Source of the DNA: Xanthomonas vesicatoria ATCC 35937
GTDB taxonomy: Bacteria; Pseudomonadota; Gammaproteobacteria; Xanthomonadales; Xanthomonadaceae
NCBI RefSeq assembly: GCF_001908725.1
Contig: NZ_CP018726.1
Coordinates: forward strand, 124,001 to 188,000
DNA length: 64,000 nt
Reading direction: 5' to 3'
In this document: piece after piece, positions 1 to 64,000 of the stretch
How the letters are laid out: every line of letters begins with the position of its first letter
Position numbering within the stretch: the stretch's first letter is position 1
Notes under the pieces: model-generated
What the model saw: only the letters and a program-made list of their open reading frames with translations
Told to the model about the DNA's origin: nothing
Databases searched by the model: none
Made by a program: the position numbers and the translations under genes

Positions 1-1
1 C

Positions 2-126
2 AGGGCAGAAAGTGCTCTCGAGTATGGCTGGGACAACCACGACACCGCGCGTTCTCTACGTTCCATGGCTGATTCGATCGTCGATCAGATATCCATTATC
101 GAATGTCGCAGTAGACTAGTGGCGTA
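2..126 (+). CDS. 3' end of an unidentified protein (partial)
   Basis: An open frame enters from the left edge and ends at TAA 124-126, giving about 41 C-terminal residues with a protein-like composition (ends ...IECRSRLVA). A strong hairpin and T-run lie 50 bp downstream, which fits the end of a transcription unit. No domain is recognisable from so short a tail, so the function is unknown. The beginning lies outside the window. Confidence 0.45.
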
Positions 127-175
127 ACAGCCATGCTCGGCTGCAGCACATTTGCATCTCAGTTGTCACTCACCC

Positions 176-212
176 AAAGCCCCTTCTAGCACAGCTAGCA
201 GGGGCTTTTTTG
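176..212 (+). terminator. Rho-independent terminator
   Basis: AAAGCCCCT (176-184) pairs with AGGGGCTTT (200-208) and is followed directly by a run of Ts. It sits 50 bp after the stop of the partial gene entering from the left. The complementary A-run would also let it work weakly for the gene on the opposite strand. Confidence 0.8.
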
Positions 213-343
213 TGGACTCCCCTCCTCCCAACAACGCTAGTGGAGGGCCGGCTAGCTCCCCACGTTGACCTGGAGTTGCCGGCCACCAGATCAGCGCTAC
301 GAAGGGGAAGGGCAAGGGCGGGAGTCGAGGTGCCAGCCATCGG

Positions 344-673
344 TCAGGGGAACAATTGCTTGATGGGGTCCACTTGCAAATCATGCTCGGCATCATTGTC
401 CAAAGTTGACTTGCTGATTACATGGTTCAAAATTTCATCGCCGCGTCTACGCAGTTCGGTATCGCTGAGATTGTCCATCTCGAACAGTTTGCCCGCGATT
501 GCGTAGCTTAGGTTTTTAGCTCCGCTACCTCCGTAACCCCACCCAATTCCACCTGGATAATTGAACAAGTCGCGGCGCGTCGGCAGCAGCTCGGCCCGGC
601 CGTCTTCAGCATGTCGATAGAGCGCGACACTGGCGCCCTCAACGATTCGCAGCAGGATGTGGCTCATTGGCAT
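344..673 (-). CDS. DUF6166-type small protein
   Basis: About 109 residues starting MPMSHILLRI. The middle shows the pattern I associate with DUF6166 proteins: ALYRH, a D-L-x-N pair, then W-G-Y-G-G-S-G followed by an Ala/Leu helix. The open frame runs further upstream to 946, but that extension is Arg/Cys-rich and looks non-coding, so I start at the ATG at 673 (667 is an alternative). DUF6166 proteins are found on plasmids and ICEs and have no known role. It lies outside the left transposon end and belongs to the flanking replicon. Confidence 0.55.
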   Translation of the reverse strand: MPMSHILLRIVEGASVALYRHAEDGRAELLPTRRDLFNYPGGIGWGYGGSGAKNLSYAIAGKLFEMDNLSDTELRRRGDEILNHVISKSTLDNDAEHDLQVDPIKQLFP

Positions 674-1011
674 CTCGTCATCATAGGCATGGCGCCCGGA
701 AGGGGCATTGTGCGCAGGGTCGCGGCAGCTTCTGCAAGTGGCGCGCGTAGCGGGCGAGGAATTGAACCTACCGGCAATGACGCGGCACGTGGCATCGGTG
801 CACAGCACCACAAGGTACCTACGCGCGGTAATGCCCCCTTCTGGGCCGGTAGCAGGTCGGGCAGGGCATTCGCATCGGCTGCGACTGCGATGTGCACAGT
901 GTGGTGAATGGGCCAACGCAAACGACCAACACTCGCACCGTGGCACTTCGGCCCACCTGGGATTTGCGACGCCTGCGGAAGCCGGTGCGGCACGATGGAC
1001 CAGGCCGGTAT
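674..1011. other. Gene-free stretch left of the transposon end
   Basis: Several overlapping open frames exist on both strands, but all have the Arg/Ala/Pro-rich composition of GC-rich shadow frames. I see no ribosome-binding site or recognisable motif. It may be remains of a gene interrupted by the transposon at 1012. Confidence 0.4.
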
Positions 1012-1068
1012 GAGGGTCGGCAGGGAATCGTTACGTACAGGGCCAAATGCCACCTAAGCGATTGAAAC
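1012..1068 (+). repeat. Left terminal inverted repeat of the Tn3-family transposon
   Basis: The strand reads GAGGGTCGGCAGGGAATCGT from 1012 and continues TACG. The same sequence occurs inverted at 41884 reading inwards, with one C/T difference in the first 24 bases and patchy identity for about 50 bases (both keep an inner CGATTGA). It lies about 50 bp beyond the tnpA stop codon, the normal position of the tnpA-proximal end in Tn3 elements, and has the GAGGG outer bases and an inner TAAG seen in that family. Confidence 0.75.
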
Positions 1069-1108
1069 GAAATGATAATTGTCTTGTCCCGATGGCGGAT
1101 ATCCCCGT

Positions 1109-4102
1109 CTATGGGGCCTGTTCAAGGACTTTCGCTGTATAGCTCAGCGGCGCCACTTCCCTTTCAAGATCCAAGTGATAGTCGCCGAAGCGATTGATGT
1201 GGCTGGTCCGGTAAGGCGACAGGCCGGCCAGAATCTCGGGCGTCAGTTCAATCCCCTCCTTCTGCATTACGGCCAAGGTCCGGCTCATGCGTTCCACGTT
1301 GTGGAGGATGATCATGTTGGCCACCAGCTGGCTGTACTTGATGATCTTGCGCTGCTCGTGTTGGACGTTCTCAGCAATGATCCCTTGGCTGCCAAAGAAG
1401 ACCCACTTCACGAAGCCGTTGTATTCCTCGCTCTTGTTGGTCGCAGCATGGATCGTTTTGCGAATCTCGTTGTCATCGATGTAGCGCAGCAAGAACAGCG
1501 TTCGGACGGCCTTGCCAAGTTCCCGGAAGGCGAAGTACAGCTTGTTCTTCCGGCTGTAGGTGCCCAGCCGGCGCAGGATCGAGGACGCGGTGATCTTCCC
1601 CAATCGGATCGAGATCACTACCCGCAGCATGTCGTGGAGATGCGTCGCGATCAGTTGCCAGTCGATGCTGTCTCCGAACAGTGCCTGGATATTCTTATAG
1701 GTCCTGCCAGGTTCGGGCCGGAAGAATGTCAGATCCTTGATGTTTCGTATCCTGGGCATCAGCTGGATGCCCAGCATGTGGGCCAAACCGAAGACTGGGT
1801 AGCTTTGGGCCTGCGTGTCGCCATGGACGATCTCAGGCTGGATGTCGGAAGTGTTGGCCAGCAGGCCGTCGAGGATGTAGATGCCCTCGTGCACACCACA
1901 GGGAATGAAATGGCTGAACAGCGCCACGTATTTGTCGGACACATGGTAGTAGCCGATGCCGCCGTAGCCGCCGTAGCGGATGTGGTACTCCGACAGCAGG
2001 TTGTCCTCGTAGACGCTCCATTTGGTGCCATCTGCTGAGGCGCTTTTCCCGCTGCCCCAATAGCCCGGGAGGTCGAATTTATTGTAGGTATTGATGACCT
2101 CTACGATGGCCTTCTCAAGCACATCCTCGGTCACGTATTTCAGGTTCAGCCAAGCAACCTGGCGCCGGCTGAAGCCCTTGATCGACCGCGCCGTCTGCGT
2201 CGGCCCCAGGTTGCAGCCATAGCAAAATAGCGTGGTGATCACACGTCGGGGCAGATCTTCGACTTGGCTCTCGGTACCGGCGATCGGGCGGAAAAAACGG
2301 TGCAGATCCAGCCATTGGCTGGCGTCGATCAGGACATCGACGATGCTGGACTCCGGGAGCCGTTCGGCGATGAGGCGATCCACCGTGGCAATGGCACTTG
2401 AGACCTCAGCGCGTTGCCCCTTCCGCAGTACCAGGCGCCCTTCCAAGATGTCCGCATGCACATTCTCGGGGAAGCGCTCGTCAACTTCGTCGGCCAAGTC
2501 GGTCAGTTGTGCGCGCAACCCAGCCACGAACGACGCGGCGTCGGTGGGTAGACCTGACACCTGACCATAGGCTTCCAGTTCCTGGGCCAAGGTGGCTTCA
2601 TCGACCAGCTGCTCGCGGTAGTCATCAAAGCGTTCGCTGCTGGGAATGAAGAGATCTCCGGACTTCAGCTCGTCTTTGACCTGCACCACCACGGCCAGCT
2701 CGAAGTACTTACGGTGCATCCAGCCGGCGCCGGCAGCGCTGGCACGCTTGCCAAACACATGCTGACGCCAGAGCTTGGACATCCAATCGAAGTCCTTTTC
2801 CGGGTCCAGGCCGAGGGATGCGACCTCGATCAGCTCACGGCGTTGGTTGCGCAGCGACAGCACCGCTGCGATCAACGGCTCCATGCCGGCATCGTGGCTG
2901 GTTGACCGCAGATTCATCAGCTCCAGCCCATTGAACAGCAGCGGCCTGACCGTGCCGTAGGGTTGCAGCATGAAAGGCAGATAGTTCTTCCCTGCGTATG
3001 CCATATGTTCTTCGCATTCGGCCAGCAAGGTCGACACTTCCGCTTCTAGACTGTTGTCGATGGCATCCACGCGCTGACTATCGCTGCCGTCGAGCTGATA
3101 GGCCTGCAGGATTTCCTTGAGCTGGCCGATCAGGAAGTCGGCCCGCTTGGCATGTTCGAGCTGGTAGGCCAGCAGTTTTTGCTGGGCCGTGTTTTCCAGC
3201 CCGCGCACCTGCTTGATGAATAGCTCGGCTGCGTCATCCAGCGTCTTGGCATGCTGGGCGCGAATGAAGATGGTGGCCAGCGCATAGCGCTTGTCCGGAG
3301 CCAATTCGGCCAGCTCGCTGGCGTCATAGGCCCGGGCCATTGCACGGAATTGCTTAAGCTTAGGGACCGGCACATCGATCGGGGGCAGCTGCTCAGCCAA
3401 CTGCTGCAGCATGCGGATGTGCTGCAGATAGAACCGGACTTCCTTGTTGGTGGGCCGACCAGGCTCGCGCTTGAGCGATTGCCAGCCGGTGAACCTGGAG
3501 TTTTCCGGTGCGCGCAGCAAGTCGTCAATGAGCGTGCGCGTGGTAGGCGTCAGCGCGTGGCTGATGCTACGGTAGTAGCCCAGATTGACCCGCTCACGCG
3601 CGCCGATGGCGGCCAGTTCCAGGGTGCGGAAACCGGGCAGTTCGTAGCGATGGTGCACCAGCTCTTCGAGCAGGACGTTCACGATGTCCGGGATGGTGTG
3701 CTTGGCCTGGGCTGCTCCGGTGGCCACCGTGTCCAGCCAGGCCAAGCCTGATTTATCCAGGGGACGTACACCGATGAACTGCCGAAGCTGCGGGATATGC
3801 CGGCGCTGGCTACCGGAAGCGTCGTAACGTTCGAGCTGGTCGGTGTCCAATACGCGCCCGAGTCGGGCGGCCTTGGCGATGTGCTTCCGGATCCGCTCGG
3901 GTACGTCGGCCAACACCGTGAAGTAACCGAGGCGCTGGAAGAGCTTGAGATGAATCAGTACCGCCAGCTGCGGTCCCGGCTGGGTGGTCAGCTGCTTGGC
4001 GAATGCAATCTCAGCGGCGGTGGGGGTATAGATCTCCTCCAGTTCCTTGGCGGTGGGATCAGGCTTCAGTCGCGGGTAGGCGGTCTCGTGAAGGGTAGCC
4101 AT
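1109..4102 (-). CDS. tnpA: Tn3-family transposase TnpA
   Basis: 997 residues, full length for a Tn3-family DDE transposase that catalyses replicative transposition between the terminal repeats. The N-terminal half is the DUF4158-like DNA-binding region. In the C-terminal half the catalytic aspartates are visible in SADGTKWSV and IVHGDTQAQSYP, and the glutamate region in GSQGIIAENVQHEQRK, with YGGYGGIGYYHVSDKY between them. The start ATG at 4102 gives MATLHETAYPRLK, a typical N-terminus. It follows the tyrosine recombinase stop by 23 bp on the same strand, so both are probably cotranscribed. The frame is intact, so the transposon may be active. Confidence 0.95.
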   Translation of the reverse strand: MATLHETAYPRLKPDPTAKELEEIYTPTAAEIAFAKQLTTQPGPQLAVLIHLKLFQRLGYFTVLADVPERIRKHIAKAARLGRVLDTDQLERYDASGSQRRHIPQLRQFIGVRPLDKSGLAWLDTVATGAAQAKHTIPDIVNVLLEELVHHRYELPGFRTLELAAIGARERVNLGYYRSISHALTPTTRTLIDDLLRAPENSRFTGWQSLKREPGRPTNKEVRFYLQHIRMLQQLAEQLPPIDVPVPKLKQFRAMARAYDASELAELAPDKRYALATIFIRAQHAKTLDDAAELFIKQVRGLENTAQQKLLAYQLEHAKRADFLIGQLKEILQAYQLDGSDSQRVDAIDNSLEAEVSTLLAECEEHMAYAGKNYLPFMLQPYGTVRPLLFNGLELMNLRSTSHDAGMEPLIAAVLSLRNQRRELIEVASLGLDPEKDFDWMSKLWRQHVFGKRASAAGAGWMHRKYFELAVVVQVKDELKSGDLFIPSSERFDDYREQLVDEATLAQELEAYGQVSGLPTDAASFVAGLRAQLTDLADEVDERFPENVHADILEGRLVLRKGQRAEVSSAIATVDRLIAERLPESSIVDVLIDASQWLDLHRFFRPIAGTESQVEDLPRRVITTLFCYGCNLGPTQTARSIKGFSRRQVAWLNLKYVTEDVLEKAIVEVINTYNKFDLPGYWGSGKSASADGTKWSVYEDNLLSEYHIRYGGYGGIGYYHVSDKYVALFSHFIPCGVHEGIYILDGLLANTSDIQPEIVHGDTQAQSYPVFGLAHMLGIQLMPRIRNIKDLTFFRPEPGRTYKNIQALFGDSIDWQLIATHLHDMLRVVISIRLGKITASSILRRLGTYSRKNKLYFAFRELGKAVRTLFLLRYIDDNEIRKTIHAATNKSEEYNGFVKWVFFGSQGIIAENVQHEQRKIIKYSQLVANMIILHNVERMSRTLAVMQKEGIELTPEILAGLSPYRTSHINRFGDYHLDLEREVAPLSYTAKVLEQAP

Positions 4103-4125
4103 TGGATCCGGAGGTTATGAGGGGA

Positions 4126-5397
4126 TCAATCCCAGTGCCGGCCGTCGTCTGTATTGAGAGACGCTTCCAGGAAACACTGGTGCGTATCGGCCATGCGGTG
4201 CATGTCATCGAGCAACGTGGCCAGGATTTCATCCAGATCCCGATCGGGATCGGTGGGAACCGTCAACCGGTACTCGCTGCTGGCGGTGTTCAGCCGCACC
4301 GCTTGGAACGGGGCCAAGCAGATCTCTTCGATCCGGCCCCGGGCCTTAGCCGCGCCGCGACCCGCGCGGGCAAATGGGGTCAGTACCATGCGCAGGCGCA
4401 GCTGCAGTGCAGATTTGCCCTCGGGCGCCGGCAGCGCCATCGCCGGTACCGGCACGGTTGGACTTGGCAGGCTTGCTTCAATGCGGTCCCGTGCGAACGG
4501 GTCATGCCCGTCCAGGTAGCGCATGGCCGACTGCACATCGCGCCAGCCCACGTACTCCATCAGCGCCTTCATGTCCCAGCCCTGCTCGTTGGCCCAGCTG
4601 GCAAAGCCGCGGCGCAGGGAATGACTGCTGTGGAGCCCCGCATCGGCAAAGCCGGCACTGGTCAGCAACTCGCGCAGCAGGCGCACCAAGCTGTTGGGAT
4701 GCAGGCCTTCGGCGCTCACCTGGCCCCATTGGCTGACCGCCCGAAATACCGGCCCTTCTTGCAGGTCGGCCGCCTGCAGCCACACCTGGGTCGCCTCCAC
4801 CGGGCACAATCGCGACAACGCCGGCACCTTGTAGGTAACGCCGGCGGCCTGGCGATCGCCCTTGCTGCGCGGCAAGAAACAGGTCATCCCCTGTCCCGGC
4901 ACCAGCGTGAGATGGGCCACGTCCAGGCGCAGCAGTTCATCGCCACGAAAGCCACGCCAGAATCCGAGCAGCACCAGCGCTCGGTCCCGTTGGTGGCGCA
5001 GCGCTGCCGCTCCGTCGCCCCGCGCGCGTGCCGCCGCGATCGCTGCGGCTAACCAGTCATCGAGCTCGACCAGCCGCCGAATCTGGAGCGGCGCGGCTTG
5101 CTTGACCTGGCCCGGGTGCAGGGTCTTGATGCCTTTGAGTACCTTGCGCACCAGCGGCGACCGGGTCGGGTCGACAAAGCCGTGGTCGCGGTGCCAGGAG
5201 GCAATGGCGGCCAGCCTGTGGCGAAGGGTGCTGGTGGCCAGGGTCTGCGCATACGCGGCCAGGTACCGGGCCACGCTGTCCGGTGTCGCTGGGAGGTGGC
5301 CTTGCCACTCGACTTCAAAGTGCCGCAGCGCCGACGCATAGCTGCGCACCGTGTTCTGGCGCGTGGCCGCATCGAGGTAGCGGTCCAGTTCGGTCAC
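4126..5397 (-). CDS. Tyrosine site-specific recombinase (cointegrate resolution)
   Basis: 423 residues from GTG 5397, which overlaps the cadR stop in a GTGA motif; an upstream in-frame extension to 5580 runs through cadR and is unlikely. An N-terminal SAM-like core-binding domain (NTVRSYASALRHFEVEW) precedes the catalytic domain. The expected residues are visible: Arg in FWRGFRGDELLRLD, Lys in RSKGDRQAAG, HxxR in HSLRRGFASW, and the Tyr region GWRDVQSAMRYLDGHD. About 110 residues follow the catalytic domain and are unassigned. Next to a Tn3 tnpA it presumably resolves cointegrates, replacing the serine resolvase TnpR, as TnpI or TnpS do in other Tn3 members. The resolution site was not located. 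Confidence 0.85.
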   Translation of the reverse strand: MTELDRYLDAATRQNTVRSYASALRHFEVEWQGHLPATPDSVARYLAAYAQTLATSTLRHRLAAIASWHRDHGFVDPTRSPLVRKVLKGIKTLHPGQVKQAAPLQIRRLVELDDWLAAAIAAARARGDGAAALRHQRDRALVLLGFWRGFRGDELLRLDVAHLTLVPGQGMTCFLPRSKGDRQAAGVTYKVPALSRLCPVEATQVWLQAADLQEGPVFRAVSQWGQVSAEGLHPNSLVRLLRELLTSAGFADAGLHSSHSLRRGFASWANEQGWDMKALMEYVGWRDVQSAMRYLDGHDPFARDRIEASLPSPTVPVPAMALPAPEGKSALQLRLRMVLTPFARAGRGAAKARGRIEEICLAPFQAVRLNTASSEYRLTVPTDPDRDLDEILATLLDDMHRMADTHQCFLEASLNTDDGRHWD

Positions 5398-5807
5398 TGG
5401 CGCGTGGCCTCCACCGAGGCCGGCTGCCGCAGCGTTGACAGGATGGTGCATACAGCCCGCTGCCCGCCGTGGCAACTGGCAATCACCCGTTCCAGCTCGC
5501 TGGCCATGCGCTGCAGGTCGGCCATGCGCGCCCGCACGTCGGTCAGATGGCTGCGGGCCAGCCGATCCACGTCCCCGCACGAAAGCTCTTCATCGCCCGC
5601 CAACTGCAGCAGGCTGCGGACCTCCTCCAGGCTGAAGCCCAGGTCCCGGCCGCGCGCAATGAAGCGCAGTCGCTCGATGTCGGCCGGGCCATAGACCCGG
5701 TAGCCATTGCCCGAGCGCCCCGGGCGCGGCAGCAGGCCGATCCGCTCGTAATAGCGGATGGTCTCCAAATGGCACCCACTGGCGTCGGCAGCCTCACTGA
5801 TTTTCAT
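5394..5807 (-). CDS. cadR: MerR-family Cd/Pb/Zn-responsive regulator (CadR-like)
   Basis: 137 residues. The N-terminal winged HTH is clear (MKISEAADAS, ETIRYYERIGLLPRPGR, GYRVYG), followed by the dimerisation helix. Cys77, Cys112 and Cys120 with His113 match the C77/C112/C119 metal ligands known for CadR. MerR proteins bind an overlong promoter spacer and untwist it when metal is bound; a fitting operator lies at 5819-5849, directed at the CDF gene. The start ATG at 5807 is chosen because upstream sequence runs into that operator. The stop overlaps the recombinase start, so cadR, recombinase and tnpA form one run. Confidence 0.9.
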   Translation of the reverse strand: MKISEAADASGCHLETIRYYERIGLLPRPGRSGNGYRVYGPADIERLRFIARGRDLGFSLEEVRSLLQLAGDEELSCGDVDRLARSHLTDVRARMADLQRMASELERVIASCHGGQRAVCTILSTLRQPASVEATRQ

Positions 5808-5818
5808 TCGTAGTACGC

Positions 5819-5849
5819 TTGACTCCGTAGTAGCTACGGACTTTACCCT
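5819..5849 (+). promoter_or_regulatory. MerR-type promoter/operator driving the CDF-czc genes
   Basis: A -35 TTGACT (5819-5824) and a -10-like TACCCT (5844-5849) are separated by 19 bp, the overlong spacing used by MerR regulators. The spacer contains the dyad CCGTAG-TAG-CTACGG (5825-5839). It sits between divergent cadR and the CDF gene, 12 bp from the cadR start codon, so it should also autoregulate cadR. Confidence 0.8.
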
Positions 5850-5912
5850 CACCGGCTGTGCCATGCCAGCGGTCCGCCTGGGCCTGGCTTCCCTGCGACT
5901 GGAGATGTTCCG

Positions 5913-6530
5913 ATGAGTGATTGTGGCTGCCACCACGAGGCCAAGAACGCGCAGGAGCGGCGCGTGCTCTGGATCGCCCTTGCCCTGAATGCGGCGATGG
6001 CCGTGATCGGCGGCATCGCCGGCTGGGTTGCCCATTCCACAGGCCTATTGGCCGACGCGCTGGACATGCTGTCTGACGCCACCGCCTACGCCATTGGCTT
6101 GGTCGCCATCGGGCGCACGGCCCGCTTCAAGGCGAACGCAGCCTGGGTCAGCGGCAGTGTATTGCTGGTGCTGGGTGTGGGCGTGTTGGTCGAGGTCGGC
6201 CGCCGCGTAATGTTCGGTGCCGAGCCGGTCAGCGGCTGGATGATTGGCACCGCCCTGCTGTCGCTGGTGGTCAACGTGACGGCACTGCGCATGTTGGCGC
6301 CGATGAAGTCCGGCGAGGTGCATCTGCGGGCGACCTGGCTGTTCACCCGGGCTGATGTGGTCGCCAACGTTGGCGTGATCCTGGCGGGCCTCCTGGTGTG
6401 GTGGCTGGCCAGCCCGTACCCAGATTTCGTGATCGGCGCCCTGATCGGCCTGTATGTGATCAAGGAAGCCTTCGAGATCTTGGGTGATGCCCGCCGGGCA
6501 CGTGCCGACGCGCGCAAGACGGCTGCATGA
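5913..6530 (+). CDS. Cation diffusion facilitator without its cytoplasmic tail
   Basis: 205 residues with about six hydrophobic segments. An N-terminal SDCGCHHE metal-binding stretch precedes TM1. The CDF TM2 site region is recognisable in LLADALDMLSDATAY and the TM5 region in TRADVVANVGVI. CDF proteins export Zn, Cd, Co or Ni in exchange for protons at the inner membrane. The family usually has about 300 residues including a C-terminal dimerisation domain; here the protein stops after TM6, and a domain resembling that tail is encoded separately at 12396-12674. It is preceded by the CadR operator and overlaps the next gene by 4 bp. Confidence 0.88.
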   Translation: MSDCGCHHEAKNAQERRVLWIALALNAAMAVIGGIAGWVAHSTGLLADALDMLSDATAYAIGLVAIGRTARFKANAAWVSGSVLLVLGVGVLVEVGRRVMFGAEPVSGWMIGTALLSLVVNVTALRMLAPMKSGEVHLRATWLFTRADVVANVGVILAGLLVWWLASPYPDFVIGALIGLYVIKEAFEILGDARRARADARKTAA

Positions 6531-6883
6531 TCGCCCTTGGCCGGCTGCGGACGGGCCTACGCTGGCTGCTGCTGGCGCAGCTGGCGGTGGGTTTGCTGGT
6601 CCAGCCGGTCTTGGGTCTGGCGAGCGAACTGCACGTTCACATCCATCCGATCATTGCCGCCCATGGGCCGGCAGTGGCCGCACCGGCACCTGAGCGTGGC
6701 ATCGGCGCCGCCTTGCACCGCCTTCACCAGCTGGCGCTGTGCTGCAGCCAGGCCGCACAGCCCCCTGAGATCCTGCTGACCGTTGCGGACATCGGCCGGC
6801 ATTTGCCGGTGATGCAAGCCAACACGCGCCCGTATCCGCACGAGCACCTGGTCGCGCCGTTCCGGCCTCCGATCGCAGGGTGA
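6527..6883 (+). CDS. Small exported His/Cys-containing protein of the czc operon (CzcI-like position)
   Basis: 118 residues. Start ATGA overlaps the stop of the CDF gene, so it is translationally coupled. It has an N-terminal hydrophobic signal segment (WLLLAQLAVGLLVQPVLGLA) followed by His-rich ELHVHIHP and a CC pair. Its place ahead of czcC matches small periplasmic proteins such as CzcI, which modulate czc expression in other bacteria, but I see no strong sequence hallmark. Function is inferred only from position and composition. Confidence 0.7.
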   Translation: MIALGRLRTGLRWLLLAQLAVGLLVQPVLGLASELHVHIHPIIAAHGPAVAAPAPERGIGAALHRLHQLALCCSQAAQPPEILLTVADIGRHLPVMQANTRPYPHEHLVAPFRPPIAG

Positions 6884-6969
6884 TCTCCGCCGGCAGCGCC
6901 GGCTCAGCGACCTGCTGCTGTGCGCGGTGGTGATCGTTTGTTGATGTCGAAACCCTTCGGAGTACTTCC

Positions 6970-8243
6970 ATGGATGTACGATTGGCGGCCTTGGCCGCAT
7001 GGCTGCTGCTGACTGCGGCGACAACGTCGGCGGCAGCGGCCGAGCTGATGACCTTGGACGACGCGTTCGCGCGCGTGGCCCAAACCCACCCCGAGCTGCG
7101 CTTGGTCGATGCGCGCGCCATCGTGCTCGCTGCCGAGCGCGACCAGGCGGTGCAGCGCCCACCGTGGACGCTCGGTGCCGAGGTCGAAAATGCGTTGGGC
7201 ACTGGCGCGGCCCGCGGTCTGGACAGCGCCGAGTTGACCTTGAGCCTGAGCTCGGTCCTGGAGCGCGGCGGCAAGCTCGACGCCCGGCGCACCTTGGCCC
7301 AAAGCCGGATTGATGCACTGGCCGTGCAGCGCGAGACCGGGCGGCTGGACCTGCTCGCCGAGACGGCGCAGCGCTATTTGGCCGTTGTCGGTGCCAACCG
7401 GCAACACAGCCTGGCGGACATGGATGTTGGCCAGCGCCAGCGAACCGTGGCCGCTGCCCGGCAACGCCTGCAGGCCGGCGCTTCACCCGAATCGGTGCTG
7501 CTCACCGCGCAGGCAGCGCTGGCGCGGGCCGAGCTGACGCGTGATCGGGCCGAGCAACAGCGATTGGCCGCCCGTCAGCATCTGGCCGCGCTGTGGGGCG
7601 AACGTACTCCCACCTTCGAGGTGGCTCCGGCCGATCCGATGGCCCTGCCGGCGATCGCCTCCATGCAGACGCTGGCCGATGAGCTGGAGCGGACTCCGGA
7701 ACTGGCGCAGTTTGCCGACGCCCGACGGATCGCGCAGGCACGACTGCAGCTGGCGCGTTCGGCGGCCTCACCGGACCTGTCCTGGCAGCTCGGCGTGCGC
7801 CGCCTGCAGGAGACCGACGACACTGCACTGGTCGCTAGCGTGTCCATGCCGCTGGGCAGCCGCAGCCGCGCACAGCCAGAGATCCGCGCCGGCGAAGCCG
7901 AACTGGAGGTCCTGACGATCGAGCGCGAGGCCAAGGGCTTGTCGCTGTATTCCACGCTGGTCGAGGCCCATGGCCGCTACACCGTCGCACAAGCCGAGGT
8001 GGCGCGCCTGCACAGCGACGTGTTGCCGAAGCTGGCCCGAGCCGAGCGGGCCGCTGAGCGTGCCTACCGCGCTGGGGCGATCAGTTACCTGGAATGGGCC
8101 CAGTTGCAGTCCGAACGTACGGCCATGGCCCAGCAGCAGCTGGACGTGGCCTTGGATGCGCAACGCGCCCTGATCGAAATTCAACGACTGACCGGCCAGG
8201 CGCTTGTAACGCCGCCGGCGGCCGCTTCATTTGGAGATAGCCC

Positions 8244-8247
<4 letters not shown>
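6970..8247 (+). CDS. czcC: CzcC-like outer-membrane efflux protein (TolC family)
   Basis: 425 residues with a signal peptide ending near residue 24 and two outer-membrane efflux repeats rich in long amphipathic helices (for example RQHLAALWGERTP and ARAERAAERAYRAGAISYLE). This is the trimeric outer-membrane channel of a heavy-metal RND pump. The order czcC-czcB-czcA is conserved, and its stop overlaps the czcB start (ATGA at 8244). A short GC-rich hairpin lies in the 86-bp gap ahead of it. Confidence 0.88.
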
Positions 8248-12395
<4,148 letters not shown>

Positions 12396-12399
<4 letters not shown>

Positions 12400-12674
12400 A
12401 CGAGATCAACCTGGAACAGGTCCGTGCGGCGATGTTTACCGACCCGGGTGTGAAGGCGGTAGACGACCTACGCCTGGTCCCCGGCAAAGAAGATGGCCGT
12501 GCGATCGCGGCCACCATCACCGTCGCGGCCCCCTCAGTCGACTTGGACTTGGTGCACGCGGTGACCGCCCGCGTGCTGGCCGACCAATTCGGCATCGATC
12601 AGGTCATGCTGTGCTTCAACGATCCGGGTCCGGTGCCGCCGCCCCCCACCGCGGCACCCTTGAAGAAGATGTGA
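12396..12674 (+). CDS. Free-standing CDF dimerisation-domain-like protein
   Basis: 92 residues from GTG 12396, overlapping the ancestral czcA stop. The pattern LEQVRAAMFTDPGVKAVDDLRL... followed by VTARVLADQFGIDQVML resembles the ferredoxin-like cytoplasmic domain of CDF transporters (a 'PGV..v.dl' strand-helix and a final 'fgi..vtlq' strand). Pro-rich tail. The CDF protein at 5913-6530 lacks this domain, so this may be its detached tail or a stand-alone cytosolic metal sensor or chaperone. Function is inferred. Confidence 0.7.
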
Positions 12675-12702
12675 TCGCCTGCGGCCCTGTGCGCCGACAG
12701 GG

Positions 12703-14007
12703 TCATTGAGCGAGCGGCAGCCAAATCCAGAGGGCGACGAGCGTGGCCAACAGGACCGGGGGCGTGAGGATTAGCCCTACCTTCATGTACTGTCCCCACG
12801 TGATCCGTTGGCCCTTGCCGGCGAGGACGTGCAGCCACAGCAGGGTCGCGAGCGACCCGATCGGAGTGAGCTTGGGGCCAAGGTCGTTGCCCACGACGTT
12901 GGCATAGATCATCAATTCGCGGGTGGCGGCCGGAAGATTGGCCCCATCGATGGCCAGCGCGCCCACCAGCGTCGCCGGCATGTTGTTCATGACCGAAGCG
13001 AGGCCCGCCACTGCGAAGCCAGTACCGATCGTGGCCACAAAGGTTCCCTGCGCCGCCAGCCACTCAAGCACCGCACTTGCCGCCTTTGCCAGCCAGGCGT
13101 TGCCAAGCCCATAAACCACCAGATACATGCCGACCGAGAACAGCACGATCTGCCAGGGCGCACCGCGCAGAATCTTGGTCAGGGCCATGGTTGCGCCTCG
13201 GCCGCCTGTCGCCCAGCGACCTGCAATTGTCATCAGCACCAGCGCAGCCACACCCGTCACCAAGGCGATCGGGACGCCCAGCGGCCCGGTTACGAAGTAG
13301 GCAACGAGCAGTAATGCGAGCAGGGGCAAAGCGGCGCGGAAGACAGCCTTGTCGCGGATCGCTTGATGCGGCGCTTCAAGATCGTCGACCGGGTAGGTGC
13401 GAGGAATGTCGCGGCGGAACCAGAGCCACAGGACGATCAGCGTGGCGCCGACCGACACCAAATTCACCGGCACCATGACCGCTGCGTAGCGCCCGAACGA
13501 GACGTCAAAGAAGTTCGCGGTGACGATGTTGACCAAGTTCGAGACAACCAGCGGCAGGCTGGCCGTATCAGCGATGAAACCGCAGGCCACAGTGAACGCC
13601 AGCGCACTCGCAGGCGGGAAGTTCAAGCGCAACAGAATGGCCAGGACAATCGGCGTCAACAGGAGAGCCGCGCCATCGTTGGCGAACACTGCCGCGATCG
13701 CAGCGCCCAGCAAGACGATCAGCGGAAAGAGCTTCCGACCATTGCCGCCGCCCCAGCGGGCCACATGTAGGGCAGCCCATTCGAAGAAGCCGGCCGCGTC
13801 TAGGATGAGCGAGATGATGATGAGTGCGACGAAGGTGAACGTCGCATCCCAGACTATCCCCCACACCGTGGCGACGTCATCCCAACCGACGACGCCGGTG
13901 GCCAACGCTACTGCGGCGCCGGCGAGTGCCGACCAACCGATACCGAATCCGCGCGGCTGCCAGATGACGAATACAAGGGTGACGATGAAAATCGCGAGGG
14001 CAAGCAT
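12703..14007 (-). CDS. arsB: Arsenite efflux permease ArsB
   Basis: 434 residues and about 12 hydrophobic segments. Family landmarks include [27 protein letters not shown] and a C-terminal [13 protein letters not shown] / [22 protein letters not shown] region. ArsB exports As(III)/Sb(III) across the inner membrane. I choose ATG 14007 because GGAG lies 8 bp upstream; the frame also opens at TTG 14022. It is last in the arsR-arsC-arsC-arsH-arsB run and ends 28 bp from the convergent end of the czc block. Confidence 0.95.
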
Positions 14008-14025
14008 GAAGCGCTCCGACAAGGG

Positions 14026-14751
14026 TTAGATGGAGCGCTGATTCACGCGCTTGGACAGTTCTTCGGCGCTCTCAACACGTTCGGAATAGCGATCGGTCAG
14101 GTACGCTGAGCGACCACGCACCAGCCAGGTGAACTTCACCAACTCCTCGCATACGTCAGTAACGCGCTGATAGTACGCAGACGGCTTCATGCGCCCAGCC
14201 TCATCAAATTCCTGGAAGGCCTTGGCCACCGAGGACTGGTTCGGGATGGTGACCATGCGCATCCAACGGCCGAGTACGCGCAGTTGGTTTACTGCGTTGA
14301 AGCTCTGCGAGCCGCCAGACACCTGCATCACCGCCAAGGTTTTGCCTTGTGTCGGGCGCTTGGCTCCGTCGGCCAGAGGAATCCAGTCGATTTGCGCCTT
14401 CATGATCCCGGTCATGGCGCCGTGGCGTTCGGGGCTGACCCAGACCATGCCTTCGGACCAGTACGCGAGTTGGCGCAGCTCACTCACCTTCGGATGATCC
14501 GGGGTGGCTCCGTCAGGCAGTGGTAAGTCGTGCGGATCGAAGATCCGCACGTCGCAGCCGTACCAGCGCAAGAGTCGGCCGGCTTCTTCTGCCAGCAGTC
14601 GGGAATAAGAGCGTTCCCGCAGCGAGCCATAGAGGATGAGGATCCGCGGTGGGTGCCTTGGGTCGCCGGGCCCAGCTAGTGCGTCAACGTCGATCGGTGC
14701 AAGTTGTGCTACGTCGATGCTCGGCAGATCTACGGCAATGCGATCAATCAC
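14026..14751 (-). CDS. arsH: ArsH, NADPH-dependent FMN reductase / organoarsenical oxidase
   Basis: 241 residues from GTG 14751, which overlaps the arsC stop (GTGA); an upstream extension to 14850 is read-through inside arsC. The flavodoxin-like P-loop [21 protein letters not shown] binds FMN, and [23 protein letters not shown] is characteristic of ArsH. ArsH oxidises trivalent methylated and aromatic arsenicals to less toxic pentavalent forms. It lies between arsC and arsB in the operon. Confidence 0.93.
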
Positions 14752-15161
14752 GTCGACGCCCCGGCTGCGGTCACGATTTCGCCGTCTTCCTTGGTGAAGG
14801 AGGACACCGGCTTGTCCAGCAGCGCGAGCACCTTTTCGGACGGTCGGCACAGGGCCGCGCCCCGGCCGGAAACGACGATGGGACGGTTGATCAGGATCGG
14901 ATGCGCCATCATCGCGTCCACCAGTTGCTCGTTGGTGAGCGCGAGATTATCCAAGCCCAGCTCCGCGTACGGTGTTCCCTTCTGGCGCAGGAGCTCACGA
15001 GGGGACATGCCCATCGCGGCGAGCAGCTCGACCAGCTTCTCGCGCGTGGGCGGCGCCTGCAGGTACTCGATGACCACCGGGTCTTCACCTGACTGGCGCA
15101 TCATTTCCAGGGTATTCCGAGACGTGCCGCAGGCCGGGTTATGGTAGATCGTCAGCGTCAT
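14748..15161 (-). CDS. arsC: Arsenate reductase, glutaredoxin-coupled ArsC
   Basis: 137 residues, the usual size. The catalytic Cys lies in [15 protein letters not shown]. The arsenate-binding arginines are recognisable in LINRPIVVS and LCRPSEKV. It reduces As(V) to As(III) using glutathione and glutaredoxin. It is the second of two mechanistically different arsenate reductases in this operon and overlaps arsH by 4 bp. Confidence 0.95.
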
Positions 15162-15170
15162 GATGATCCC

Positions 15171-15701
15171 TCAAGCCACGTCGGGTCGGGGCGACGTGGC
15201 GCCCTCGAACTGCCCGATGTCGCCTACCTGCGCCGTCAAGGTCGCCCGCGACAGCGTGTGGATCGGAAGTGCGACGAACGCCTTGACGCGGTTCTCCATG
15301 TACACCAGCGCCTGCCGAAAGGCGGCGCGCTGCCACATGTCCCCGCGCGCTTCTCGGCTCGGGTCTTCGATGCCCCAATGCGCAGTGATCGGTTGTCCTG
15401 GCCACAGTGGGCAGGCCTCGCCGGCTGCCTGGTCACAGACGGTAAAAACGAAATCCATGGTCGGGGCGCCTGGCACGGCGAACTCGTCCCACGCCTTGGA
15501 GCGCAGCCCCTCGACTGGGTAGTCGGCCTGACGCAGCGTCTCGATTGCCAGCGGGTGGACCTCACCCTTGGGGTGGCTGCCGGCGGAGAACGCATTGAAA
15601 CGGCCATCGCCGATCTTGCGAAGGACGCTCTCGGCCAGGATCGAGCGGGCTGAATTGCCAGTGCATAGGAACAGGACGTTAAACGGCTGAGGGAAGCTCA
15701 T
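15171..15701 (-). CDS. arsC: Arsenate reductase, LMW-phosphatase fold (thioredoxin-type ArsC)
   Basis: 176 residues from ATG 15701, overlapping the arsR stop (ATGA); a frame extension upstream to 15722 is not needed. The P-loop CTGNSAR matches the CX5R motif of low-molecular-weight phosphatases, and the second cysteine pair VCDQAAGEACPLW matches the thioredoxin-linked relay cysteines. It reduces arsenate independently of the glutaredoxin-type enzyme encoded just downstream. Confidence 0.93.
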   Translation of the reverse strand: MSFPQPFNVLFLCTGNSARSILAESVLRKIGDGRFNAFSAGSHPKGEVHPLAIETLRQADYPVEGLRSKAWDEFAVPGAPTMDFVFTVCDQAAGEACPLWPGQPITAHWGIEDPSREARGDMWQRAAFRQALVYMENRVKAFVALPIHTLSRATLTAQVGDIGQFEGATSPRPDVA

Positions 15702-16045
15702 GCGCAGGTCTCCGCGGGACAAGGAGTGGCGAGGTTATTGAGGGCGCCGCAGATGTCCGGATTCCCGGAGCAGCAGTCCTCGGTGAGGAATTCAAGAAGC
15801 TGGCGCATGTCCTCGTAGCTGGCGGCGTACAGGACACGCCGCCCGTTGCGCCAAGAGCGCAGTAGGCTCGCCCGCTCCAAGGTCGCAAGGTGGAAGCTCA
15901 TGCGCGGTGGCGGAATCGCGAGCGCTTCGGCAATTTCACCTGAGGGCATGCCGTTGGGACCAGCGCGCACCAGCATCCTGAATGCGGCCAGGCGGTCGGA
16001 GTGCGCAAGAGCAGAGAGCGCTGAGACGGCAGAGTCATCGTTCAT
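15698..16045 (-). CDS. arsR: Arsenite-responsive repressor ArsR
   Basis: 115 residues, winged HTH with recognition helix PPPRMSFHLATLERASLLRSW. The classical ELCVCDL metal site is absent; instead Cys91, Cys92 and Cys99 lie in TEDCCSGNPDIC. This arrangement resembles the C-terminal As(III) site (C95/C96/C102) described for Acidithiobacillus ArsR. It represses its own operon from the promoter at 16052-16079 until As(III) binds. Confidence 0.93.
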   Translation of the reverse strand: MNDDSAVSALSALAHSDRLAAFRMLVRAGPNGMPSGEIAEALAIPPPRMSFHLATLERASLLRSWRNGRRVLYAASYEDMRQLLEFLTEDCCSGNPDICGALNNLATPCPAETCA

Positions 16046-16051
16046 TCGTCA

Positions 16052-16079
16052 ATTCTACAACGATCCTTATAGGATGCAA
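16052..16079 (-). promoter_or_regulatory. ars promoter with ArsR operator
   Basis: Reading toward arsR, -35 TTGCAT (16079-16074) and -10 TAGAAT (16057-16052) are separated by 16 bp. The spacer holds the palindrome ATCCT-ATA-AGGAT (16075-16063), well placed for a repressor blocking RNA polymerase. It lies only a few bases upstream of the arsR start codon. Confidence 0.65.
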
Positions 16080-16160
16080 TCATTGCGGGTGTCGGCACCT
16101 TTCAAGCCGCGTATTGCTTAGGCTCCGGGAACCGCGAATGCCACAATATCCAACGCTTCT

Positions 16161-17258
16161 CTATGTGCTTGCGCTGGCAGGGATGTACAGCTGATGACCC
16201 GGCAAGGCGCACGCGCCGGCATACACAAAGGCCACGCTTTGCCGTGCCCGGGTGAAGGCCACGTAGTACTTCGGTGGCGCGGTGATGCGCGCCAGATCGG
16301 CCGTGCGCAGGTACTGCGTCAACGGCCCGTTCGGAAAGATAAGGACCCGACTGTAGGTGCGGCCCTTGCACTGCCCAAAGTTCACCGCTGGTAGTCCGTC
16401 GCAGGCTTGCCGCCGATCATGCCGAAGCACGGTGGGGGCAAACTCCTGCACGTACGCCGCAACATCCCCTGGAGCGACGAGGTAGATGCCATCGTGCCCG
16501 GTGACCTCGCCATTGCCTGATTGGGTCGGCGGCATCTGCGGATAAAGCGTGTCAGCCATATCGCACAGGGCCTGAACGCAGCGCAGACTGATGAGGCGGT
16601 GATCCAGCTGGCATAAGCCGTCCGACTCCCAGATCTGAAACAGCGCTGCCAGATTGGGCCCACGATACTGGCTGTGCCTTTGCGCATAGTTGGTGGCATA
16701 CGTCGCCTGGCGCGTATCACCCACCAACGTGATGGCGATATCGCTCTTCAACAGCCGCTCGACCAGATCCAGATCAAAGCCGGCCAGGTCCTGAACTTCG
16801 TCGATGTAGAGCTCGTCGTACATGGCCGCCAGGCGCGCCATGACCTGACCTTGGGTCAGCTCATCGCAGCGCACAGCAAAGTCGGCCGCCCGGTCCGAAT
16901 ACATCCGGTTGCCTGCTAGGTAGTGGCGCGCTACCTGTGTGCGTGGGGCCCGGTTGTTGGTGACACCTTCTACGAACAGGATGGTCTCGATGCGAGGCTC
17001 AGGGCACAGCGCCGCCTGGTACGGGCGGATGCACTGGCGTAGCAGAAATCCATACCAGCTGTGTAAGGTGACATGCGCGGGGACCGCGCCGGCGTGGACC
17101 TCAAACGAGCGCCGGATCTCTTCAAGGTTTTCCAGCGTGTAGGTGACAATCGCGATGCGGCGCCCAGGTCGCTCCAAGGCCTGCCGGACCAGCAACGTGG
17201 TCTTGCCAGAGCCGGCCGCCGAGAGCAAGACCCGGTTAGGTGATGGCACGCTGGACAT
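16161..17258 (-). CDS. UvrD-like helicase of a Gabija-type pair (GajB-like)
   Basis: 365 residues. Walker A is LLSAAGSGKTTLLVRQA, Walker B YIDEVQDLAGFDLDL, motif III VGDTRQATY, and the C-terminal motif VI YVAFTRARQSVAFVY. All are superfamily 1A helicase motifs, so the core looks intact although the protein is shorter than GajB of Bacillus cereus (about 490 residues). Its ATG lies 23 bp inside the end of the OLD nuclease gene. OLD-TOPRIM plus UvrD is the Gabija anti-phage arrangement. An alternative is a class 2 OLD pair with another role. Confidence 0.85.
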   Translation of the reverse strand: MSSVPSPNRVLLSAAGSGKTTLLVRQALERPGRRIAIVTYTLENLEEIRRSFEVHAGAVPAHVTLHSWYGFLLRQCIRPYQAALCPEPRIETILFVEGVTNNRAPRTQVARHYLAGNRMYSDRAADFAVRCDELTQGQVMARLAAMYDELYIDEVQDLAGFDLDLVERLLKSDIAITLVGDTRQATYATNYAQRHSQYRGPNLAALFQIWESDGLCQLDHRLISLRCVQALCDMADTLYPQMPPTQSGNGEVTGHDGIYLVAPGDVAAYVQEFAPTVLRHDRRQACDGLPAVNFGQCKGRTYSRVLIFPNGPLTQYLRTADLARITAPPKYYVAFTRARQSVAFVYAGACALPGHQLYIPASAST

Positions 17259-18816
17259 AGTCCGGGAACCTAATCGAGTGAGGGCTGTTGAAGATCGCCA
17301 GGGCCGTATCGGTCTTATGGCCTTTCATGTACTTGAGCAGCGCCACCTCATCGGCGAAGGTCTTGCCCAGCACGGTGTTGAGCTCAGCCAGCGAATTGGC
17401 TTTGATCAGCTGCTCTTCCAACGATGGGGCGCTTTCGTCGGAATCGTAGTAGAGCGCGGTGAGGTGGTCGGCATAGCGTTCCTGCACAACGGCGATGTCG
17501 CCGTCGTTGTCGGTGATCATCTTGGCCTGAATTTTCAGCCGATCCGCAATCTGCAAGAAGCGTTTGAATGCCAGCGATTTGACCGAGATGATGTCCACGC
17601 CATGGGCCATCGGCGCCACGCCATGGTGGTCGCTGTAAGCACGCTGCACGATCAGCTCATCAGATGGCCCTTCGACCAGGATCGCCTGTTTCGCCAAAAT
17701 CAGCCGCAGCGTGTCGTGGCCCGGCAGCTTCATGAAATAGTCGTGGGTATCGGATGGCAGCTGGTCCAGCTTCATCTGGCCCTGCGCGCTGAAAAGGATC
17801 ACGTTGTCCACGCCCAGCTTGTTCAACACGAAGCTGCTGTGGGTGGCGATGATCACCTGCTGGGCGGTGGAGAGGGCCGCAATTTTGTCGATCAACTGGG
17901 TCATGCTGGAGAAGGACAGATGGTTCTCTGGCTCCTCGATCAGCAGCACGTGGGCCGCCCCGGCCGCATGCATGGCCAGCTTCATCTTCACCGCACTCTG
18001 TTCGCCCTTGCCGGCCTGGGTGAAGGGGAGCTCATCCAGGTACGGTGACAAGCTGGTTTCCCACGTTGAGCGCGGCGACGTGTCCACACCCACCGTCAGC
18101 GCCCGGTGGCTGATGTCCCCCGTGTGTTCGGTGAGGTAGGCGTTGATCGCTGCCACATCCGCTTCTTCGGAAAAACTCCGCCGCATGCGGCGGAAGCTCA
18201 GCGACAGCGAGACGCGTTGCGCCGGCGTTAGTGCTTGCTCGATGATGCCGGCGATATAGCGATCGGCACCGGACAAGGTCTTGATGCCGTGCGTGTCGAT
18301 GATGGTCGAGTCGAACGGAATACTGCGGGCGGTGACGCCATTGTTGGCGAAGGAGTACCAGCGCACCGTGTAGTACTCCACCGGCAGGCTGACCGCGCCC
18401 TGGTGCTGCTGCAGGTAGGCGTTGAACTCCTCGCGGTAGTCGTCGTTGAGCTCGACCAGCAGGCGGATGCCGGCGGTATCCAGGCGCAGGGAGTTATTGG
18501 TGCCACGCAACGACGCCAGCGCGGCGTCTCCGCCCAAGTAGGCTTCGACGGAGATCCGTGGCGGCGAGGCCGGCGTGCCCGCAGCAAGGGTCGCCAAATA
18601 TTCCTGCACCGTGGGCTGGTGAAACAGGTAGGGAGTGAGCTCGTAGGCGAGATTGCGCCCATGCAGTTGCCCGGTGACCACCGCGTGGATGGCCTCCAGC
18701 AGGGTGGACTTGCCGACCTCGTTGTCGCCCACCACCAGATTCATGTGGGCGTTGAGCGGCAGGTCCAGATGGCGAAACGACTTGAAGTTGTCGATGACGA
18801 TACGTTCGATCGGCAT
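17236..18816 (-). CDS. OLD-family ATP-dependent nuclease (GajA-like)
   Basis: 526 residues from ATG 18816, chosen because AAAGGA lies 7 bp upstream. The N-terminal SMC/ABC-type ATPase has Walker A VVGDNEVGKSTLLEA and Walker B HVLLIEEPENHLS. The C-terminal TOPRIM nuclease domain starts with AILVEGPSDELIVQRA and has MITDNDGD. GajA nicks DNA when nucleotide levels fall during phage infection; the activity here is inferred from domain order. It is first in a two-gene operon with the helicase. Confidence 0.9.
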   Translation of the reverse strand: MPIERIVIDNFKSFRHLDLPLNAHMNLVVGDNEVGKSTLLEAIHAVVTGQLHGRNLAYELTPYLFHQPTVQEYLATLAAGTPASPPRISVEAYLGGDAALASLRGTNNSLRLDTAGIRLLVELNDDYREEFNAYLQQHQGAVSLPVEYYTVRWYSFANNGVTARSIPFDSTIIDTHGIKTLSGADRYIAGIIEQALTPAQRVSLSLSFRRMRRSFSEEADVAAINAYLTEHTGDISHRALTVGVDTSPRSTWETSLSPYLDELPFTQAGKGEQSAVKMKLAMHAAGAAHVLLIEEPENHLSFSSMTQLIDKIAALSTAQQVIIATHSSFVLNKLGVDNVILFSAQGQMKLDQLPSDTHDYFMKLPGHDTLRLILAKQAILVEGPSDELIVQRAYSDHHGVAPMAHGVDIISVKSLAFKRFLQIADRLKIQAKMITDNDGDIAVVQERYADHLTALYYDSDESAPSLEEQLIKANSLAELNTVLGKTFADEVALLKYMKGHKTDTALAIFNSPHSIRFPDYVQRAIT

Positions 18817-18971
18817 GCACAGTCCTTTGATGGCCAACGAGCTCGGTGGCGGAACCTGCCCAAACCTTGGCTGGCCTCCTTTCCGCTCTGGGCCATACTA
18901 CCCAGCGATCGCCGGTCCTGGGCGGTTTCGTACTGTTTTGACGGCTGGAAATGGCCGAAGCGCTTGTCACG

Positions 18972-18994
18972 CGGGATAATTCAATATTATCCCG
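18972..18994. promoter_or_regulatory. Perfect palindrome in the OLD/KfrA divergent region
   Basis: CGGGATAAT and ATTATCCCG flank TCAAT. This AT-rich 9-bp perfect inverted repeat stands out from GC-rich surroundings. It lies between the divergent OLD and kfrA-like genes and is probably an operator for one of them. Confidence 0.5.
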
Positions 18995-19039
18995 TATAAC
19001 TATTTCGCCGACGAGCGGTCGTCTACCTGCTTTAATAGT

Positions 19040-19065
19040 ATGTAATTACATGGTATGTAATACAT
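19040..19065. promoter_or_regulatory. Tandem palindromic operators ahead of the kfrA-like gene
   Basis: ATGTAATTACAT (19040-19051) is a perfect palindrome, and ATGTA-A-TACAT (19055-19065) is a near-copy. They lie 25-50 bp upstream of the kfrA-like start, the place expected for autoregulatory KfrA binding sites. Confidence 0.55.
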
Positions 19066-19089
19066 TACGAAATAAAGTGGGGTGGCACG

Positions 19090-20142
19090 ATGGCGCGCGC
19101 AGGACTCTATAAGAGTGACGTCCAGAAGGCGCGCGACGCGCTGCTGGCCCAAGGCAAGAAGCCGTCAGTCGACGCGGTGCGAGTGGCTTTGGGCAACACG
19201 GGCTCCAAGACCACGATCCACCGCTACTTGCGTGAACTGGAAGGAGAGGAAGGCGGCGGTCCGGCGAGGACGGTAGCCGTTAGTGATGCTTTGCAGGACT
19301 TGGTTGCGCGCTTGGCCTCGCGGCTCCAGGAGGAAGCAGAGGCCATCCTCACCCAGGAGCGTGAGCGCCATCAGGCTGAGCTCCACAGTCGGCAACAGGC
19401 GCTTTCCGGTGCCCAAGAGGAGGCTGCTGCCTTGAGCAGTCGGCTGCAGCGCACCGAAGCAAGCCTGCACCAAGAGCAAGCTGCTCACGCCCTCCTTCAA
19501 CAGAATCTAGGTGACAGGATCGCGGAAATCGCCCAGTTGAACGAGCGCATCGCCGGCATGACGGTGCGGCTGGCTGACCACGAGGCGCATGCGCGTTCTC
19601 TGGAGGACAAGCATGCTCATGCCCGGGAAGCGCTGGAGCACTATCGCACTTCAACCAAAGAGCAGCGCGAGCAAGAGCTGCGCCGCCACGAACATCAGGT
19701 CCAAGAGCTGCACGTAGCCTTACGTCAGGCCAATGAAGCCTTGGGCGTGAAGAATCAGGAACTGCTGGTGTTGAACCGCGACAACGGCCAATGGCTGGAG
19801 CGCCACGGGCGGATTGAGCGGGAGCTTGCCCAGTTGCGACAGGCCCACGAAAGCCAACATAGCGAGGTCGCGGCGTTGCGCCAGACTGCGACGGACCATT
19901 TGGCACTGCAGGAGCGCTGGAAGACTGATGCCAAGGCCTTGGATGCCATGCGCAACGAGCTAGCTCAGGTTCAAGACACCCTTATGCGGGAGCGTGAGCG
20001 CCGCGAGAGCGCTGAAGCCGATGCATTGCGTGCCAATGCACGTCTTGAAGCGCTAGAGCCCCTACTGAATCAACTGACGCCAGCACAAAATGCGGTGAAG
20101 AAAACTCGGCGCGGCCATACGCAGGATGGTGGAGCCGACTGA
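19090..20142 (+). CDS. kfrA: KfrA-like DNA-binding coiled-coil protein
   Basis: 350 residues. The N-terminal 55 residues (MARAGLYKSDVQKARDALLA, DAVRVALGNTGSKTTIHRYL) are the KfrA/plasmid-replication-region DNA-binding domain. From about 70 to 330 the sequence is a continuous Gln/Glu/Arg/Leu coiled coil. KfrA is an autorepressor on broad-host-range plasmids and affects their maintenance. Similar genes also accompany mobile islands. Palindromic sites upstream suggest autoregulation. It points away from the Gabija-like pair and may repress it. Confidence 0.85.
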   Translation: MARAGLYKSDVQKARDALLAQGKKPSVDAVRVALGNTGSKTTIHRYLRELEGEEGGGPARTVAVSDALQDLVARLASRLQEEAEAILTQERERHQAELHSRQQALSGAQEEAAALSSRLQRTEASLHQEQAAHALLQQNLGDRIAEIAQLNERIAGMTVRLADHEAHARSLEDKHAHAREALEHYRTSTKEQREQELRRHEHQVQELHVALRQANEALGVKNQELLVLNRDNGQWLERHGRIERELAQLRQAHESQHSEVAALRQTATDHLALQERWKTDAKALDAMRNELAQVQDTLMRERERRESAEADALRANARLEALEPLLNQLTPAQNAVKKTRRGHTQDGGAD

Positions 20143-20162
20143 CGAGGCTGCTCGTTTGTCTG

Positions 20163-20921
20163 CTAGCGGCGGGGGTGGCGCTCACCTGTCCAGTACGCCC
20201 ATTCCATAGGGACGACCCAATCTACGAACAGTTTGGCTACTGAGGACTCCGGTGCCAAATGATAGGGCTTGAACATGCCTTGCTCGGGCGAACTGGTCAT
20301 CAGGTAGCGCAGGCGCTTCTGGACCTCCTGAAAGATGGCTTCCCGCACATGGGCACTGTCGTGCACGCCAAGACGCATCGCCACCGAGGCACCTTGGCGT
20401 ACCGCCGCCCAGCAACAGTAACGCCACCGCGCGATCGGCAAGCCCGGCGGCCCGGATTGAAAGACGAACCCCACATCGCGTGCCCAGCTTGGGTCGAAGT
20501 GATGTTTGAGCAATTGCTGCTCCAGAAACTGCTCGGTCTCCCAGAGTGCAAGTTCATCCCACAGCTCCAGTTTCGCGTCCGCGAGGTCCACATCATGTGC
20601 CATATCGCCGAGCTGGTCTTCCAGCACAGGGAGCAGGTGCCTGCGCTCGTGGGTAGACCAGGCGAAAGCCCATTGCAGATCTTCGATGGGCGTGACCTCG
20701 GCATCGGGGCGGATCTGCCATCGATCTGCTGGCCAGGGAACTTGGATCAAGGCCAAGTCTCGCAGCGCGTCCAGCACCAACAAGGTGGAGCGGCGTGTGG
20801 GCGCCACCGGTATGCGTCGTAGCTGCGCGGCCAACAGCGCGGCCAGGAAAAGGGTGCCACGAAGGCCCAACTCCTCGATGCTGGCGACCCCAGATGGCGT
20901 CATTGACGAGGTTCCGGGCAT
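20163..20921 (-). CDS. Unrecognised protein, 252 residues
   Basis: I do not recognise this family. The protein is Leu/Trp-rich and acidic in the middle (EDLQWAFAWSTHERRHLLPVLEDQLGDMAHDVD) without signal peptide or clear transmembrane helices. It converges on the kfrA-like gene with about 20 bp between stops. Starts at ATG 20921 or ATG 20903 are both possible; 20903 has GGAA about 8 bp upstream. It is coding on composition, having far fewer Arg/Pro/Ala runs than the opposing frames. Confidence 0.65.
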   Translation of the reverse strand: MPGTSSMTPSGVASIEELGLRGTLFLAALLAAQLRRIPVAPTRRSTLLVLDALRDLALIQVPWPADRWQIRPDAEVTPIEDLQWAFAWSTHERRHLLPVLEDQLGDMAHDVDLADAKLELWDELALWETEQFLEQQLLKHHFDPSWARDVGFVFQSGPPGLPIARWRYCCWAAVRQGASVAMRLGVHDSAHVREAIFQEVQKRLRYLMTSSPEQGMFKPYHLAPESSVAKLFVDWVVPMEWAYWTGERHPRR

Positions 20922-20996
20922 GCGGTTTCCGGGGATGAGGGAGCGGCGTGGCTCCTGGTGGGGGCGGCGCTACCGGTGTCGCCGGTTGCCTCAAGG

Positions 20997-21011
20997 CTAA
21001 GAATATCTTAG
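20997..21011. promoter_or_regulatory. Palindrome upstream of the XRE regulator
   Basis: CTAAGA-ATA-TCTTAG is a perfect 6-bp inverted repeat 31 bp before the first possible start of the XRE-type gene. It is a plausible autoregulatory operator. Confidence 0.5.
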
Positions 21012-21041
21012 TATGCAAGGCAGGGTACATCCGCCATCCTT

Positions 21042-21392
21042 ATGGGGTCTCCATGGGGTGCGCGCGTGACTTTGTCCGTCGACTCAACACCGACCTTCGC
21101 TCGACGCCTCAAACAAGCCCGCCTGCACACGGGTTTGTCGCAGAAGGAGTTGGGCATCCGGGCCGGTCTGGATCCTCACGTGGCCAGCCCCCGAATCAAC
21201 CAGTACGAGCGTGGCAAGCACGAGCCCAAGCTGGAGACTGCTGAGCGGTTGGCCCAAGCGTTGGGGATCCCCGCCGCCTTCCTCTATACCGACGATGATC
21301 TGCTGGCCAAGCTGCTCCTGCGCTGGGGCTCGCTAAGCAAGCAGCAGAAGCGCGAGTTGGTGAAGCTGATCGAGGCCACACCCGAGAAGTAA
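21042..21392 (+). CDS. XRE-family HTH transcriptional regulator
   Basis: 116 residues from ATG 21042; GTG 21066 (VTLSVDSTP) is an equally good start. The Cro/CI-type HTH is plain: FARRLKQARLHTGLSQKELGIRAGL, then INQYERGKHEPKLETAERLAQALGIP. The C-terminal tail (SLSKQQKRELVKLIEA) is a short helix. It probably binds the palindrome just upstream. The target could be itself, the divergent 252-residue gene or the copper genes downstream. Confidence 0.88.
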   Translation: MGSPWGARVTLSVDSTPTFARRLKQARLHTGLSQKELGIRAGLDPHVASPRINQYERGKHEPKLETAERLAQALGIPAAFLYTDDDLLAKLLLRWGSLSKQQKRELVKLIEATPEK

Positions 21393-21500
21393 ACCGAACA
21401 AGCGCTCGCCCAATGGGCAACTCTTCGCCTCAACCCGCCCTTTGGGTGCTCCTGGAGGGAGCTGCAGTGGCCGCGGCTAGTGCGAGTGACAAGTCGCGGC

Positions 21501-21520
21501 ATCTCAGGCTTACTTGAGAT
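21501..21520. promoter_or_regulatory. Inverted repeat upstream of copL
   Basis: ATCTCA (21501-21506) and TGAGAT (21515-21520) flank 8 bp, about 47 bp before the copL start. It is a candidate for copper-dependent control of copLAB. No CueR- or CopR-type consensus could be assigned. Confidence 0.4.
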
Positions 21521-21566
21521 TTCGTTCACGACCGATACACACGCGCCTTGTCTAAAGTGATTTACC

Positions 21567-21986
21567 ATGTCGCCCGTGTCAGCCTCCTCACTTCTACTGC
21601 GACTGTTCCTGATCGCCATGCTCGTGCTTAACGGCGCGTGGTCGGCGTTTGCGACCGTCAGTATGAACCCGGTCATGGAAGAGCAGGCCAGCGAAGTGGC
21701 TGCCGCGGTGCAAGTCGACGGAGACTGCGTCGCCCATCACAGTGCTGAGCATCATCCCGATGCCACATCGATTGAAAAGGCTGGCACTGGGCATGGCGAC
21801 CATGCCGGTCCCGACTGTTGCAAGTCTTCTGCGTGCCGGTGCGCCTGCGTACACGCCTGCGCGAGCGCACTTCCTGCGCGCCTGCATGTTTCGGTGCAAC
21901 TGGCCTTGGGCCTGGATGTCATGCCGCTGCCCCTAGGGCATGCGGCACCTGCCTTGCCTCATCTGATCCGACCACCGATCGGCTAA
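21567..21986 (+). CDS. copL: CopL, copper-resistance regulatory/metal-binding protein
   Basis: 139 residues with an N-terminal signal-like helix (LLLRLFLIAMLVLNGAW). A His/Cys-rich middle follows, with HHSAEHHPD, HGDHAGPDCCKSSACRCACVHACA. Size, position and composition match CopL of Xanthomonas and Stenotrophomonas, which is needed for copper-inducible copAB expression. It lies 113 bp ahead of copA. Confidence 0.88.
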   Translation: MSPVSASSLLLRLFLIAMLVLNGAWSAFATVSMNPVMEEQASEVAAAVQVDGDCVAHHSAEHHPDATSIEKAGTGHGDHAGPDCCKSSACRCACVHACASALPARLHVSVQLALGLDVMPLPLGHAAPALPHLIRPPIG

Positions 21987-22099
21987 GCGTCCCTAGGCGC
22001 CGCAATGGCGCCGTTGGTGTGGCTTGCATGCCTGTTTAGGCCAGCCGCCCGCTCTGTACCACCGCCCGCCGGTGGCAACACGACGCTTGGAGCATTTTC

Positions 22100-23968
22100 A
22101 TGTCGCATGATGATTTTCGTGGTCCACACGGTGGACCGCTGCTGCCTTCGCGGCGGCGATTTGTCCAAGGCTTGGCCTTGGGAGGCGCAGTCGCAGGATT
22201 AGGTTTCTGGCCCAAAGCCAGTTGGGCGCTCAAGGGCCCGGGACAACCCAACGTACTATCGGGCACCGAGTTTGACTTGACCATTGGCGAGACGCCGATG
22301 AACTTCACCGGCAAGACCCGCACCGCGATCACGGTCAACGGATCCGTTCCGGCGCCGTTGCTGCGTTGGCGGGAAGGCACCACGGTCAACCTGCGTGTCT
22401 CCAATGCATTGCCCGCTAACTCCATCCATGGCGCGGACACCTCCATCCATTGGCACGGCATCATTTTGCCGGCCAACATGGACGGAGTGCCGGGCCTGAG
22501 CTTTGACGGTATCGGACGTGGTGAGACCTACCACTACCGGTTCACCCTGCATCAGGGCGGCACCTACTGGTACCACAGCCACTCAGGGTTCCAGGAACAA
22601 GCCGGGCTCTATGGCCCGATCGTCATCGACCCATTGGAGCCGGAGCCCTTCAGCTTCGATCGCGACTACGTCGTGATGCTGAGCGATTGGACAGACCTGG
22701 ACCCGACGGCCCTGTTCGATCGTTTGAAGAAGATGCCGGGCCATGACAATTACTACAAGCGCACGGTCGGCGATTTTGCGCGCGATGTGAAGCGCAACGG
22801 CCTGTCGGCCACGTTGGAAGATCGCAAGATGTGGGGCGTGATGCGGATGACGCCCACGGATCTGTCCGATGTCAACGCCAACACCTACACCTACCTGATG
22901 AACGGCACGACCTCACTGGGCAACTGGACCGGTTTGTTCCGCAGTGGCGAGAAGGTGCGCCTGCGTTTCATCAATGGCTCTGCCATGACGTACTTCGATG
23001 TGCGTATTCCGGGGCTGAAGATGACCGTGGTGGCGGCAGATGGCTTGTATGTCCATCCGGTTTCCGTCGACGAGTTCCGCATCGCGGTAGCAGAAACCTT
23101 CGATGTGATCGTGGAGCCCTCCGGGCAGGACGCATTCACCATCTTTGCCCAAGACTCCGGTCGCACCGGCTACATCAGCGGCACGCTCGCTGTGCGCGAA
23201 GGATTACGCGCGCCCGTTCCGTCTGTGGATCCCCGGCCGCTGCTGACGATGGCAGACATGGGCATGGATCATGGGTCGATGGATATGTCTGGCGGCAGCA
23301 AGGGCATGGAAGGCGGCTGTGGTGCGGCCATGGGCATGCCTGGCATGACCCCACCTGTCAGCGGTAACGCGACCTCGGCCCATGCAGGCCATGCGATGCC
23401 CGCCGCCGGCGATGGTGCCATGGCAGGCATGCAGCACGGGGGCATGCAATCACACCCTGCTAGCGAGACCAACAATCCCCTGTTGGACAACCAAGCCATG
23501 AGCGTGAGTTCGCGCTTGGATGATCCGGGCAATGGCCTGCGCGATAACGGCCGTCATGTGCTGACGTATTCCATGCTCAAGAGCACCTTTGAAGACCCTG
23601 ACGGACGCGACCCCGGTCGCGAGATCGAGCTGCATCTGACCGGACACATGGAGAAATTCTCCTGGGGCTTCAACGGTCAGAAGTTTTCCGATGTCGAGCC
23701 GCTGCGGCTGAACTACGGCGAGCGTATGCGCATCGTATTGGTTAACGACACGATGATGACCCATCCCATCCATTTGCACGGCATGTGGAGTGACGTGGAG
23801 GACGACAACGGCAACTTCATGGTGCGCAAGCACACGGTGGATATGCCGCCAGGTAGCCGACGCACGTATCGCGTGCGTGCCGATGCGTTGGGCAGCTGGG
23901 CGTTCCATTGCCACCTGCTTTATCACATGGAAGCCGGAATGATGCGCACGGTGAGGGTCGACGAATGA
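22100..23968 (+). CDS. copA: CopA, periplasmic multicopper oxidase
   Basis: 622 residues. A Tat signal [19 protein letters not shown] starts the protein. Type 1/2/3 copper ligands are visible in [19 protein letters not shown] and [14 protein letters not shown] Met/His-rich insert (about residues 385-460; [20 protein letters not shown]) binds extra copper. CopA oxidises Cu(I) and sequesters copper in the periplasm. The stop overlaps the copB ATG by 4 bp. Confidence 0.96.
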
Positions 23969-25236
23969 ACATCAATAGACGCGATACCACCCTGACTGCG
24001 CTGACGCTGGCTATCTCGCTGGCCCTGGCCAATGGGGCCAGCGCCCGATCCATGCAGGACGGCTCCATGCCGATGGAGCAGGGCGCGCAGACCCAGACTC
24101 AGGATCACTCTGCACATCAGGCGCCGACATCAAAACCTGCGCCAGCCCAAAAGCCTGCAACACCGGCCAAGACGAGCGAAGCGACGATCGATCATGCGGC
24201 GATGGGCCACGCCGCGCCGCCGGCTGAAGCAGCCGAGCCTGCCATGCAGGGCATGGACCATTCGCAGATGGGGCACGGCTCGCCCGCGAGCACACCTGCG
24301 GCGCCCACAGCGCAGGCGCAGTCGATGCAGGTCATGGATCACAGTCAGATGGCACAGCCCGCCGCGGCCGACACCTCCAGCACGGCCACGCCTGCGATGC
24401 AGGGGATGGGCCATTCGCAGATGGGCCATGATTCGCCCGCGCCCGCTACATCAGAAGCGGGAATGCAATCGATGGAGGGCATGGACCACAGCCAGATGGG
24501 ACACGGGCCTGCAGCGCCAACGCAGCAGCGCACCCCGATTCCCGCGGTGACGGACGCAGATCGCAAGGCGGCCATCGCGCCGGAACACGCGCATCCGGTG
24601 CATGACAACTCGATCAAGAGCTACGTGCTGCTCAATCGCGTGGAAACCTGGGATGCCGATCCGGGCACCGGGCTGGGCTGGGAGGGCCAGGGCTGGATCG
24701 GTACGGACCTCAATCGCGTCTGGCTCCGCAGTGAAGGCGAACGCACGGATGGTCAGACCGAGTCGGCTGATCTGGAAGTGCTTTACGGCCGCAGTATCTC
24801 CACGTGGTGGGATGTGGTGGCCGGTGCGCGTCATGATTTCAAGCCTGGGGCTTCGCAGAACTTCGCCGCTATCGGTGTACAGGGCTTGGCGCCGATGAAG
24901 TTCGAAGTGTCCGCCACAGCCTATCTCGGCGAAGGGGGCCAGACTGCCGCCAACGTCGAGGCCGAGTACGAATTGCTGCTAACCAACCGGCTGATCTTGC
25001 AGCCGCTGGTGGAAGTCACCGTCTATGGCAAGAACGATCCATTGCGCGGGATAGGTTCGGGTCTGAGTACCGCTGAGGCGGGGCTACGACTTCGTTATGA
25101 GTTCACCCGAAAGTTCGCTCCCTACATCGGCGTGGTGTACGAGCGCGCTTTTGGCAATACCGCAGACATGCGACGCGAGCATGGCGAGTCCTTTGAAGAC
25201 ACGCGCTTGGTCATCGGCCTTCGTACCTGGTTCTAA
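23965..25236 (+). CDS. copB: CopB, outer-membrane copper-binding protein
   Basis: 423 residues from ATG 23965 (ATGA overlap with copA). A signal peptide is followed by a long low-complexity region (about residues 30-200) with repeated [12 protein letters not shown] units, then the conserved CopB beta-barrel domain ([16 protein letters not shown] ... [14 protein letters not shown]). It binds or exports copper at the outer membrane together with CopA. Confidence 0.95.
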
Positions 25237-25248
25237 GGGGAACTGACA

Positions 25249-26019
25249 ATGAAATCCAACAAAAAGATGTGGGTATGGCTCGGTGCCGGCGTGGCATTGG
25301 TTGCGGTGGTCGCAACCGCCACGGTCTCTCTGGGCGTGTACAACGTGGCCGCCGACGATCCGCATAGTCGCCCGGTGTATGCGCTACTTGAAACGGCGCG
25401 CGAGCGTTCCATTGAGGTGCGCGCCGCCAAGCTTCAGCTACCCACGAACCTTGATGATCCTGAGCGTATCCGCCAGGGTGCGGGCAACTACAACGCCATG
25501 TGCGTGACCTGCCATCTTTCACCAGACGCGGCGGCCACCGAGATGAGCAAGGGCCTGTACCCCGCGCCACCGAACCTAAGCAAACAGCCGGTCGCTCCAG
25601 CTGAGGCGTTCTGGGTGATCAAGCACGGCATCAAGGCCAGCGGCATGCCCGCTTGGGGCGGCAGCATGGACGATGAGTTCATATGGAACATGTCGGCCTT
25701 CCTGCAGAAGTTGCCCACGCTGGACGCGACTGCGTACAAGGAACTTGTCGACAGCAGCGAGGGCCATTCGCATGGCGGCGGCGAGACGCAAGGCCACCAT
25801 GACGACGAAAAGGCCGAGGATCACCCTGCCTTATTCGAGCCGGGCAACAACTCCATGCCGCATGCGCACCCGCCGGGCGTGGACGACGATCACCACGGCC
25901 CGACACCCAGCGACACGGAAGTCGGGTTGGTGAGCCACGGCCATCCCGACGGCAAGGTGGAGTCGCACCCTGCACCACACACGCCCGTGGCCGATGACGG
26001 CCATGCGCACACCCATTGA
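25249..26019 (+). CDS. Membrane-anchored cytochrome c with His-rich tail
   Basis: 256 residues. An N-terminal TM or signal anchor (VWLGAGVALVAVVATATVSL) precedes a class I cytochrome c domain with haem motif CVTCH and a distal Met in ASGMPAWGG. The last 90 residues are His/Asp-rich (GHSHGGGETQGHHDD, DDDHHGPTP, DDGHAHTH) and likely bind Cu or other metals. It follows copB by 12 bp and is probably cotranscribed. It may link CopA oxidase activity to the respiratory chain; this is inference. Confidence 0.88.
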   Translation: MKSNKKMWVWLGAGVALVAVVATATVSLGVYNVAADDPHSRPVYALLETARERSIEVRAAKLQLPTNLDDPERIRQGAGNYNAMCVTCHLSPDAAATEMSKGLYPAPPNLSKQPVAPAEAFWVIKHGIKASGMPAWGGSMDDEFIWNMSAFLQKLPTLDATAYKELVDSSEGHSHGGGETQGHHDDEKAEDHPALFEPGNNSMPHAHPPGVDDDHHGPTPSDTEVGLVSHGHPDGKVESHPAPHTPVADDGHAHTH

Positions 26020-26038
26020 TCTCCTTGGAGCCCACGCA

Positions 26039-26548
26039 ATGAACGCAACAGCAATCTCGTTCACCCTCGCACTGGCACTGGCCGTCGTGTCCCCCGCAAT
26101 GGCGCAGGCGACACAGCCGCACGCACATCACCCCGCTGCCGCGGCATCTGCGGACGTCGACGTCCCAGTCACTGCAGAGGCCGCGGTCGCCGTAGCGGAG
26201 CGTTTCAACAGGGCCCTGTCTAGCGGCGATCTGGCCACGGTCGAAGCCCTGCTCGCTGCCGACGTTCTCATCCTCGAGTCCGGGGGCGCCGAACGCAGCC
26301 GCGAGGAATACATGGGCCATCACGCAGTCAGCGATGCGGCGTTCCTCAAGGGCGCCCATCGCCAGCTGCTCCGTCAGCGCGCACGAGCCGCTGGCGAGTT
26401 CGCGTGGGTCGGAACCGAAAGCGAGTTGCATGCCCAGAAGGACGGCCAGCCACTGACCGTCCAGAGCGCCGAGACGATGGTGCTGAAGGAGACCGCGGAC
26501 GGCTGGCGGATCGTCCACATCCACTGGTCCTCGCGGACCAAGCGCTGA
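26039..26548 (+). CDS. Exported NTF2-like (DUF4440/SnoaL-type) protein
   Basis: 169 residues from ATG 26039, a few bases after a GGAG. The signal peptide ends ...SPAMAQA. An NTF2-like cone fold is suggested by AVAERFNRALSSGDLATVEALLAADVLILESGG and the terminal GWRIVHIHWSSR. Short His stretches occur after the signal peptide. Homologous small proteins accompany copper clusters, but their role is unknown. Confidence 0.85.
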   Translation: MNATAISFTLALALAVVSPAMAQATQPHAHHPAAAASADVDVPVTAEAAVAVAERFNRALSSGDLATVEALLAADVLILESGGAERSREEYMGHHAVSDAAFLKGAHRQLLRQRARAAGEFAWVGTESELHAQKDGQPLTVQSAETMVLKETADGWRIVHIHWSSRTKR

Positions 26549-26562
26549 GTCGAGAGATTGAA

Positions 26563-27087
26563 ATGACTAGGCTCACATTGCACCGTCTGACTTTTGTGGT
26601 CCTTGCCGTGGCTGGTCTGGGTGCTTGCACCCAGGATGCTTCATCCGCGCAACCCACAACCTCGCCCTCCGCACAGGTTGTCGTCCAATCAGCCGACGCG
26701 ACTCCAGCAGCCCTGCCACGCATGACCGTCCACAAGACCCCGACCTGCGGGTGCTGCGGTGTCTGGATCGACCACGTGCAGAAGGCGGGATTCACCGTGG
26801 ATGTGCACGACATGGATGACCTGGGTCTGGTCAAGGAGCGGTTGGGTGTCCCCTATGCAAAGGGCTCCTGCCACACGGCCGAGATCGGCGGATACGTCAT
26901 CGAAGGCCACGTTCCGGCCGCGGACATCAAGCGTCTCCTCGAAGAAAAGCCGAACGCACGCGGCCTGGTCCTCCCAGGGATGCCGCTTGGTTCTCCGGGC
27001 ATGGAGGTCCCGGAGGGACGCCAGCAGCCGTTCACGGTCGAGCTGATCCATCGCGACGGAACCACTGAACCGTTCGCACAGCACTGA
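26563..27087 (+). CDS. DUF411 metal-binding lipoprotein
   Basis: 174 residues from ATG 26563. The N-terminus has a lipobox (VAGLGAC). The DUF411 core has VHKTPTCGCCGVWIDHVQKAGF and GSCHTAEIGGYVIEGHVPA, with VLPGMPLGSPGME near the end. DUF411 proteins are periplasmic and associated with copper or silver resistance. The CGCC and Met/His residues could bind Cu(I). It is the third gene of a run of small periplasmic proteins after copB. Confidence 0.92.
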   Translation: MTRLTLHRLTFVVLAVAGLGACTQDASSAQPTTSPSAQVVVQSADATPAALPRMTVHKTPTCGCCGVWIDHVQKAGFTVDVHDMDDLGLVKERLGVPYAKGSCHTAEIGGYVIEGHVPAADIKRLLEEKPNARGLVLPGMPLGSPGMEVPEGRQQPFTVELIHRDGTTEPFAQH

Positions 27088-27157
27088 TCCGTCGCAGCAA
27101 CAGGGGACGGTGTTGCGGGCGCGCCGATTCTCGCCCGCGAGGAAGAAGGAGAACTAC

Positions 27158-27508
27158 ATGACTCACCATTCCGCAGCACACCGGCCCCAGGCCATGAACG
27201 AGTGCATCGACAACTGCACGCAATGCCATGCGATCTGCCTGGAGACCATCAACTACTGCCTGACCAAAGGAGGTGTTCACGCGGCCCCGGAGCATATCGC
27301 CCTGTTGGCGACGTGTGCCGATACCTGCGCAACCAGTGCCGACGCGATGCTGCGCGGTGCCAGCGTTCACGACGTGGTTTGCGGTGCCTGCGCGGAGATC
27401 TGCCGCCAGTGCGCCGATGCATGCGACGCCATGAACGACCCTGAGATGACGCGCTGCGCCGAAGTTTGTCGCCGCTGCGCGGAAAGCTGCAGCGCCATGG
27501 CAGCGTAA
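27158..27508 (+). CDS. Four-helix-bundle copper storage protein (Csp family)
   Basis: 116 residues from ATG 27158, with GAAGGAG just upstream. Cysteines recur with helical spacing: CIDNCTQCHAIC, CADTCATSAD, CGACAEICRQCADAC, CAEVCRRCAESC. This is the hallmark of Csp proteins that fill a four-helix bundle with Cu(I). No signal peptide is visible, so it resembles the cytosolic Csp3 type. A GC-rich hairpin terminator follows. Confidence 0.9.
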   Translation: MTHHSAAHRPQAMNECIDNCTQCHAICLETINYCLTKGGVHAAPEHIALLATCADTCATSADAMLRGASVHDVVCGACAEICRQCADACDAMNDPEMTRCAEVCRRCAESCSAMAA

Positions 27509-27513
27509 TGCGT

Positions 27514-27545
27514 CGAGGATCCCGCCTGAGCCGGTGGGATCCTCG
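27514..27545 (+). terminator. Hairpin after the Csp gene
   Basis: CGAGGATCCC (27514-27523) and GGGATCCTCG (27536-27545) form a perfect 10-bp stem 6 bp after the csp stop. No long T-run follows (TCTCG), so termination may be partial. Confidence 0.55.
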
Positions 27546-27686
27546 TCTCGCGAAAGCGGAAGTATCAAGAAAATCCGACAAATCGTGGTTTCGGTGACAG
27601 TCCGACATCTAACGCTTGTCGCATCGAACACAGCGCGGCCCCTCCCGAACGGGCTTTGCATCACATTCCAATGAGGATTTATCCAT

Positions 27687-28070
27687 ATGAAGTCGTCCAA
27701 CGTCATTCGCTCCTTCGCGCTCGTCCTCGCAATCGCGGCCGGGCAGTTTTCGCTGCAGGTCGCGCACGCCCACGCCGCGCTGCAGCAGTCCACACCGGCG
27801 GCAAATGCGGTGGTGGCCTCGCCAGGCCAGATCGATCTCGTGTTCAACGAGACATTGATTCCGCGGGCGTCGCGTCTCAAGTTGCTCATGAAGCACGGCA
27901 GTTCCACCATGCCGATCGAGAATTTCACGACCGAGATCGTCAACAACGGCAAGACCCTGCGTGCCAAGTTGCCTGGACCGCTGGCTCCGGGCGTCTATAC
28001 CGTGGAATACCGCGCCGTCGGTGGTGACAACCACCCCATGCCGGGCAGCTTCAGCTTCACGGTGCGCTGA
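27687..28070 (+). CDS. copC: CopC, periplasmic copper chaperone
   Basis: 127 residues with a signal peptide ending VAHAHA. The mature start His plus the C-terminal GGDNHPMPGSFSFTV match the Cu(II)-binding CopC fold. It is short by about 20 residues only because the loops are compact. CopC passes copper to CopD, whose gene starts 10 bp downstream. Confidence 0.93.
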   Translation: MKSSNVIRSFALVLAIAAGQFSLQVAHAHAALQQSTPAANAVVASPGQIDLVFNETLIPRASRLKLLMKHGSSTMPIENFTTEIVNNGKTLRAKLPGPLAPGVYTVEYRAVGGDNHPMPGSFSFTVR

Positions 28071-28080
28071 GGAGTCGCGA

Positions 28081-29010
28081 ATGTTCGACCTGTCGGCTTA
28101 TGCACTGAGATTCTTGGAATACCTTGTCATCATGGTTCTTTTCGGGGTTCCACTCTTCGGTTGGTACGGGTCGCGTCGATCGGCACTCGCCGACGCCTTG
28201 GCCGGGTGGTCACTCATGGGCGTTCTATTGGCGGGTGCCGTAGCCGGTCTCGTGCTCACCGGGCTCGATGTCGTCTTCAAGACCGCGGGCATCATGGGAA
28301 TGCCGCTTGCCGAGGTTGATCGCGGATCGCTTGGCTGGTATCTGCTCGAGACGTCCGCGGGCCGGGCAGCCATGGCGAGAGGCGCGCTGCTGGTCGCCCT
28401 GATGTTCGTGCTCGGATGGCATCGTCGCCGCGGGAAGGTGGAGACCGCCTTCCCGCTGGGGGCGATGCTGGCGGGCGGCGCACTCGCTTCGCTGGCATGG
28501 AACGGCCACGCCGCCGCTGGCGAGGGCTTGGCAGGCGCGGTCCGGCTTGCTGCAGGCATCGTCCATCTTCTCGCGGCAGGCGGCTGGATCGCAGCGGTCC
28601 TGATGTTCCTTGCCATGCTGCTGCGCGGCAAAGAGACGAACGGCAGCGGGCGTCTGCGATCAACGCATGACTTTCTGCATGGTTTTTCGACGCTGGGAAC
28701 GATCTTCGTTGGTGCGCTCATCGTGTCCGGCATCGCGCACTACGGGGATCTCACCGCGTGGTCGTTTTCGGCCCTGTTCCAGAGCACCTACGGGAAGTTG
28801 CTGCTGTTCAAACTGGCCCTGTTCGCTGGAATGCTGGGTTTGGGAGCGCTGCACCGATGGACGCTGGTGCCGCGCTTGGAACGAGCGCTGACCAGCGGAG
28901 ATCCCGCGCAGGAGGTGCGGGCTTTGCGGCAGAGTGTTACGGCTGAGGCCGCGCTGGCCATCTTGATCCTGATTGTTGTTTCAGTGCTCGGGACGCTCAG
29001 CCCCGAATAG
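28081..29010 (+). CDS. copD: CopD, inner-membrane copper transport protein
   Basis: 309 residues from ATG 28081, with about eight hydrophobic helices. Typical features include the His in [13 protein letters not shown] and [12 protein letters not shown], and SGIAHYGDL. CopD imports copper received from CopC. Its frame overlaps that of copC upstream, but GAGGAG ahead of 28081 fixes the start. Confidence 0.93.
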
Positions 29011-29071
29011 CTGTGTAACCCGCAATGGCACACTGCCTTGGCAGTCCATCCCCACTAAAGCGAGCATCGGC

Positions 29072-31498
<2,427 letters not shown>

Positions 31499-31526
31499 TG
31501 GCTCATATCCCACAAGGAGTACTGCA

Positions 31527-31802
31527 ATGAAGCGTTATGCCTCCCTCTCGATGATGGCCTTGTTCCTGATGGCGGGCGCGGCCTTCGCCGGCGGCCAGAC
31601 CACCACGCCCACCACCGACCACGGTCAGCACAAGCCGGCGGCGGCCGATGCCGATTTCACCAAGCTCGATGCCAACAAGGACGGCTCGCTGTCCAAGGAA
31701 GAACTGGCCAAGCACAAGCTGGCGCCGCACTTTGGCATGCTCGATAGCAACAAAGACGGCAAGCTGAGCCCGCAGGAATTCGCTGCCGGCAAGGGTATGT
31801 AA
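31527..31802 (+). CDS. Small periplasmic EF-hand protein
   Basis: 91 residues from ATG 31527 with AAGGAG upstream. A signal peptide (ending AAFAG) is followed by two EF-hand loops, DANKDGSLSKEEL and DSNKDGKLSPQEF. Proteins of this kind often occur in copper clusters of Xanthomonadaceae. Ca or metal binding is expected; the role is unknown. Confidence 0.85.
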   Translation: MKRYASLSMMALFLMAGAAFAGGQTTTPTTDHGQHKPAAADADFTKLDANKDGSLSKEELAKHKLAPHFGMLDSNKDGKLSPQEFAAGKGM

Positions 31803-31812
31803 GTGTTCTCAG

Positions 31813-31846
31813 CCCGGGAGCTGTTCCAACAGTTCCCGGGTTCTTC
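31813..31846 (+). terminator. Strong hairpin between EF-hand and DUF305 genes
   Basis: CCCGGGAGCTG (31813-31823) pairs with CAGTTCCCGGG (31830-31840), an 11-bp stem with one G-T wobble, followed by TTCTTCC. It is a terminator or attenuator that would lower expression of the DUF305 gene. Confidence 0.6.
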
Positions 31847-31876
31847 CGCCGTTCTGCCATTCCCACGGAGATTGTT

Positions 31877-32428
31877 ATGTCCTCTTCGCACGGTACGCAC
31901 GAAAACGCGCAAGACCCGCAGTCCCAGCACGCAAAACCGCACGCCTCACACCAACCTGCCCACCAGGCACAACAAGGGCATCAAGGCCATTACGGCCGCC
32001 TGTTGTTGATGATGGGCCTGTCTTTCGTGGCCATGTACGCATTGATGTACGCAATGGTCGATCAGTGGGCTAACGTCTATAACAACGTCAACCAGTTCTA
32101 CATGGCGGGCCTGATGGCCGCTCCCATGCTGCTGATCGAGCTGTGGCTAATGTCCAGCATGTACCCCGATCGCCGACGCAATCTGATTCTGGCTGGTCTG
32201 ACGGTGGCGTTCATGCTGTTCTGCTGGTGGGGCATTCGCACTCAAGCAGCGGTCACTGACAAGCAGTTCATCCGTTCGATGATTCCCCACCACGCTGGCG
32301 CCATCCTGATGTGTGAGGAGAATCGTCTGAAGGATCCTGAGTTGGTGAAGCTCTGCCAGGACATTATTACCTCGCAGACACAGGAGATCGCGCAAATGAA
32401 GCAGTTGCTGGCTGAGCGTTCCCGTTAG
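31877..32428 (+). CDS. DUF305 membrane-anchored protein
   Basis: 183 residues. A His/Gln-rich N-terminus (about 35 residues) precedes three hydrophobic helices (LLLMMGLSFVAMYALMYAM; AGLMAAPMLLIELWLM; LAGLTVAFMLFCWW). The C-terminal DUF305 half-domain has FIRSMIPHHAGAILMCEE and IITSQTQEIAQMKQLL. DUF305 proteins bind copper via HH and M residues and are common in copper islands. The function is not established. Confidence 0.9.
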   Translation: MSSSHGTHENAQDPQSQHAKPHASHQPAHQAQQGHQGHYGRLLLMMGLSFVAMYALMYAMVDQWANVYNNVNQFYMAGLMAAPMLLIELWLMSSMYPDRRRNLILAGLTVAFMLFCWWGIRTQAAVTDKQFIRSMIPHHAGAILMCEENRLKDPELVKLCQDIITSQTQEIAQMKQLLAERSR

Positions 32429-32457
32429 CTCACTGCCTTTTGCCAGCCGATATCACT

Positions 32458-32664
32458 TCACTGAGCCTGCGCACTGACCATTCGGTGGATCAAACGCGCG
32501 GCCACACGTGCGGTGGCTTGATCCGGATCCAGGGGCGGACACAGTTCCGCCACGTCGACCACACGTACCTTGCCCGAGGCCATGACCAGATCCAGCAGGG
32601 CTTCCAGGACCTCCAGACTCACCCCGCGTGGGTTGGGGGCGCTCACGCCCGGGGCCACCACCAT
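32458..32664 (-). pseudogene. C-terminal remnant of an arginase-family enzyme (formimidoylglutamase-like)
   Basis: The reading frame VAPGVSAPNPRGVSLEVLEAL ... VVDVAELCPPLDPDQATARVAARLI is the end of a ureohydrolase of the HutG/agmatinase type. Everything upstream, including the catalytic aspartates, is missing. At about 32660 the sequence switches directly into an unrelated gene fragment on the other strand. It is a decayed relic left by a deletion or insertion. Confidence 0.7.
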
Positions 32665-33022
32665 TGAGTACGCCGGCAAGATCACCAGCGGCTTGGGTAG
32701 CTACACCCAGTGGCGTGGCTTGGGCTCACTGCGTATGGGCAAGAACCGTTGGACCGGCGTCTATTCGGCGCAGTACATCGGCAGCGCGGACGACATCATC
32801 GCCGTGCCCGACACGATCGGCTCGCATGTGTCCAGCGTGGTGTACCACAGCCTGCAACTGAGCTACGGCATCAAGAAGAAATGGGATATCTCCGCCGGCG
32901 TTGAAAAAGTGCTCGATAAGAAGGCGCCGTTCGTGAAGAACAACCCCAACACCGACACCGACACCATGACGTACGACTTGCTGGGTCGTCGCTGGAATGT
33001 CCGCTTTGGTTACCACTGGTAA
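32660..33022 (+). pseudogene. C-terminal remnant of a TonB-dependent receptor
   Basis: From IEYAGKITSGLG onward the frame reads as the last beta-strands of a TonB-dependent receptor (LSYGIKKKWDISAGVEKVLDKKAPF) and ends in the typical aromatic C-terminus RFGYHW. The plug domain and most of the barrel are absent. It lies 26 bp ahead of the DUF4198 gene. An intact ancestor of this pair probably imported a metal complex. Confidence 0.75.
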
Positions 33023-33048
33023 GCCACGATCACGAGGAGCTACACATC

Positions 33049-33879
33049 ATGAGAAACACGCAACTATCCGCCACACTACTGCTGTTCGCTGTGGCCGGCA
33101 GTGCCGGTGCGCACGACCTGTTTGTCGCTTTCTCCAAGCCTGGCACCGCAGCGGGCGAGGCGAACACCGCCTTGGTGAACAACGGCACCTTCGATGAAAG
33201 TGCTGGCGCAGTCACCCGAGCGCGTCTACAGGACGTTTCGCTGAGCCAGGACGGTGCCAAGGCCGCCCCGGACCTGGCCAGTTGGAAAGAGATCGGCAAG
33301 CAAAGCCAGCTCACCGTCCATCCGGCGGGCGAGGGCACCTATCTGCTGGGTGTCTCGACGATGGCTTCCACCAGCACACGTACGGCCAGCGAGTTCGGCA
33401 AGTACCTGGAGCTGGAAGACTTGCCCGATACGCTGGCCACCTATGACGCAAGCAAGTTCCCCAAAGGCGTCACCTATAGCTATACCAAGCATGCCCGTGC
33501 CATTGGACAGGTGGGCACGAAACTGACCGACGACTTCGCTGCCTCGCTGGGCTATCCGTTGGAGATCCGCTTGACCCGCAATCCTGGAAGCGTGAAGGTC
33601 GGCGAACAGCTGTCGTTCCAAGTGCTGCAGCAGGGCACGCCAGTGCCCAACCTACGCGTGTACGTCGGTCATCGTGCTGATGCACCGGTCAAGGGCGGGC
33701 ACGGTAGCGCTACGCTCCTGCGCACCGATGCCCAAGGCCAAGCCAGTTTCCAGGTGACCACCGCCAAGACCTGGTACATCCACACCAATCACATGGTGCC
33801 CTCTACACAAAAGGCTTTGGATTTTGTGTCGGATCGGGCGTCGCTGAGCTTTGAGATTTCCCCGCACGCCGGGCACTGA
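33049..33879 (+). CDS. DUF4198 periplasmic protein (metal uptake related)
   Basis: 276 residues with a signal peptide ending GSAGAHD. The HDLFVAFSKPG start and a C-terminal Ig-like half (GEQLSFQVLQQGTPVPNLRVYV, TWYIHTNHM) match DUF4198. Such proteins accompany Ni/Co (and possibly Cu) transporters and TonB receptors. Here the partner receptor is only a fragment, so the protein may be orphaned. A terminator follows. Confidence 0.88.
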   Translation: MRNTQLSATLLLFAVAGSAGAHDLFVAFSKPGTAAGEANTALVNNGTFDESAGAVTRARLQDVSLSQDGAKAAPDLASWKEIGKQSQLTVHPAGEGTYLLGVSTMASTSTRTASEFGKYLELEDLPDTLATYDASKFPKGVTYSYTKHARAIGQVGTKLTDDFAASLGYPLEIRLTRNPGSVKVGEQLSFQVLQQGTPVPNLRVYVGHRADAPVKGGHGSATLLRTDAQGQASFQVTTAKTWYIHTNHMVPSTQKALDFVSDRASLSFEISPHAGH

Positions 33880-33911
33880 CAAGTAGGCACGTAGGCAGTA
33901 CTCTCCCCTTT

Positions 33912-33950
33912 GACGCCAGTCATGACTTCTTCCATGACTCGCGTCTTTTT
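33912..33950 (+). terminator. Rho-independent terminator
   Basis: GACGCCAGTCATG and CATGACTCGCGTC form a 12-of-13-bp stem followed by TTTTT, 32 bp after the DUF4198 stop. It separates this unit from the convergent cusCBA operon. Confidence 0.85.
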
Positions 33951-33983
33951 GTGGGGACGGACCTCAGGTGCTCAGTCTGTCTC

Positions 33984-36900
33984 TCATTGGTCGCCCCGCG
34001 CCGCGCGCAATCCACGTCGCCGCACCAGATAGAACGCTGCGGGAATCACCACCATAGAGAGCACCGGTGCGGTGAGCATGCCACCCAGCATCGGCGCGGC
34101 GATACGTTGCATGACCTCCGAGCCGGCACCGGCACCAACGAACAGCGGAAACAACCCGGCCAGGATGACGGCTACCGTCATCGCCTTCGGGCGCACCCGC
34201 TGCACGGCACCTTCGTAGATAGCCTCTTGCAGGGTAGACACATCTTCCGGCGCACCGCTGGCCAAGCGCTGCTCCCAAGCATGACGCAGGTACAGCAACA
34301 TGATGACGCCGAACTCAGCCGCAACGCCACCCAGGGCGATGAATCCGATCATGCTGGCTACCGAAATCGCATGGCCCAGCCCCCAGATCAACCAGAAACC
34401 GCCCACCAACGCCAAGGGCAAGCTGAGCAGGATGATGGATACATCGCTGAGCCGGCGAAACACCATCCAGATGACCAGGAAGATGATCGCCAACGCCGCG
34501 GGCACCACCCATTGCAGGCGTGCCAATGCCCGTTGCAGATACTCGTACTGCCCCGACCAGGCCAGACCATAGCCGGCAGGCAAACTCACCTGGGTCTGCA
34601 TCGCGGCTTGCAGGTCCTGGACCACCGGTCCTAAGTCGCGATCGGCCACATCGACGTAGATGTAGCCCACCAACCGGCCGTTATCGCTCTTGAGCATCGG
34701 CGGGCCTGGGCTGATTGACAGCTCCGCCACCTGGCTCAAGGTCAGTTGCACACCGCCTGGCGCGATCAGCGGCAGATCCTGCAAGGCCTGCAATGAGTCG
34801 CGCTGGCCACGGGGGTAGCGCAAGACGATGGGATAGCGCTCGCGCCCCTCGATCGTTTCCCCGATTGGATCGCCGCCAACGACCGTGGCAATCAGTTGCT
34901 GGAGTTGGCCTTGAGTGAATCCATAACGCGCAGCGATTTCCGGGCGCACCTGTACATCGACATAGCGCCCGCCGGTGACGCGTTCGGCCAGTGCCGAACT
35001 CACGCCGGGCACAGTCTTGGCCACCTGCTCGATCTGCTGGCTCAGGCGCTCGATCTGCTCCACATCTGGTCCGGAGACCTTGATCCCAATCGGGCTTTTG
35101 ATGCCGGTGGCCAACATATCGATGCGATTGCGAATGGGCGGTACCCATAGATTGGTTAGACCGGGAATCTTGACCGCGGCGTCCAACTCTTGGCGTAGCT
35201 TCTGAAGGGTCATGCCCGGGCGCCATTGATCCCGCGGCTTGAAGGTCACGGTGGTCTCAAACATTTCCATAGGTGCCGGATCGGTCGCACTTTCGGCACG
35301 GCCGGCCTTGCCGAACACGTGCTCGACCTCCGGTACGGTTTTGATCATCCGTCCTGAGAGCTGAAGCAACTGGCGCGCCTTGTCGGCTGACAGGCCTGGC
35401 AACGCAGTGGGCATGTACAGCAGGCTGCCTTCTTCCAAGGGTGGCATGAATTCACTGCCCAACCGGCTAAAGGGGATCAAGGTGAGCACCAGCAGCAGGC
35501 CACTGAGCAGCAAGGTGACACCGGGATGTTTGAGGACCCACAACAGAATGGGCCGGTATCCGGCGATCAGGATGCGATTTATGGGGTTCTGTTGTTCCGG
35601 CCGGATGTGGCCGCGGATCAGGTAGCCCATCAGCACGGGGATCAAGGTCACCGACAACCCTGCTGCGGCGGCCATCGCGTAGGTCTTGGTGTAGGCCAAG
35701 GGCGAGAATAAACGCCCTTCCTGCGCCTGCAGGGCAAAAACCGGCATGAAGGATAGGGTGATGACCAGCAAGCTCGCGAACAGGGCCGGTCCGACCTCGG
35801 CCGCCGAGCGGGCCATCAACTGCCAGCGCTCCTCACCCTGGGGTTCCCGACCGTGCTCCTCCCGCCAGTGCTCCAGATGCTTGTGTGCATTTTCGATCAT
35901 CACCACCGCTGCATCGACCATCGCACCAATGGCGATGGCGATGCCTCCTAACGACAGCAAGTTGGCGGAGATCCCCTGGGCGTGCATCACGATGAAGGCC
36001 GCTAGGATACCCAAGGGTAGGGTGATGACGGCCACCAACGCCGAGCGTAGGTGCCACAGGAACAGCAGGCATACCAGCGCTACGACCAGGAACTCTTCAC
36101 CAAGCTTATGGGTGAGGTTGCGTACCGCATCCTGGATTAGCTCGGAGCGGTCGTACACCGCCACCACTTCCACGCCTTCGGGCAAGCTGGATTGCAACGC
36201 CTGCAGTCGCGCTTTGACGTTCCGAATGGCCCCCAAGGCATCCTTGCCGGTCCGCAGGACGATCACGCCGCCGGCCACCTCACCTTGACCATCCAACTCT
36301 GCGATACCACGACGGAAGACCGGCCCGCGACTGATCGTGGCCACCTCGCCGAGCAAGACGGGGATGCCGTCGTTGCCGGTTACCGGCACCTGTTCGAACG
36401 CCTCCTGTGTGCGCAGGTAGCCTTCGCTACGCACCATCAGTTCGGCTTCGCCTTGTTCGATCACGGAGCCCCCGGTAGCGCCGTTGGCCGCATCCACCGC
36501 CTCGATGAGCTCGGCCACCGTCAGTCCACGGGCCGCCAACGCCTGCGGATCCGGCTGGATCTGCCAGGCGCGCACCGCACCGCCCACACTGGCTACTTCA
36601 GCCACGTCCGGCACGGTTTTTAGCTCATAACGAAGAAACCAGTCCTGCAACGCACGCAGCTGCCCCACATCACGTTGACCGGTCCGATCCACCAAGGCGT
36701 ACTGGTAGATCCAGCCCAGCCCTGTCGCATCAGGACCCAGCGCCGGATTCACATTCGGCGGAAGTCGATCGCGCACCTGGCTCAAGTACTCGAGCACTCG
36801 AGAGCGAGCCCAGTACAGATCAGTGGCATCGTCAAACAGGATGTAGACGAACGAATCACCGAAGAAGGAGAAGCCGCGTACCGCTTTCACGCCCGGCACG

Positions 36901-37124
36901 GACAACATCGTGGTGGCCAACGGGTAGGTGACTTGGTCTTCGATGATACGCGGGGTTTGCCCAGCCCATTGCGTGCGGATGATGACTTGGGTATCCGACA
37001 GGTCCGGCAGCGCATCCAGCGGCGTGTTCTTTATCGACCAGATGCCGACCACCGCCAGCAGCGCGGCGGCAACCAGCACCAGCACGCGATTGGCGATGCA
37101 AGCATGGATCAGGCGCGCGATCAT
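33984..37124 (-). CDS. cusA: CusA-type Cu(I)/Ag(I) RND efflux pump
   Basis: 1046 residues from ATG 37124 (ATGA overlap with cusB; the longer frame to 37169 is inside cusB). The signature AIGAMVDAAVVMIENAHKHLE in TM4 marks the monovalent Cu/Ag branch of HME-RND pumps. Twelve transmembrane segments and two periplasmic loops are present, and the C-terminus is complete. It exports Cu(I)/Ag(I) with CusB and CusC. Confidence 0.96.
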   Translation of the reverse strand: MIARLIHACIANRVLVLVAAALLAVVGIWSIKNTPLDALPDLSDTQVIIRTQWAGQTPRIIEDQVTYPLATTMLSVPGVKAVRGFSFFGDSFVYILFDDATDLYWARSRVLEYLSQVRDRLPPNVNPALGPDATGLGWIYQYALVDRTGQRDVGQLRALQDWFLRYELKTVPDVAEVASVGGAVRAWQIQPDPQALAARGLTVAELIEAVDAANGATGGSVIEQGEAELMVRSEGYLRTQEAFEQVPVTGNDGIPVLLGEVATISRGPVFRRGIAELDGQGEVAGGVIVLRTGKDALGAIRNVKARLQALQSSLPEGVEVVAVYDRSELIQDAVRNLTHKLGEEFLVVALVCLLFLWHLRSALVAVITLPLGILAAFIVMHAQGISANLLSLGGIAIAIGAMVDAAVVMIENAHKHLEHWREEHGREPQGEERWQLMARSAAEVGPALFASLLVITLSFMPVFALQAQEGRLFSPLAYTKTYAMAAAAGLSVTLIPVLMGYLIRGHIRPEQQNPINRILIAGYRPILLWVLKHPGVTLLLSGLLLVLTLIPFSRLGSEFMPPLEEGSLLYMPTALPGLSADKARQLLQLSGRMIKTVPEVEHVFGKAGRAESATDPAPMEMFETTVTFKPRDQWRPGMTLQKLRQELDAAVKIPGLTNLWVPPIRNRIDMLATGIKSPIGIKVSGPDVEQIERLSQQIEQVAKTVPGVSSALAERVTGGRYVDVQVRPEIAARYGFTQGQLQQLIATVVGGDPIGETIEGRERYPIVLRYPRGQRDSLQALQDLPLIAPGGVQLTLSQVAELSISPGPPMLKSDNGRLVGYIYVDVADRDLGPVVQDLQAAMQTQVSLPAGYGLAWSGQYEYLQRALARLQWVVPAALAIIFLVIWMVFRRLSDVSIILLSLPLALVGGFWLIWGLGHAISVASMIGFIALGGVAAEFGVIMLLYLRHAWEQRLASGAPEDVSTLQEAIYEGAVQRVRPKAMTVAVILAGLFPLFVGAGAGSEVMQRIAAPMLGGMLTAPVLSMVVIPAAFYLVRRRGLRAARGDQ

Positions 37125-38635
37125 GGCGTGCCCTCCATCGCTTCGGACATGACGGCGCTTGCCTGGCAATCAGCGGCTGCGGCGGAGCCGAACTTGGGTA
37201 CCAACTGCATATCCATGAACGGTGACTTGCCCGGCTTGTCGAAATGCTTCTCCGGCACCATCGGGTCATACCAGTACTGCACCGGGCAGCGTGGCGGCGT
37301 GGAGGTGGAGGTCTCTGGCGCGACAGGCGCAGGCTGTCTGGACGGTGACGGCACGACAGTGCGTGCGTCGTGCCCGGCGTCATGGCGCTCGTGTACACCT
37401 GATGCGCTGGCAGGGCTTGTAGGTTGTGCAGCGCCCAGGCGCTCCAACGCACCGGAGAGATTGGCTTCAGAGTCGAGCAGGAACTGACCCGAGACCACCA
37501 CGCGTTCACCACCGGCCAAGCCTGCCACGATCTGCGTGCGCCCTTGCACGCTACGTCCGGCACTCACCCGCACTGGCCGGAAGCTCCCGTCCGGATCCTG
37601 CACGATGACCCGGCTGTCCCGCCCGGTGGCAATCAGCGCCTCCGTGGGAACGACTGGCAAGGCCTGCTCGGCATCGGGCTGCACCAGAACCTCGGCGAAC
37701 ATGCCCGGCACCAGCCGACGCTGCGGGTTGCGCAGCACAATTCGCGCCCGCTGCGTGCGACTAGCCATGTCGACCTGGGGAAGCAACGCCTGGATCTGTC
37801 CGCCAAAGCGCTCTGCCGGCCATGCATTGACCGTGGCCTGCACTGAGGTCCCCAGCCGCAAGGTGCCCAGCGCTGCCTGGGGCACCGAGGCCTCCAGCCA
37901 CAGCGTGTCCAGCCCATTGATCTTGAACAGTGGCGTACCGGGTATCACCGTCTGCCCCTCGCGTGCCAGGATCTCGGTCACGACACCACTGTGGTCTGCG
38001 CCAAGCACGACGCCACTTCTGGCCGAGGCGCCAGAAGGAACACCCAACGAACGCAACCGTTGTTGCGCGGCACCCTGTAGCTCACGCGCGCTCGCGGACT
38101 GAGCTTGGCTCAGGGTATGTGCTTCGGCGATGGCCGCGTTCCATGCCGGGGCCTGCACGGTGGCCAGCGCTTGACCACGACGAACCTCGGTAAACGGCGC
38201 CTTTACCTGCACGTGGGTGATCAAGCCTTCCGTGCGCGCACTGACCACGGTTTCCTGGGTCAGATCCCACGTCAGTGTGCCCGGCACGCGTACAGCAGTC
38301 CCTAGTGACTCTACCGTCACTTCCTGAGTGCGTATGCCCACGTTCTGCTGCAGGCGCGGATCGATCTGCGTTCCGCCGCCCATGGCCTCATCTGCGTATT
38401 TGGGCAGCAACTTCATATCCATGAACGGAGATTTGCCCGGCTTGTCGAATCGCTGCTCCGGCGCCATGGGGTCGTACCAGTACAACACCTTGCGCGCTTG
38501 ACCTGCGCCGCTCGTGCCGGTGGGCGGGGTGGAATCAGAGGTTCGAGTCATCCAGGCGTAGCCGCTGGCAAAGCCGAGCGCCAGCAACCCGAGGGCCACG
38601 GCGAGCTGTGTGAGACGCGTCTTGGTCGGGGTCAT
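37121..38635 (-). CDS. cusB: CusB adaptor with two heavy-metal-binding domains
   Basis: 504 residues with a signal-anchor start. A heavy-metal-binding domain near residues 50-80 (YWYDPMAPEQRFDKPGKSPF, MDMKLLPKY) is followed by the hairpin, lipoyl and beta-barrel domains of an RND adaptor. A second, nearly identical metal domain lies near 455-490 (YWYDPMVPEKHFDKPGKSPF, MDMQLVPKF). Most CusB proteins have only the N-terminal one. It delivers Cu/Ag to CusA. Both neighbours overlap it by 4 bp. Confidence 0.94.
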   Translation of the reverse strand: MTPTKTRLTQLAVALGLLALGFASGYAWMTRTSDSTPPTGTSGAGQARKVLYWYDPMAPEQRFDKPGKSPFMDMKLLPKYADEAMGGGTQIDPRLQQNVGIRTQEVTVESLGTAVRVPGTLTWDLTQETVVSARTEGLITHVQVKAPFTEVRRGQALATVQAPAWNAAIAEAHTLSQAQSASARELQGAAQQRLRSLGVPSGASARSGVVLGADHSGVVTEILAREGQTVIPGTPLFKINGLDTLWLEASVPQAALGTLRLGTSVQATVNAWPAERFGGQIQALLPQVDMASRTQRARIVLRNPQRRLVPGMFAEVLVQPDAEQALPVVPTEALIATGRDSRVIVQDPDGSFRPVRVSAGRSVQGRTQIVAGLAGGERVVVSGQFLLDSEANLSGALERLGAAQPTSPASASGVHERHDAGHDARTVVPSPSRQPAPVAPETSTSTPPRCPVQYWYDPMVPEKHFDKPGKSPFMDMQLVPKFGSAAAADCQASAVMSEAMEGTP

Positions 38636-39936
38636 GGCGTGTTCTCCTCATGGGGCAGCAGATAGGCCAGTGCCGCCCAGGCACGGCCCTGTTCGCCCAG
38701 CAGACGGGCGTTCTCCAGTTGCAATTCGATCTCATCGCGCCGCGCTTCCAGCCACGGCTGCAGGTCGGCACCGGCGCCGTAGGCGGCCAACGCCGTGCGT
38801 GCGCGATCGCGCGCCAAAGGCAGGCTCTGCGTGTTCTGACGCTCCAACTGGCCGGTTAACCCGCGCCATCGCGCCATCGCGCGTTGCACCGACTCGGCTT
38901 GGATGCGCCGGGCCTCATCGCGCTCTGCGGACACCGCCTCCAGCTCAGCCCGTCGTGCCACGATGCCTCGTGCTTGGCGGTTCTTCTGGAACAGCGGCAG
39001 GCCCACGCCCACTTCCACCATGAGCATGTCGCTGCGCGCCATGCCGTCGAGTGCGCGCTCGCGACGTCCGTAGGTGAGCTCCACACTCCAATCCGGGCGG
39101 GTTTCGGCCACGGCCGCATCCACCTGGGCCTGGGCTAAGCTCTGGCGTGCCTCCCAGCCCAGTAGTGGTGTGTGCTGGTCCAGGTTGGCCAGCAGTTGGG
39201 TGGGCTCCAATGGCAACTGCGAAAAATCCGGCGCCGTACCACTGGCCAAGATCGCCTCTGGTGCAATACCCAACCACCGCGCCAGGCCGGCCTGCGCCGC
39301 GGCGTGCTCCGCATGTACCTGCTCCAGGCGATTGTCCAACTGCAGTAGGACGGCCTGGGCGGCAAGCACGTCACTGGCCCCGGCCGTGCCACCTGCCAAG
39401 CGAGCACGCGCCGCACGCTCGGCTATGCGCGCCGGCTCGCGCAAACCTTCCAACGCATCTACGGCTTGCTGCGTACTCCACAGCTCGATCCAGGCCTGCG
39501 CGGCCGCTTGGACCACCATCTGCTGTTCGACCATCGACAGTGAGCGCGCTTGTGCCAGCGTCGCTTGAGCCAGCGCTTGCTCGGCACGTCGTTTCGCACG
39601 GGCAGGAAACTCCTGCATCAGCCCGACTTGCTGGGTGGTCATCTCGTCTGCCCGCAGACTGAAGGCATCGGGTCCGCTGACGGGCCAGTTCGCCAGCCCC
39701 ACGATCAGACGTGGATCGGGCAACGCGCCGGCACGCGCGGCTTCTTCGGTACTTGCATCGATCTGGGATCGGCGCACCTGCAGGGTAGGGGCGTTAGCAA
39801 GCGCTTGTTGTAGTGCTTCGGGATAGCTGATCGGGATAGCGGGCGGTGCCGCCACCACAGGACCACTGAGCGCCAGGGCAAACAACACCCCGCACGCCAT
39901 CCTGCGTCTTGCACGCAGAAAGAAGGACATCTCCAT
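38632..39936 (-). CDS. cusC: CusC-like outer-membrane efflux protein
   Basis: 434 residues, TolC family, with two repeats of long helices (RAGALPDPRLIVGLANWPVSG is typical of the CusC/CzcC heavy-metal subgroup). The signal peptide ends PVVAAP. The start is ATG 39936 or 39930. The stop overlaps cusB, giving the tightly coupled order cusC-cusB-cusA. Confidence 0.92.
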   Translation of the reverse strand: MEMSFFLRARRRMACGVLFALALSGPVVAAPPAIPISYPEALQQALANAPTLQVRRSQIDASTEEAARAGALPDPRLIVGLANWPVSGPDAFSLRADEMTTQQVGLMQEFPARAKRRAEQALAQATLAQARSLSMVEQQMVVQAAAQAWIELWSTQQAVDALEGLREPARIAERAARARLAGGTAGASDVLAAQAVLLQLDNRLEQVHAEHAAAQAGLARWLGIAPEAILASGTAPDFSQLPLEPTQLLANLDQHTPLLGWEARQSLAQAQVDAAVAETRPDWSVELTYGRRERALDGMARSDMLMVEVGVGLPLFQKNRQARGIVARRAELEAVSAERDEARRIQAESVQRAMARWRGLTGQLERQNTQSLPLARDRARTALAAYGAGADLQPWLEARRDEIELQLENARLLGEQGRAWAALAYLLPHEENTP

Positions 39937-40009
39937 AAGACCTCCGGACAAACGACAACGAGCGTGCTGCAACACAAGCAGCACGAGCACGGGTCAATCC
40001 AGGAGGGGC

Positions 40010-40405
40010 TTAAATCAGCAGGCTACAGAAGCGCTGCAGGGGGGGCGGATCGGACACGCACACCGGAACATCCCGATAGAACTGTGCGTGTACCGGTGGC
40101 AACAGAGCCTGCACGAGCGCGAAGGCGGCCAGCGCGGGCTGGTAAGGCACTTGAGGGGCCTTCGCATCGGCCGTGGCGATGTGATCGCGCTGGCAATGCT
40201 GGTCGCACAACGCCGGAGCATCGGGATCCGGCGCGGACATCTCTTCGCAACCGACCATCAGGGTCGCTTGTCCAGCATCCACCGATTCCAGCGGACAGGC
40301 GTAGGCCACCAGCGCCAGTTGTTGCAGCAGCAGCGCCCACAGTCCCAGCCATGCCAGTCGGGCACGAGGACGGGGTCGCCGCCATCGCCTCAGCAGCTTC
40401 ACCAT
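40010..40405 (-). CDS. Small exported Cys/His protein heading the cus operon
   Basis: 131 residues with an Arg-rich N-terminus and hydrophobic segment (LAWLGLWALLLQQLALVAYA), then cysteines in ACPLES, GCEEM and CDQHCQRDH. It precedes cusC on the same strand by about 75 bp. It is probably a periplasmic metal-binding accessory, comparable in position to CusF, but no CusF fold is visible. Function is unknown. Confidence 0.75.
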   Translation of the reverse strand: MVKLLRRWRRPRPRARLAWLGLWALLLQQLALVAYACPLESVDAGQATLMVGCEEMSAPDPDAPALCDQHCQRDHIATADAKAPQVPYQPALAAFALVQALLPPVHAQFYRDVPVCVSDPPPLQRFCSLLI

Positions 40406-40934
40406 GACAGCTCCCGCACGCCCGAAGCAGCGCCTGCGGACGCTGGGCAGATCAGGGCAGGGGACGTGCGAGCTCTCATGATTGCCAGTCTAGCCCTCTT
40501 GGGGCCGACTGGCATTGATCACGATCAAGCCATCGCGCGGACTCAGCGGTGGCATCCGCCGCAGCAGGGGGATGCGGCCGGGGCGGCTGGCGTGTCGGCC
40601 TCAGAAGGGAGCACGGCGGCGATCACATACCGGAATTGACCGAGGAGGAGAAGGATCGGCAGACCCGCGAGGGTTTGGCCGACGTCGACGCTGGACGGAC
40701 GATCCCGCACTAGGAACTACTGCAATGGGTCAGGCGACTGTCGGAGCCTTCTTGTTGAGGCTTTCCGTTGGGTCAGGAGCGTGGAAACTCTTGAATCCAA
40801 TATTCAAGAAGGGCACGCGTGCCTGAGCAGTACTTCCGCAATGCCTCTGTCACGCGACTTCTGGTTCGATCAAGCCTAGCTCTGTAATCCACGAACTGTT
40901 GACGTCGAGGGGTGTTTCCTCGTTGAATCATGGC
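40406..40934. other. Stretch without an intact gene
   Basis: Between the cus operon and the second Tn3-type end I find only the antitoxin remnant and a small palindrome (CTTGAAT-CCA-ATATTCAAG region near 40790). The cus promoter should lie at its left end, but no clear operator is seen. Confidence 0.5.
40630..40758 (+). pseudogene. Antitoxin remnant with internal stop
   Basis: The frame PELTEEEKDRQTREGLADVD-AGRTIPH-stop-ELLQWVRRLSEPSC resembles the tail of small RHH/Phd-like antitoxins (a 'GL.dv.aGR.ipHeel..W' pattern). A TAG at 40711-40713 interrupts it. No start codon with ribosome-binding site and no toxin gene is visible. It is a decayed remnant. Confidence 0.4.
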
Positions 40935-40981
40935 GATAGAGCCGATTCGGCTGTTTTTCTCACGAATCCCTGCCGACCCTC
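40935..40981 (-). repeat. Second Tn3-type terminal repeat (internal)
   Basis: Reading inward from 40981 the strand is GAGGGTCGGCAGGGATTCGT followed by GAGAAAAACAGCC. The first 15 bases match the outer repeats at 1012 and 41884, then it diverges (ATTCGTGAG instead of ATCGTTACG). It faces the same way as the right end at 41884, so it may be the end of a related, older element. Confidence 0.65.
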
Positions 40982-41010
40982 AAGTAGAAGCATTTTTCCG
41001 TCGTTGACGG

Positions 41011-41113
41011 TGGTGCCCCTGGTCGGAATCGAACCGACGTGTACGCGCTTATCTGGCGCGTGCTCTCACCGGGGTATAAGGCCGGCCCTCTGACCAACAT
41101 GAGCAACAGGGGC
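41011..41113 (-). tRNA. tRNA-like gene with a 25-nt insertion (Ile-GAU-like)
   Basis: The 5' acceptor strand GCCCCTG (41113-41107) pairs with CAGGGGC before an encoded ACCA. The T-arm GTCGG-TTCGATT-CCGAC is canonical. A D-arm (GCTC ... GGTCA GAG) is followed by 25 extra nucleotides bounded by GAG repeats, including a CCGG-CCTTATACC-CCGG hairpin. An anticodon-like arm CGCGC-CAGATAA-GCGCG follows. Without the insert a 78-nt cloverleaf forms with anticodon GAT; the residue before the anticodon is A, not the usual T33. Whether it is functional is unclear. Confidence 0.6.
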
Positions 41114-41205
41114 GTGATCGATCGATGCGATCACGCCGGTATTCGAGGGTCGAGCTGGCTCAGGCGGTTCATGGGGCAAGCATACCGGGGATGGACGCTA
41201 TGCCG

Positions 41206-41757
41206 CTATCCCCGGGCGCGGCGGTAGGAGTGGGCCCACGCCGGAGCAGAGATCCGGCCGGTCGCCACCAGCCAGGCCATCCGCAAGGCCTGCGCGTCCA
41301 CCAACGCATGGTGGCGCCTGGCCCTATGTTCCGGATGGGCTGCGAACCAGTCCTCGACCAGCAGCCCAGGAAGGCCTTCCTTCGACATGCATGTCATGAC
41401 CGGGGCCGGCCGGGGTCCGCATGCGGCAACCTGGTCATCGGGTAGCTCAAAACCATCCAGTGCATACCGCAGCAGCTGGAGATCGTTCGGGAAATCCGCC
41501 ATCACCGCCAGCGCGTCGGTCTCGCTGAGGAAGGCGCGCAGCTCGGTAGTCAGGACGGCATCCGGCAGGGCTGCGTCGCCGCGGTCGAGCAGCGGGTAGA
41601 CGCTCTGACGAACGAAGTCGGTGGGAGCATCGGGCAGGCTGGCTCGCTCAGCGTAGAAAAGGCGGTCTCCATCCTCGTTCACCAGCGCCAGGCTCACCAG
41701 CTCGCTGCCGGTTACATCGGCCCACTCGGTGTCCAAGAAGTAGTACGTGGTGGCCAT
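41206..41757 (-). CDS. DEDDh-type 3'-5' exonuclease-like protein
   Basis: 183 residues from ATG 41757. The RNase H-like exonuclease fold is suggested by YYFLDTEWADV (DxE), the aspartate in AVMADFPNDLQLL and the terminal HHALVDAQALRMAW (H and D). It is similar in size to small exoribonuclease/DNA polymerase epsilon-like passengers. It lies between two Tn3-type ends beside the tRNA-like gene and appears to be cargo; a role in RNA or DNA processing is inferred. Confidence 0.78.
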   Translation of the reverse strand: MATTYYFLDTEWADVTGSELVSLALVNEDGDRLFYAERASLPDAPTDFVRQSVYPLLDRGDAALPDAVLTTELRAFLSETDALAVMADFPNDLQLLRYALDGFELPDDQVAACGPRPAPVMTCMSKEGLPGLLVEDWFAAHPEHRARRHHALVDAQALRMAWLVATGRISAPAWAHSYRRARG

Positions 41758-41827
41758 AGTTGAATGGTGCCACGGCCTCCTGGGGAGGGCCGAGCCTGGA
41801 AGTGCGCCGAGGGTAGAATTCACCGAT

Positions 41828-41884
41828 CCATCAATCGGTTAGCGAAGATCTGGCCGTGTTCGTAACGATTCCCTGCCAACCCTC
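41828..41884 (-). repeat. Right terminal inverted repeat of the Tn3-family transposon
   Basis: Reading inward from 41884 the strand is GAGGGTTGGCAGGGAATCGT then TACG. This differs from the left end at 1012 by one base in 24, and shared blocks continue for about 50 bp. The pair defines a unit of about 40.9 kb. The flanking pentamers (GGTAT left, TCGTC right) do not match, so no target duplication is seen. Confidence 0.72.
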
Positions 41885-41946
41885 TCGTCCGCCTGGGGCA
41901 AGCGGAACAGCACTGCGAGGGCACTTCCGTCGTTGTACTTCGGCAT
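41839..41946 (-). pseudogene. 5' end of a gene cut by the transposon
   Basis: A good ribosome site (GGAG, 7 bp before ATG 41946) starts MPKYNDGSALAVLFRLPQAD, then the frame runs into the transposon repeat and stops soon after. About 20 native residues remain. The family is unrecognised. The rest of the gene is not evident left of 1012. Confidence 0.5.
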
Positions 41947-42194
41947 CGTCGATCTCCTGCGCTGTATCTGGCGGTGGGTCCATTCTACGGGCTTTTTCGG
42001 CCCTTGTGCAATGAGATTACACATCGTATTACGTATCACATCATAAAATGAGCAATGTCGTACAATTACACTTGTCGGACGCCATTCAGGTATGCGAGCA
42101 TGACGCATCGCCCGGCTGTGGCTGTGCGTCGGTGATTTAGAAGGTCGGTATGCTGGGCCCGCAGTCCGCGGGTCGCCGCGCTAGGAGCAAGTCG

Positions 42195-43505
42195 ATGGGC
42201 ACGAACGCCGCGATCGAGAAGACACAACCGCCGCCGTTGCGGCAGGCGACGGTGCTGGTGCCCGCCGCCAAGATGCCTGAATTCACCAAGCGCCTTGAAG
42301 CACTCAATACGAAAGCGGCCAAGTTCGGGCTCGATGCCCTCACGGTCGAACTGGCGCACGTCACGCCCTATCTGCAGCAGCGCCAAGTGCGCGCCGCAGG
42401 CGAAGAAGTGACGCTGGTCCCGTGGACCACCAGCGCGCCGCTGCCGGCCGACGCCGTGGGCCTGATCGACATGCACAGCCTGCTCCTGCGCTTCCCACTG
42501 GTCAAGCTGGGCGACTGGCACGTTGTCGCCCAGCTCGATGCCACGCCTGCGGCCGGCGCGCTGGTGTTCGCGGTGACGGATGGGGCGGCCGATCGCGCCG
42601 AGGCGGCACGCCGGCGTGACCACCCCATGCACTGTGAGCATTGCCACACGGCCCGGGCACGCAAGCAGATCTACCTGCTCCGCAACAGCAGCACCGGCAC
42701 CTATCAGCAAGTGGGCAGCACATGCCTGCAGGACTTCACTGGGATCGATCCGGCCCGGGCGCTCTTCCTGGCCAAGCTGGCCGACTTCGAGCGCTACGCC
42801 GATGCGCTGGGCGACCAGGCCGCCGCGGGGGTGGCCGGGGCGGTCGCCACCTTGGACTATCTGGCGCGCGTCTTGTTCCTGTGCGAGTCCAGCAGCTTCA
42901 TCCCCGTTGGCAAAGCACGGGAACTACGCATTGACGCCACCTACCTGCAAGCGACCGAGCTCTCGGAAGCGCATCGACGCAATCCGGCCGCTGGCCGCGC
43001 CTTTGCCGCCGCGCGGGAACGCCTGCGGGCCGAAGCTGCCGCGATGGTCGCCTGGTTTGCCGGCCGCGAGCCTAAGGACGACTTTGAAGCCAACGTCAAA
43101 GCGGTGCTGGCCAGCGACACCATCAAGGTGGACGCACGGCACCTGGCGATCGCCGCCGCGGCCGTGCCGACCTACCAGCGGCACCAGAGCGCTGCGCAGC
43201 AGCTGCTGCGGGCCGCCCGCTCGGCCCACGTGGCCGCCGAGGGCGACAAGTTGGAGCGTCCCTTGCGCGTCTACCAGGTCGAGACGTTCGACACACACTA
43301 CGGGCCGCAGGAACGCCTGAGTCTAATTGACGACGAGGGCAACTGCTTCACCTGGCGGACCGCTGCCGCGCCGGCGGAGCTCGTGAGCCGCGCCAATCGC
43401 GAGCGCCGCTTTGATGCCGGCTTCAAGATCAAAAAGCACATCACTTCCCAGGGCACCGCAATCACCGAGATCTCCCACGTCCGCGTCAAGCGCTGGCTAC
43501 CCTAG
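42195..43505 (+). CDS. Unrecognised zinc-ribbon-like protein
   Basis: 436 residues from ATG 42195 with AGGAG 7 bp upstream. Near residues 155-195 is a likely zinc-binding knuckle: HCEHCHTARARKQIYLLRN followed by QQVGSTCLQDFTGIDP (C..C ... C). The rest is alpha-helical with Ala-rich stretches, ending in a basic tail. Similar proteins occur on Xanthomonadaceae plasmids and ICEs. Nucleic-acid binding is plausible but unproven. It has its own 250-bp AT-rich upstream region. Confidence 0.8.
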   Translation: MGTNAAIEKTQPPPLRQATVLVPAAKMPEFTKRLEALNTKAAKFGLDALTVELAHVTPYLQQRQVRAAGEEVTLVPWTTSAPLPADAVGLIDMHSLLLRFPLVKLGDWHVVAQLDATPAAGALVFAVTDGAADRAEAARRRDHPMHCEHCHTARARKQIYLLRNSSTGTYQQVGSTCLQDFTGIDPARALFLAKLADFERYADALGDQAAAGVAGAVATLDYLARVLFLCESSSFIPVGKARELRIDATYLQATELSEAHRRNPAAGRAFAAARERLRAEAAAMVAWFAGREPKDDFEANVKAVLASDTIKVDARHLAIAAAAVPTYQRHQSAAQQLLRAARSAHVAAEGDKLERPLRVYQVETFDTHYGPQERLSLIDDEGNCFTWRTAAAPAELVSRANRERRFDAGFKIKKHITSQGTAITEISHVRVKRWLP

Positions 43506-43662
43506 CAACATCTGTGCGCCAATCGCGCGGCACGCGCAGGTTGCGTGCGCCCGCGACGATGGTGGATGGCCACCGCTACGATAGACCGTGTGGCTCAACG
43601 CGCCGGAGCATGGGTTGACAAACTCCAGGCAAGTATCAAGACGACGGAGCAATGCAGTGAAA

Positions 43663-44001
43663 ATGAGCGGCGCAGAGTACAAGGCCTGGCAGTCATCCGA
43701 GTGGGGTAGCGCCTGGTGGGAGGAGTACGAGATGTTGATCAACGGCGTCGTCGTGGATGACATCGCCCTTGATGAGGTTAAGGATGCCGACAAGATCGTC
43801 ATCAATGGAGGCGTGGTCTTTGCTGATGAGAACGACCGCGCTGGCTGTTCGGCGACGTCGCACTTCAACCGATGGAAGAAAGCCCAAACCACGCAATTCG
43901 TCAGCGTCCAGGTCAGCAACGATGACGTGCAGGCACTACAAGAATTGCTCACGCAATTCGGTCAAGGCCGCACGAATTTCAAGGTCACGCTCGGCAGCTA
44001 A
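43663..44001 (+). CDS. Unrecognised protein, 112 residues
   Basis: Start ATG 43663 or in-frame GTG 43657 with GGAG upstream. The protein has a Trp-rich start (YKAWQSSEWGSAWWEEYEM), an acidic middle (INGVVVDDIALDEVKDADKIVINGG in pieces) and a terminal helix. No known family recognised. It is the first gene of the downstream run. Confidence 0.65.
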   Translation: MSGAEYKAWQSSEWGSAWWEEYEMLINGVVVDDIALDEVKDADKIVINGGVVFADENDRAGCSATSHFNRWKKAQTTQFVSVQVSNDDVQALQELLTQFGQGRTNFKVTLGS

Positions 44002-44006
44002 CCGAA

Positions 44007-44462
44007 GTGACCTCTGTCCAGGTACCAATCTACTTTGCGAGAACTACACAAATGCCTACAGCCGGTCTTGAAAGGGGCACCGAGCACCCTCAACGAGCGA
44101 GAGCCACCGAAAGCAGTCCGAATTCCATCACCCCACCGCTCAAACCGGTAACGGCCATCTACATCGACACCGGGCTCGTCTACAGGCTTGTAGAAGCAGT
44201 GGTGAGCACGCCTTTTGGCATCCATCGTGGCGCTGATGGGCAGAGCTACTGTTTGTCGCATATAGCCACCGGTTACCGGATCGGCAGCGGCTTCGCATCG
44301 CTCGATCAAGTCCTCGCTCTGTGCGAAGACTTGCGCCGGATGAAGATCACCTGGGACTTCACGGACAAGGCGGTGATCGCAGGGTGGTCATACTATGCGC
44401 GCAACAAAATCCTAAGCCTCATCACCAAACACGGCGGAACGACCGGGAGCACGACGCGATGA
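44007..44462 (+). CDS. Unrecognised protein, up to 151 residues
   Basis: GTG 44007 is the first start; ATG 44052 is an alternative. The core IYIDTGLVYRLVEAVVST ... YCLSHIATGYRIGSGFASL suggests a small alpha/beta domain. The stop overlaps the next ATG (ATGA at 44459). Family not recognised. Confidence 0.6.
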   Translation: MTSVQVPIYFARTTQMPTAGLERGTEHPQRARATESSPNSITPPLKPVTAIYIDTGLVYRLVEAVVSTPFGIHRGADGQSYCLSHIATGYRIGSGFASLDQVLALCEDLRRMKITWDFTDKAVIAGWSYYARNKILSLITKHGGTTGSTTR

Positions 44463-45157
44463 CCCATAATGAGGCCATTACGGCGCCAGAGACATCACCG
44501 CAGCTGGTGAGCATCCCGCCCCAGGTAATTCAGGCTGCTGCGATCGCATCCGCCGGCGGCGCAGTAGAGTGGAACCTACTGAGTGCCAGAGCTCAACAAG
44601 AAGCACATGCCGACTGCGAGGTGATCATCCGCGCCGCCTTCAGCGCACTGCGGCAAGCAGGTGTGGCATCGGATGGAAGCGATGCGTCTACGATCACGAC
44701 CATCCGCAGACTCCGCGCTGCATTGGAGTTGATTGCTACGCAAGGGCCGCACTTCGGTCACGATGGCACGCAAGAAACCTGGGTGCATTGGGAAGATATC
44801 GCCCGTAAAGCACTGACCGATCAGGCTGCCGGTTACACACACCTGTCCACGCAGCCCGACCAAATACCAACCATCCCTCAACAACAAGAACCCTCATACT
44901 GGACCAAGACCTTGCTAGCGAGCGCGCAGAAGCTGCGTGACCGCACAGGCGTTCAGCGGGATGGCGATGCGGAAGATCTAGAGCGGCTAGCGGCCGCGAT
45001 CCGCGCGCCGAATGGCTACATCGTGAAGGTTGGGGGTGCGGCCTATCGCTACGACCTGTGCGCTTCTACCGCCGCCTACGCCCGCGAGGCTGCTCTGGCG
45101 AAGGGGCTGGAAGCGGAGAATTTCACCGTCGAGCCATTCCTGGTGATCCACCCATGA
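44459..45157 (+). CDS. Unrecognised protein, 232 residues
   Basis: ATG 44459 overlaps the preceding stop. The middle (AALELIATQGPHFGHDGTQE, WVHWEDIARKALTDQA) looks like a phage or plasmid accessory protein with an ead/Ea22-like helical module. The C-terminal 80 residues form a separate domain (NGYIVKVGGAAYRYDLCAST). The function is unknown. Confidence 0.65.
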   Translation: MTHNEAITAPETSPQLVSIPPQVIQAAAIASAGGAVEWNLLSARAQQEAHADCEVIIRAAFSALRQAGVASDGSDASTITTIRRLRAALELIATQGPHFGHDGTQETWVHWEDIARKALTDQAAGYTHLSTQPDQIPTIPQQQEPSYWTKTLLASAQKLRDRTGVQRDGDAEDLERLAAAIRAPNGYIVKVGGAAYRYDLCASTAAYAREAALAKGLEAENFTVEPFLVIHP

Positions 45158-45180
45158 GCAAGCTGATCGCGCCGCTATGA
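45154..45180 (+). other. Eight-codon ORF coupled on both sides
   Basis: ATG 45154 overlaps the preceding stop (ATGA) and the frame MSKLIAPL ends at TGA 45178-45180, which overlaps the ATG of the next gene (ATGA again). It may be a coupling leader or the start of a deleted gene. Confidence 0.4.
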
Positions 45181-45644
45181 CCGTCCCCTCCAGCAGGATC
45201 CAACGCGTACGCCGGGCCGGCAGCGAGCATCAGGTGGTAACGGTCCAAAGCCCAAAACAGGCCAGTGCACGCTACTGCAAGCGCCCATGCCCTGATTGCC
45301 CGTGGCGCGTCGACGCGGTGGGCAAGTGGCCAGCAGAAGCATTTCGTGCATCTGCTGAGACGGCGTATGACATGGCCACGCACACGTTCGCGTGCCACTC
45401 TACCGGCGCCACCAACCCGCGGCTATGCGCAGGGTTCCTTCTGCGAGGCGCAGACCATAATTTGAGCGTCCGCCTTGAGCGAATGCACGGTCGTGTGGGC
45501 CGCGATGTCGAAGACGGCGGGCAGATCCTTCACGCATCCTACGTCGCCATGGCCGTCGCCAATGGGGTACCAAGCAATGATCCAGCACTACAGGCATGCC
45601 GCGAAAGCTACTTCGAGGCACAGCAAGTTGATTCGGGTGAATAA
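45177..45644 (+). CDS. DUF6283 family protein (intact copy)
   Basis: 155 residues. Conserved Cys motifs: RYCKRPCPDCPWRVD, FACH, RLCAGFLLRGADHNLSVRL, and a C-terminal LHASYVAMAVANGVP. This matches DUF6283, common in phages and plasmids, probably zinc-binding. Two damaged relatives lie at 55831-56291 and 57269-57475. The next gene starts in a TAATG overlap. Confidence 0.8.
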   Translation: MTVPSSRIQRVRRAGSEHQVVTVQSPKQASARYCKRPCPDCPWRVDAVGKWPAEAFRASAETAYDMATHTFACHSTGATNPRLCAGFLLRGADHNLSVRLERMHGRVGRDVEDGGQILHASYVAMAVANGVPSNDPALQACRESYFEAQQVDSGE

Positions 45645-46570
45645 TGACCACTGCTCCTGAGGGCTCTGATTTTCCTGTGAACCAACCGGTGCTCGGAAAG
45701 CTCACCGAACGCGCCCTAACCCGCTTCCAAAAGGCTATCGACCGACGCATCAAGCGTTATCTCGACTTCGACAAGTTCCGCGATCATGCCGCAGCGCGAC
45801 TCCACACGCTTGCCTCCGAGAACGAAGAAATAGCGTACTTCCTCTCCTATGGATTCTACGTGCTCGAAGGCGGGAAGACAGCTGGCTGGGATGATAGTGT
45901 TGTTAAAGTCCAATTCGGCAGCCGCCCCTATCTCACTGCGTATGGTGAGCCTCAGTTGGTCTATGGCGAAATGTCAAAGAGCCTGCGTGTATTCACTGAG
46001 CAGGGCGCATCACTATTGTATCAACGTGGCGACGATGGCCATGTCATGTGTCTCCTCTACCCTGCCTCATCGGAGCGAGAGCCAAAAACGGTTTCTATGG
46101 TGGTGCTCAAGGTCGTTAACGATCCTTCCAATCTTCTCAACGATCGACTGCTCCGTAGCCACCTGAAAACCCTTGCTGCCTACATGGCTGTGACCAGCTT
46201 AGATGGCTCTCCGACCATGCTGCAGAGGTGCCGGTACTGGTGGCTACACCTGACAAAGCAGCGCACGATCGGCGGCGTCGTACGACCACGTCAGATACAG
46301 GTGATTGCTGGCAAACTGCTGCTCTGGGTAGCAACCGTCGCCTTCAGCGGTATCGCTCTTTTTTTGATTCAGCGCAGGTGGCCTGAAAAGGATGCCGTCA
46401 CCCCAGCCCTCCTGCAGGCCAGCCAGGCAGCGCAGCGCAAGAGTGAAGCGCAGCTCCGAGTGCTGGAACAGATCCGAGACACAATGGCGGCATCTGCTCC
46501 AACCCGTGCGACGCCATCGGCGCCAGTGAAAGTATCCTCCCCAGGCGCGCCAGCCGAGGATGGAAAATAA
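45644..46570 (+). CDS. Unrecognised membrane protein, 308 residues
   Basis: The soluble N-terminal two thirds contain EEIAYFLSYGFYVLEGGKT. One transmembrane helix (VIAGKLLLWVATVAFSGIALFLI) lies near residue 225, followed by a helical Ala/Ser/Pro-rich tail. Start overlaps the DUF6283 stop. No family recognised. Confidence 0.7.
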   Translation: MTTAPEGSDFPVNQPVLGKLTERALTRFQKAIDRRIKRYLDFDKFRDHAAARLHTLASENEEIAYFLSYGFYVLEGGKTAGWDDSVVKVQFGSRPYLTAYGEPQLVYGEMSKSLRVFTEQGASLLYQRGDDGHVMCLLYPASSEREPKTVSMVVLKVVNDPSNLLNDRLLRSHLKTLAAYMAVTSLDGSPTMLQRCRYWWLHLTKQRTIGGVVRPRQIQVIAGKLLLWVATVAFSGIALFLIQRRWPEKDAVTPALLQASQAAQRKSEAQLRVLEQIRDTMAASAPTRATPSAPVKVSSPGAPAEDGK

Positions 46571-46834
46571 ATGCTTCGCATACCCTACCCCGTTCCTGAG
46601 GAAAAGCGCGACGACGCGCTACAGGCATTGGCCGCTGGCCAACCGGTGAGCATTGGCCAGGCATCCCTGCATCCAGACCCTGCGGAGGAAGTGATCTGGG
46701 GAGTGGATCCCTACGGCATGGACTGCCTCCTCTCCGCCGGTGGAAGCGGAAGATCGAGTTGCGAACTTGCAATCACCTGGGCGGAGAGTGTGCACGCGGG
46801 TACGCACCGTGCCGAACTAACTTATGACTTCTAA
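46571..46834 (+). CDS. Small unrecognised protein, 87 residues
   Basis: ATG directly abuts the preceding TAA. The sequence PVPEEKRDDALQALAAGQPVS and WAESVHAGTHRAELTYDF has no recognised family. The stop lies 11 bp inside the integrase gene, suggesting coupled translation. Confidence 0.6.
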   Translation: MLRIPYPVPEEKRDDALQALAAGQPVSIGQASLHPDPAEEVIWGVDPYGMDCLLSAGGSGRSSCELAITWAESVHAGTHRAELTYDF

Positions 46835-48071
46835 GCAAGACACATCAGGGCGACCAGCAGCAGCAGTTGAGGGGCGGCGTAAGCGCACATATGCAAAGTC
46901 CCCCTTCATGACGCCAGGTGAAGGGGTCCCAGTTGCACCAGCTGTCCAGACGGCCCTCGAAGCATTGCCGGCGCCGCACCATGGAAAGCTGGAGCTTGTC
47001 GACCTGCCTGTACAGGTTCCCGGCGTTCGGTTCGAGCTCACCATCAAGCAGCTCGCGCAGGCTCAGGCCATCTTTCGAGACCTGTTCACACACGAAATCC
47101 AGCCGTACGCGGACAACAGCCGCAAGTCTATCCGCACCGATTGGCGGCACTGGATCGCCTTCTGTGCTGAACGTGATCGCGTGTGCATGCCAGTTCAACT
47201 CGATGACCTCATTGAGTTTTTGAACAGTCTGATTGCAGCAGGCTACAAGCGCTCAACGCTGGAGCATTTGCTCTTCACCCTCAAGCTTGCCAGTCGCTTG
47301 TGGAGCTGCACCTGCGCGACCGATACACTTCAATTCCGGTGGTATTGGCGACAACAATGCCGCGAGCAGCTCACTGCGCGGAAGCACCAGGCACCGGCTC
47401 TGAATATTGAGACCGTCGACGATGTCGTCGAAGCTCCGAACAGTGCGTCAGGACTTGCCGGGCTGCTCGAGCTTCGCGACATGGTCTATGTGGCGGTGTC
47501 CTACGATCTACTAGGACGCGCCTCAGAGATGGTGCGGTTGCGGTGGAGCGATGTTCACTTCGGCGCTGACGTGGAGGGCGGAGCGACATGCACCATCTTA
47601 CGTTCAAAAACGGACCAGCAAGGCGCCGGCGTCACGCTTTACCTAACGCCGCGTTCGGCCCAACTATTGCTCACGTGGCAAACGCAACGTTTGATCGCTG
47701 AGAAATATCTCTGGCCAGCTGCGCGTCGTGAGTACTTAAACAACCCCTACATCTTTCATCGGCTACCTCGACATAGGCTTTTCGAGCCGGCTCCGGCTGC
47801 AGACGCCAAGCGGTTGCGCTGGGATACGCATTTATGTGTGCGTGAAGCTGATCGAATCATCAAGCGAGCTACCGGTGAACAGTTATCTGCTCATTCTGCG
47901 CGCGTCGGCGCTGCGCAGGACATGACGCGCGCCGGTATGGACCTAGCAGCCATCATGCAGGCTGGTCGGTGGAAGACGCCAACGATGCCTGCTCGCTATG
48001 CAGAGAACGAGCTGGCTACACGGGCCGGTAAAAACCGGCAGAAGGCACTGGCAAAGCTACGGAGCAGCTGA
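46824..48071 (+). CDS. Tyrosine recombinase/integrase
   Basis: 415 residues. A SAM-like N-terminal domain precedes the catalytic domain: LLGRASEMVRLRWSDV (Arg region), SKTDQQGAGVTLYL (Lys), HSARVGAAQDM (HxxR) and GRWKTPTMPARYAEN (H/W and Tyr). It could drive integration of the host element or be a passenger. No attachment site is evident nearby. Confidence 0.88.
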   Translation: MTSKQDTSGRPAAAVEGRRKRTYAKSPFMTPGEGVPVAPAVQTALEALPAPHHGKLELVDLPVQVPGVRFELTIKQLAQAQAIFRDLFTHEIQPYADNSRKSIRTDWRHWIAFCAERDRVCMPVQLDDLIEFLNSLIAAGYKRSTLEHLLFTLKLASRLWSCTCATDTLQFRWYWRQQCREQLTARKHQAPALNIETVDDVVEAPNSASGLAGLLELRDMVYVAVSYDLLGRASEMVRLRWSDVHFGADVEGGATCTILRSKTDQQGAGVTLYLTPRSAQLLLTWQTQRLIAEKYLWPAARREYLNNPYIFHRLPRHRLFEPAPAADAKRLRWDTHLCVREADRIIKRATGEQLSAHSARVGAAQDMTRAGMDLAAIMQAGRWKTPTMPARYAENELATRAGKNRQKALAKLRSS

Positions 48072-48138
48072 CCACCACATCCTGCACGTGCGGCTGTCAA
48101 GATATGCACATCGCTGCAACACATTTTAAGGAGCAAAG

Positions 48139-48540
48139 ATGCTGACCAACGAAGGCACACATCAGCTAGCCGAGAAGTCGGGGCTCTTCGACGCCCGTAC
48201 CGCGCTCAACACGCTCACCCGGCTTGAGCACAATGGACTCCCGGTCCTTGCGAGCTACGACCTCACGACTACAACGTTGCGAGTGACCTGGAACGTACCT
48301 GCACAGTGCCTGATACAGGTTCCCGAGCCCATGGTAGATGAGACCTTGGCCGCGCTTCGATATCTGAGCGGCATAGCACTCCGTCGGACATTTGCGAAAG
48401 GGATCTCGAGATCGACCGTCCTTGTTGCCAGCTGGCAATTGACGGATGCGGACGAGGACGAGGACGACGACTCTGAGCAAGAAATCAGCCACACCCAAGC
48501 AACGTTGCACCTGGCACTTCCTTTCAGTTCCCAGTTTTGA
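48139..48540 (+). CDS. Unrecognised acidic-tailed protein, 133 residues
   Basis: AAGGAG lies just before ATG 48139. Near the end is DADEDEDDDSEQE. The upper part has a repeated threonine/leucine pattern (TALNTLTRLEHNGLPVLAS). The gene runs directly into the nucleotidyltransferase-like gene (stop at 48540), so the two form a pair. The function is unknown. Confidence 0.65.
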   Translation: MLTNEGTHQLAEKSGLFDARTALNTLTRLEHNGLPVLASYDLTTTTLRVTWNVPAQCLIQVPEPMVDETLAALRYLSGIALRRTFAKGISRSTVLVASWQLTDADEDEDDDSEQEISHTQATLHLALPFSSQF

Positions 48541-48584
48541 GCACACGGGGACTCATCGGCGCCACGCGAAAAAGGAACATGCGG

Positions 48585-49628
48585 ATGGGCGGAAATGCAT
48601 TGAAGGCGGTGGCAACTCACCTATTACCGGCCGCGAGCTACCTTCAGCTGGCCGCGCAGGTCATGGACACGCTGCAAAGCGAAAGCGGCCTCCGCGTTGA
48701 GCTCGTGCGCAACTTTGGCACCAAGGCCGATTTCGGTGATATGTGTGTGATAGCCGATCGCAGCACGCTGCCGGCAGACGTTCCAGCGCTGATGAGTTAC
48801 TTATTCAACCCACACGAGGTGGTGAGCAACGGAAATGTCATCAGCTTCGATGTAGCCGCGTTCCAGGTCGATCTAGTCTGTGTGCCCGCCAGCGAATACG
48901 ACACCGCCCGCGACTACTTTGCGTTCAACGATCTGGGCAATCTAATGGGCCGTACGGCTCAAAGAATGGGATTCACGTATGGCCAAAACGGGCTGCGCTA
49001 CAAGGTCCTGGACGGCGACTACCTGGTGGACGATCTTACAATCACAAACGAGATGCCAGCAGCTTTCGCGTTTCTCGGCTATGACTATGGCCGCTTCGAT
49101 CAAGGCTTCCACACCCTGGAAGAGGTATTTGCCTTCGCTGCCAGCTCTACCCACTTCAATCCGGCCGCCTATCCACTGGAGTCACGTGGGCACCGCGACC
49201 GCGTTCGTGACCAGAAGCTGCAGAACTATCGCCTATTTCTTGAATGGCTGCAGACGGCTGGTGTAGCCGCAGGAGCATCAGCAGACCTCCAGCGCGCACA
49301 CCACTTACAGCGAGCACTGAAACAATTTCCTGCTTTCGCGGAGGCACTTTCGCAATCCCAGGAAGCACTTGCTGGAGCACGCCGCCGCAAGCAGCTGTTC
49401 AATAGCCGGATTGTGTCGGAGCTCACAGGCCTCGAAGGCCGTGAGCTCGGGCATCTCATGCGTGAGGTTCATGACGCGTATCCGGGTGGCCGTGCTGCAT
49501 TTGTTACTTGGCTTGATCAGCTGGAAGATCACAAGCTGGCGCCGCTGCATGCATATATAAGAGAGGTGGCTGCAGATCTCATAACGAGCGCCAAAAACGC
49601 AGTAGATGAGTCAACGATTGCTAAATAG
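48585..49628 (+). CDS. Putative nucleotidyltransferase-fold protein
   Basis: 347 residues from ATG 48585 (AAGGA 9 bp upstream; an in-frame TTG at 48537 overlaps the preceding stop). MGGNALKAVATHLLPAASYL, RNFGTKADFGDMCVIADRS and AAFQVDLVCVPASEYD resemble the Gly and DxD / third-Asp parts of a polymerase-beta-like fold. The C-terminal half is helical and basic (QSQEALAGARRRKQLFNS). Such enzymes occur in phages and defence loci. Catalysis is unproven. Confidence 0.65.
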   Translation: MGGNALKAVATHLLPAASYLQLAAQVMDTLQSESGLRVELVRNFGTKADFGDMCVIADRSTLPADVPALMSYLFNPHEVVSNGNVISFDVAAFQVDLVCVPASEYDTARDYFAFNDLGNLMGRTAQRMGFTYGQNGLRYKVLDGDYLVDDLTITNEMPAAFAFLGYDYGRFDQGFHTLEEVFAFAASSTHFNPAAYPLESRGHRDRVRDQKLQNYRLFLEWLQTAGVAAGASADLQRAHHLQRALKQFPAFAEALSQSQEALAGARRRKQLFNSRIVSELTGLEGRELGHLMREVHDAYPGGRAAFVTWLDQLEDHKLAPLHAYIREVAADLITSAKNAVDESTIAK

Positions 49629-49661
49629 CACCCCACCCCGGAAATTCGATCGCAGAAACAC

Positions 49662-49686
49662 AGACGGCCGCATAACGCGGCCGTCT
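49662..49686. terminator. Perfect hairpin, likely bidirectional terminator
   Basis: AGACGGCCG-CATAACG-CGGCCGTCT is a perfect 9-bp stem between the convergent nucleotidyltransferase-like gene and the small Cys-rich gene. On the minus strand it is followed by TGTTTCTG, on the plus strand by GGCAAAAA. It could terminate both. Confidence 0.65.
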
Positions 49687-49831
49687 GGCAAAAATAACAA
49701 GCATTGCATTCTTCTGCACGGCCTTCATAGCCGCCTTATGGACAGGCTTGGCTTAAAACGCTAGCCAAGACCTGAAGATCGCGCAAGTATTGTGGCTTAA
49801 AAGCGCGACCCGTCACTTCGATCAAAAAGCA

Positions 49832-50221
49832 CTATAAAGTGCCACATCCGAAAGGGCAACAATCAAGCGTAATGCCGTGGATACAGCAGCGGTTTGCGAG
49901 ATTAATAGCATCATCTTCGTTGCGCACTTCAAGTGTTTCGTATCCCTTATCAGCAGCAATCGCAATGGCACGTAAACGTTGATGCTCAGGCAACATTGAA
50001 ACACGACGGTCAATAGCGGAACTGAATAGTTTTACAAGATAAGACCAAGATAGTCCGCAGCCTCGGTGAGCAATGTTCCATTCCTGCTGGCAAATTTGAA
50101 ACCAAGCGTCTTCATCAAGCGGACCAAGTAACTCGGCTTTGCAATCGTAAGCATGCTTATGAATGCCAGCAATGACGGCATCGAAACCTGCATCGATACG
50201 AGAGAAATTAACGGTAAACAT
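49832..50221 (-). CDS. Small Cys-rich-tail protein, 129 residues
   Basis: ATG 50221 is preceded by TTGGAG; the frame extends to 50353 but without ribosome site. The body is helical (IDAGFDAVIAGIHKHAYD). The last 16 residues, CCIHGITLDCCPFGCG, carry five cysteines. Family unknown. Local AT content is higher than in the flanks, a sign of transfer. Confidence 0.6.
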   Translation of the reverse strand: MFTVNFSRIDAGFDAVIAGIHKHAYDCKAELLGPLDEDAWFQICQQEWNIAHRGCGLSWSYLVKLFSSAIDRRVSMLPEHQRLRAIAIAADKGYETLEVRNEDDAINLANRCCIHGITLDCCPFGCGTL

Positions 50222-50707
50222 TTGGTTAGCTCCAAGCAGAGTGAGCAAACCAACTGCGCCCCAACAGGCGAAGTCGAGTTCGCCCGATGGGATGAAAAGT
50301 AGTTTTAAAGTATGTAGCGTTGAGGTGGCACCGGCCACAGCGGAGATGCGCAAGCGCGTTCTCCACGCAGATTAGACCTCCGACAGCAGGGGCGTCAAGG
50401 GTCCACAGAGAACAGGTCTTGAAGAAGGGTCGAAGCAAGATTTCGACGCCCAGGCACCCTGGGCAGAACCTCCCAGGGGATATCGGAGGAGTGCAACGGA
50501 TACAAACGATTAATTCTAGTTCCTGTGTGGTCTCAAGTCGGCTGTATGTAATAGAAGCAGCTTGCGCCGGCCACATGTGATACATGTCTCATAACGACTT
50601 CGTCCAACGAAAAACAAATTTTCGCGGAGTGGTGCTCAAGATCGCGTACCGTCGCAGCTGCCTGAACCGCAGGCGAGCGCCCTCATACGAGGGGAAGGGT
50701 TAGAGAA
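50222..50707. other. Intergenic stretch without a clear gene
   Basis: Only short opposing frames exist here. Near 50573-50587 lies ACATGT-GAT-ACATGT, a doubled hexamer that might be an operator. A ribosome site (GAAGGG) for the gene at 50708 ends the stretch. Confidence 0.45.
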
Positions 50708-51121
50708 ATGCGTTACTTCAAACCTGCAGCGAAAGTTGTTATCAGTATCATCGCACTGACTCTTATGCAGAACACGTCAGCATGCTGCCCAGATGTCGGT
50801 CACAGTCCCAACACAGCAGCAACTGGGCTTGGAACAAGCCGTCCCGCGGCTGCCGATCTTTCAGCAGTGGGCAGCGTGAAGGTATATGCCTTCGAGCGTG
50901 ATGGAATCCGCTACTTGCAAGTCAACGGCCCGACAGGAATCGTACGAACCGCAATCGGTTGGATCGATAGCGTTGTTTGGGTGATGCCGATTGGGGTGGA
51001 TGCTGACCGCACCAAAATATTAGCACCGGGCACCATGCCTACAGGTCTTATCGTATACCAGGGGGAAAGAATGACGGTTTTTCTATTGCCCGATAACAAC
51101 TGGGTCGTCGTACCGAAATAG
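50708..51121 (+). CDS. Exported protein of unknown function, 137 residues
   Basis: A signal peptide (VVISIIALTLMQNTSA) is followed by a CC motif and a beta-rich domain (VKVYAFERDGIRYLQVNG, MTVFLLPDNNWVVVPK). Its last 39 bp overlap the convergent MASE1 gene. No family recognised. Confidence 0.7.
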   Translation: MRYFKPAAKVVISIIALTLMQNTSACCPDVGHSPNTAATGLGTSRPAAADLSAVGSVKVYAFERDGIRYLQVNGPTGIVRTAIGWIDSVVWVMPIGVDADRTKILAPGTMPTGLIVYQGERMTVFLLPDNNWVVVPK

Positions 51122-52618
51122 TAATTTAGAGCCTAGAGGTTCGGTTAAATAGAAGCTGATCTTCGTATGGTGGTGTTTTAAAGCACCACCATACGTCTTG
51201 ATTCGTCTGGACAGAACGGACGCATTCTCGTAAGTCACTCGGTCAACTGGAGTGCACTGAGCATGTTCAACAACTACTACTACAGCTACGCCTTGAATGC
51301 CACGCGTCTTGCCAACACGTGCTTTGATAATAAATCGCCCACCATGCAGTAGCGAGCTGACAGCTGCCAGTGTGCATCTATAGACAGCGAGCTGGAGCCC
51401 AACTGAAAGCACCCTGGGGTCGCCACGGAGCATGGAGCTACTTACCTCGGTGTGACTCACACGTGCGAAGCTTGCAGAACAGAAAACATGATAGAGACCG
51501 TGTGTCTCAATTTCCAAAGGATACAATGAGTTGATGTACTCGTGAAGCATTCTTGATTGAATTGAGCCAGTTCGAATCATGCGCATAGCGGCTTCATTCT
51601 GGCCGCGTGACTTTAGGTGCGATTCTATGTCCCGGCGCAACATGTTCACATGGACTTGGACATCCACAAACCCAATCACGTGCTCACGCAACTCCTTTTC
51701 TGCCCACATGTAACTCAATCTTGCATTCTGTTGAGCCTGTTGTTCACCCCTCAAACGGATTCGTGTCTCTGTCAAGACACTAGAAATGCGGGTGCCAAGT
51801 AGAAATATGCCTGTGGCGATTGTTGCGAGCATTGTCTGAACAACAAATCCAGTTGCGTCATATGCTCCGAAAACACCGGTGTTCCTCAACGAAAATCCCA
51901 AAGCAGCATTGGAAATGACCAATCCGATTGATGCTCCCCTCCAGCCATGCAGCCAAGTCAGAAGAATGGCAGGTACGATCAAAAGAGACATCATCCCAAA
52001 TCTAACTAGCTGACTCTCAGGCAACGTCGCTAGCGCGAATAGAAAGGCCGTCGCGAAAAGAGCCAAAGCGCTGTGTGTAGTAAGGCGGCCAGGTGTCTCC
52101 GCATCTTCCCTTCGTAACCAAAGCAGTACTGGGAGGACAATCATCAGCATGCCCAGGTAGTCGCCTACGACGAAACGGACAAGTTTAATCCCTCCTATTG
52201 CCGTTGAAGGACCATCGAGCAGTATATTGACGGACTGCGTGCATAGCGCCCCCCATAGTGCCGCTACTAAGAGTAGCGGGATAAGTAAAGCCTCATTGCT
52301 GTGTACTTCACGTAACTTGTGGCGAATTGCGATGGGCACCAGCGAAATGGCCGGGCCCAGGATGCACGAACTGCCATATGCCCATGCAGGATTGACACCC
52401 ATCCCGGCAATTGCTGGAACCCTAAGCATAAGCAGTGCACAAACGTCGCCAAGCAACACCCACGGGACCAAGCGATACGGAACAAAAAGAAGAGACGCAA
52501 TCCGCAGTCCAGCTGGCAAATACCATTGGTCGAGAGAACAGTGCCAAGTTAGCTGAAACGCTAGACAGTAAGCAGTGGCCGTCAAAAGGCCTCGCGTTGC
52601 GTACCTCATCCCTTCCAT
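51083..52618 (-). CDS. MASE1-type integral membrane sensor, probably without kinase activity
   Basis: 511 residues. About eight to nine N-terminal transmembrane helices in MASE1 style (YLPAGLRIASLLFVPYRLVPW) cover residues 1-290. A coiled linker (LRGEQQAQQNARLSYMWAEKE) and a HisKA-like helix with an ATPase-like end (HGGRFIIKARVGKT) follow. The conserved phospho-His and N/G boxes are not evident. It may be a degenerate histidine-kinase-like receptor. Ligand unknown. Confidence 0.75.
   Translation of the reverse strand: MEGMRYATRGLLTATAYCLAFQLTWHCSLDQWYLPAGLRIASLLFVPYRLVPWVLLGDVCALLMLRVPAIAGMGVNPAWAYGSSCILGPAISLVPIAIRHKLREVHSNEALLIPLLLVAALWGALCTQSVNILLDGPSTAIGGIKLVRFVVGDYLGMLMIVLPVLLWLRREDAETPGRLTTHSALALFATAFLFALATLPESQLVRFGMMSLLIVPAILLTWLHGWRGASIGLVISNAALGFSLRNTGVFGAYDATGFVVQTMLATIATGIFLLGTRISSVLTETRIRLRGEQQAQQNARLSYMWAEKELREHVIGFVDVQVHVNMLRRDIESHLKSRGQNEAAMRMIRTGSIQSRMLHEYINSLYPLEIETHGLYHVFCSASFARVSHTEVSSSMLRGDPRVLSVGLQLAVYRCTLAAVSSLLHGGRFIIKARVGKTRGIQGVAVVVVVEHAQCTPVDRVTYENASVLSRRIKTYGGALKHHHTKISFYLTEPLGSKLLFRYDDPVVIGQ
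51164..51195. repeat. Twelve-base perfect inverted repeat inside the MASE1 gene
   Basis: CGTATGGTGGTG (51164-51175) and CACCACCATACG (51184-51195) enclose TTTTAAAG. It lies in the 3' coding part (GGALKHHHTK) and 43 bp beyond the stop of the convergent exported-protein gene, where it could form a terminator. Confidence 0.6.
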
Positions 52619-52943
52619 GGGTTACCCGAAGTTCTGATGACGTCAGAGCATACCTTAGTGAGCACAGGAATTGTCCGTGTTGAGATAGTCACACGAGCGC
52701 AACGAATGCTAGTCTCGTAGTGTGGGACGCAGTGCTCAATCCTGAAGCAGACGTTCATGGCCATTTCTGATGTGCTGGTAAGGCTTTCCCTGACAGACCT
52801 GCCCCAAAAGTTGTGAGATATTCACACTGTCTCGGAAGCTCGGTACCTGCGCTTGCGCCGCTTCAGTTACAAAGGACCTCAGCCTTAAGCAAGCTGTAAG
52901 CTACGCCGAGACGCTTTCCACAGTCACTGCGCTTATATCTCGA
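52619..52943. other. Intergenic stretch between divergent genes
   Basis: No gene is supported here. It separates the divergent MASE1 and DUF6602 genes and presumably carries both promoters. Composition is more AT-rich than the transposon. No palindrome stands out. Confidence 0.45.
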
Positions 52944-53717
52944 TTGCCCTTCAATAGCTTTAATGCGGAGAAAGCCGTGTTTGAGGAAATCTTCAATGCG
53001 AGAGTGCGAGAACTTTGGCACCTCTATGGCGCTACGGGCCCACTCAATCATCCAGGTGAAAAAGGAGCATTCCGCGAAGCGTTTTTGAGACAGCTGCTAG
53101 AATCGGTGCTCCCTTTGCAATACGGAATTGGAAGCGGCGTTATTGTTGACGGATTCGGAAAGCAAAGTCCACAAGTAGATCTGCTGATCTATGACCGTCG
53201 GAATTTTCCACCATTTTATGAATCTGGTGGCCATGGCATCTATCCGTTTGACTCCGTACTAAGGGTCATCGAAGTAAAAAGTTTACTAGATAAACAGGGT
53301 CTGGAGCAGTTCGCAAAACTCGCTAGGTCGATACATCCGACCAATCCGGAAGGACTCAAGATGAAGGGGTACGGTAATCTAGAGAATGGCAGATCGTATT
53401 ACGCATTCCCAGCTCTTTTCGCTTATGCAACTCGTATTTCTCATTTCAAAACGGATTGGGAGAATATTTCAGATCTGCAGGGCATGGCAAACACAGTCTG
53501 TGTCGCCCATAGTGGCGTAATCACAAGGTCGTATGAAGGGGATGCTTACGTGACCTCTCTATTCACCGACGAGCGTCACTTTGAGAATAATATTCGAAAC
53601 TTCTTAATAAGTCTTTTGGATGGTATAGAAGGGACGGCAAATTCGCGTCAAGCCCTCAAAGTTAGCGACTGGTTATCAAACAAAACGACGGACCTTGCTT
53701 CTTTGCACATCAAATAA
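52944..53717 (+). CDS. DUF6602-type nuclease-like protein
   Basis: 257 residues as read from TTG 52944; the true start may differ slightly. The sequence GEKGAFREAFLRQLLESVLP is followed by SPQVDLLIYDRRNFPPF and VLRVIEVKSLLDKQG. D, E and K spacing (QVDLLIYD ... VIEVKS) is that of a PD-(D/E)XK nuclease fold, as in DUF6602 proteins. It is AT-rich relative to its neighbours, which suggests recent transfer. Possible restriction or defence nuclease; unproven. Confidence 0.75.
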   Translation: MPFNSFNAEKAVFEEIFNARVRELWHLYGATGPLNHPGEKGAFREAFLRQLLESVLPLQYGIGSGVIVDGFGKQSPQVDLLIYDRRNFPPFYESGGHGIYPFDSVLRVIEVKSLLDKQGLEQFAKLARSIHPTNPEGLKMKGYGNLENGRSYYAFPALFAYATRISHFKTDWENISDLQGMANTVCVAHSGVITRSYEGDAYVTSLFTDERHFENNIRNFLISLLDGIEGTANSRQALKVSDWLSNKTTDLASLHIK

Positions 53718-53848
53718 ATAGAAGAAATTCTTCTGTGTCCACCGAGGCAGAACTTTACGACGTGGTGGCCTGCGCTCAATCACTTGCGAGGCTTGCCCAT
53801 GCTTCGCAGACCGATTAGGCAGGCCTGCCGCGCCTAGCAGCTGCAGCA

Positions 53849-54169
53849 CTAGGGCAGCACCGGCAATCCGCGCGATTGCAGAGGTAAAGAAGGAGGGCCG
53901 GCAGGAAATCGTTCCGACACAAGCCATGCCTTTGGCAAATCCTTGAATTCAAACGTGATGTCACCTTTCACTGCACTTGCTCGCATCCAGGCCGCCTTGA
54001 TCCTGCGCGATGGCCACGGCCGCACACCACACGACAGCGCGTGATTGGGGCGTTCCGTACTCGACACTAGAGAACCGACAGGTATTGTATTGATAGGCAG
54101 GATTTCGAGGATTTGACGAACCGTCGTCGCTTTCGTAGGGTCGATCTGCATGGGTGCGGCTGCGCCCAC
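53849..54169 (-). CDS. Doubtful small protein
   Basis: A 106-residue frame (MQIDPTKATTVRQILEILPIN near the start) lies divergent to the RES antitoxin gene. Composition is more protein-like than shadow frames at the start and poorer at the end. It could be a decayed gene. Nothing else is seen between 53718 and 54186. Confidence 0.3.
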   Translation of the reverse strand: MGAAAPMQIDPTKATTVRQILEILPINTIPVGSLVSSTERPNHALSCGVRPWPSRRIKAAWMRASAVKGDITFEFKDLPKAWLVSERFPAGPPSLPLQSRGLPVLP

Positions 54170-54186
54170 CTACTGGATTGATCGCC

Positions 54187-55146
54187 ATGACAACGCTGAA
54201 GTACTTAGGGCTTCCGGATCTGACCGGACACGCGCCCGACAGCCTAACGCCGCGTCTGGGACACCTCGACGCCGATTCGCTGGGGGTCTATGAGCTGGTG
54301 CTGCCGGCGCTGCGCCAGGGCCTGCACGCTTGGATTCGCGGCACGGCTCCTTCCGATCCAACGTGGACCGAGCTGCAACGACTGACCGACGCGGTGCGAA
54401 GTTTCTCGCGCGAAATCCTGATCCACGGCCACTTGCGCCAGCACGTGCTGGCTGGACCTCGCCGCGAGCCGCTGGTGTTTCGGCTCGATGCGGCGCGACG
54501 TCGGCCGTATCGGTTTGTCATTCACTCAAGCCTGCACGAGAGCATGGCCGAATGGCTGCGCACGTCCCACGACGACGACGTGCTGGTGACGCTGTTTCCT
54601 CCGGAAACAGTGAGACAAGAAGTGCAAGCAGAACGCGACCTAGAGCACGCGCTGCAGCGGCTGGTTGGCAATAGCCATGACGTGTCCTCTGTTTTTTCAA
54701 CACGACACGTCCCTGCCGAAACTGCAGCCAGCGCTGCTGCTCGCTCTGAAGCCATCGCCGATTGGCTCACCTCCCAAGAGGCCGGAGTGCAGCTACCTGG
54801 TCGTTCTGGTTCACCCGCCCAGCGCGCAAGCAGGTTGAGGCGTAGGGGAGCACTGTTTGGCGTGTGGGTCCCCGAAAGGCGTGCCTATCGCTTCGCGCCC
54901 TGGCAGTTCCTGCAATCTGGCCAACCCAGCCCAGTTCTGCCCGAGATCCTCACGCTCGTGCGCAGCCGCTCCGGCGTGGCCGCCGGCGAGCGCACCTCTG
55001 GTTGGGAAGAGCTGGAGTGGTTTCTAGCACCGCATGCGCTGGCCGATGGCCGCACCCCGGCCGAACTTCTGGCCACCGATCCATGGGCCATTTTGAAGGT
55101 CGCACACGCCGATTTCGACGAAGGGGCCGACGATGCCCGGTGGTAG
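54187..55146 (+). CDS. Long MbcA/ParS (Xre-type) antitoxin of a RES module
   Basis: 319 residues from ATG 54187. The C-terminus (GWEELEWFLAPHALADGRTP, AELLATDPWAILKVAHAD) is the toxin-binding MbcA/ParS/Xre tail. The first 250 residues have no recognised domain and contain a possible basic helix region (RRPYRFVIHSSLHES). Usual antitoxins of this class have 120-180 residues. It overlaps the RES toxin gene by 14 bp. Confidence 0.78.
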   Translation: MTTLKYLGLPDLTGHAPDSLTPRLGHLDADSLGVYELVLPALRQGLHAWIRGTAPSDPTWTELQRLTDAVRSFSREILIHGHLRQHVLAGPRREPLVFRLDAARRRPYRFVIHSSLHESMAEWLRTSHDDDVLVTLFPPETVRQEVQAERDLEHALQRLVGNSHDVSSVFSTRHVPAETAASAAARSEAIADWLTSQEAGVQLPGRSGSPAQRASRLRRRGALFGVWVPERRAYRFAPWQFLQSGQPSPVLPEILTLVRSRSGVAAGERTSGWEELEWFLAPHALADGRTPAELLATDPWAILKVAHADFDEGADDARW

Positions 55147-55834
55147 TAAGTGGTGTGATGTGACCCCGGCGCTGCAGGTGGTTCCACGGATCCCGTTGTG
55201 GCACGTGTTTAAGCGTCGCTTTGGTGCCCTTGCGCCCAATGCGAAGTCAGAGGCCCGCATGGCCCTAGTAGGAACGCACAAGATGTTCTATGCCGCCGAC
55301 TCGGCGGCGGGGGCGCTGTGGGAAACGGTCCTTCGCAGCGTGGCGGTAGGCACGAATCTGCAGGCTCACGTGTTGCCGATGCATCTGCAAGGCTACGACA
55401 TCGTGCAGATTCAAGCGAAGCGGTCGGATCTGCCGTTGCTCGCTCTGGGCCAGCCCGGACTCCGGGCCCTGTACCCCAAACCCGACAGTGCAGCCGCTCA
55501 AGCCGTGGCCACCCTGCTCCACCAGCCCGACCATTCAGTGACTCACCCCGAGGCAGCGCAGCTCCACGCCGAACTGCAGGCCGTGGGCATCTCCGATATG
55601 CCGGTGCTGAGCTGGCCCTCACGGATGCACCACCCCAGCACGGCTTATCTGGCCTACGAAAAGCCGATGGATAGCAGCTGGTGGCAGGTGGTCGGGTCCG
55701 CCATCTCGCTGGATGATCCCGCCACAGGCTATCCTCTGGTGGCCGCTGCGTTGGCGAGCTCCGGGTTTACGTGGGCCGCGCCTCTGGCAACCACCGCGAC
55801 GCCGACGCCGCCAGTGCCAGGAACGGGGCCGTGA
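55133..55834 (+). CDS. RES-domain toxin (NAD+-degrading)
   Basis: 233 residues from ATG 55133 with GAAGGGG upstream. RES motifs: VPRIPLWHVFKRRFG (Arg), GALWETVLRSVAVG (Glu), and later Ser residues in LYPKPDSAAAQ. RES proteins hydrolyse or phosphorolyse NAD+ and are held by Xre/MbcA antitoxins. The C-terminus includes a Trp/Ala-rich tail. A DUF6283 remnant starts within its stop codon. Confidence 0.85.
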   Translation: MPGGSKWCDVTPALQVVPRIPLWHVFKRRFGALAPNAKSEARMALVGTHKMFYAADSAAGALWETVLRSVAVGTNLQAHVLPMHLQGYDIVQIQAKRSDLPLLALGQPGLRALYPKPDSAAAQAVATLLHQPDHSVTHPEAAQLHAELQAVGISDMPVLSWPSRMHHPSTAYLAYEKPMDSSWWQVVGSAISLDDPATGYPLVAAALASSGFTWAAPLATTATPTPPVPGTGP

Positions 55835-56291
55835 GCAGGACCTTGTCTGCGGCGACTACACGAACCCTGCAGGTCCGCCCTGCAGGCGACCACCACAAGG
55901 TCGTCACCGTTACTAGCGATCACAGCGATCGCGCCCCGCACTGCACCCGCCCCTGCAGCGATTGCCCGTGGCGACTCGATGCGGTCGGCGAGTTCCCGCC
56001 TGAGGCGTTCGTGCACTCGGCGGGCACCGCGTACGACCTGGCTCCGTCAACCTTCGCCTGCCATTAGGCCGGTGCCAGCCGCCCCGCATGTGCGCCCGCT
56101 TCCTGCTGCGTGGCGCCGAGCATAACCTCACGGTGCGCCTGGCCAAGATTCGCAACGAGCCCACCCTGTTTCCCACGTCGGGCGGCCACCCGCTGCATGC
56201 CTCCTATGCGGCCATGGCGATCGCCAACGGCGTGGCCCCAGTTCACCCGGCGCTAGTGTCACGGGTCACGATTGATGCGACTAGATCATGA
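55831..56291 (+). pseudogene. DUF6283 gene, frameshifted (second copy)
   Basis: GTG 55831 overlaps the RES stop. Codons 1-78 read as DUF6283 (PHCTRPCSDCPWRLDAVGEF ... FACH), then TAG at 56065-56067. One base appears to be missing here (CATTAG for CATTCAG). The rest continues in another frame as MCARFLLRGAEHNLTVRLAK ... LHASYAAMAIANGVAP. Compare the intact copy at 45177. Confidence 0.8.
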
Positions 56292-56440
56292 AATATGCGG
56301 CTGACATTGACGAAAGGCTTCCCCGCGCAACCGCGCTCTACAGTGCAGACCTGCAGAGGCATCGCCCCCCCTCAATGCCGGCTACGCTTGACAGCTCAAC
56401 GATCATGCAGCTGCAGGAGGCACGGGTGCCGGCGCTAGAA

Positions 56441-56644
56441 TTATGCCAGGGAGACATCCGTCGCGTCTGCCGGCGGCGCCGAGCGGCTGGTATGCGACTC
56501 GTCGACCACCCGCCGCAGCAACTGGGTAAGCACATTGGCCAAGGCGCAGCACTCTTGCGGCAGAGGTACTACTACGTGCGGGCCAGGCGGCGCCGGCATC
56601 GAGGCGATGGATGCGGTGTCCAAGTAGTCGTAAAAGCTGCTCAC
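56441..56644 (-). CDS. Small unrecognised protein, 67 residues
   Basis: ATG 56644 overlaps the stop of the preceding gene (ATGA). The sequence starts MSSFYDYLDTASIASMP and includes CCALANVLTQLLRRVVDES. Function unknown. A longer frame in the opposite direction is its shadow. Confidence 0.55.
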   Translation of the reverse strand: MSSFYDYLDTASIASMPAPPGPHVVVPLPQECCALANVLTQLLRRVVDESHTSRSAPPADATDVSLA

Positions 56645-57210
56645 TCGTACTGAGGGACCCAGCGAGGGCGCACCTCACCTACACGTCGATCGATCGGCCC
56701 ACGTTCATTGTGCCATGCGAAGGCGTGCACGCTGCTGATGCAATCGACGATGAGCGGTGCATCATCTGGCCGGATCCGAAGCGCGAGCAAGCGAGGTTCC
56801 GCCTGAATGTCGAGGTACAGCGGAGTAACGCGCAGATGCACGTCTACGTCGCGATAGCCTGGCGAGTTGCCATAGGTAACAAACTCGGCAAGCAGACGCA
56901 CCGGCTCGTCGCCTGGGGCCTCGAGCAGTGCGTCGAGTTGCAGCTGCTGCGCTTCCAGCGCGTGCGCGTCCGCGGCTTTGGCAGCTTCGTCAGCGAGCTG
57001 ACGCGCCGCTTCGGGGACCTGCGCCAGCCAGTCGGCGCCGAGGCGGTCGACCGCCTCGGCGAGGGTGTATCCCATAGCTACAAGCCAATCCGGCCGATTC
57101 AGCGCAAGTGCGGCGGCGATCTGCTCACCAGTGGACAACACACCAAGCTCACCGGCGGCGGCGGCCCGGGACTTGGCCAGGATGTGCTGGAGGATCGGGC
57201 TAGGGTTCAT
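56641..57210 (-). CDS. Unrecognised protein, 189 residues
   Basis: Helical Ala-rich N-terminal half (ILQHILAKSRAAAAGELGVL, LSTGEQIAAALALNRPDWLV) and a beta-rich C-terminal half (DVDVHLRVTPLYLDIQAEPR). It is translationally coupled to the 67-residue gene. No family recognised. Confidence 0.65.
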   Translation of the reverse strand: MNPSPILQHILAKSRAAAAGELGVLSTGEQIAAALALNRPDWLVAMGYTLAEAVDRLGADWLAQVPEAARQLADEAAKAADAHALEAQQLQLDALLEAPGDEPVRLLAEFVTYGNSPGYRDVDVHLRVTPLYLDIQAEPRLLALRIRPDDAPLIVDCISSVHAFAWHNERGPIDRRVGEVRPRWVPQYE

Positions 57211-57268
57211 CTCTCAGGTCCATTGTCTAGCGGAGGTGGTGCGCAGCTCATCTTCATCATCCATGATT

Positions 57269-57475
57269 TCAACTCGCCGGGACTAGAGCATCGTGTTCAG
57301 GGGCTACGCCACTGGCGATCGCGATCACAGCATTAGGAATGGTGCAGGGTGTGCCCACCGCAGGACGACCAGGAGGTCATGTCAACACGCATTTTTGCCA
57401 GTCGCACGATGAGGTTGTCATCCGCGCCGCGGACCAGGAAGCCGGCGCACATGCGAGGCATTAGGTGCCAGCCTG
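57269..57475 (-). pseudogene. DUF6283 gene remnant (third copy)
   Basis: The frame PRMCAGFLVRGADDNLIVRL ... GGHTLHHS stops early; a +1 shift restores NAVIAIASGVAPEHDAL to the TGA at 57269-57271. The N-terminal Cys motifs are absent. It matches the C-terminal half of the copies at 45177 and 55831. Confidence 0.7.
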
Positions 57476-57620
57476 GTGGCTCGAGAAGGTGGTTTCGGCC
57501 ACGTCGCACTATATGCAAGCCTGTGCACAGCAGGAAATCTTCCATCCCGTCCATTCGCTCTCGGAAAATCCCCGTGTAATCGCCGGACTACTGTCGGCCA
57601 TGCCTTACGATATTGCCGAG

Positions 57621-57980
57621 CTACCGGTGCAGATTCCTTCGCATCTCTAATCCGATCGAAAGCAGCATTGATGGGATCAGGGCGTATGGAAGCAGCCAGC
57701 CGACGCGCCAGCCGGCAACCAGGCCAACGCCCAGCAGGAAAGCGGCTATTGCTTGCGTCAATAGACAAGTGACGCACAATGCCGCAATCGCTCCAGGGAA
57801 GCCACGAGGAAGTCCTGGCAGCACAAGGGATTTGACAAGTTGCTTCTTGCCCAAGGTGTAGTGCAGCACCAATAAAAGCACCCCCAGCACTCCGCACAAC
57901 CACAGAGGCGACTTAGCAAAGAGTGCGCCGACTAATGCGGGGAGTAGCGGGTACGCCAGTAAGGGCAAATAGCGCAGCAT
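57621..57980 (-). CDS. Small integral membrane protein, 119 residues
   Basis: Three to four hydrophobic helices (YLPLLAYPLLPALVGALFA, SPLWLCGVLGVLLLVLHY, GAIAALCVTCLLTQAIAAFL). Start directly follows the stop of the upstream 245-residue gene. Probably a conjugation accessory; no family recognised. Confidence 0.7.
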   Translation of the reverse strand: MLRYLPLLAYPLLPALVGALFAKSPLWLCGVLGVLLLVLHYTLGKKQLVKSLVLPGLPRGFPGAIAALCVTCLLTQAIAAFLLGVGLVAGWRVGWLLPYALIPSMLLSIGLEMRRNLHR

Positions 57981-58718
57981 TTAGGTCACCACCGACAGCG
58001 CCGGTTTCACCTCACGTGCCGCGTCTGCGAGCTGTGCGCCCAGTAGCGTCTGCGGTAAGTAACGTAGCGTATGTTCTGTACCATCGATGCAAGTTGAGCT
58101 GAACCAGTATTGGCCGTTCTTGGCCCAGGCCAATCCGCGCTCAGTCAAACTAAACCGATCAGATCCAACCGACCAGATCAGCCGCTCACTCGACAGCTCG
58201 TGAACAGTCCGCACCGACCCTGTGGACTGGTGTTGACTCTCAAGCCAGAACAATGACAACGCCTCGACCATCACTTCCTCATCGAGGAGCTGCAAGCAAA
58301 GCTCGCTGATTCGTTTTACCAGTGCAGGAGCACCATCATCCACATCGCGCAACGGAGCGGTCTCCATCTCTCGGGCGATCGTCTCCCGGTAGAACTGATG
58401 AGTGTATTTCACGCATGTTTCCATGAACGCAAGGCGGCGAACTAGAACATTCACCCCGCTCGCCTCACCAGGTGTCATGGGAGCAAAGACCGTAACCATG
58501 GGAACAAGAAGATAGCCGACACCACGGGTTGTGTAGGCATTGAAACCGCCAGTGGAAAAGGTCATCAGAGAACGCACAAATTCGGTCGGCGTCATCGTGT
58601 GCTCGTCATAAGCAAACGTCCTACGCACACGCAGACCAACATCAGGAACGATCTGTCGCAGGGCCTCGGTAATGATTCCAACAGCGCTGGTCGCAATAAC
58701 TCTATTGTTATGTTGCAT
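57981..58718 (-). CDS. Unrecognised protein downstream of traN, 245 residues
   Basis: ATG 58718, only 4 bp after the traN stop. Helical protein with FVRSLMTFSTGGFNAYTTRG and SLTERGLAWAKNGQYWFSST. No signal peptide. Likely part of the tra operon; function unknown. Confidence 0.7.
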   Translation of the reverse strand: MQHNNRVIATSAVGIITEALRQIVPDVGLRVRRTFAYDEHTMTPTEFVRSLMTFSTGGFNAYTTRGVGYLLVPMVTVFAPMTPGEASGVNVLVRRLAFMETCVKYTHQFYRETIAREMETAPLRDVDDGAPALVKRISELCLQLLDEEVMVEALSLFWLESQHQSTGSVRTVHELSSERLIWSVGSDRFSLTERGLAWAKNGQYWFSSTCIDGTEHTLRYLPQTLLGAQLADAAREVKPALSVVT

Positions 58719-58722
58719 TTTA

Positions 58723-61700
58723 TTACTCCGATGCCTTATTGATTTCGACAGTAGCGCTGTTCAAAGGATTGATGACCGCACCACCAGTTGCATTTGAGAT
58801 TTCGAGCGTGATCGTCGCAGCAGCTGAACGATTGCGATTGCTCGTCTGAATCCCGACCGACTTGGTGCCCACTTCACCGGCCGCCCAGGTCAAGGTCGTG
58901 TTCACAGGAGTGAAGTCCGTGCCTGAAACTGCCGTGCCTCCGGAAATGGTCCGCAAAGTGACGCTCACGGTTCCCTTACCGCCGTTACGATTGACCTTGA
59001 CATTCGCGATATGCCCCTGGTCTACAAAGTACAAACCCGGATTAAAGGTGATTGCACCCGAGCTTTCAGGATCCGCAACATCGGTGTTCGCAATATTCGA
59101 TCGCTTATTGATTGCTCCGTCGATCGCGTCATAACCCTCCACGATATTTGGACTCACCGCATCCATTCGTTCGTCCGTGCGCTGCTGAAGGCCTTTCCGG
59201 GTTGGGTCATTGAGCGAATTGCCTGCGCCAAACATCTCCACGTCGAATTCTTCACCCGACAGACCCGACAACTCGGCCATGTCCGGGGTGAATCCGCCGG
59301 CAGCCATGCGTGCCTCTACTTCATCCGTGCTGAAATTCTCCATGTTGGCGTTGATCAGCTGCGTGAGAGGAATGCCGCCGCACTGCGGTCGCTTGGCCGT
59401 GCCCATGCCAAAGCGCCCGTCCTTAGCCATATGGTCCCGGATCGACTTACTCACTGTGGAATTAAAACAGCACGACACATGCATCTTCACGATGCAGATG
59501 CCCAACAGTGATTCAGTCTGGCAGTAGGAGCCGAGATAAGTGCATTGGCCTAGGTTCTTCTTGATCGCCAAATCCTTCTCGTGGTCCTTGCAGTACCAAC
59601 CCAGCTTCGGACGGATATTGCTTGCTGAGAAGTTGGAAAACTTCTTTGCAAAGTCTTCAAGCGTCGCGTTCGGATCGCCTGCTCCAGGAGTGCCTCCACC
59701 ATTGATGTTCTCTGCAAGTGAAGTGAAAGACTGATTCAATGTCATGGAGTCTGAGCTAGCATCGTAGTTATCCCATACGCCTGTTCCGTCGCCATTTTGT
59801 TCGTCGGAAAACTCGCCTAGATCGGCCATCCCGTTCTCTCGAGCAAAGTTTCCATACCGTTCCCACCATTGCTTTTGGCTGTCAGGCGGATCCTTGGTGC
59901 AGCAATCGAGCAAACCGCCCAGCATCTTCTTGCACGAATCCCGCGTGCCCGTGAATAGCTTGACCTTAGAGAGCATTTCCATGGCCATAGCATCATCCGG
60001 GTTACCTGGTGGATCAGGGTCTGGGACCGGAAACGGAAGGGGGACGCCAAATGCATCATCTTTGTTCTCCTGAGCCACTGCGCTCGGGATGATGCCGCTC
60101 AGTGCTGCCTCAAACACCTTCGCGATCATGGAGTCAACGTGCGCCCCCTTCTCGATGGGAATAGCCTTGGCCATGCCACCAACACCGCCCGGCGCGCCAT
60201 CCACCTTGTAGTCCATGAGGATAGTCTGGCTAGTGACCAGCTCGGCCCCGGCCTTGGAGACACTCACCGTGCCCTTGTCGTCATTACTGCAGCTGCCGTC
60301 TGCGCATGGAACGGGTTGGGCACCTTCGCAAGTGGTCTCTTCCTTGATCTCAACGTCATCACCAACCACGGTCACCTTGCAAGCGTAGACCTTTGTGCCG
60401 GTGTAGCAGTGACCGGTGGACGACATGCCGCCTTCAGAGCACTCCTCCCGCACCTCCGTGCACGATTCGTCATCGGCCAGACGCTTGCACTCGTTTGGAA
60501 CCTCTCCGGTCGGGGGCTGGATCACACATTCACGCTTGCCGTCTTCGTCTATGAAGCACTGCTCACCCTCCCAAATACCGCTGCAGTTCATCGTCTTCTC
60601 AGCACGCTTGCACGAGCCGTCATCGCCCGGATAGAGCGGGCCAGGGCTCTGACTGCGGTACGGGGGAGGGACATACGGGGGGCGAGCACCTAGCTTGAAC
60701 GCAAAGTTGATCTTGCCGCGGGAAAACGTTTGGAGACCTTTGCCTGCCACGTACTGGTACTGAAAACCTTTTGTCGTCGCATTCAGGCTGACCCTCCAGG
60801 CGTTCGCCTTTGACGGTTCAACCACTATCGCCACGTCTACTGTGCCTGAAAGAGATGAGACTCTGAAGTCATGGATTGCTCCGACATCGCCCATATATTC
60901 ACGCAGACTAATAGTTATACTTACGGTACCGTTCATTAAATCCGAACCAACTAGATCAATCTCTCTCGATACTATTTCTGAAATTTTCGGCGGATCCGGC
61001 GGATAGCTCTCCAGACAAGTCCACTGCGTTTTGCAGAATTCATCACCGTCTTGTCCGCAATTCCCTTGATCGACAGTATCGACATTCCAATTCGGAATAC
61101 CGATCTGATCCCAGACAAGACGAACCGTCGGCGGCTTCGAATCAACGGTCCAGTCAGTACGGGTTGTTTCAAAAATTGCTCTCCACCCATTGTCCAAGCT
61201 AGGTGCTTGGATCTGGCGCACGCCCACTCCCTGACCAGGATCAACAATCTGCCAGCCATAATTGGCGATTGATTTCACGTTTGCGGGAATCTGATCTGCA
61301 AGTGAAATATGGGTCTGGTTTGAGCCAGTGCCCTCACACTCCCTTCGGTATTCAGCATCAAGGCAGGTGAAGTTTTCACCCGGGTACAACTCACCCCGCT
61401 GTTGCAAGTCGGCGGGGTAGACATAGACCCCGTTGGCAGTGCCAGGCGCGGTCTTCGTGCAGTACCACTGCACTGGACAGCTGCTGGCAGCCAATGCCGA
61501 CATGCTCGCAAGCATCATTGGACTGGCGTTTGCTGTTGGAACAAACCCGGTTAGGACCGCTAGAGCTGTGCGCTCAAACACGCTAGCGCTCTCCACTTCT
61601 GCCTCATCGCTCTTCGCAAGCATCATCTGGACAGAATCTGGCTTTCTATTTTCCTGCGTTACGGCAGAAGCAATTGAGCCGTAGGGATTAGTGCAATCGC

Positions 61701-64000
61701 CAGTGGTGATGATGCTTGTCCGTACCTTCAGTTCCGATAAGAAGTTCCAATTCAGCGTCAGACTTGGCTTCACCGGGTTTGTTGAGACGGGGTAGTTTCG
61801 GGTACCGCGAAACTTGGCTAGCCAACCATTTGATAACGACGGAGCTTCTACTAGCTCGATCGTTACACCGCTTTGTGGATTGTTGACCTTCCAAGCGAAT
61901 TGAGAGATCTCTGTAGAGTCGGATGACAGAAGGTGTCCGATGTATATGGAGGTAATTAGCGCGGAGCTACCATCACATACACGCGTGAGATGACCGGTTG
62001 TGCAAGAGGCGATCGCTCCAGGGAACAATGGCGCATGTTTCTGCGCCATCGCAGCGGATACTGCAATTCCGTTGACTGTTGTTGGCGCGTTCGCTGCACA
62101 CGTCCACCGGGTCGGGCATGCAGTAGACCCTGGGTCGCTGCAGTTACCCGTGTCGGTCACCTTGGTCGCGATGATAGTGACAGTCGCGCCCCACGTCATC
62201 TTGATTTGTGGACTGACCGGCTGATAGCTGTAATTGCTACGATCGACTCGATAATGCGCGTTCCAACCGTTATCCCGGGATGGCGTCTGTGTCAATACAA
62301 CATTGACACCGGACTGGGGATTTAGAGTCTGCACTTGGAAGTCGCTGATAGATACCGTGCCCTCGGGAAGTTTATCGGCGATGCTGATGACTGAGCTCAT
62401 GCTAGCGGTACCAGAGCACACTTTGTCCAGACTCGCACGCGCGCAGTTGTTTTGAGCACCAGGAAACAAGGGTGCCCGGCTAGCAGCATCGGCAGCGCTA
62501 ATCGTCACGCCGTTCACTGTTGTTGGTGCGCCGGCGGAACAGCTCCACCTCGTCGGACAGTTCGGGCTTCCTGCTGCGCTGCAATTGCCAGAATCGCGTG
62601 TTCCGATGAAGGTTGTCCACACATTTGAAATCCAATAGAGACGGATTTGCGGTGCTGCAGGTGAATAGGAGAAGTTAGTACGCACAACGTTAAACCGGGC
62701 TAGCCATCCATTACCCGCACTAGGAACCTGCGTGGTCTGCACGGTGATCCCATCTTGTGGGTTGAGAACTTCAACCCGAAAGTTCGATATCGAGGTTGTA
62801 CCCGAAGCAAGACGGCTCGATATGTTAACTTCGTTTGAGCTTGTAGCAGCGCCGCCACAGGTCCGGGTCAGCGTTGAGCTGACGCAAGTATTCGGTGAAC
62901 CTGGATAGAGTGCGCCAAGCTGGGCCACTTCCGCATCCGAGACCCAGATACCATCAACACCTGTTGGTGCAGCCTGTGTGCAACCCCACTGTGTCGGGCA
63001 CTGAGCCGTACCACCGTCCCAGCAGTTACCACTCTCAGCGATACCCCAAACATTGGAGACTGCCTGAACTTGATAAGTGATCTCGTAGGTCGAAGTGCAG
63101 TTGCCACTCCGACACAGATGGTTGCCAGGAGTATCACCCGTTAGCGCCCAACTCGCACCGTCCCACCAAATGCTTACCGAGTTCGTCCAGCTTCCGTCGC
63201 CGGGACCAAAGCTGCCAGGTCCAAACGTACCGGAGATCTTTCTAGCAGAAACAAAAACCGGCTGTGCTTGGTTCGGCTCCGGCGGTCCAGCCATCCAGAT
63301 AGCAGCACTAGCAGTTGAGCCGCTCCTAGAAAACGTCTGCTGCGCCGTGTAGGTCTTGGTGATCGTTTGGTTCTGACGATACAACGTTCGCCTGCGGGTA
63401 CAAGACAATCCGCCAACTTCATTGTTGACGTTGAGCGCAGCATCCATCGAGTTCGACGTATGCGCCTCACGCAGCTCGCTGAAGACCTCCCGGGAGCATA
63501 GGTTCGCCGGAATTTGCTGGTCGATCGGCAACGCTACGGACTTTTCTCCCGTCACCTGCGTGGTGACTGACTCAGGAATAATTTCGCGACGGCAAGACAA
63601 TCCGCCGACTTCAGCGGTCAGATCGATAGTCGAGGTAATGGTGCCAGACAATGTGTCCCGGTAGTTTTCCGCGCGGGTTTCGCGCTTACATACTGTTCCA
63701 TTGCCCTCAGCGGACACAAACAACTGGGACACCTTTTGCTTGCGATCACTTGTTGGCGTTTCCGTATACTCAGCCTGGCGCTCGCAGACATCCTTGTTAC
63801 CGTTCTCGGCCGGTATGTTGACAGTGTCGCAATAACGCTCTTCGGTATACGTGTGCGTTTTGCTACCCGGCGTTACAACAGTGGTCGTTTTGCACTCTGT
63901 GAGCATGTCTCCAAGGGTTTCGCGCGCTCCACCATCACTCAACTTCTGAAGACTTTGCTCCCAAAGCGTATTGTCATTGCGTAATTCATCCTGTACGCGG
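58723..64000 (-). CDS. traN: TraN-like mating-pair stabilisation protein with Calx-beta tail (5' end outside window)
   Basis: At least 1758 codons; the frame has no start within the window, the TTG at 63942 being internal. The protein is Cys-rich, as in TraN, the outer-membrane adhesin that stabilises F-type mating pairs. Five related modules with GNC ... CPTxWxC and LxPG motifs occur near 63.0, 62.6, 62.1, 61.7-61.4 and 61.1 kb, separated by LNPQ-GV ... NGW beta-domains. A TraN core (CCTKDPPDS, CCFNSTVSKSIRDH) follows around 59.3-60.0 kb. A Calx-beta domain (about 58.75-59.06 kb; VDQGHIANVKVNRNGGKGTV) ends it. Confidence 0.85.
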   Translation of the reverse strand, partial: RVQDELRNDNTLWEQSLQKLSDGGARETLGDMLTECKTTTVVTPGSKTHTYTEERYCDTVNIPAENGNKDVCERQAEYTETPTSDRKQKVSQLFVSAEGNGTVCKRETRAENYRDTLSGTITSTIDLTAEVGGLSCRREIIPESVTTQVTGEKSVALPIDQQIPANLCSREVFSELREAHTSNSMDAALNVNNEVGGLSCTRRRTLYRQNQTITKTYTAQQTFSRSGSTASAAIWMAGPPEPNQAQPVFVSARKISGTFGPGSFGPGDGSWTNSVSIWWDGASWALTGDTPGNHLCRSGNCTSTYEITYQVQAVSNVWGIAESGNCWDGGTAQCPTQWGCTQAAPTGVDGIWVSDAEVAQLGALYPGSPNTCVSSTLTRTCGGAATSSNEVNISSRLASGTTSISNFRVEVLNPQDGITVQTTQVPSAGNGWLARFNVVRTNFSYSPAAPQIRLYWISNVWTTFIGTRDSGNCSAAGSPNCPTRWSCSAGAPTTVNGVTISAADAASRAPLFPGAQNNCARASLDKVCSGTASMSSVISIADKLPEGTVSISDFQVQTLNPQSGVNVVLTQTPSRDNGWNAHYRVDRSNYSYQPVSPQIKMTWGATVTIIATKVTDTGNCSDPGSTACPTRWTCAANAPTTVNGIAVSAAMAQKHAPLFPGAIASCTTGHLTRVCDGSSALITSIYIGHLLSSDSTEISQFAWKVNNPQSGVTIELVEAPSLSNGWLAKFRGTRNYPVSTNPVKPSLTLNWNFLSELKVRTSIITTGDCTNPYGSIASAVTQENRKPDSVQMMLAKSDEAEVESASVFERTALAVLTGFVPTANASPMMLASMSALAASSCPVQWYCTKTAPGTANGVYVYPADLQQRGELYPGENFTCLDAEYRRECEGTGSNQTHISLADQIPANVKSIANYGWQIVDPGQGVGVRQIQAPSLDNGWRAIFETTRTDWTVDSKPPTVRLVWDQIGIPNWNVDTVDQGNCGQDGDEFCKTQWTCLESYPPDPPKISEIVSREIDLVGSDLMNGTVSITISLREYMGDVGAIHDFRVSSLSGTVDVAIVVEPSKANAWRVSLNATTKGFQYQYVAGKGLQTFSRGKINFAFKLGARPPYVPPPYRSQSPGPLYPGDDGSCKRAEKTMNCSGIWEGEQCFIDEDGKRECVIQPPTGEVPNECKRLADDESCTEVREECSEGGMSSTGHCYTGTKVYACKVTVVGDDVEIKEETTCEGAQPVPCADGSCSNDDKGTVSVSKAGAELVTSQTILMDYKVDGAPGGVGGMAKAIPIEKGAHVDSMIAKVFEAALSGIIPSAVAQENKDDAFGVPLPFPVPDPDPPGNPDDAMAMEMLSKVKLFTGTRDSCKKMLGGLLDCCTKDPPDSQKQWWERYGNFARENGMADLGEFSDEQNGDGTGVWDNYDASSDSMTLNQSFTSLAENINGGGTPGAGDPNATLEDFAKKFSNFSASNIRPKLGWYCKDHEKDLAIKKNLGQCTYLGSYCQTESLLGICIVKMHVSCCFNSTVSKSIRDHMAKDGRFGMGTAKRPQCGGIPLTQLINANMENFSTDEVEARMAAGGFTPDMAELSGLSGEEFDVEMFGAGNSLNDPTRKGLQQRTDERMDAVSPNIVEGYDAIDGAINKRSNIANTDVADPESSGAITFNPGLYFVDQGHIANVKVNRNGGKGTVSVTLRTISGGTAVSGTDFTPVNTTLTWAAGEVGTKSVGIQTSNRNRSAAATITLEISNATGGAVINPLNSATVEINKASE

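What the first reader, a model, noticed from the sequence alone, without database searches (positions are those of the whole stretch)
41011..41113. tRNA-like gene with a 25-nt insertion and two candidate anticodon arms
Acceptor, T-arm and CCA are intact, but a GAG-flanked 25-nt insert separates the D-arm from a CGCGC-CAGATAA-GCGCG arm (anticodon GAT, with A at position 33). The insert forms its own hairpin with TAT in the loop. It may be a decoy, a processed tRNA or a regulatory RNA.
Basis: seen in the sequence. Interest (0 to 1): 0.7.

Follow-up and report, generated by a model that had tools for sequence, protein, structure and literature searches.

The report
A tRNA with two anticodon arms
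A bacterial plasmid carries a transfer-RNA gene of a widespread, apparently undescribed family that has two anticodon arms, one matching the rare isoleucine codon AUA and one imitating the normal isoleucine anticodon, which may separate codon reading from amino-acid loading.

Summary
It is not simply a damaged tRNA: it belongs to a family found on plasmids, in bacterial genomes of several phyla and in phages (169 distinct sequences). Members have a tRNA acceptor and T arm, A73 in 166 of 169, one hairpin with a UAU anticodon (U33, A37) and one with GAU in the centre of a 7-nt loop. In a sample taken without looking at the second hairpin, 68 of 81 class-II-sized UAU tRNAs have GAU there (73 if weak stems count); ordinary class II tRNAs, same criterion: 1 of 371. 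Both stems covary. Short forms (90-96 nt) put UAU in the anticodon position and GAU in the variable arm. Long forms, such as the window copy, can also pair as a class I tRNA-Ile(GAU) with the UAU hairpin in the D-loop. A33 in the GAU loop (161 of 169) suggests that this arm is not read by the ribosome. Best explanation: UAU reads AUA; GAU is the identity tag for isoleucyl-tRNA synthetase. The anatomy is shown by sequence; charging and decoding are inferred. Ten searches of a partial paper library found no description.

The parts
41011..41113 (-). two-anticodon tRNA-Ile gene, 103 nt including CCA
41107..41113 (-). acceptor stem 5' strand (nt 1-7)
41015..41021 (-). acceptor stem 3' strand; discriminator A at 41014, CCA at 41011-41013
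41101..41104 (-). D-stem 5' strand GCTC, complementary to two different downstream strands
41087..41090 (-). fold A D-stem 3' strand, GAGG here, so 3 bp; GAGC (4 bp) in most close relatives aligned
41069..41085 (-). UAU arm: CCGGC-CTTATAC-CCCGG, anticodon UAU at 41076-41078; C-C at the loop-closing pair
41062..41065 (-). fold B D-stem 3' strand GAGC, one nt before the GAU arm
41044..41060 (-). GAU arm: CGCGC-CAGATAA-GCGCG, GAU at 41051-41053, A at position 33
41039..41043 (-). 5-nt linker of class I variable-loop length
41022..41038 (-). T arm
41111..41137 (-). leader hairpin GGCGTGATCG/CGATCACGCC whose 3' arm includes tRNA nt 1-3
41138..41145 (-). upstream motif CGAATAYC, recurrent in cellular copies
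41206..41823 (-). 3'-5' exoribonuclease-like gene (Rv2179c-like, below the Pfam cut-off), recurrent neighbour on the same strand

Best explanation
It is an accessory isoleucine tRNA in which two jobs of one anticodon are given to two arms. The UAU arm (U33, A37) pairs with the codon AUA on the ribosome. The GAU arm, with the anticodon-loop bases of normal tRNA-Ile but A33, is the tag by which isoleucyl-tRNA synthetase (IleRS) recognises and charges the molecule, something a UAU anticodon alone is expected to do poorly in most bacteria (recalled). The plasmid or phage thus gets an AUA-reading tRNA that needs no lysidine synthetase (TilS). In long forms such as this one, the D-stem 5' strand can pair before either arm, so the RNA may alternate between a charging fold (class I, GAU in place) and a decoding fold (class II, UAU in place). 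Shown by sequence: both arms, their conservation and covariation, A73, the two possible D-stem pairings. Inferred: charging by IleRS, decoding of AUA, the switch.
For: Converse sample with GAU fixed and UAU free (109 of 120 stretches): 18 of 21 GAU hairpins come with a UAU arm. Control, same 3-pair criterion: 1 of 371 distinct Leu/Ser/Tyr class II tRNAs. Covariation: pairs 1-3 from the GAU loop formed in 169, 167 and 169 of 169 (shuffle means 137, 98, 90); UAU pairs 2-5 in 164-169 (85-123) (selection required at least 3 of 5 pairs in each stem). GAU loop: A33 161, A37 134, A38 157 of 169. IleRS determinants in discriminator and anticodon, with a role of t6A37: PMC9976931, passages. Long forms: fold B pairs 10-25, 11-24, 12-23 formed in 52 of 52, A26 in 47, 5-nt linker in 43; evaluated folds A and B differ by a median of 0.0 kcal/mol, each lower in 24 of 52. 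One relative outside the 169 has CAU in place of UAU (L057, my reading of the loop), which as Ile2-type would also read AUA. Five named phages carry both arms (L601-L605), three of them annotated as tRNA-Ile.
Against: No transcript, charging or decoding data. Position 37 of the GAU loop is not A in 35 of 169, although t6A37 matters for most bacterial IleRSs. In short forms the GAU arm sits in the variable region, and how it would reach the anticodon-binding domain of IleRS while CCA reaches the active site is not shown; short forms lack the fold B D-stem strand. In all 52 long forms compared, the unconstrained minimum-energy fold lies below both A and B (window: -44.8 against -35.4 and -35.8 kcal/mol), so the energies do not show that A or B is the real fold. 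Need for AUA reading is weak in this plasmid: 7 of 134 Ile codons in nine window genes are AUA, none in the neighbour gene. TilS is present in the host and in 18 of 18 other genomes with such a tRNA. Eight of the 81 UAU tRNAs lack the GAU hairpin altogether. The window copy has lost pair 10-25 of fold A.
Confidence: 0.52

Rival explanations
1. Class II tRNA with UAU charged by LeuRS (or SerRS), as the nematode V-arm tRNA-Ile(UAU), so that AUA is read as another amino acid or the tRNA is hardly used. The GAU loop would be a structural motif.
For: Long variable arm and A73 suit LeuRS (recalled); nematode nev-tRNA-Ile(UAU) is charged only with leucine in vitro (PMC4300185, abstract and introduction).
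Against: The variable-arm loop is GAU-centred in 68 of 81 UAU tRNAs but in 1 of 371 Leu/Ser/Tyr tRNAs; long forms can pair as class I. A73 argues against SerRS (G73 recalled).
Confidence: 0.15
2. Decoy or sensor: the GAU arm imitates tRNA-Ile to bind a tRNA-targeting nuclease, toxin or IleRS, and neighbouring RNA enzymes (exoribonuclease, RtcB, metallophosphoesterase) act on the same pathway of tRNA damage, repair or defence.
For: Exoribonuclease-like gene on the same strand in 37 of 79 cellular loci (sample repeats some genomes); RtcB 72 nt upstream in L285; metallophosphoesterase beside or near three copies; leader hairpin that takes in tRNA nt 1-4 in 28 of 62 cellular copies, 0 of 125 viral.
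Against: The exoribonuclease link was seen only in Lysobacterales; the other neighbours are single or few cases; many phage copies lie among ordinary tRNA genes. Does not explain why UAU is kept.
Confidence: 0.15
3. One tRNA reads all three Ile codons: UAU for AUA and GAU for AUU/AUC, by refolding.
For: Both arms have 7-nt anticodon-like loops; fold B of long forms is a class I tRNA-Ile(GAU).
Against: A33 in 161 of 169 GAU loops and 52 of 52 in long forms, whereas U33 is needed for the decoding turn (recalled); short forms cannot make fold B.
Confidence: 0.08
4. The UAU hairpin is an insert removed from the mature tRNA-Ile(GAU).
For: Without the 25 nt between the GAG repeats the rest is a complete class I cloverleaf; ARAGORN calls only the 3' part. 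Two viral tRNA-Ile(GAU) genes have D-loop inserts without UAU (L434, L512).
Against: Short forms place UAU in the canonical position; the UAU stem covaries and UAU accompanies GAU where it was not required. A33 would spoil decoding by GAU. I know of no bacterial enzyme for such an insert (recalled); BHB motif not tested.
Confidence: 0.05
5. Chance or pseudogene of a class I tRNA-Ile.
For: Window copy has one weakened D-stem; degenerate copies exist (L048, L068).
Against: 169 distinct sequences with compensatory changes.
Confidence: 0.02

Closest known systems
Class I tRNA-Ile(GAU)
   Same: acceptor, D-stem in fold B, GAU arm, 5-nt linker, T arm, A73
   Different: A33 instead of U33; D-loop enlarged to 35 nt by a UAU hairpin
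tRNA-Ile3(UAU) of Bifidobacterium, Mycoplasma, Neorickettsia (PMC8450103, passages) and Lactobacillus (title in a reference list)
   Same: UAU anticodon for AUA
   Different: those are class I (recalled) and in the first three replace tRNA-Ile2; here a second GAU arm, TilS retained
allo-tRNA, in particular allo-tRNA(UAU) of Edaphobacter (PMC7609411, section 7 read; Mukai 2017 not held)
   Same: UAU frequent, extra stems, suspected link to mobile elements
   Different: allo-tRNAs have 8/4 or 9/3 branches and Ser/Ala identity elements; this family is 7/5 with A73. A GAU arm in allo-tRNA(UAU) could not be checked: no sequences at hand
nematode nev-tRNA-Ile(UAU) (PMC4300185, abstract and introduction)
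   Same: class II tRNA with UAU
   Different: eukaryotic, Leu-like variable arm, charged with Leu in vitro
class II tRNAs Leu, Ser, Tyr
   Same: long variable arm
   Different: no GAU-centred loop (1 of 371)

Membership tests
tRNA (Rfam RF00005) | score over the family cut-off | tested here: met
   43.1 bits against 29; the members in the eight loci score 52-70 bits
class I tRNA-Ile(GAU) | 7-bp acceptor, 4-bp D-stem, nt 26, 5-bp anticodon stem with GAU, 5-nt variable loop, A73 | tested here: met
   possible pairing (fold B) of the window copy; whether the RNA folds so is unknown
class I tRNA-Ile(GAU) | U33 | tested here: not met
   A33
class I tRNA-Ile(GAU) | normal D-loop size | tested here: not met
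   35 nt between the fold B D-stem strands, holding a hairpin
class II tRNA | long variable arm after the anticodon arm | tested here: met
   fold A; clear in the 90-96-nt relatives
class II tRNA-Leu/Ser/Tyr | Leu, Ser or Tyr anticodon | tested here: not met
   UAU in the first arm
allo-tRNA | 8/4 or 9/3 acceptor branch | tested here: not met
   7/5 in the window copy; the family search assumed 7/5
tRNA-Ile3(UAU) | UAU anticodon with U33 and A37 | tested here: met
   window loop CTTATAC; in the family U33 and UAU were forced by the pattern
tRNA-Ile3(UAU) | replaces tRNA-Ile2(CAU)/TilS | tested here: not met
   TilS in the host and in 18 of 18 others; Ile2-type CAU tRNA at L005, judged by me from its sequence
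any tRNA-Ile | charged with isoleucine by IleRS | not testable with these tools
   -
intron-containing tRNA | insert removed from the mature RNA | not testable with these tools
   -

The most novel reading that the evidence does not exclude
A natural two-headed tRNA: a single molecule carries one anticodon for the synthetase and another for the ribosome and, in its long form, flips between a class I charging fold and a class II decoding fold by exchanging the 3' half of its D-stem. Mobile elements use it to read AUA without lysidine modification.
Probability: 0.36. Interest if true: 0.95.

Novelty: new variant of a known kind. Interest (0 to 1): 0.83.

Why it matters
The anticodon normally has to satisfy both the ribosome and, for isoleucine, the synthetase. 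If one RNA gives these tasks to two arms, it shows a natural way to uncouple charging from decoding. It would explain how mobile elements can gain an AUA reader, and would offer a design principle for tRNAs with free choice of codon. It also makes the question of how far identity can be moved away from the anticodon directly testable, with sequences already in named phages. ARAGORN reads these genes as tRNA-Ile(tat), tRNA-Ile(gat), undetermined or another isotype, or misses them.

Tried and rejected
Kissing between the two loops: UUAU is complementary to AUAA of CAGAUAA, but 39 of 169 GAU loops (such as CAGATTA, TAGATTG) lack AUAA while GAU is kept, so it is not the common function.

Loss of tRNA-Ile(GAU) by the host: no such gene appeared in G000, but the 16S rRNA search also found nothing (that search also missed 5 of its 14 control genomes) and no tRNA-Ala(TGC), which usually lies beside it (recalled), was among the tRNAs scanned. 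The rRNA operons are probably not held or not found; no conclusion.

Sole AUA reader: TilS is present in all 19 genomes tested.

Codon supply for the neighbouring gene: 34 exoribonuclease-like ORFs hold 9 AUA in 142 Ile codons; no enrichment claimed.

Promoter scan 40900-41300: no promoter-like site, one terminator-like site on the plus strand. A Pfam scan of 50 neighbouring ORFs that I chose (one of them exoribonuclease-like) gave no family in more than 3 (metallophosphoesterase). Ten paper searches; lists were capped (15 of 20; 15 of 82; 30 of 62; 10 of 209). The library lacks most subscription journals; Mukai 2017 was not held.

A sample free in both arms (117 of 120 stretches) gave only 27 tRNA-like sequences, many of them not real tRNAs, and is too small to count much.

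Dropped rows: two parsed sequences with a wrong start (L072, L354) left out of the D-stem table; L322 and L275 out, L322 out, where one more had no fold for comparison; 16 of 97 tRNAs were duplicates. On checking, an earlier count by eye (73 of 81) was replaced by the scripted one (68 strict, 73 loose).

Full report
What is there. The 103 nt lie on the minus strand, 41113 to 41011, of a 192,558-base contig (G000:C2); the nearest named relatives of the region are Xanthomonas plasmids. The Rfam tRNA model covers the whole stretch at 43.1 bits with a 33-nt gap, while ARAGORN reports only the 3' part as tRNA-Ile(GAT). The order is acceptor, D strand, UAU hairpin, GAU hairpin, T arm, A73, CCA.

A family, not an oddity. 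Similar DNA is in 43 plasmid records, all Xanthomonas, and the host chromosome has a second, 93-nt member at 74% identity. Aligned relatives fall into 102-103-nt and 92-94-nt forms. The 93-nt form is mostly read by ARAGORN as a class II tRNA-Ile with anticodon TAT, and its variable arm has the same CAGATAA loop. A pattern scan of one genome per bacterial or archaeal species (84,980 by the tool's description; loop CAGATAAGC required) gave 96 stretches, of which 51 pass the acceptor and T-stem test: Lysobacterales, Microbulbifer, Marinobacter, Alphaproteobacteria, and MAGs of Planctomycetota, Nitrospirales, Obscuribacterales, Chloracidobacterium and others. Of 120 viral stretches 71 pass (at least one of these, L145, looks false). 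In all, 169 distinct sequences passed a stricter parse.

Is GAU really conserved? The first scans required the loop, so I took a sample that fixed only the D arm, TTATA and the T arm (116 of 120 stretches used): 116 matches, 97 valid tRNAs, 81 distinct. A GAT-centred 7-nt loop closed by at least 3 contiguous pairs is present in 68 of 81, by at least 2 in 72, and in one more with a mismatch; 8 have none. Picking the longest 7-nt hairpin blindly gives GAT in 61. A73 is in 81 of 81. The reverse sample, with GAT fixed and the first arm free (109 of 120 stretches used), gives 21 such hairpins among 53 sequences with tRNA ends, 18 with a UAU arm (15 TTATA, one found in another register, one with C33, one with G37); two others are tRNA-Ile(GAU) with a large D-loop insert but no UAU, one is noise. 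Among other class II tRNAs in the loci held, 1 of 371 distinct Leu/Ser/Tyr tRNAs has such a hairpin. A third sample, free in both arms, was too poor to count on, though its six sequences with a UAU loop after the D arm (L073, L290, L291, L292, L294, L449) all have the GAT loop.

Structure. In the 169, the three GAU pairs nearest the loop form in 169, 167 and 169 sequences with five standard pair types each, against shuffle means of 137, 98 and 90; UAU pairs 2 to 5 form in 164-169. GAU pairs 4 and 5 form in only 100 and 75. The loop-closing UAU pair is mismatched in 56 of 169, as in the window (C-C), so many have a 4-bp anticodon stem; 4-bp stems are common in bacterial tRNAs (PMC13092985, abstract and passages). 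The selection required at least 3 of 5 pairs in each stem, so near-perfect scores are partly built in; the variety of pair types is not.

Two architectures. In 113 short forms the D-stem 5' strand pairs with the strand before the UAU arm (4 bp in 109) and seldom with the one before the GAU arm (3 bp in 12). In 52 long forms the strand one nucleotide before the GAU arm is complementary to it: GCTT/AAGC 26, GCTA/AAGC 9, GCTC/GAGC 8, GCCG/AGGC 3, GCTT/TAGC 3, GCTG/CAGC 2, GCTA/GAGC 1; pairs 10-25, 11-24 and 12-23 form in 52 of 52, 13-22 in 36. That gives a regular class I cloverleaf with GAU as anticodon and the UAU hairpin in the D-loop. The strand before the UAU arm stays complementary at 11-24 (51), 12-23 (52) and 13-22 (42), but at 10-25 only in 17. 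Evaluated energies of the two folds differ by a median of 0.0 kcal/mol, each lower in 24 of 52; but in all 52 an unconstrained fold scores lower than both (for the window), and nearest-neighbour energies ignore tertiary contacts, so the switch remains a proposal. The window copy has GAGG before the UAU arm, so its fold A D-stem has 3 bp; the same allele is in ten plasmid records and two Stenotrophomonas genomes. In 49 of 113 short forms the linker after the GAU arm is AGGTY or CGGTT, like a class I variable loop (likeness recalled). I infer descent from a class I tRNA-Ile(GAU) that gained a second arm, or the reverse.

Mechanism. IleRS recognises the discriminator and the anticodon, and t6A37 matters for most bacterial IleRSs (PMC9976931, passages; they are not uniform on t6A37). 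The GAU loop offers these bases but has A33 in 161 of 169, which should hinder decoding (recalled); the UAU loop has U33 and A37. Hence the reading: GAU for charging, UAU for AUA. Weak points: position 37 is not A in 35 of 169; the geometry in short forms is unexplained; and plasmid genes here hardly use AUA (7 of 134 Ile codons).

Surroundings. An exoribonuclease-like gene was found in 37 of 79 cellular loci (the sample repeats some genomes); its nearest copy is on the tRNA's strand in 37 of 37 and within about 1 kb in 36. It is upstream of the long forms except L046 and L233, and downstream of the short forms. The named carriers are Lysobacterales, one of them (Rudaea, L271) outside Lysobacteraceae. 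The window protein matches Rv2179c-like below the Pfam cut-off (18.7 against 27 bits), while relatives are annotated as 3'-5' exoribonuclease. Cellular copies share a motif GAATAY within 60 nt upstream (50 of 62; viral 10 of 125) and a hairpin that runs 1-4 nt into the tRNA (28 of 62 with at least 7 perfect bp; viral 0 of 125; same test 32 nt further up 0 of 62 and 1 of 125). Many of the phage copies printed follow another tRNA. This may mean regulated processing or a mobile-element site; I could not decide.

Named phages. Both arms are present in Vibrio phage vB_ValC_WD615, Klebsiella phages vB_KpnD_Opt-79 and KP13-26, Synechococcus phage SynMITS9220M01 and Acinetobacter phage vB_AbaS_qsb1; the first and the last two are annotated as tRNA-Ile.

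What is known. Class II tRNAs with UAU are reported in nematodes (Leu-charged in vitro, PMC4300185, abstract and introduction) and as allo-tRNA(UAU) with 8/4 branch (PMC7609411, section 7). Neither account, as far as I read, mentions a GAU variable arm, and ten library searches found no description. That library is partial and several lists were capped, so priority is not proved.

Noticed in passing
window 41206-41823 (-): Exoribonuclease-like gene next to the tRNA, same strand in 37 of 37 Lysobacterales loci that have it; sometimes more than one copy (L046, L059, L060, L209).
   Followed up: partly
window 41111-41145 (-): CGAATAYC motif plus a hairpin that includes tRNA nt 1-3; recurrent in cellular copies of several phyla, hairpin in none of 125 viral copies; would compete with the acceptor stem.
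   Followed up: partly
L285 2432-3712: RtcB RNA ligase gene 72 nt upstream of the tRNA in a Micavibrio MAG.
   Followed up: no
L058, L261, L271: Metallophosphoesterase gene beside or near the tRNA in three loci; patatin-like gene beside it in L047, TatD nuclease in L192.
   Followed up: no
L048, L068: Degenerate copies with only the 3' half recognisable, in one genome and on a Xanthomonas plasmid; UAU loop lost.
   Followed up: no
L398, L434, L512: Viral-contig tRNA-Ile(GAU) genes with a large D-loop insert but no UAU arm.
   Followed up: no
L601 395-575: Vibrio phage vB_ValC_WD615 carries a two-arm tRNA-Ile directly followed by a second annotated tRNA-Ile that has a GAT loop.
   Followed up: no
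L057 1506-1597: Relative with CAU in place of UAU; ARAGORN calls it tRNA-SeC.
   Followed up: no
window 33984-39990 (-): Three ORFs downstream of the tRNA at the place where plasmid pLM159.1 is annotated with a TolC/adaptor/CusA-type heavy-metal efflux set.
   Followed up: no
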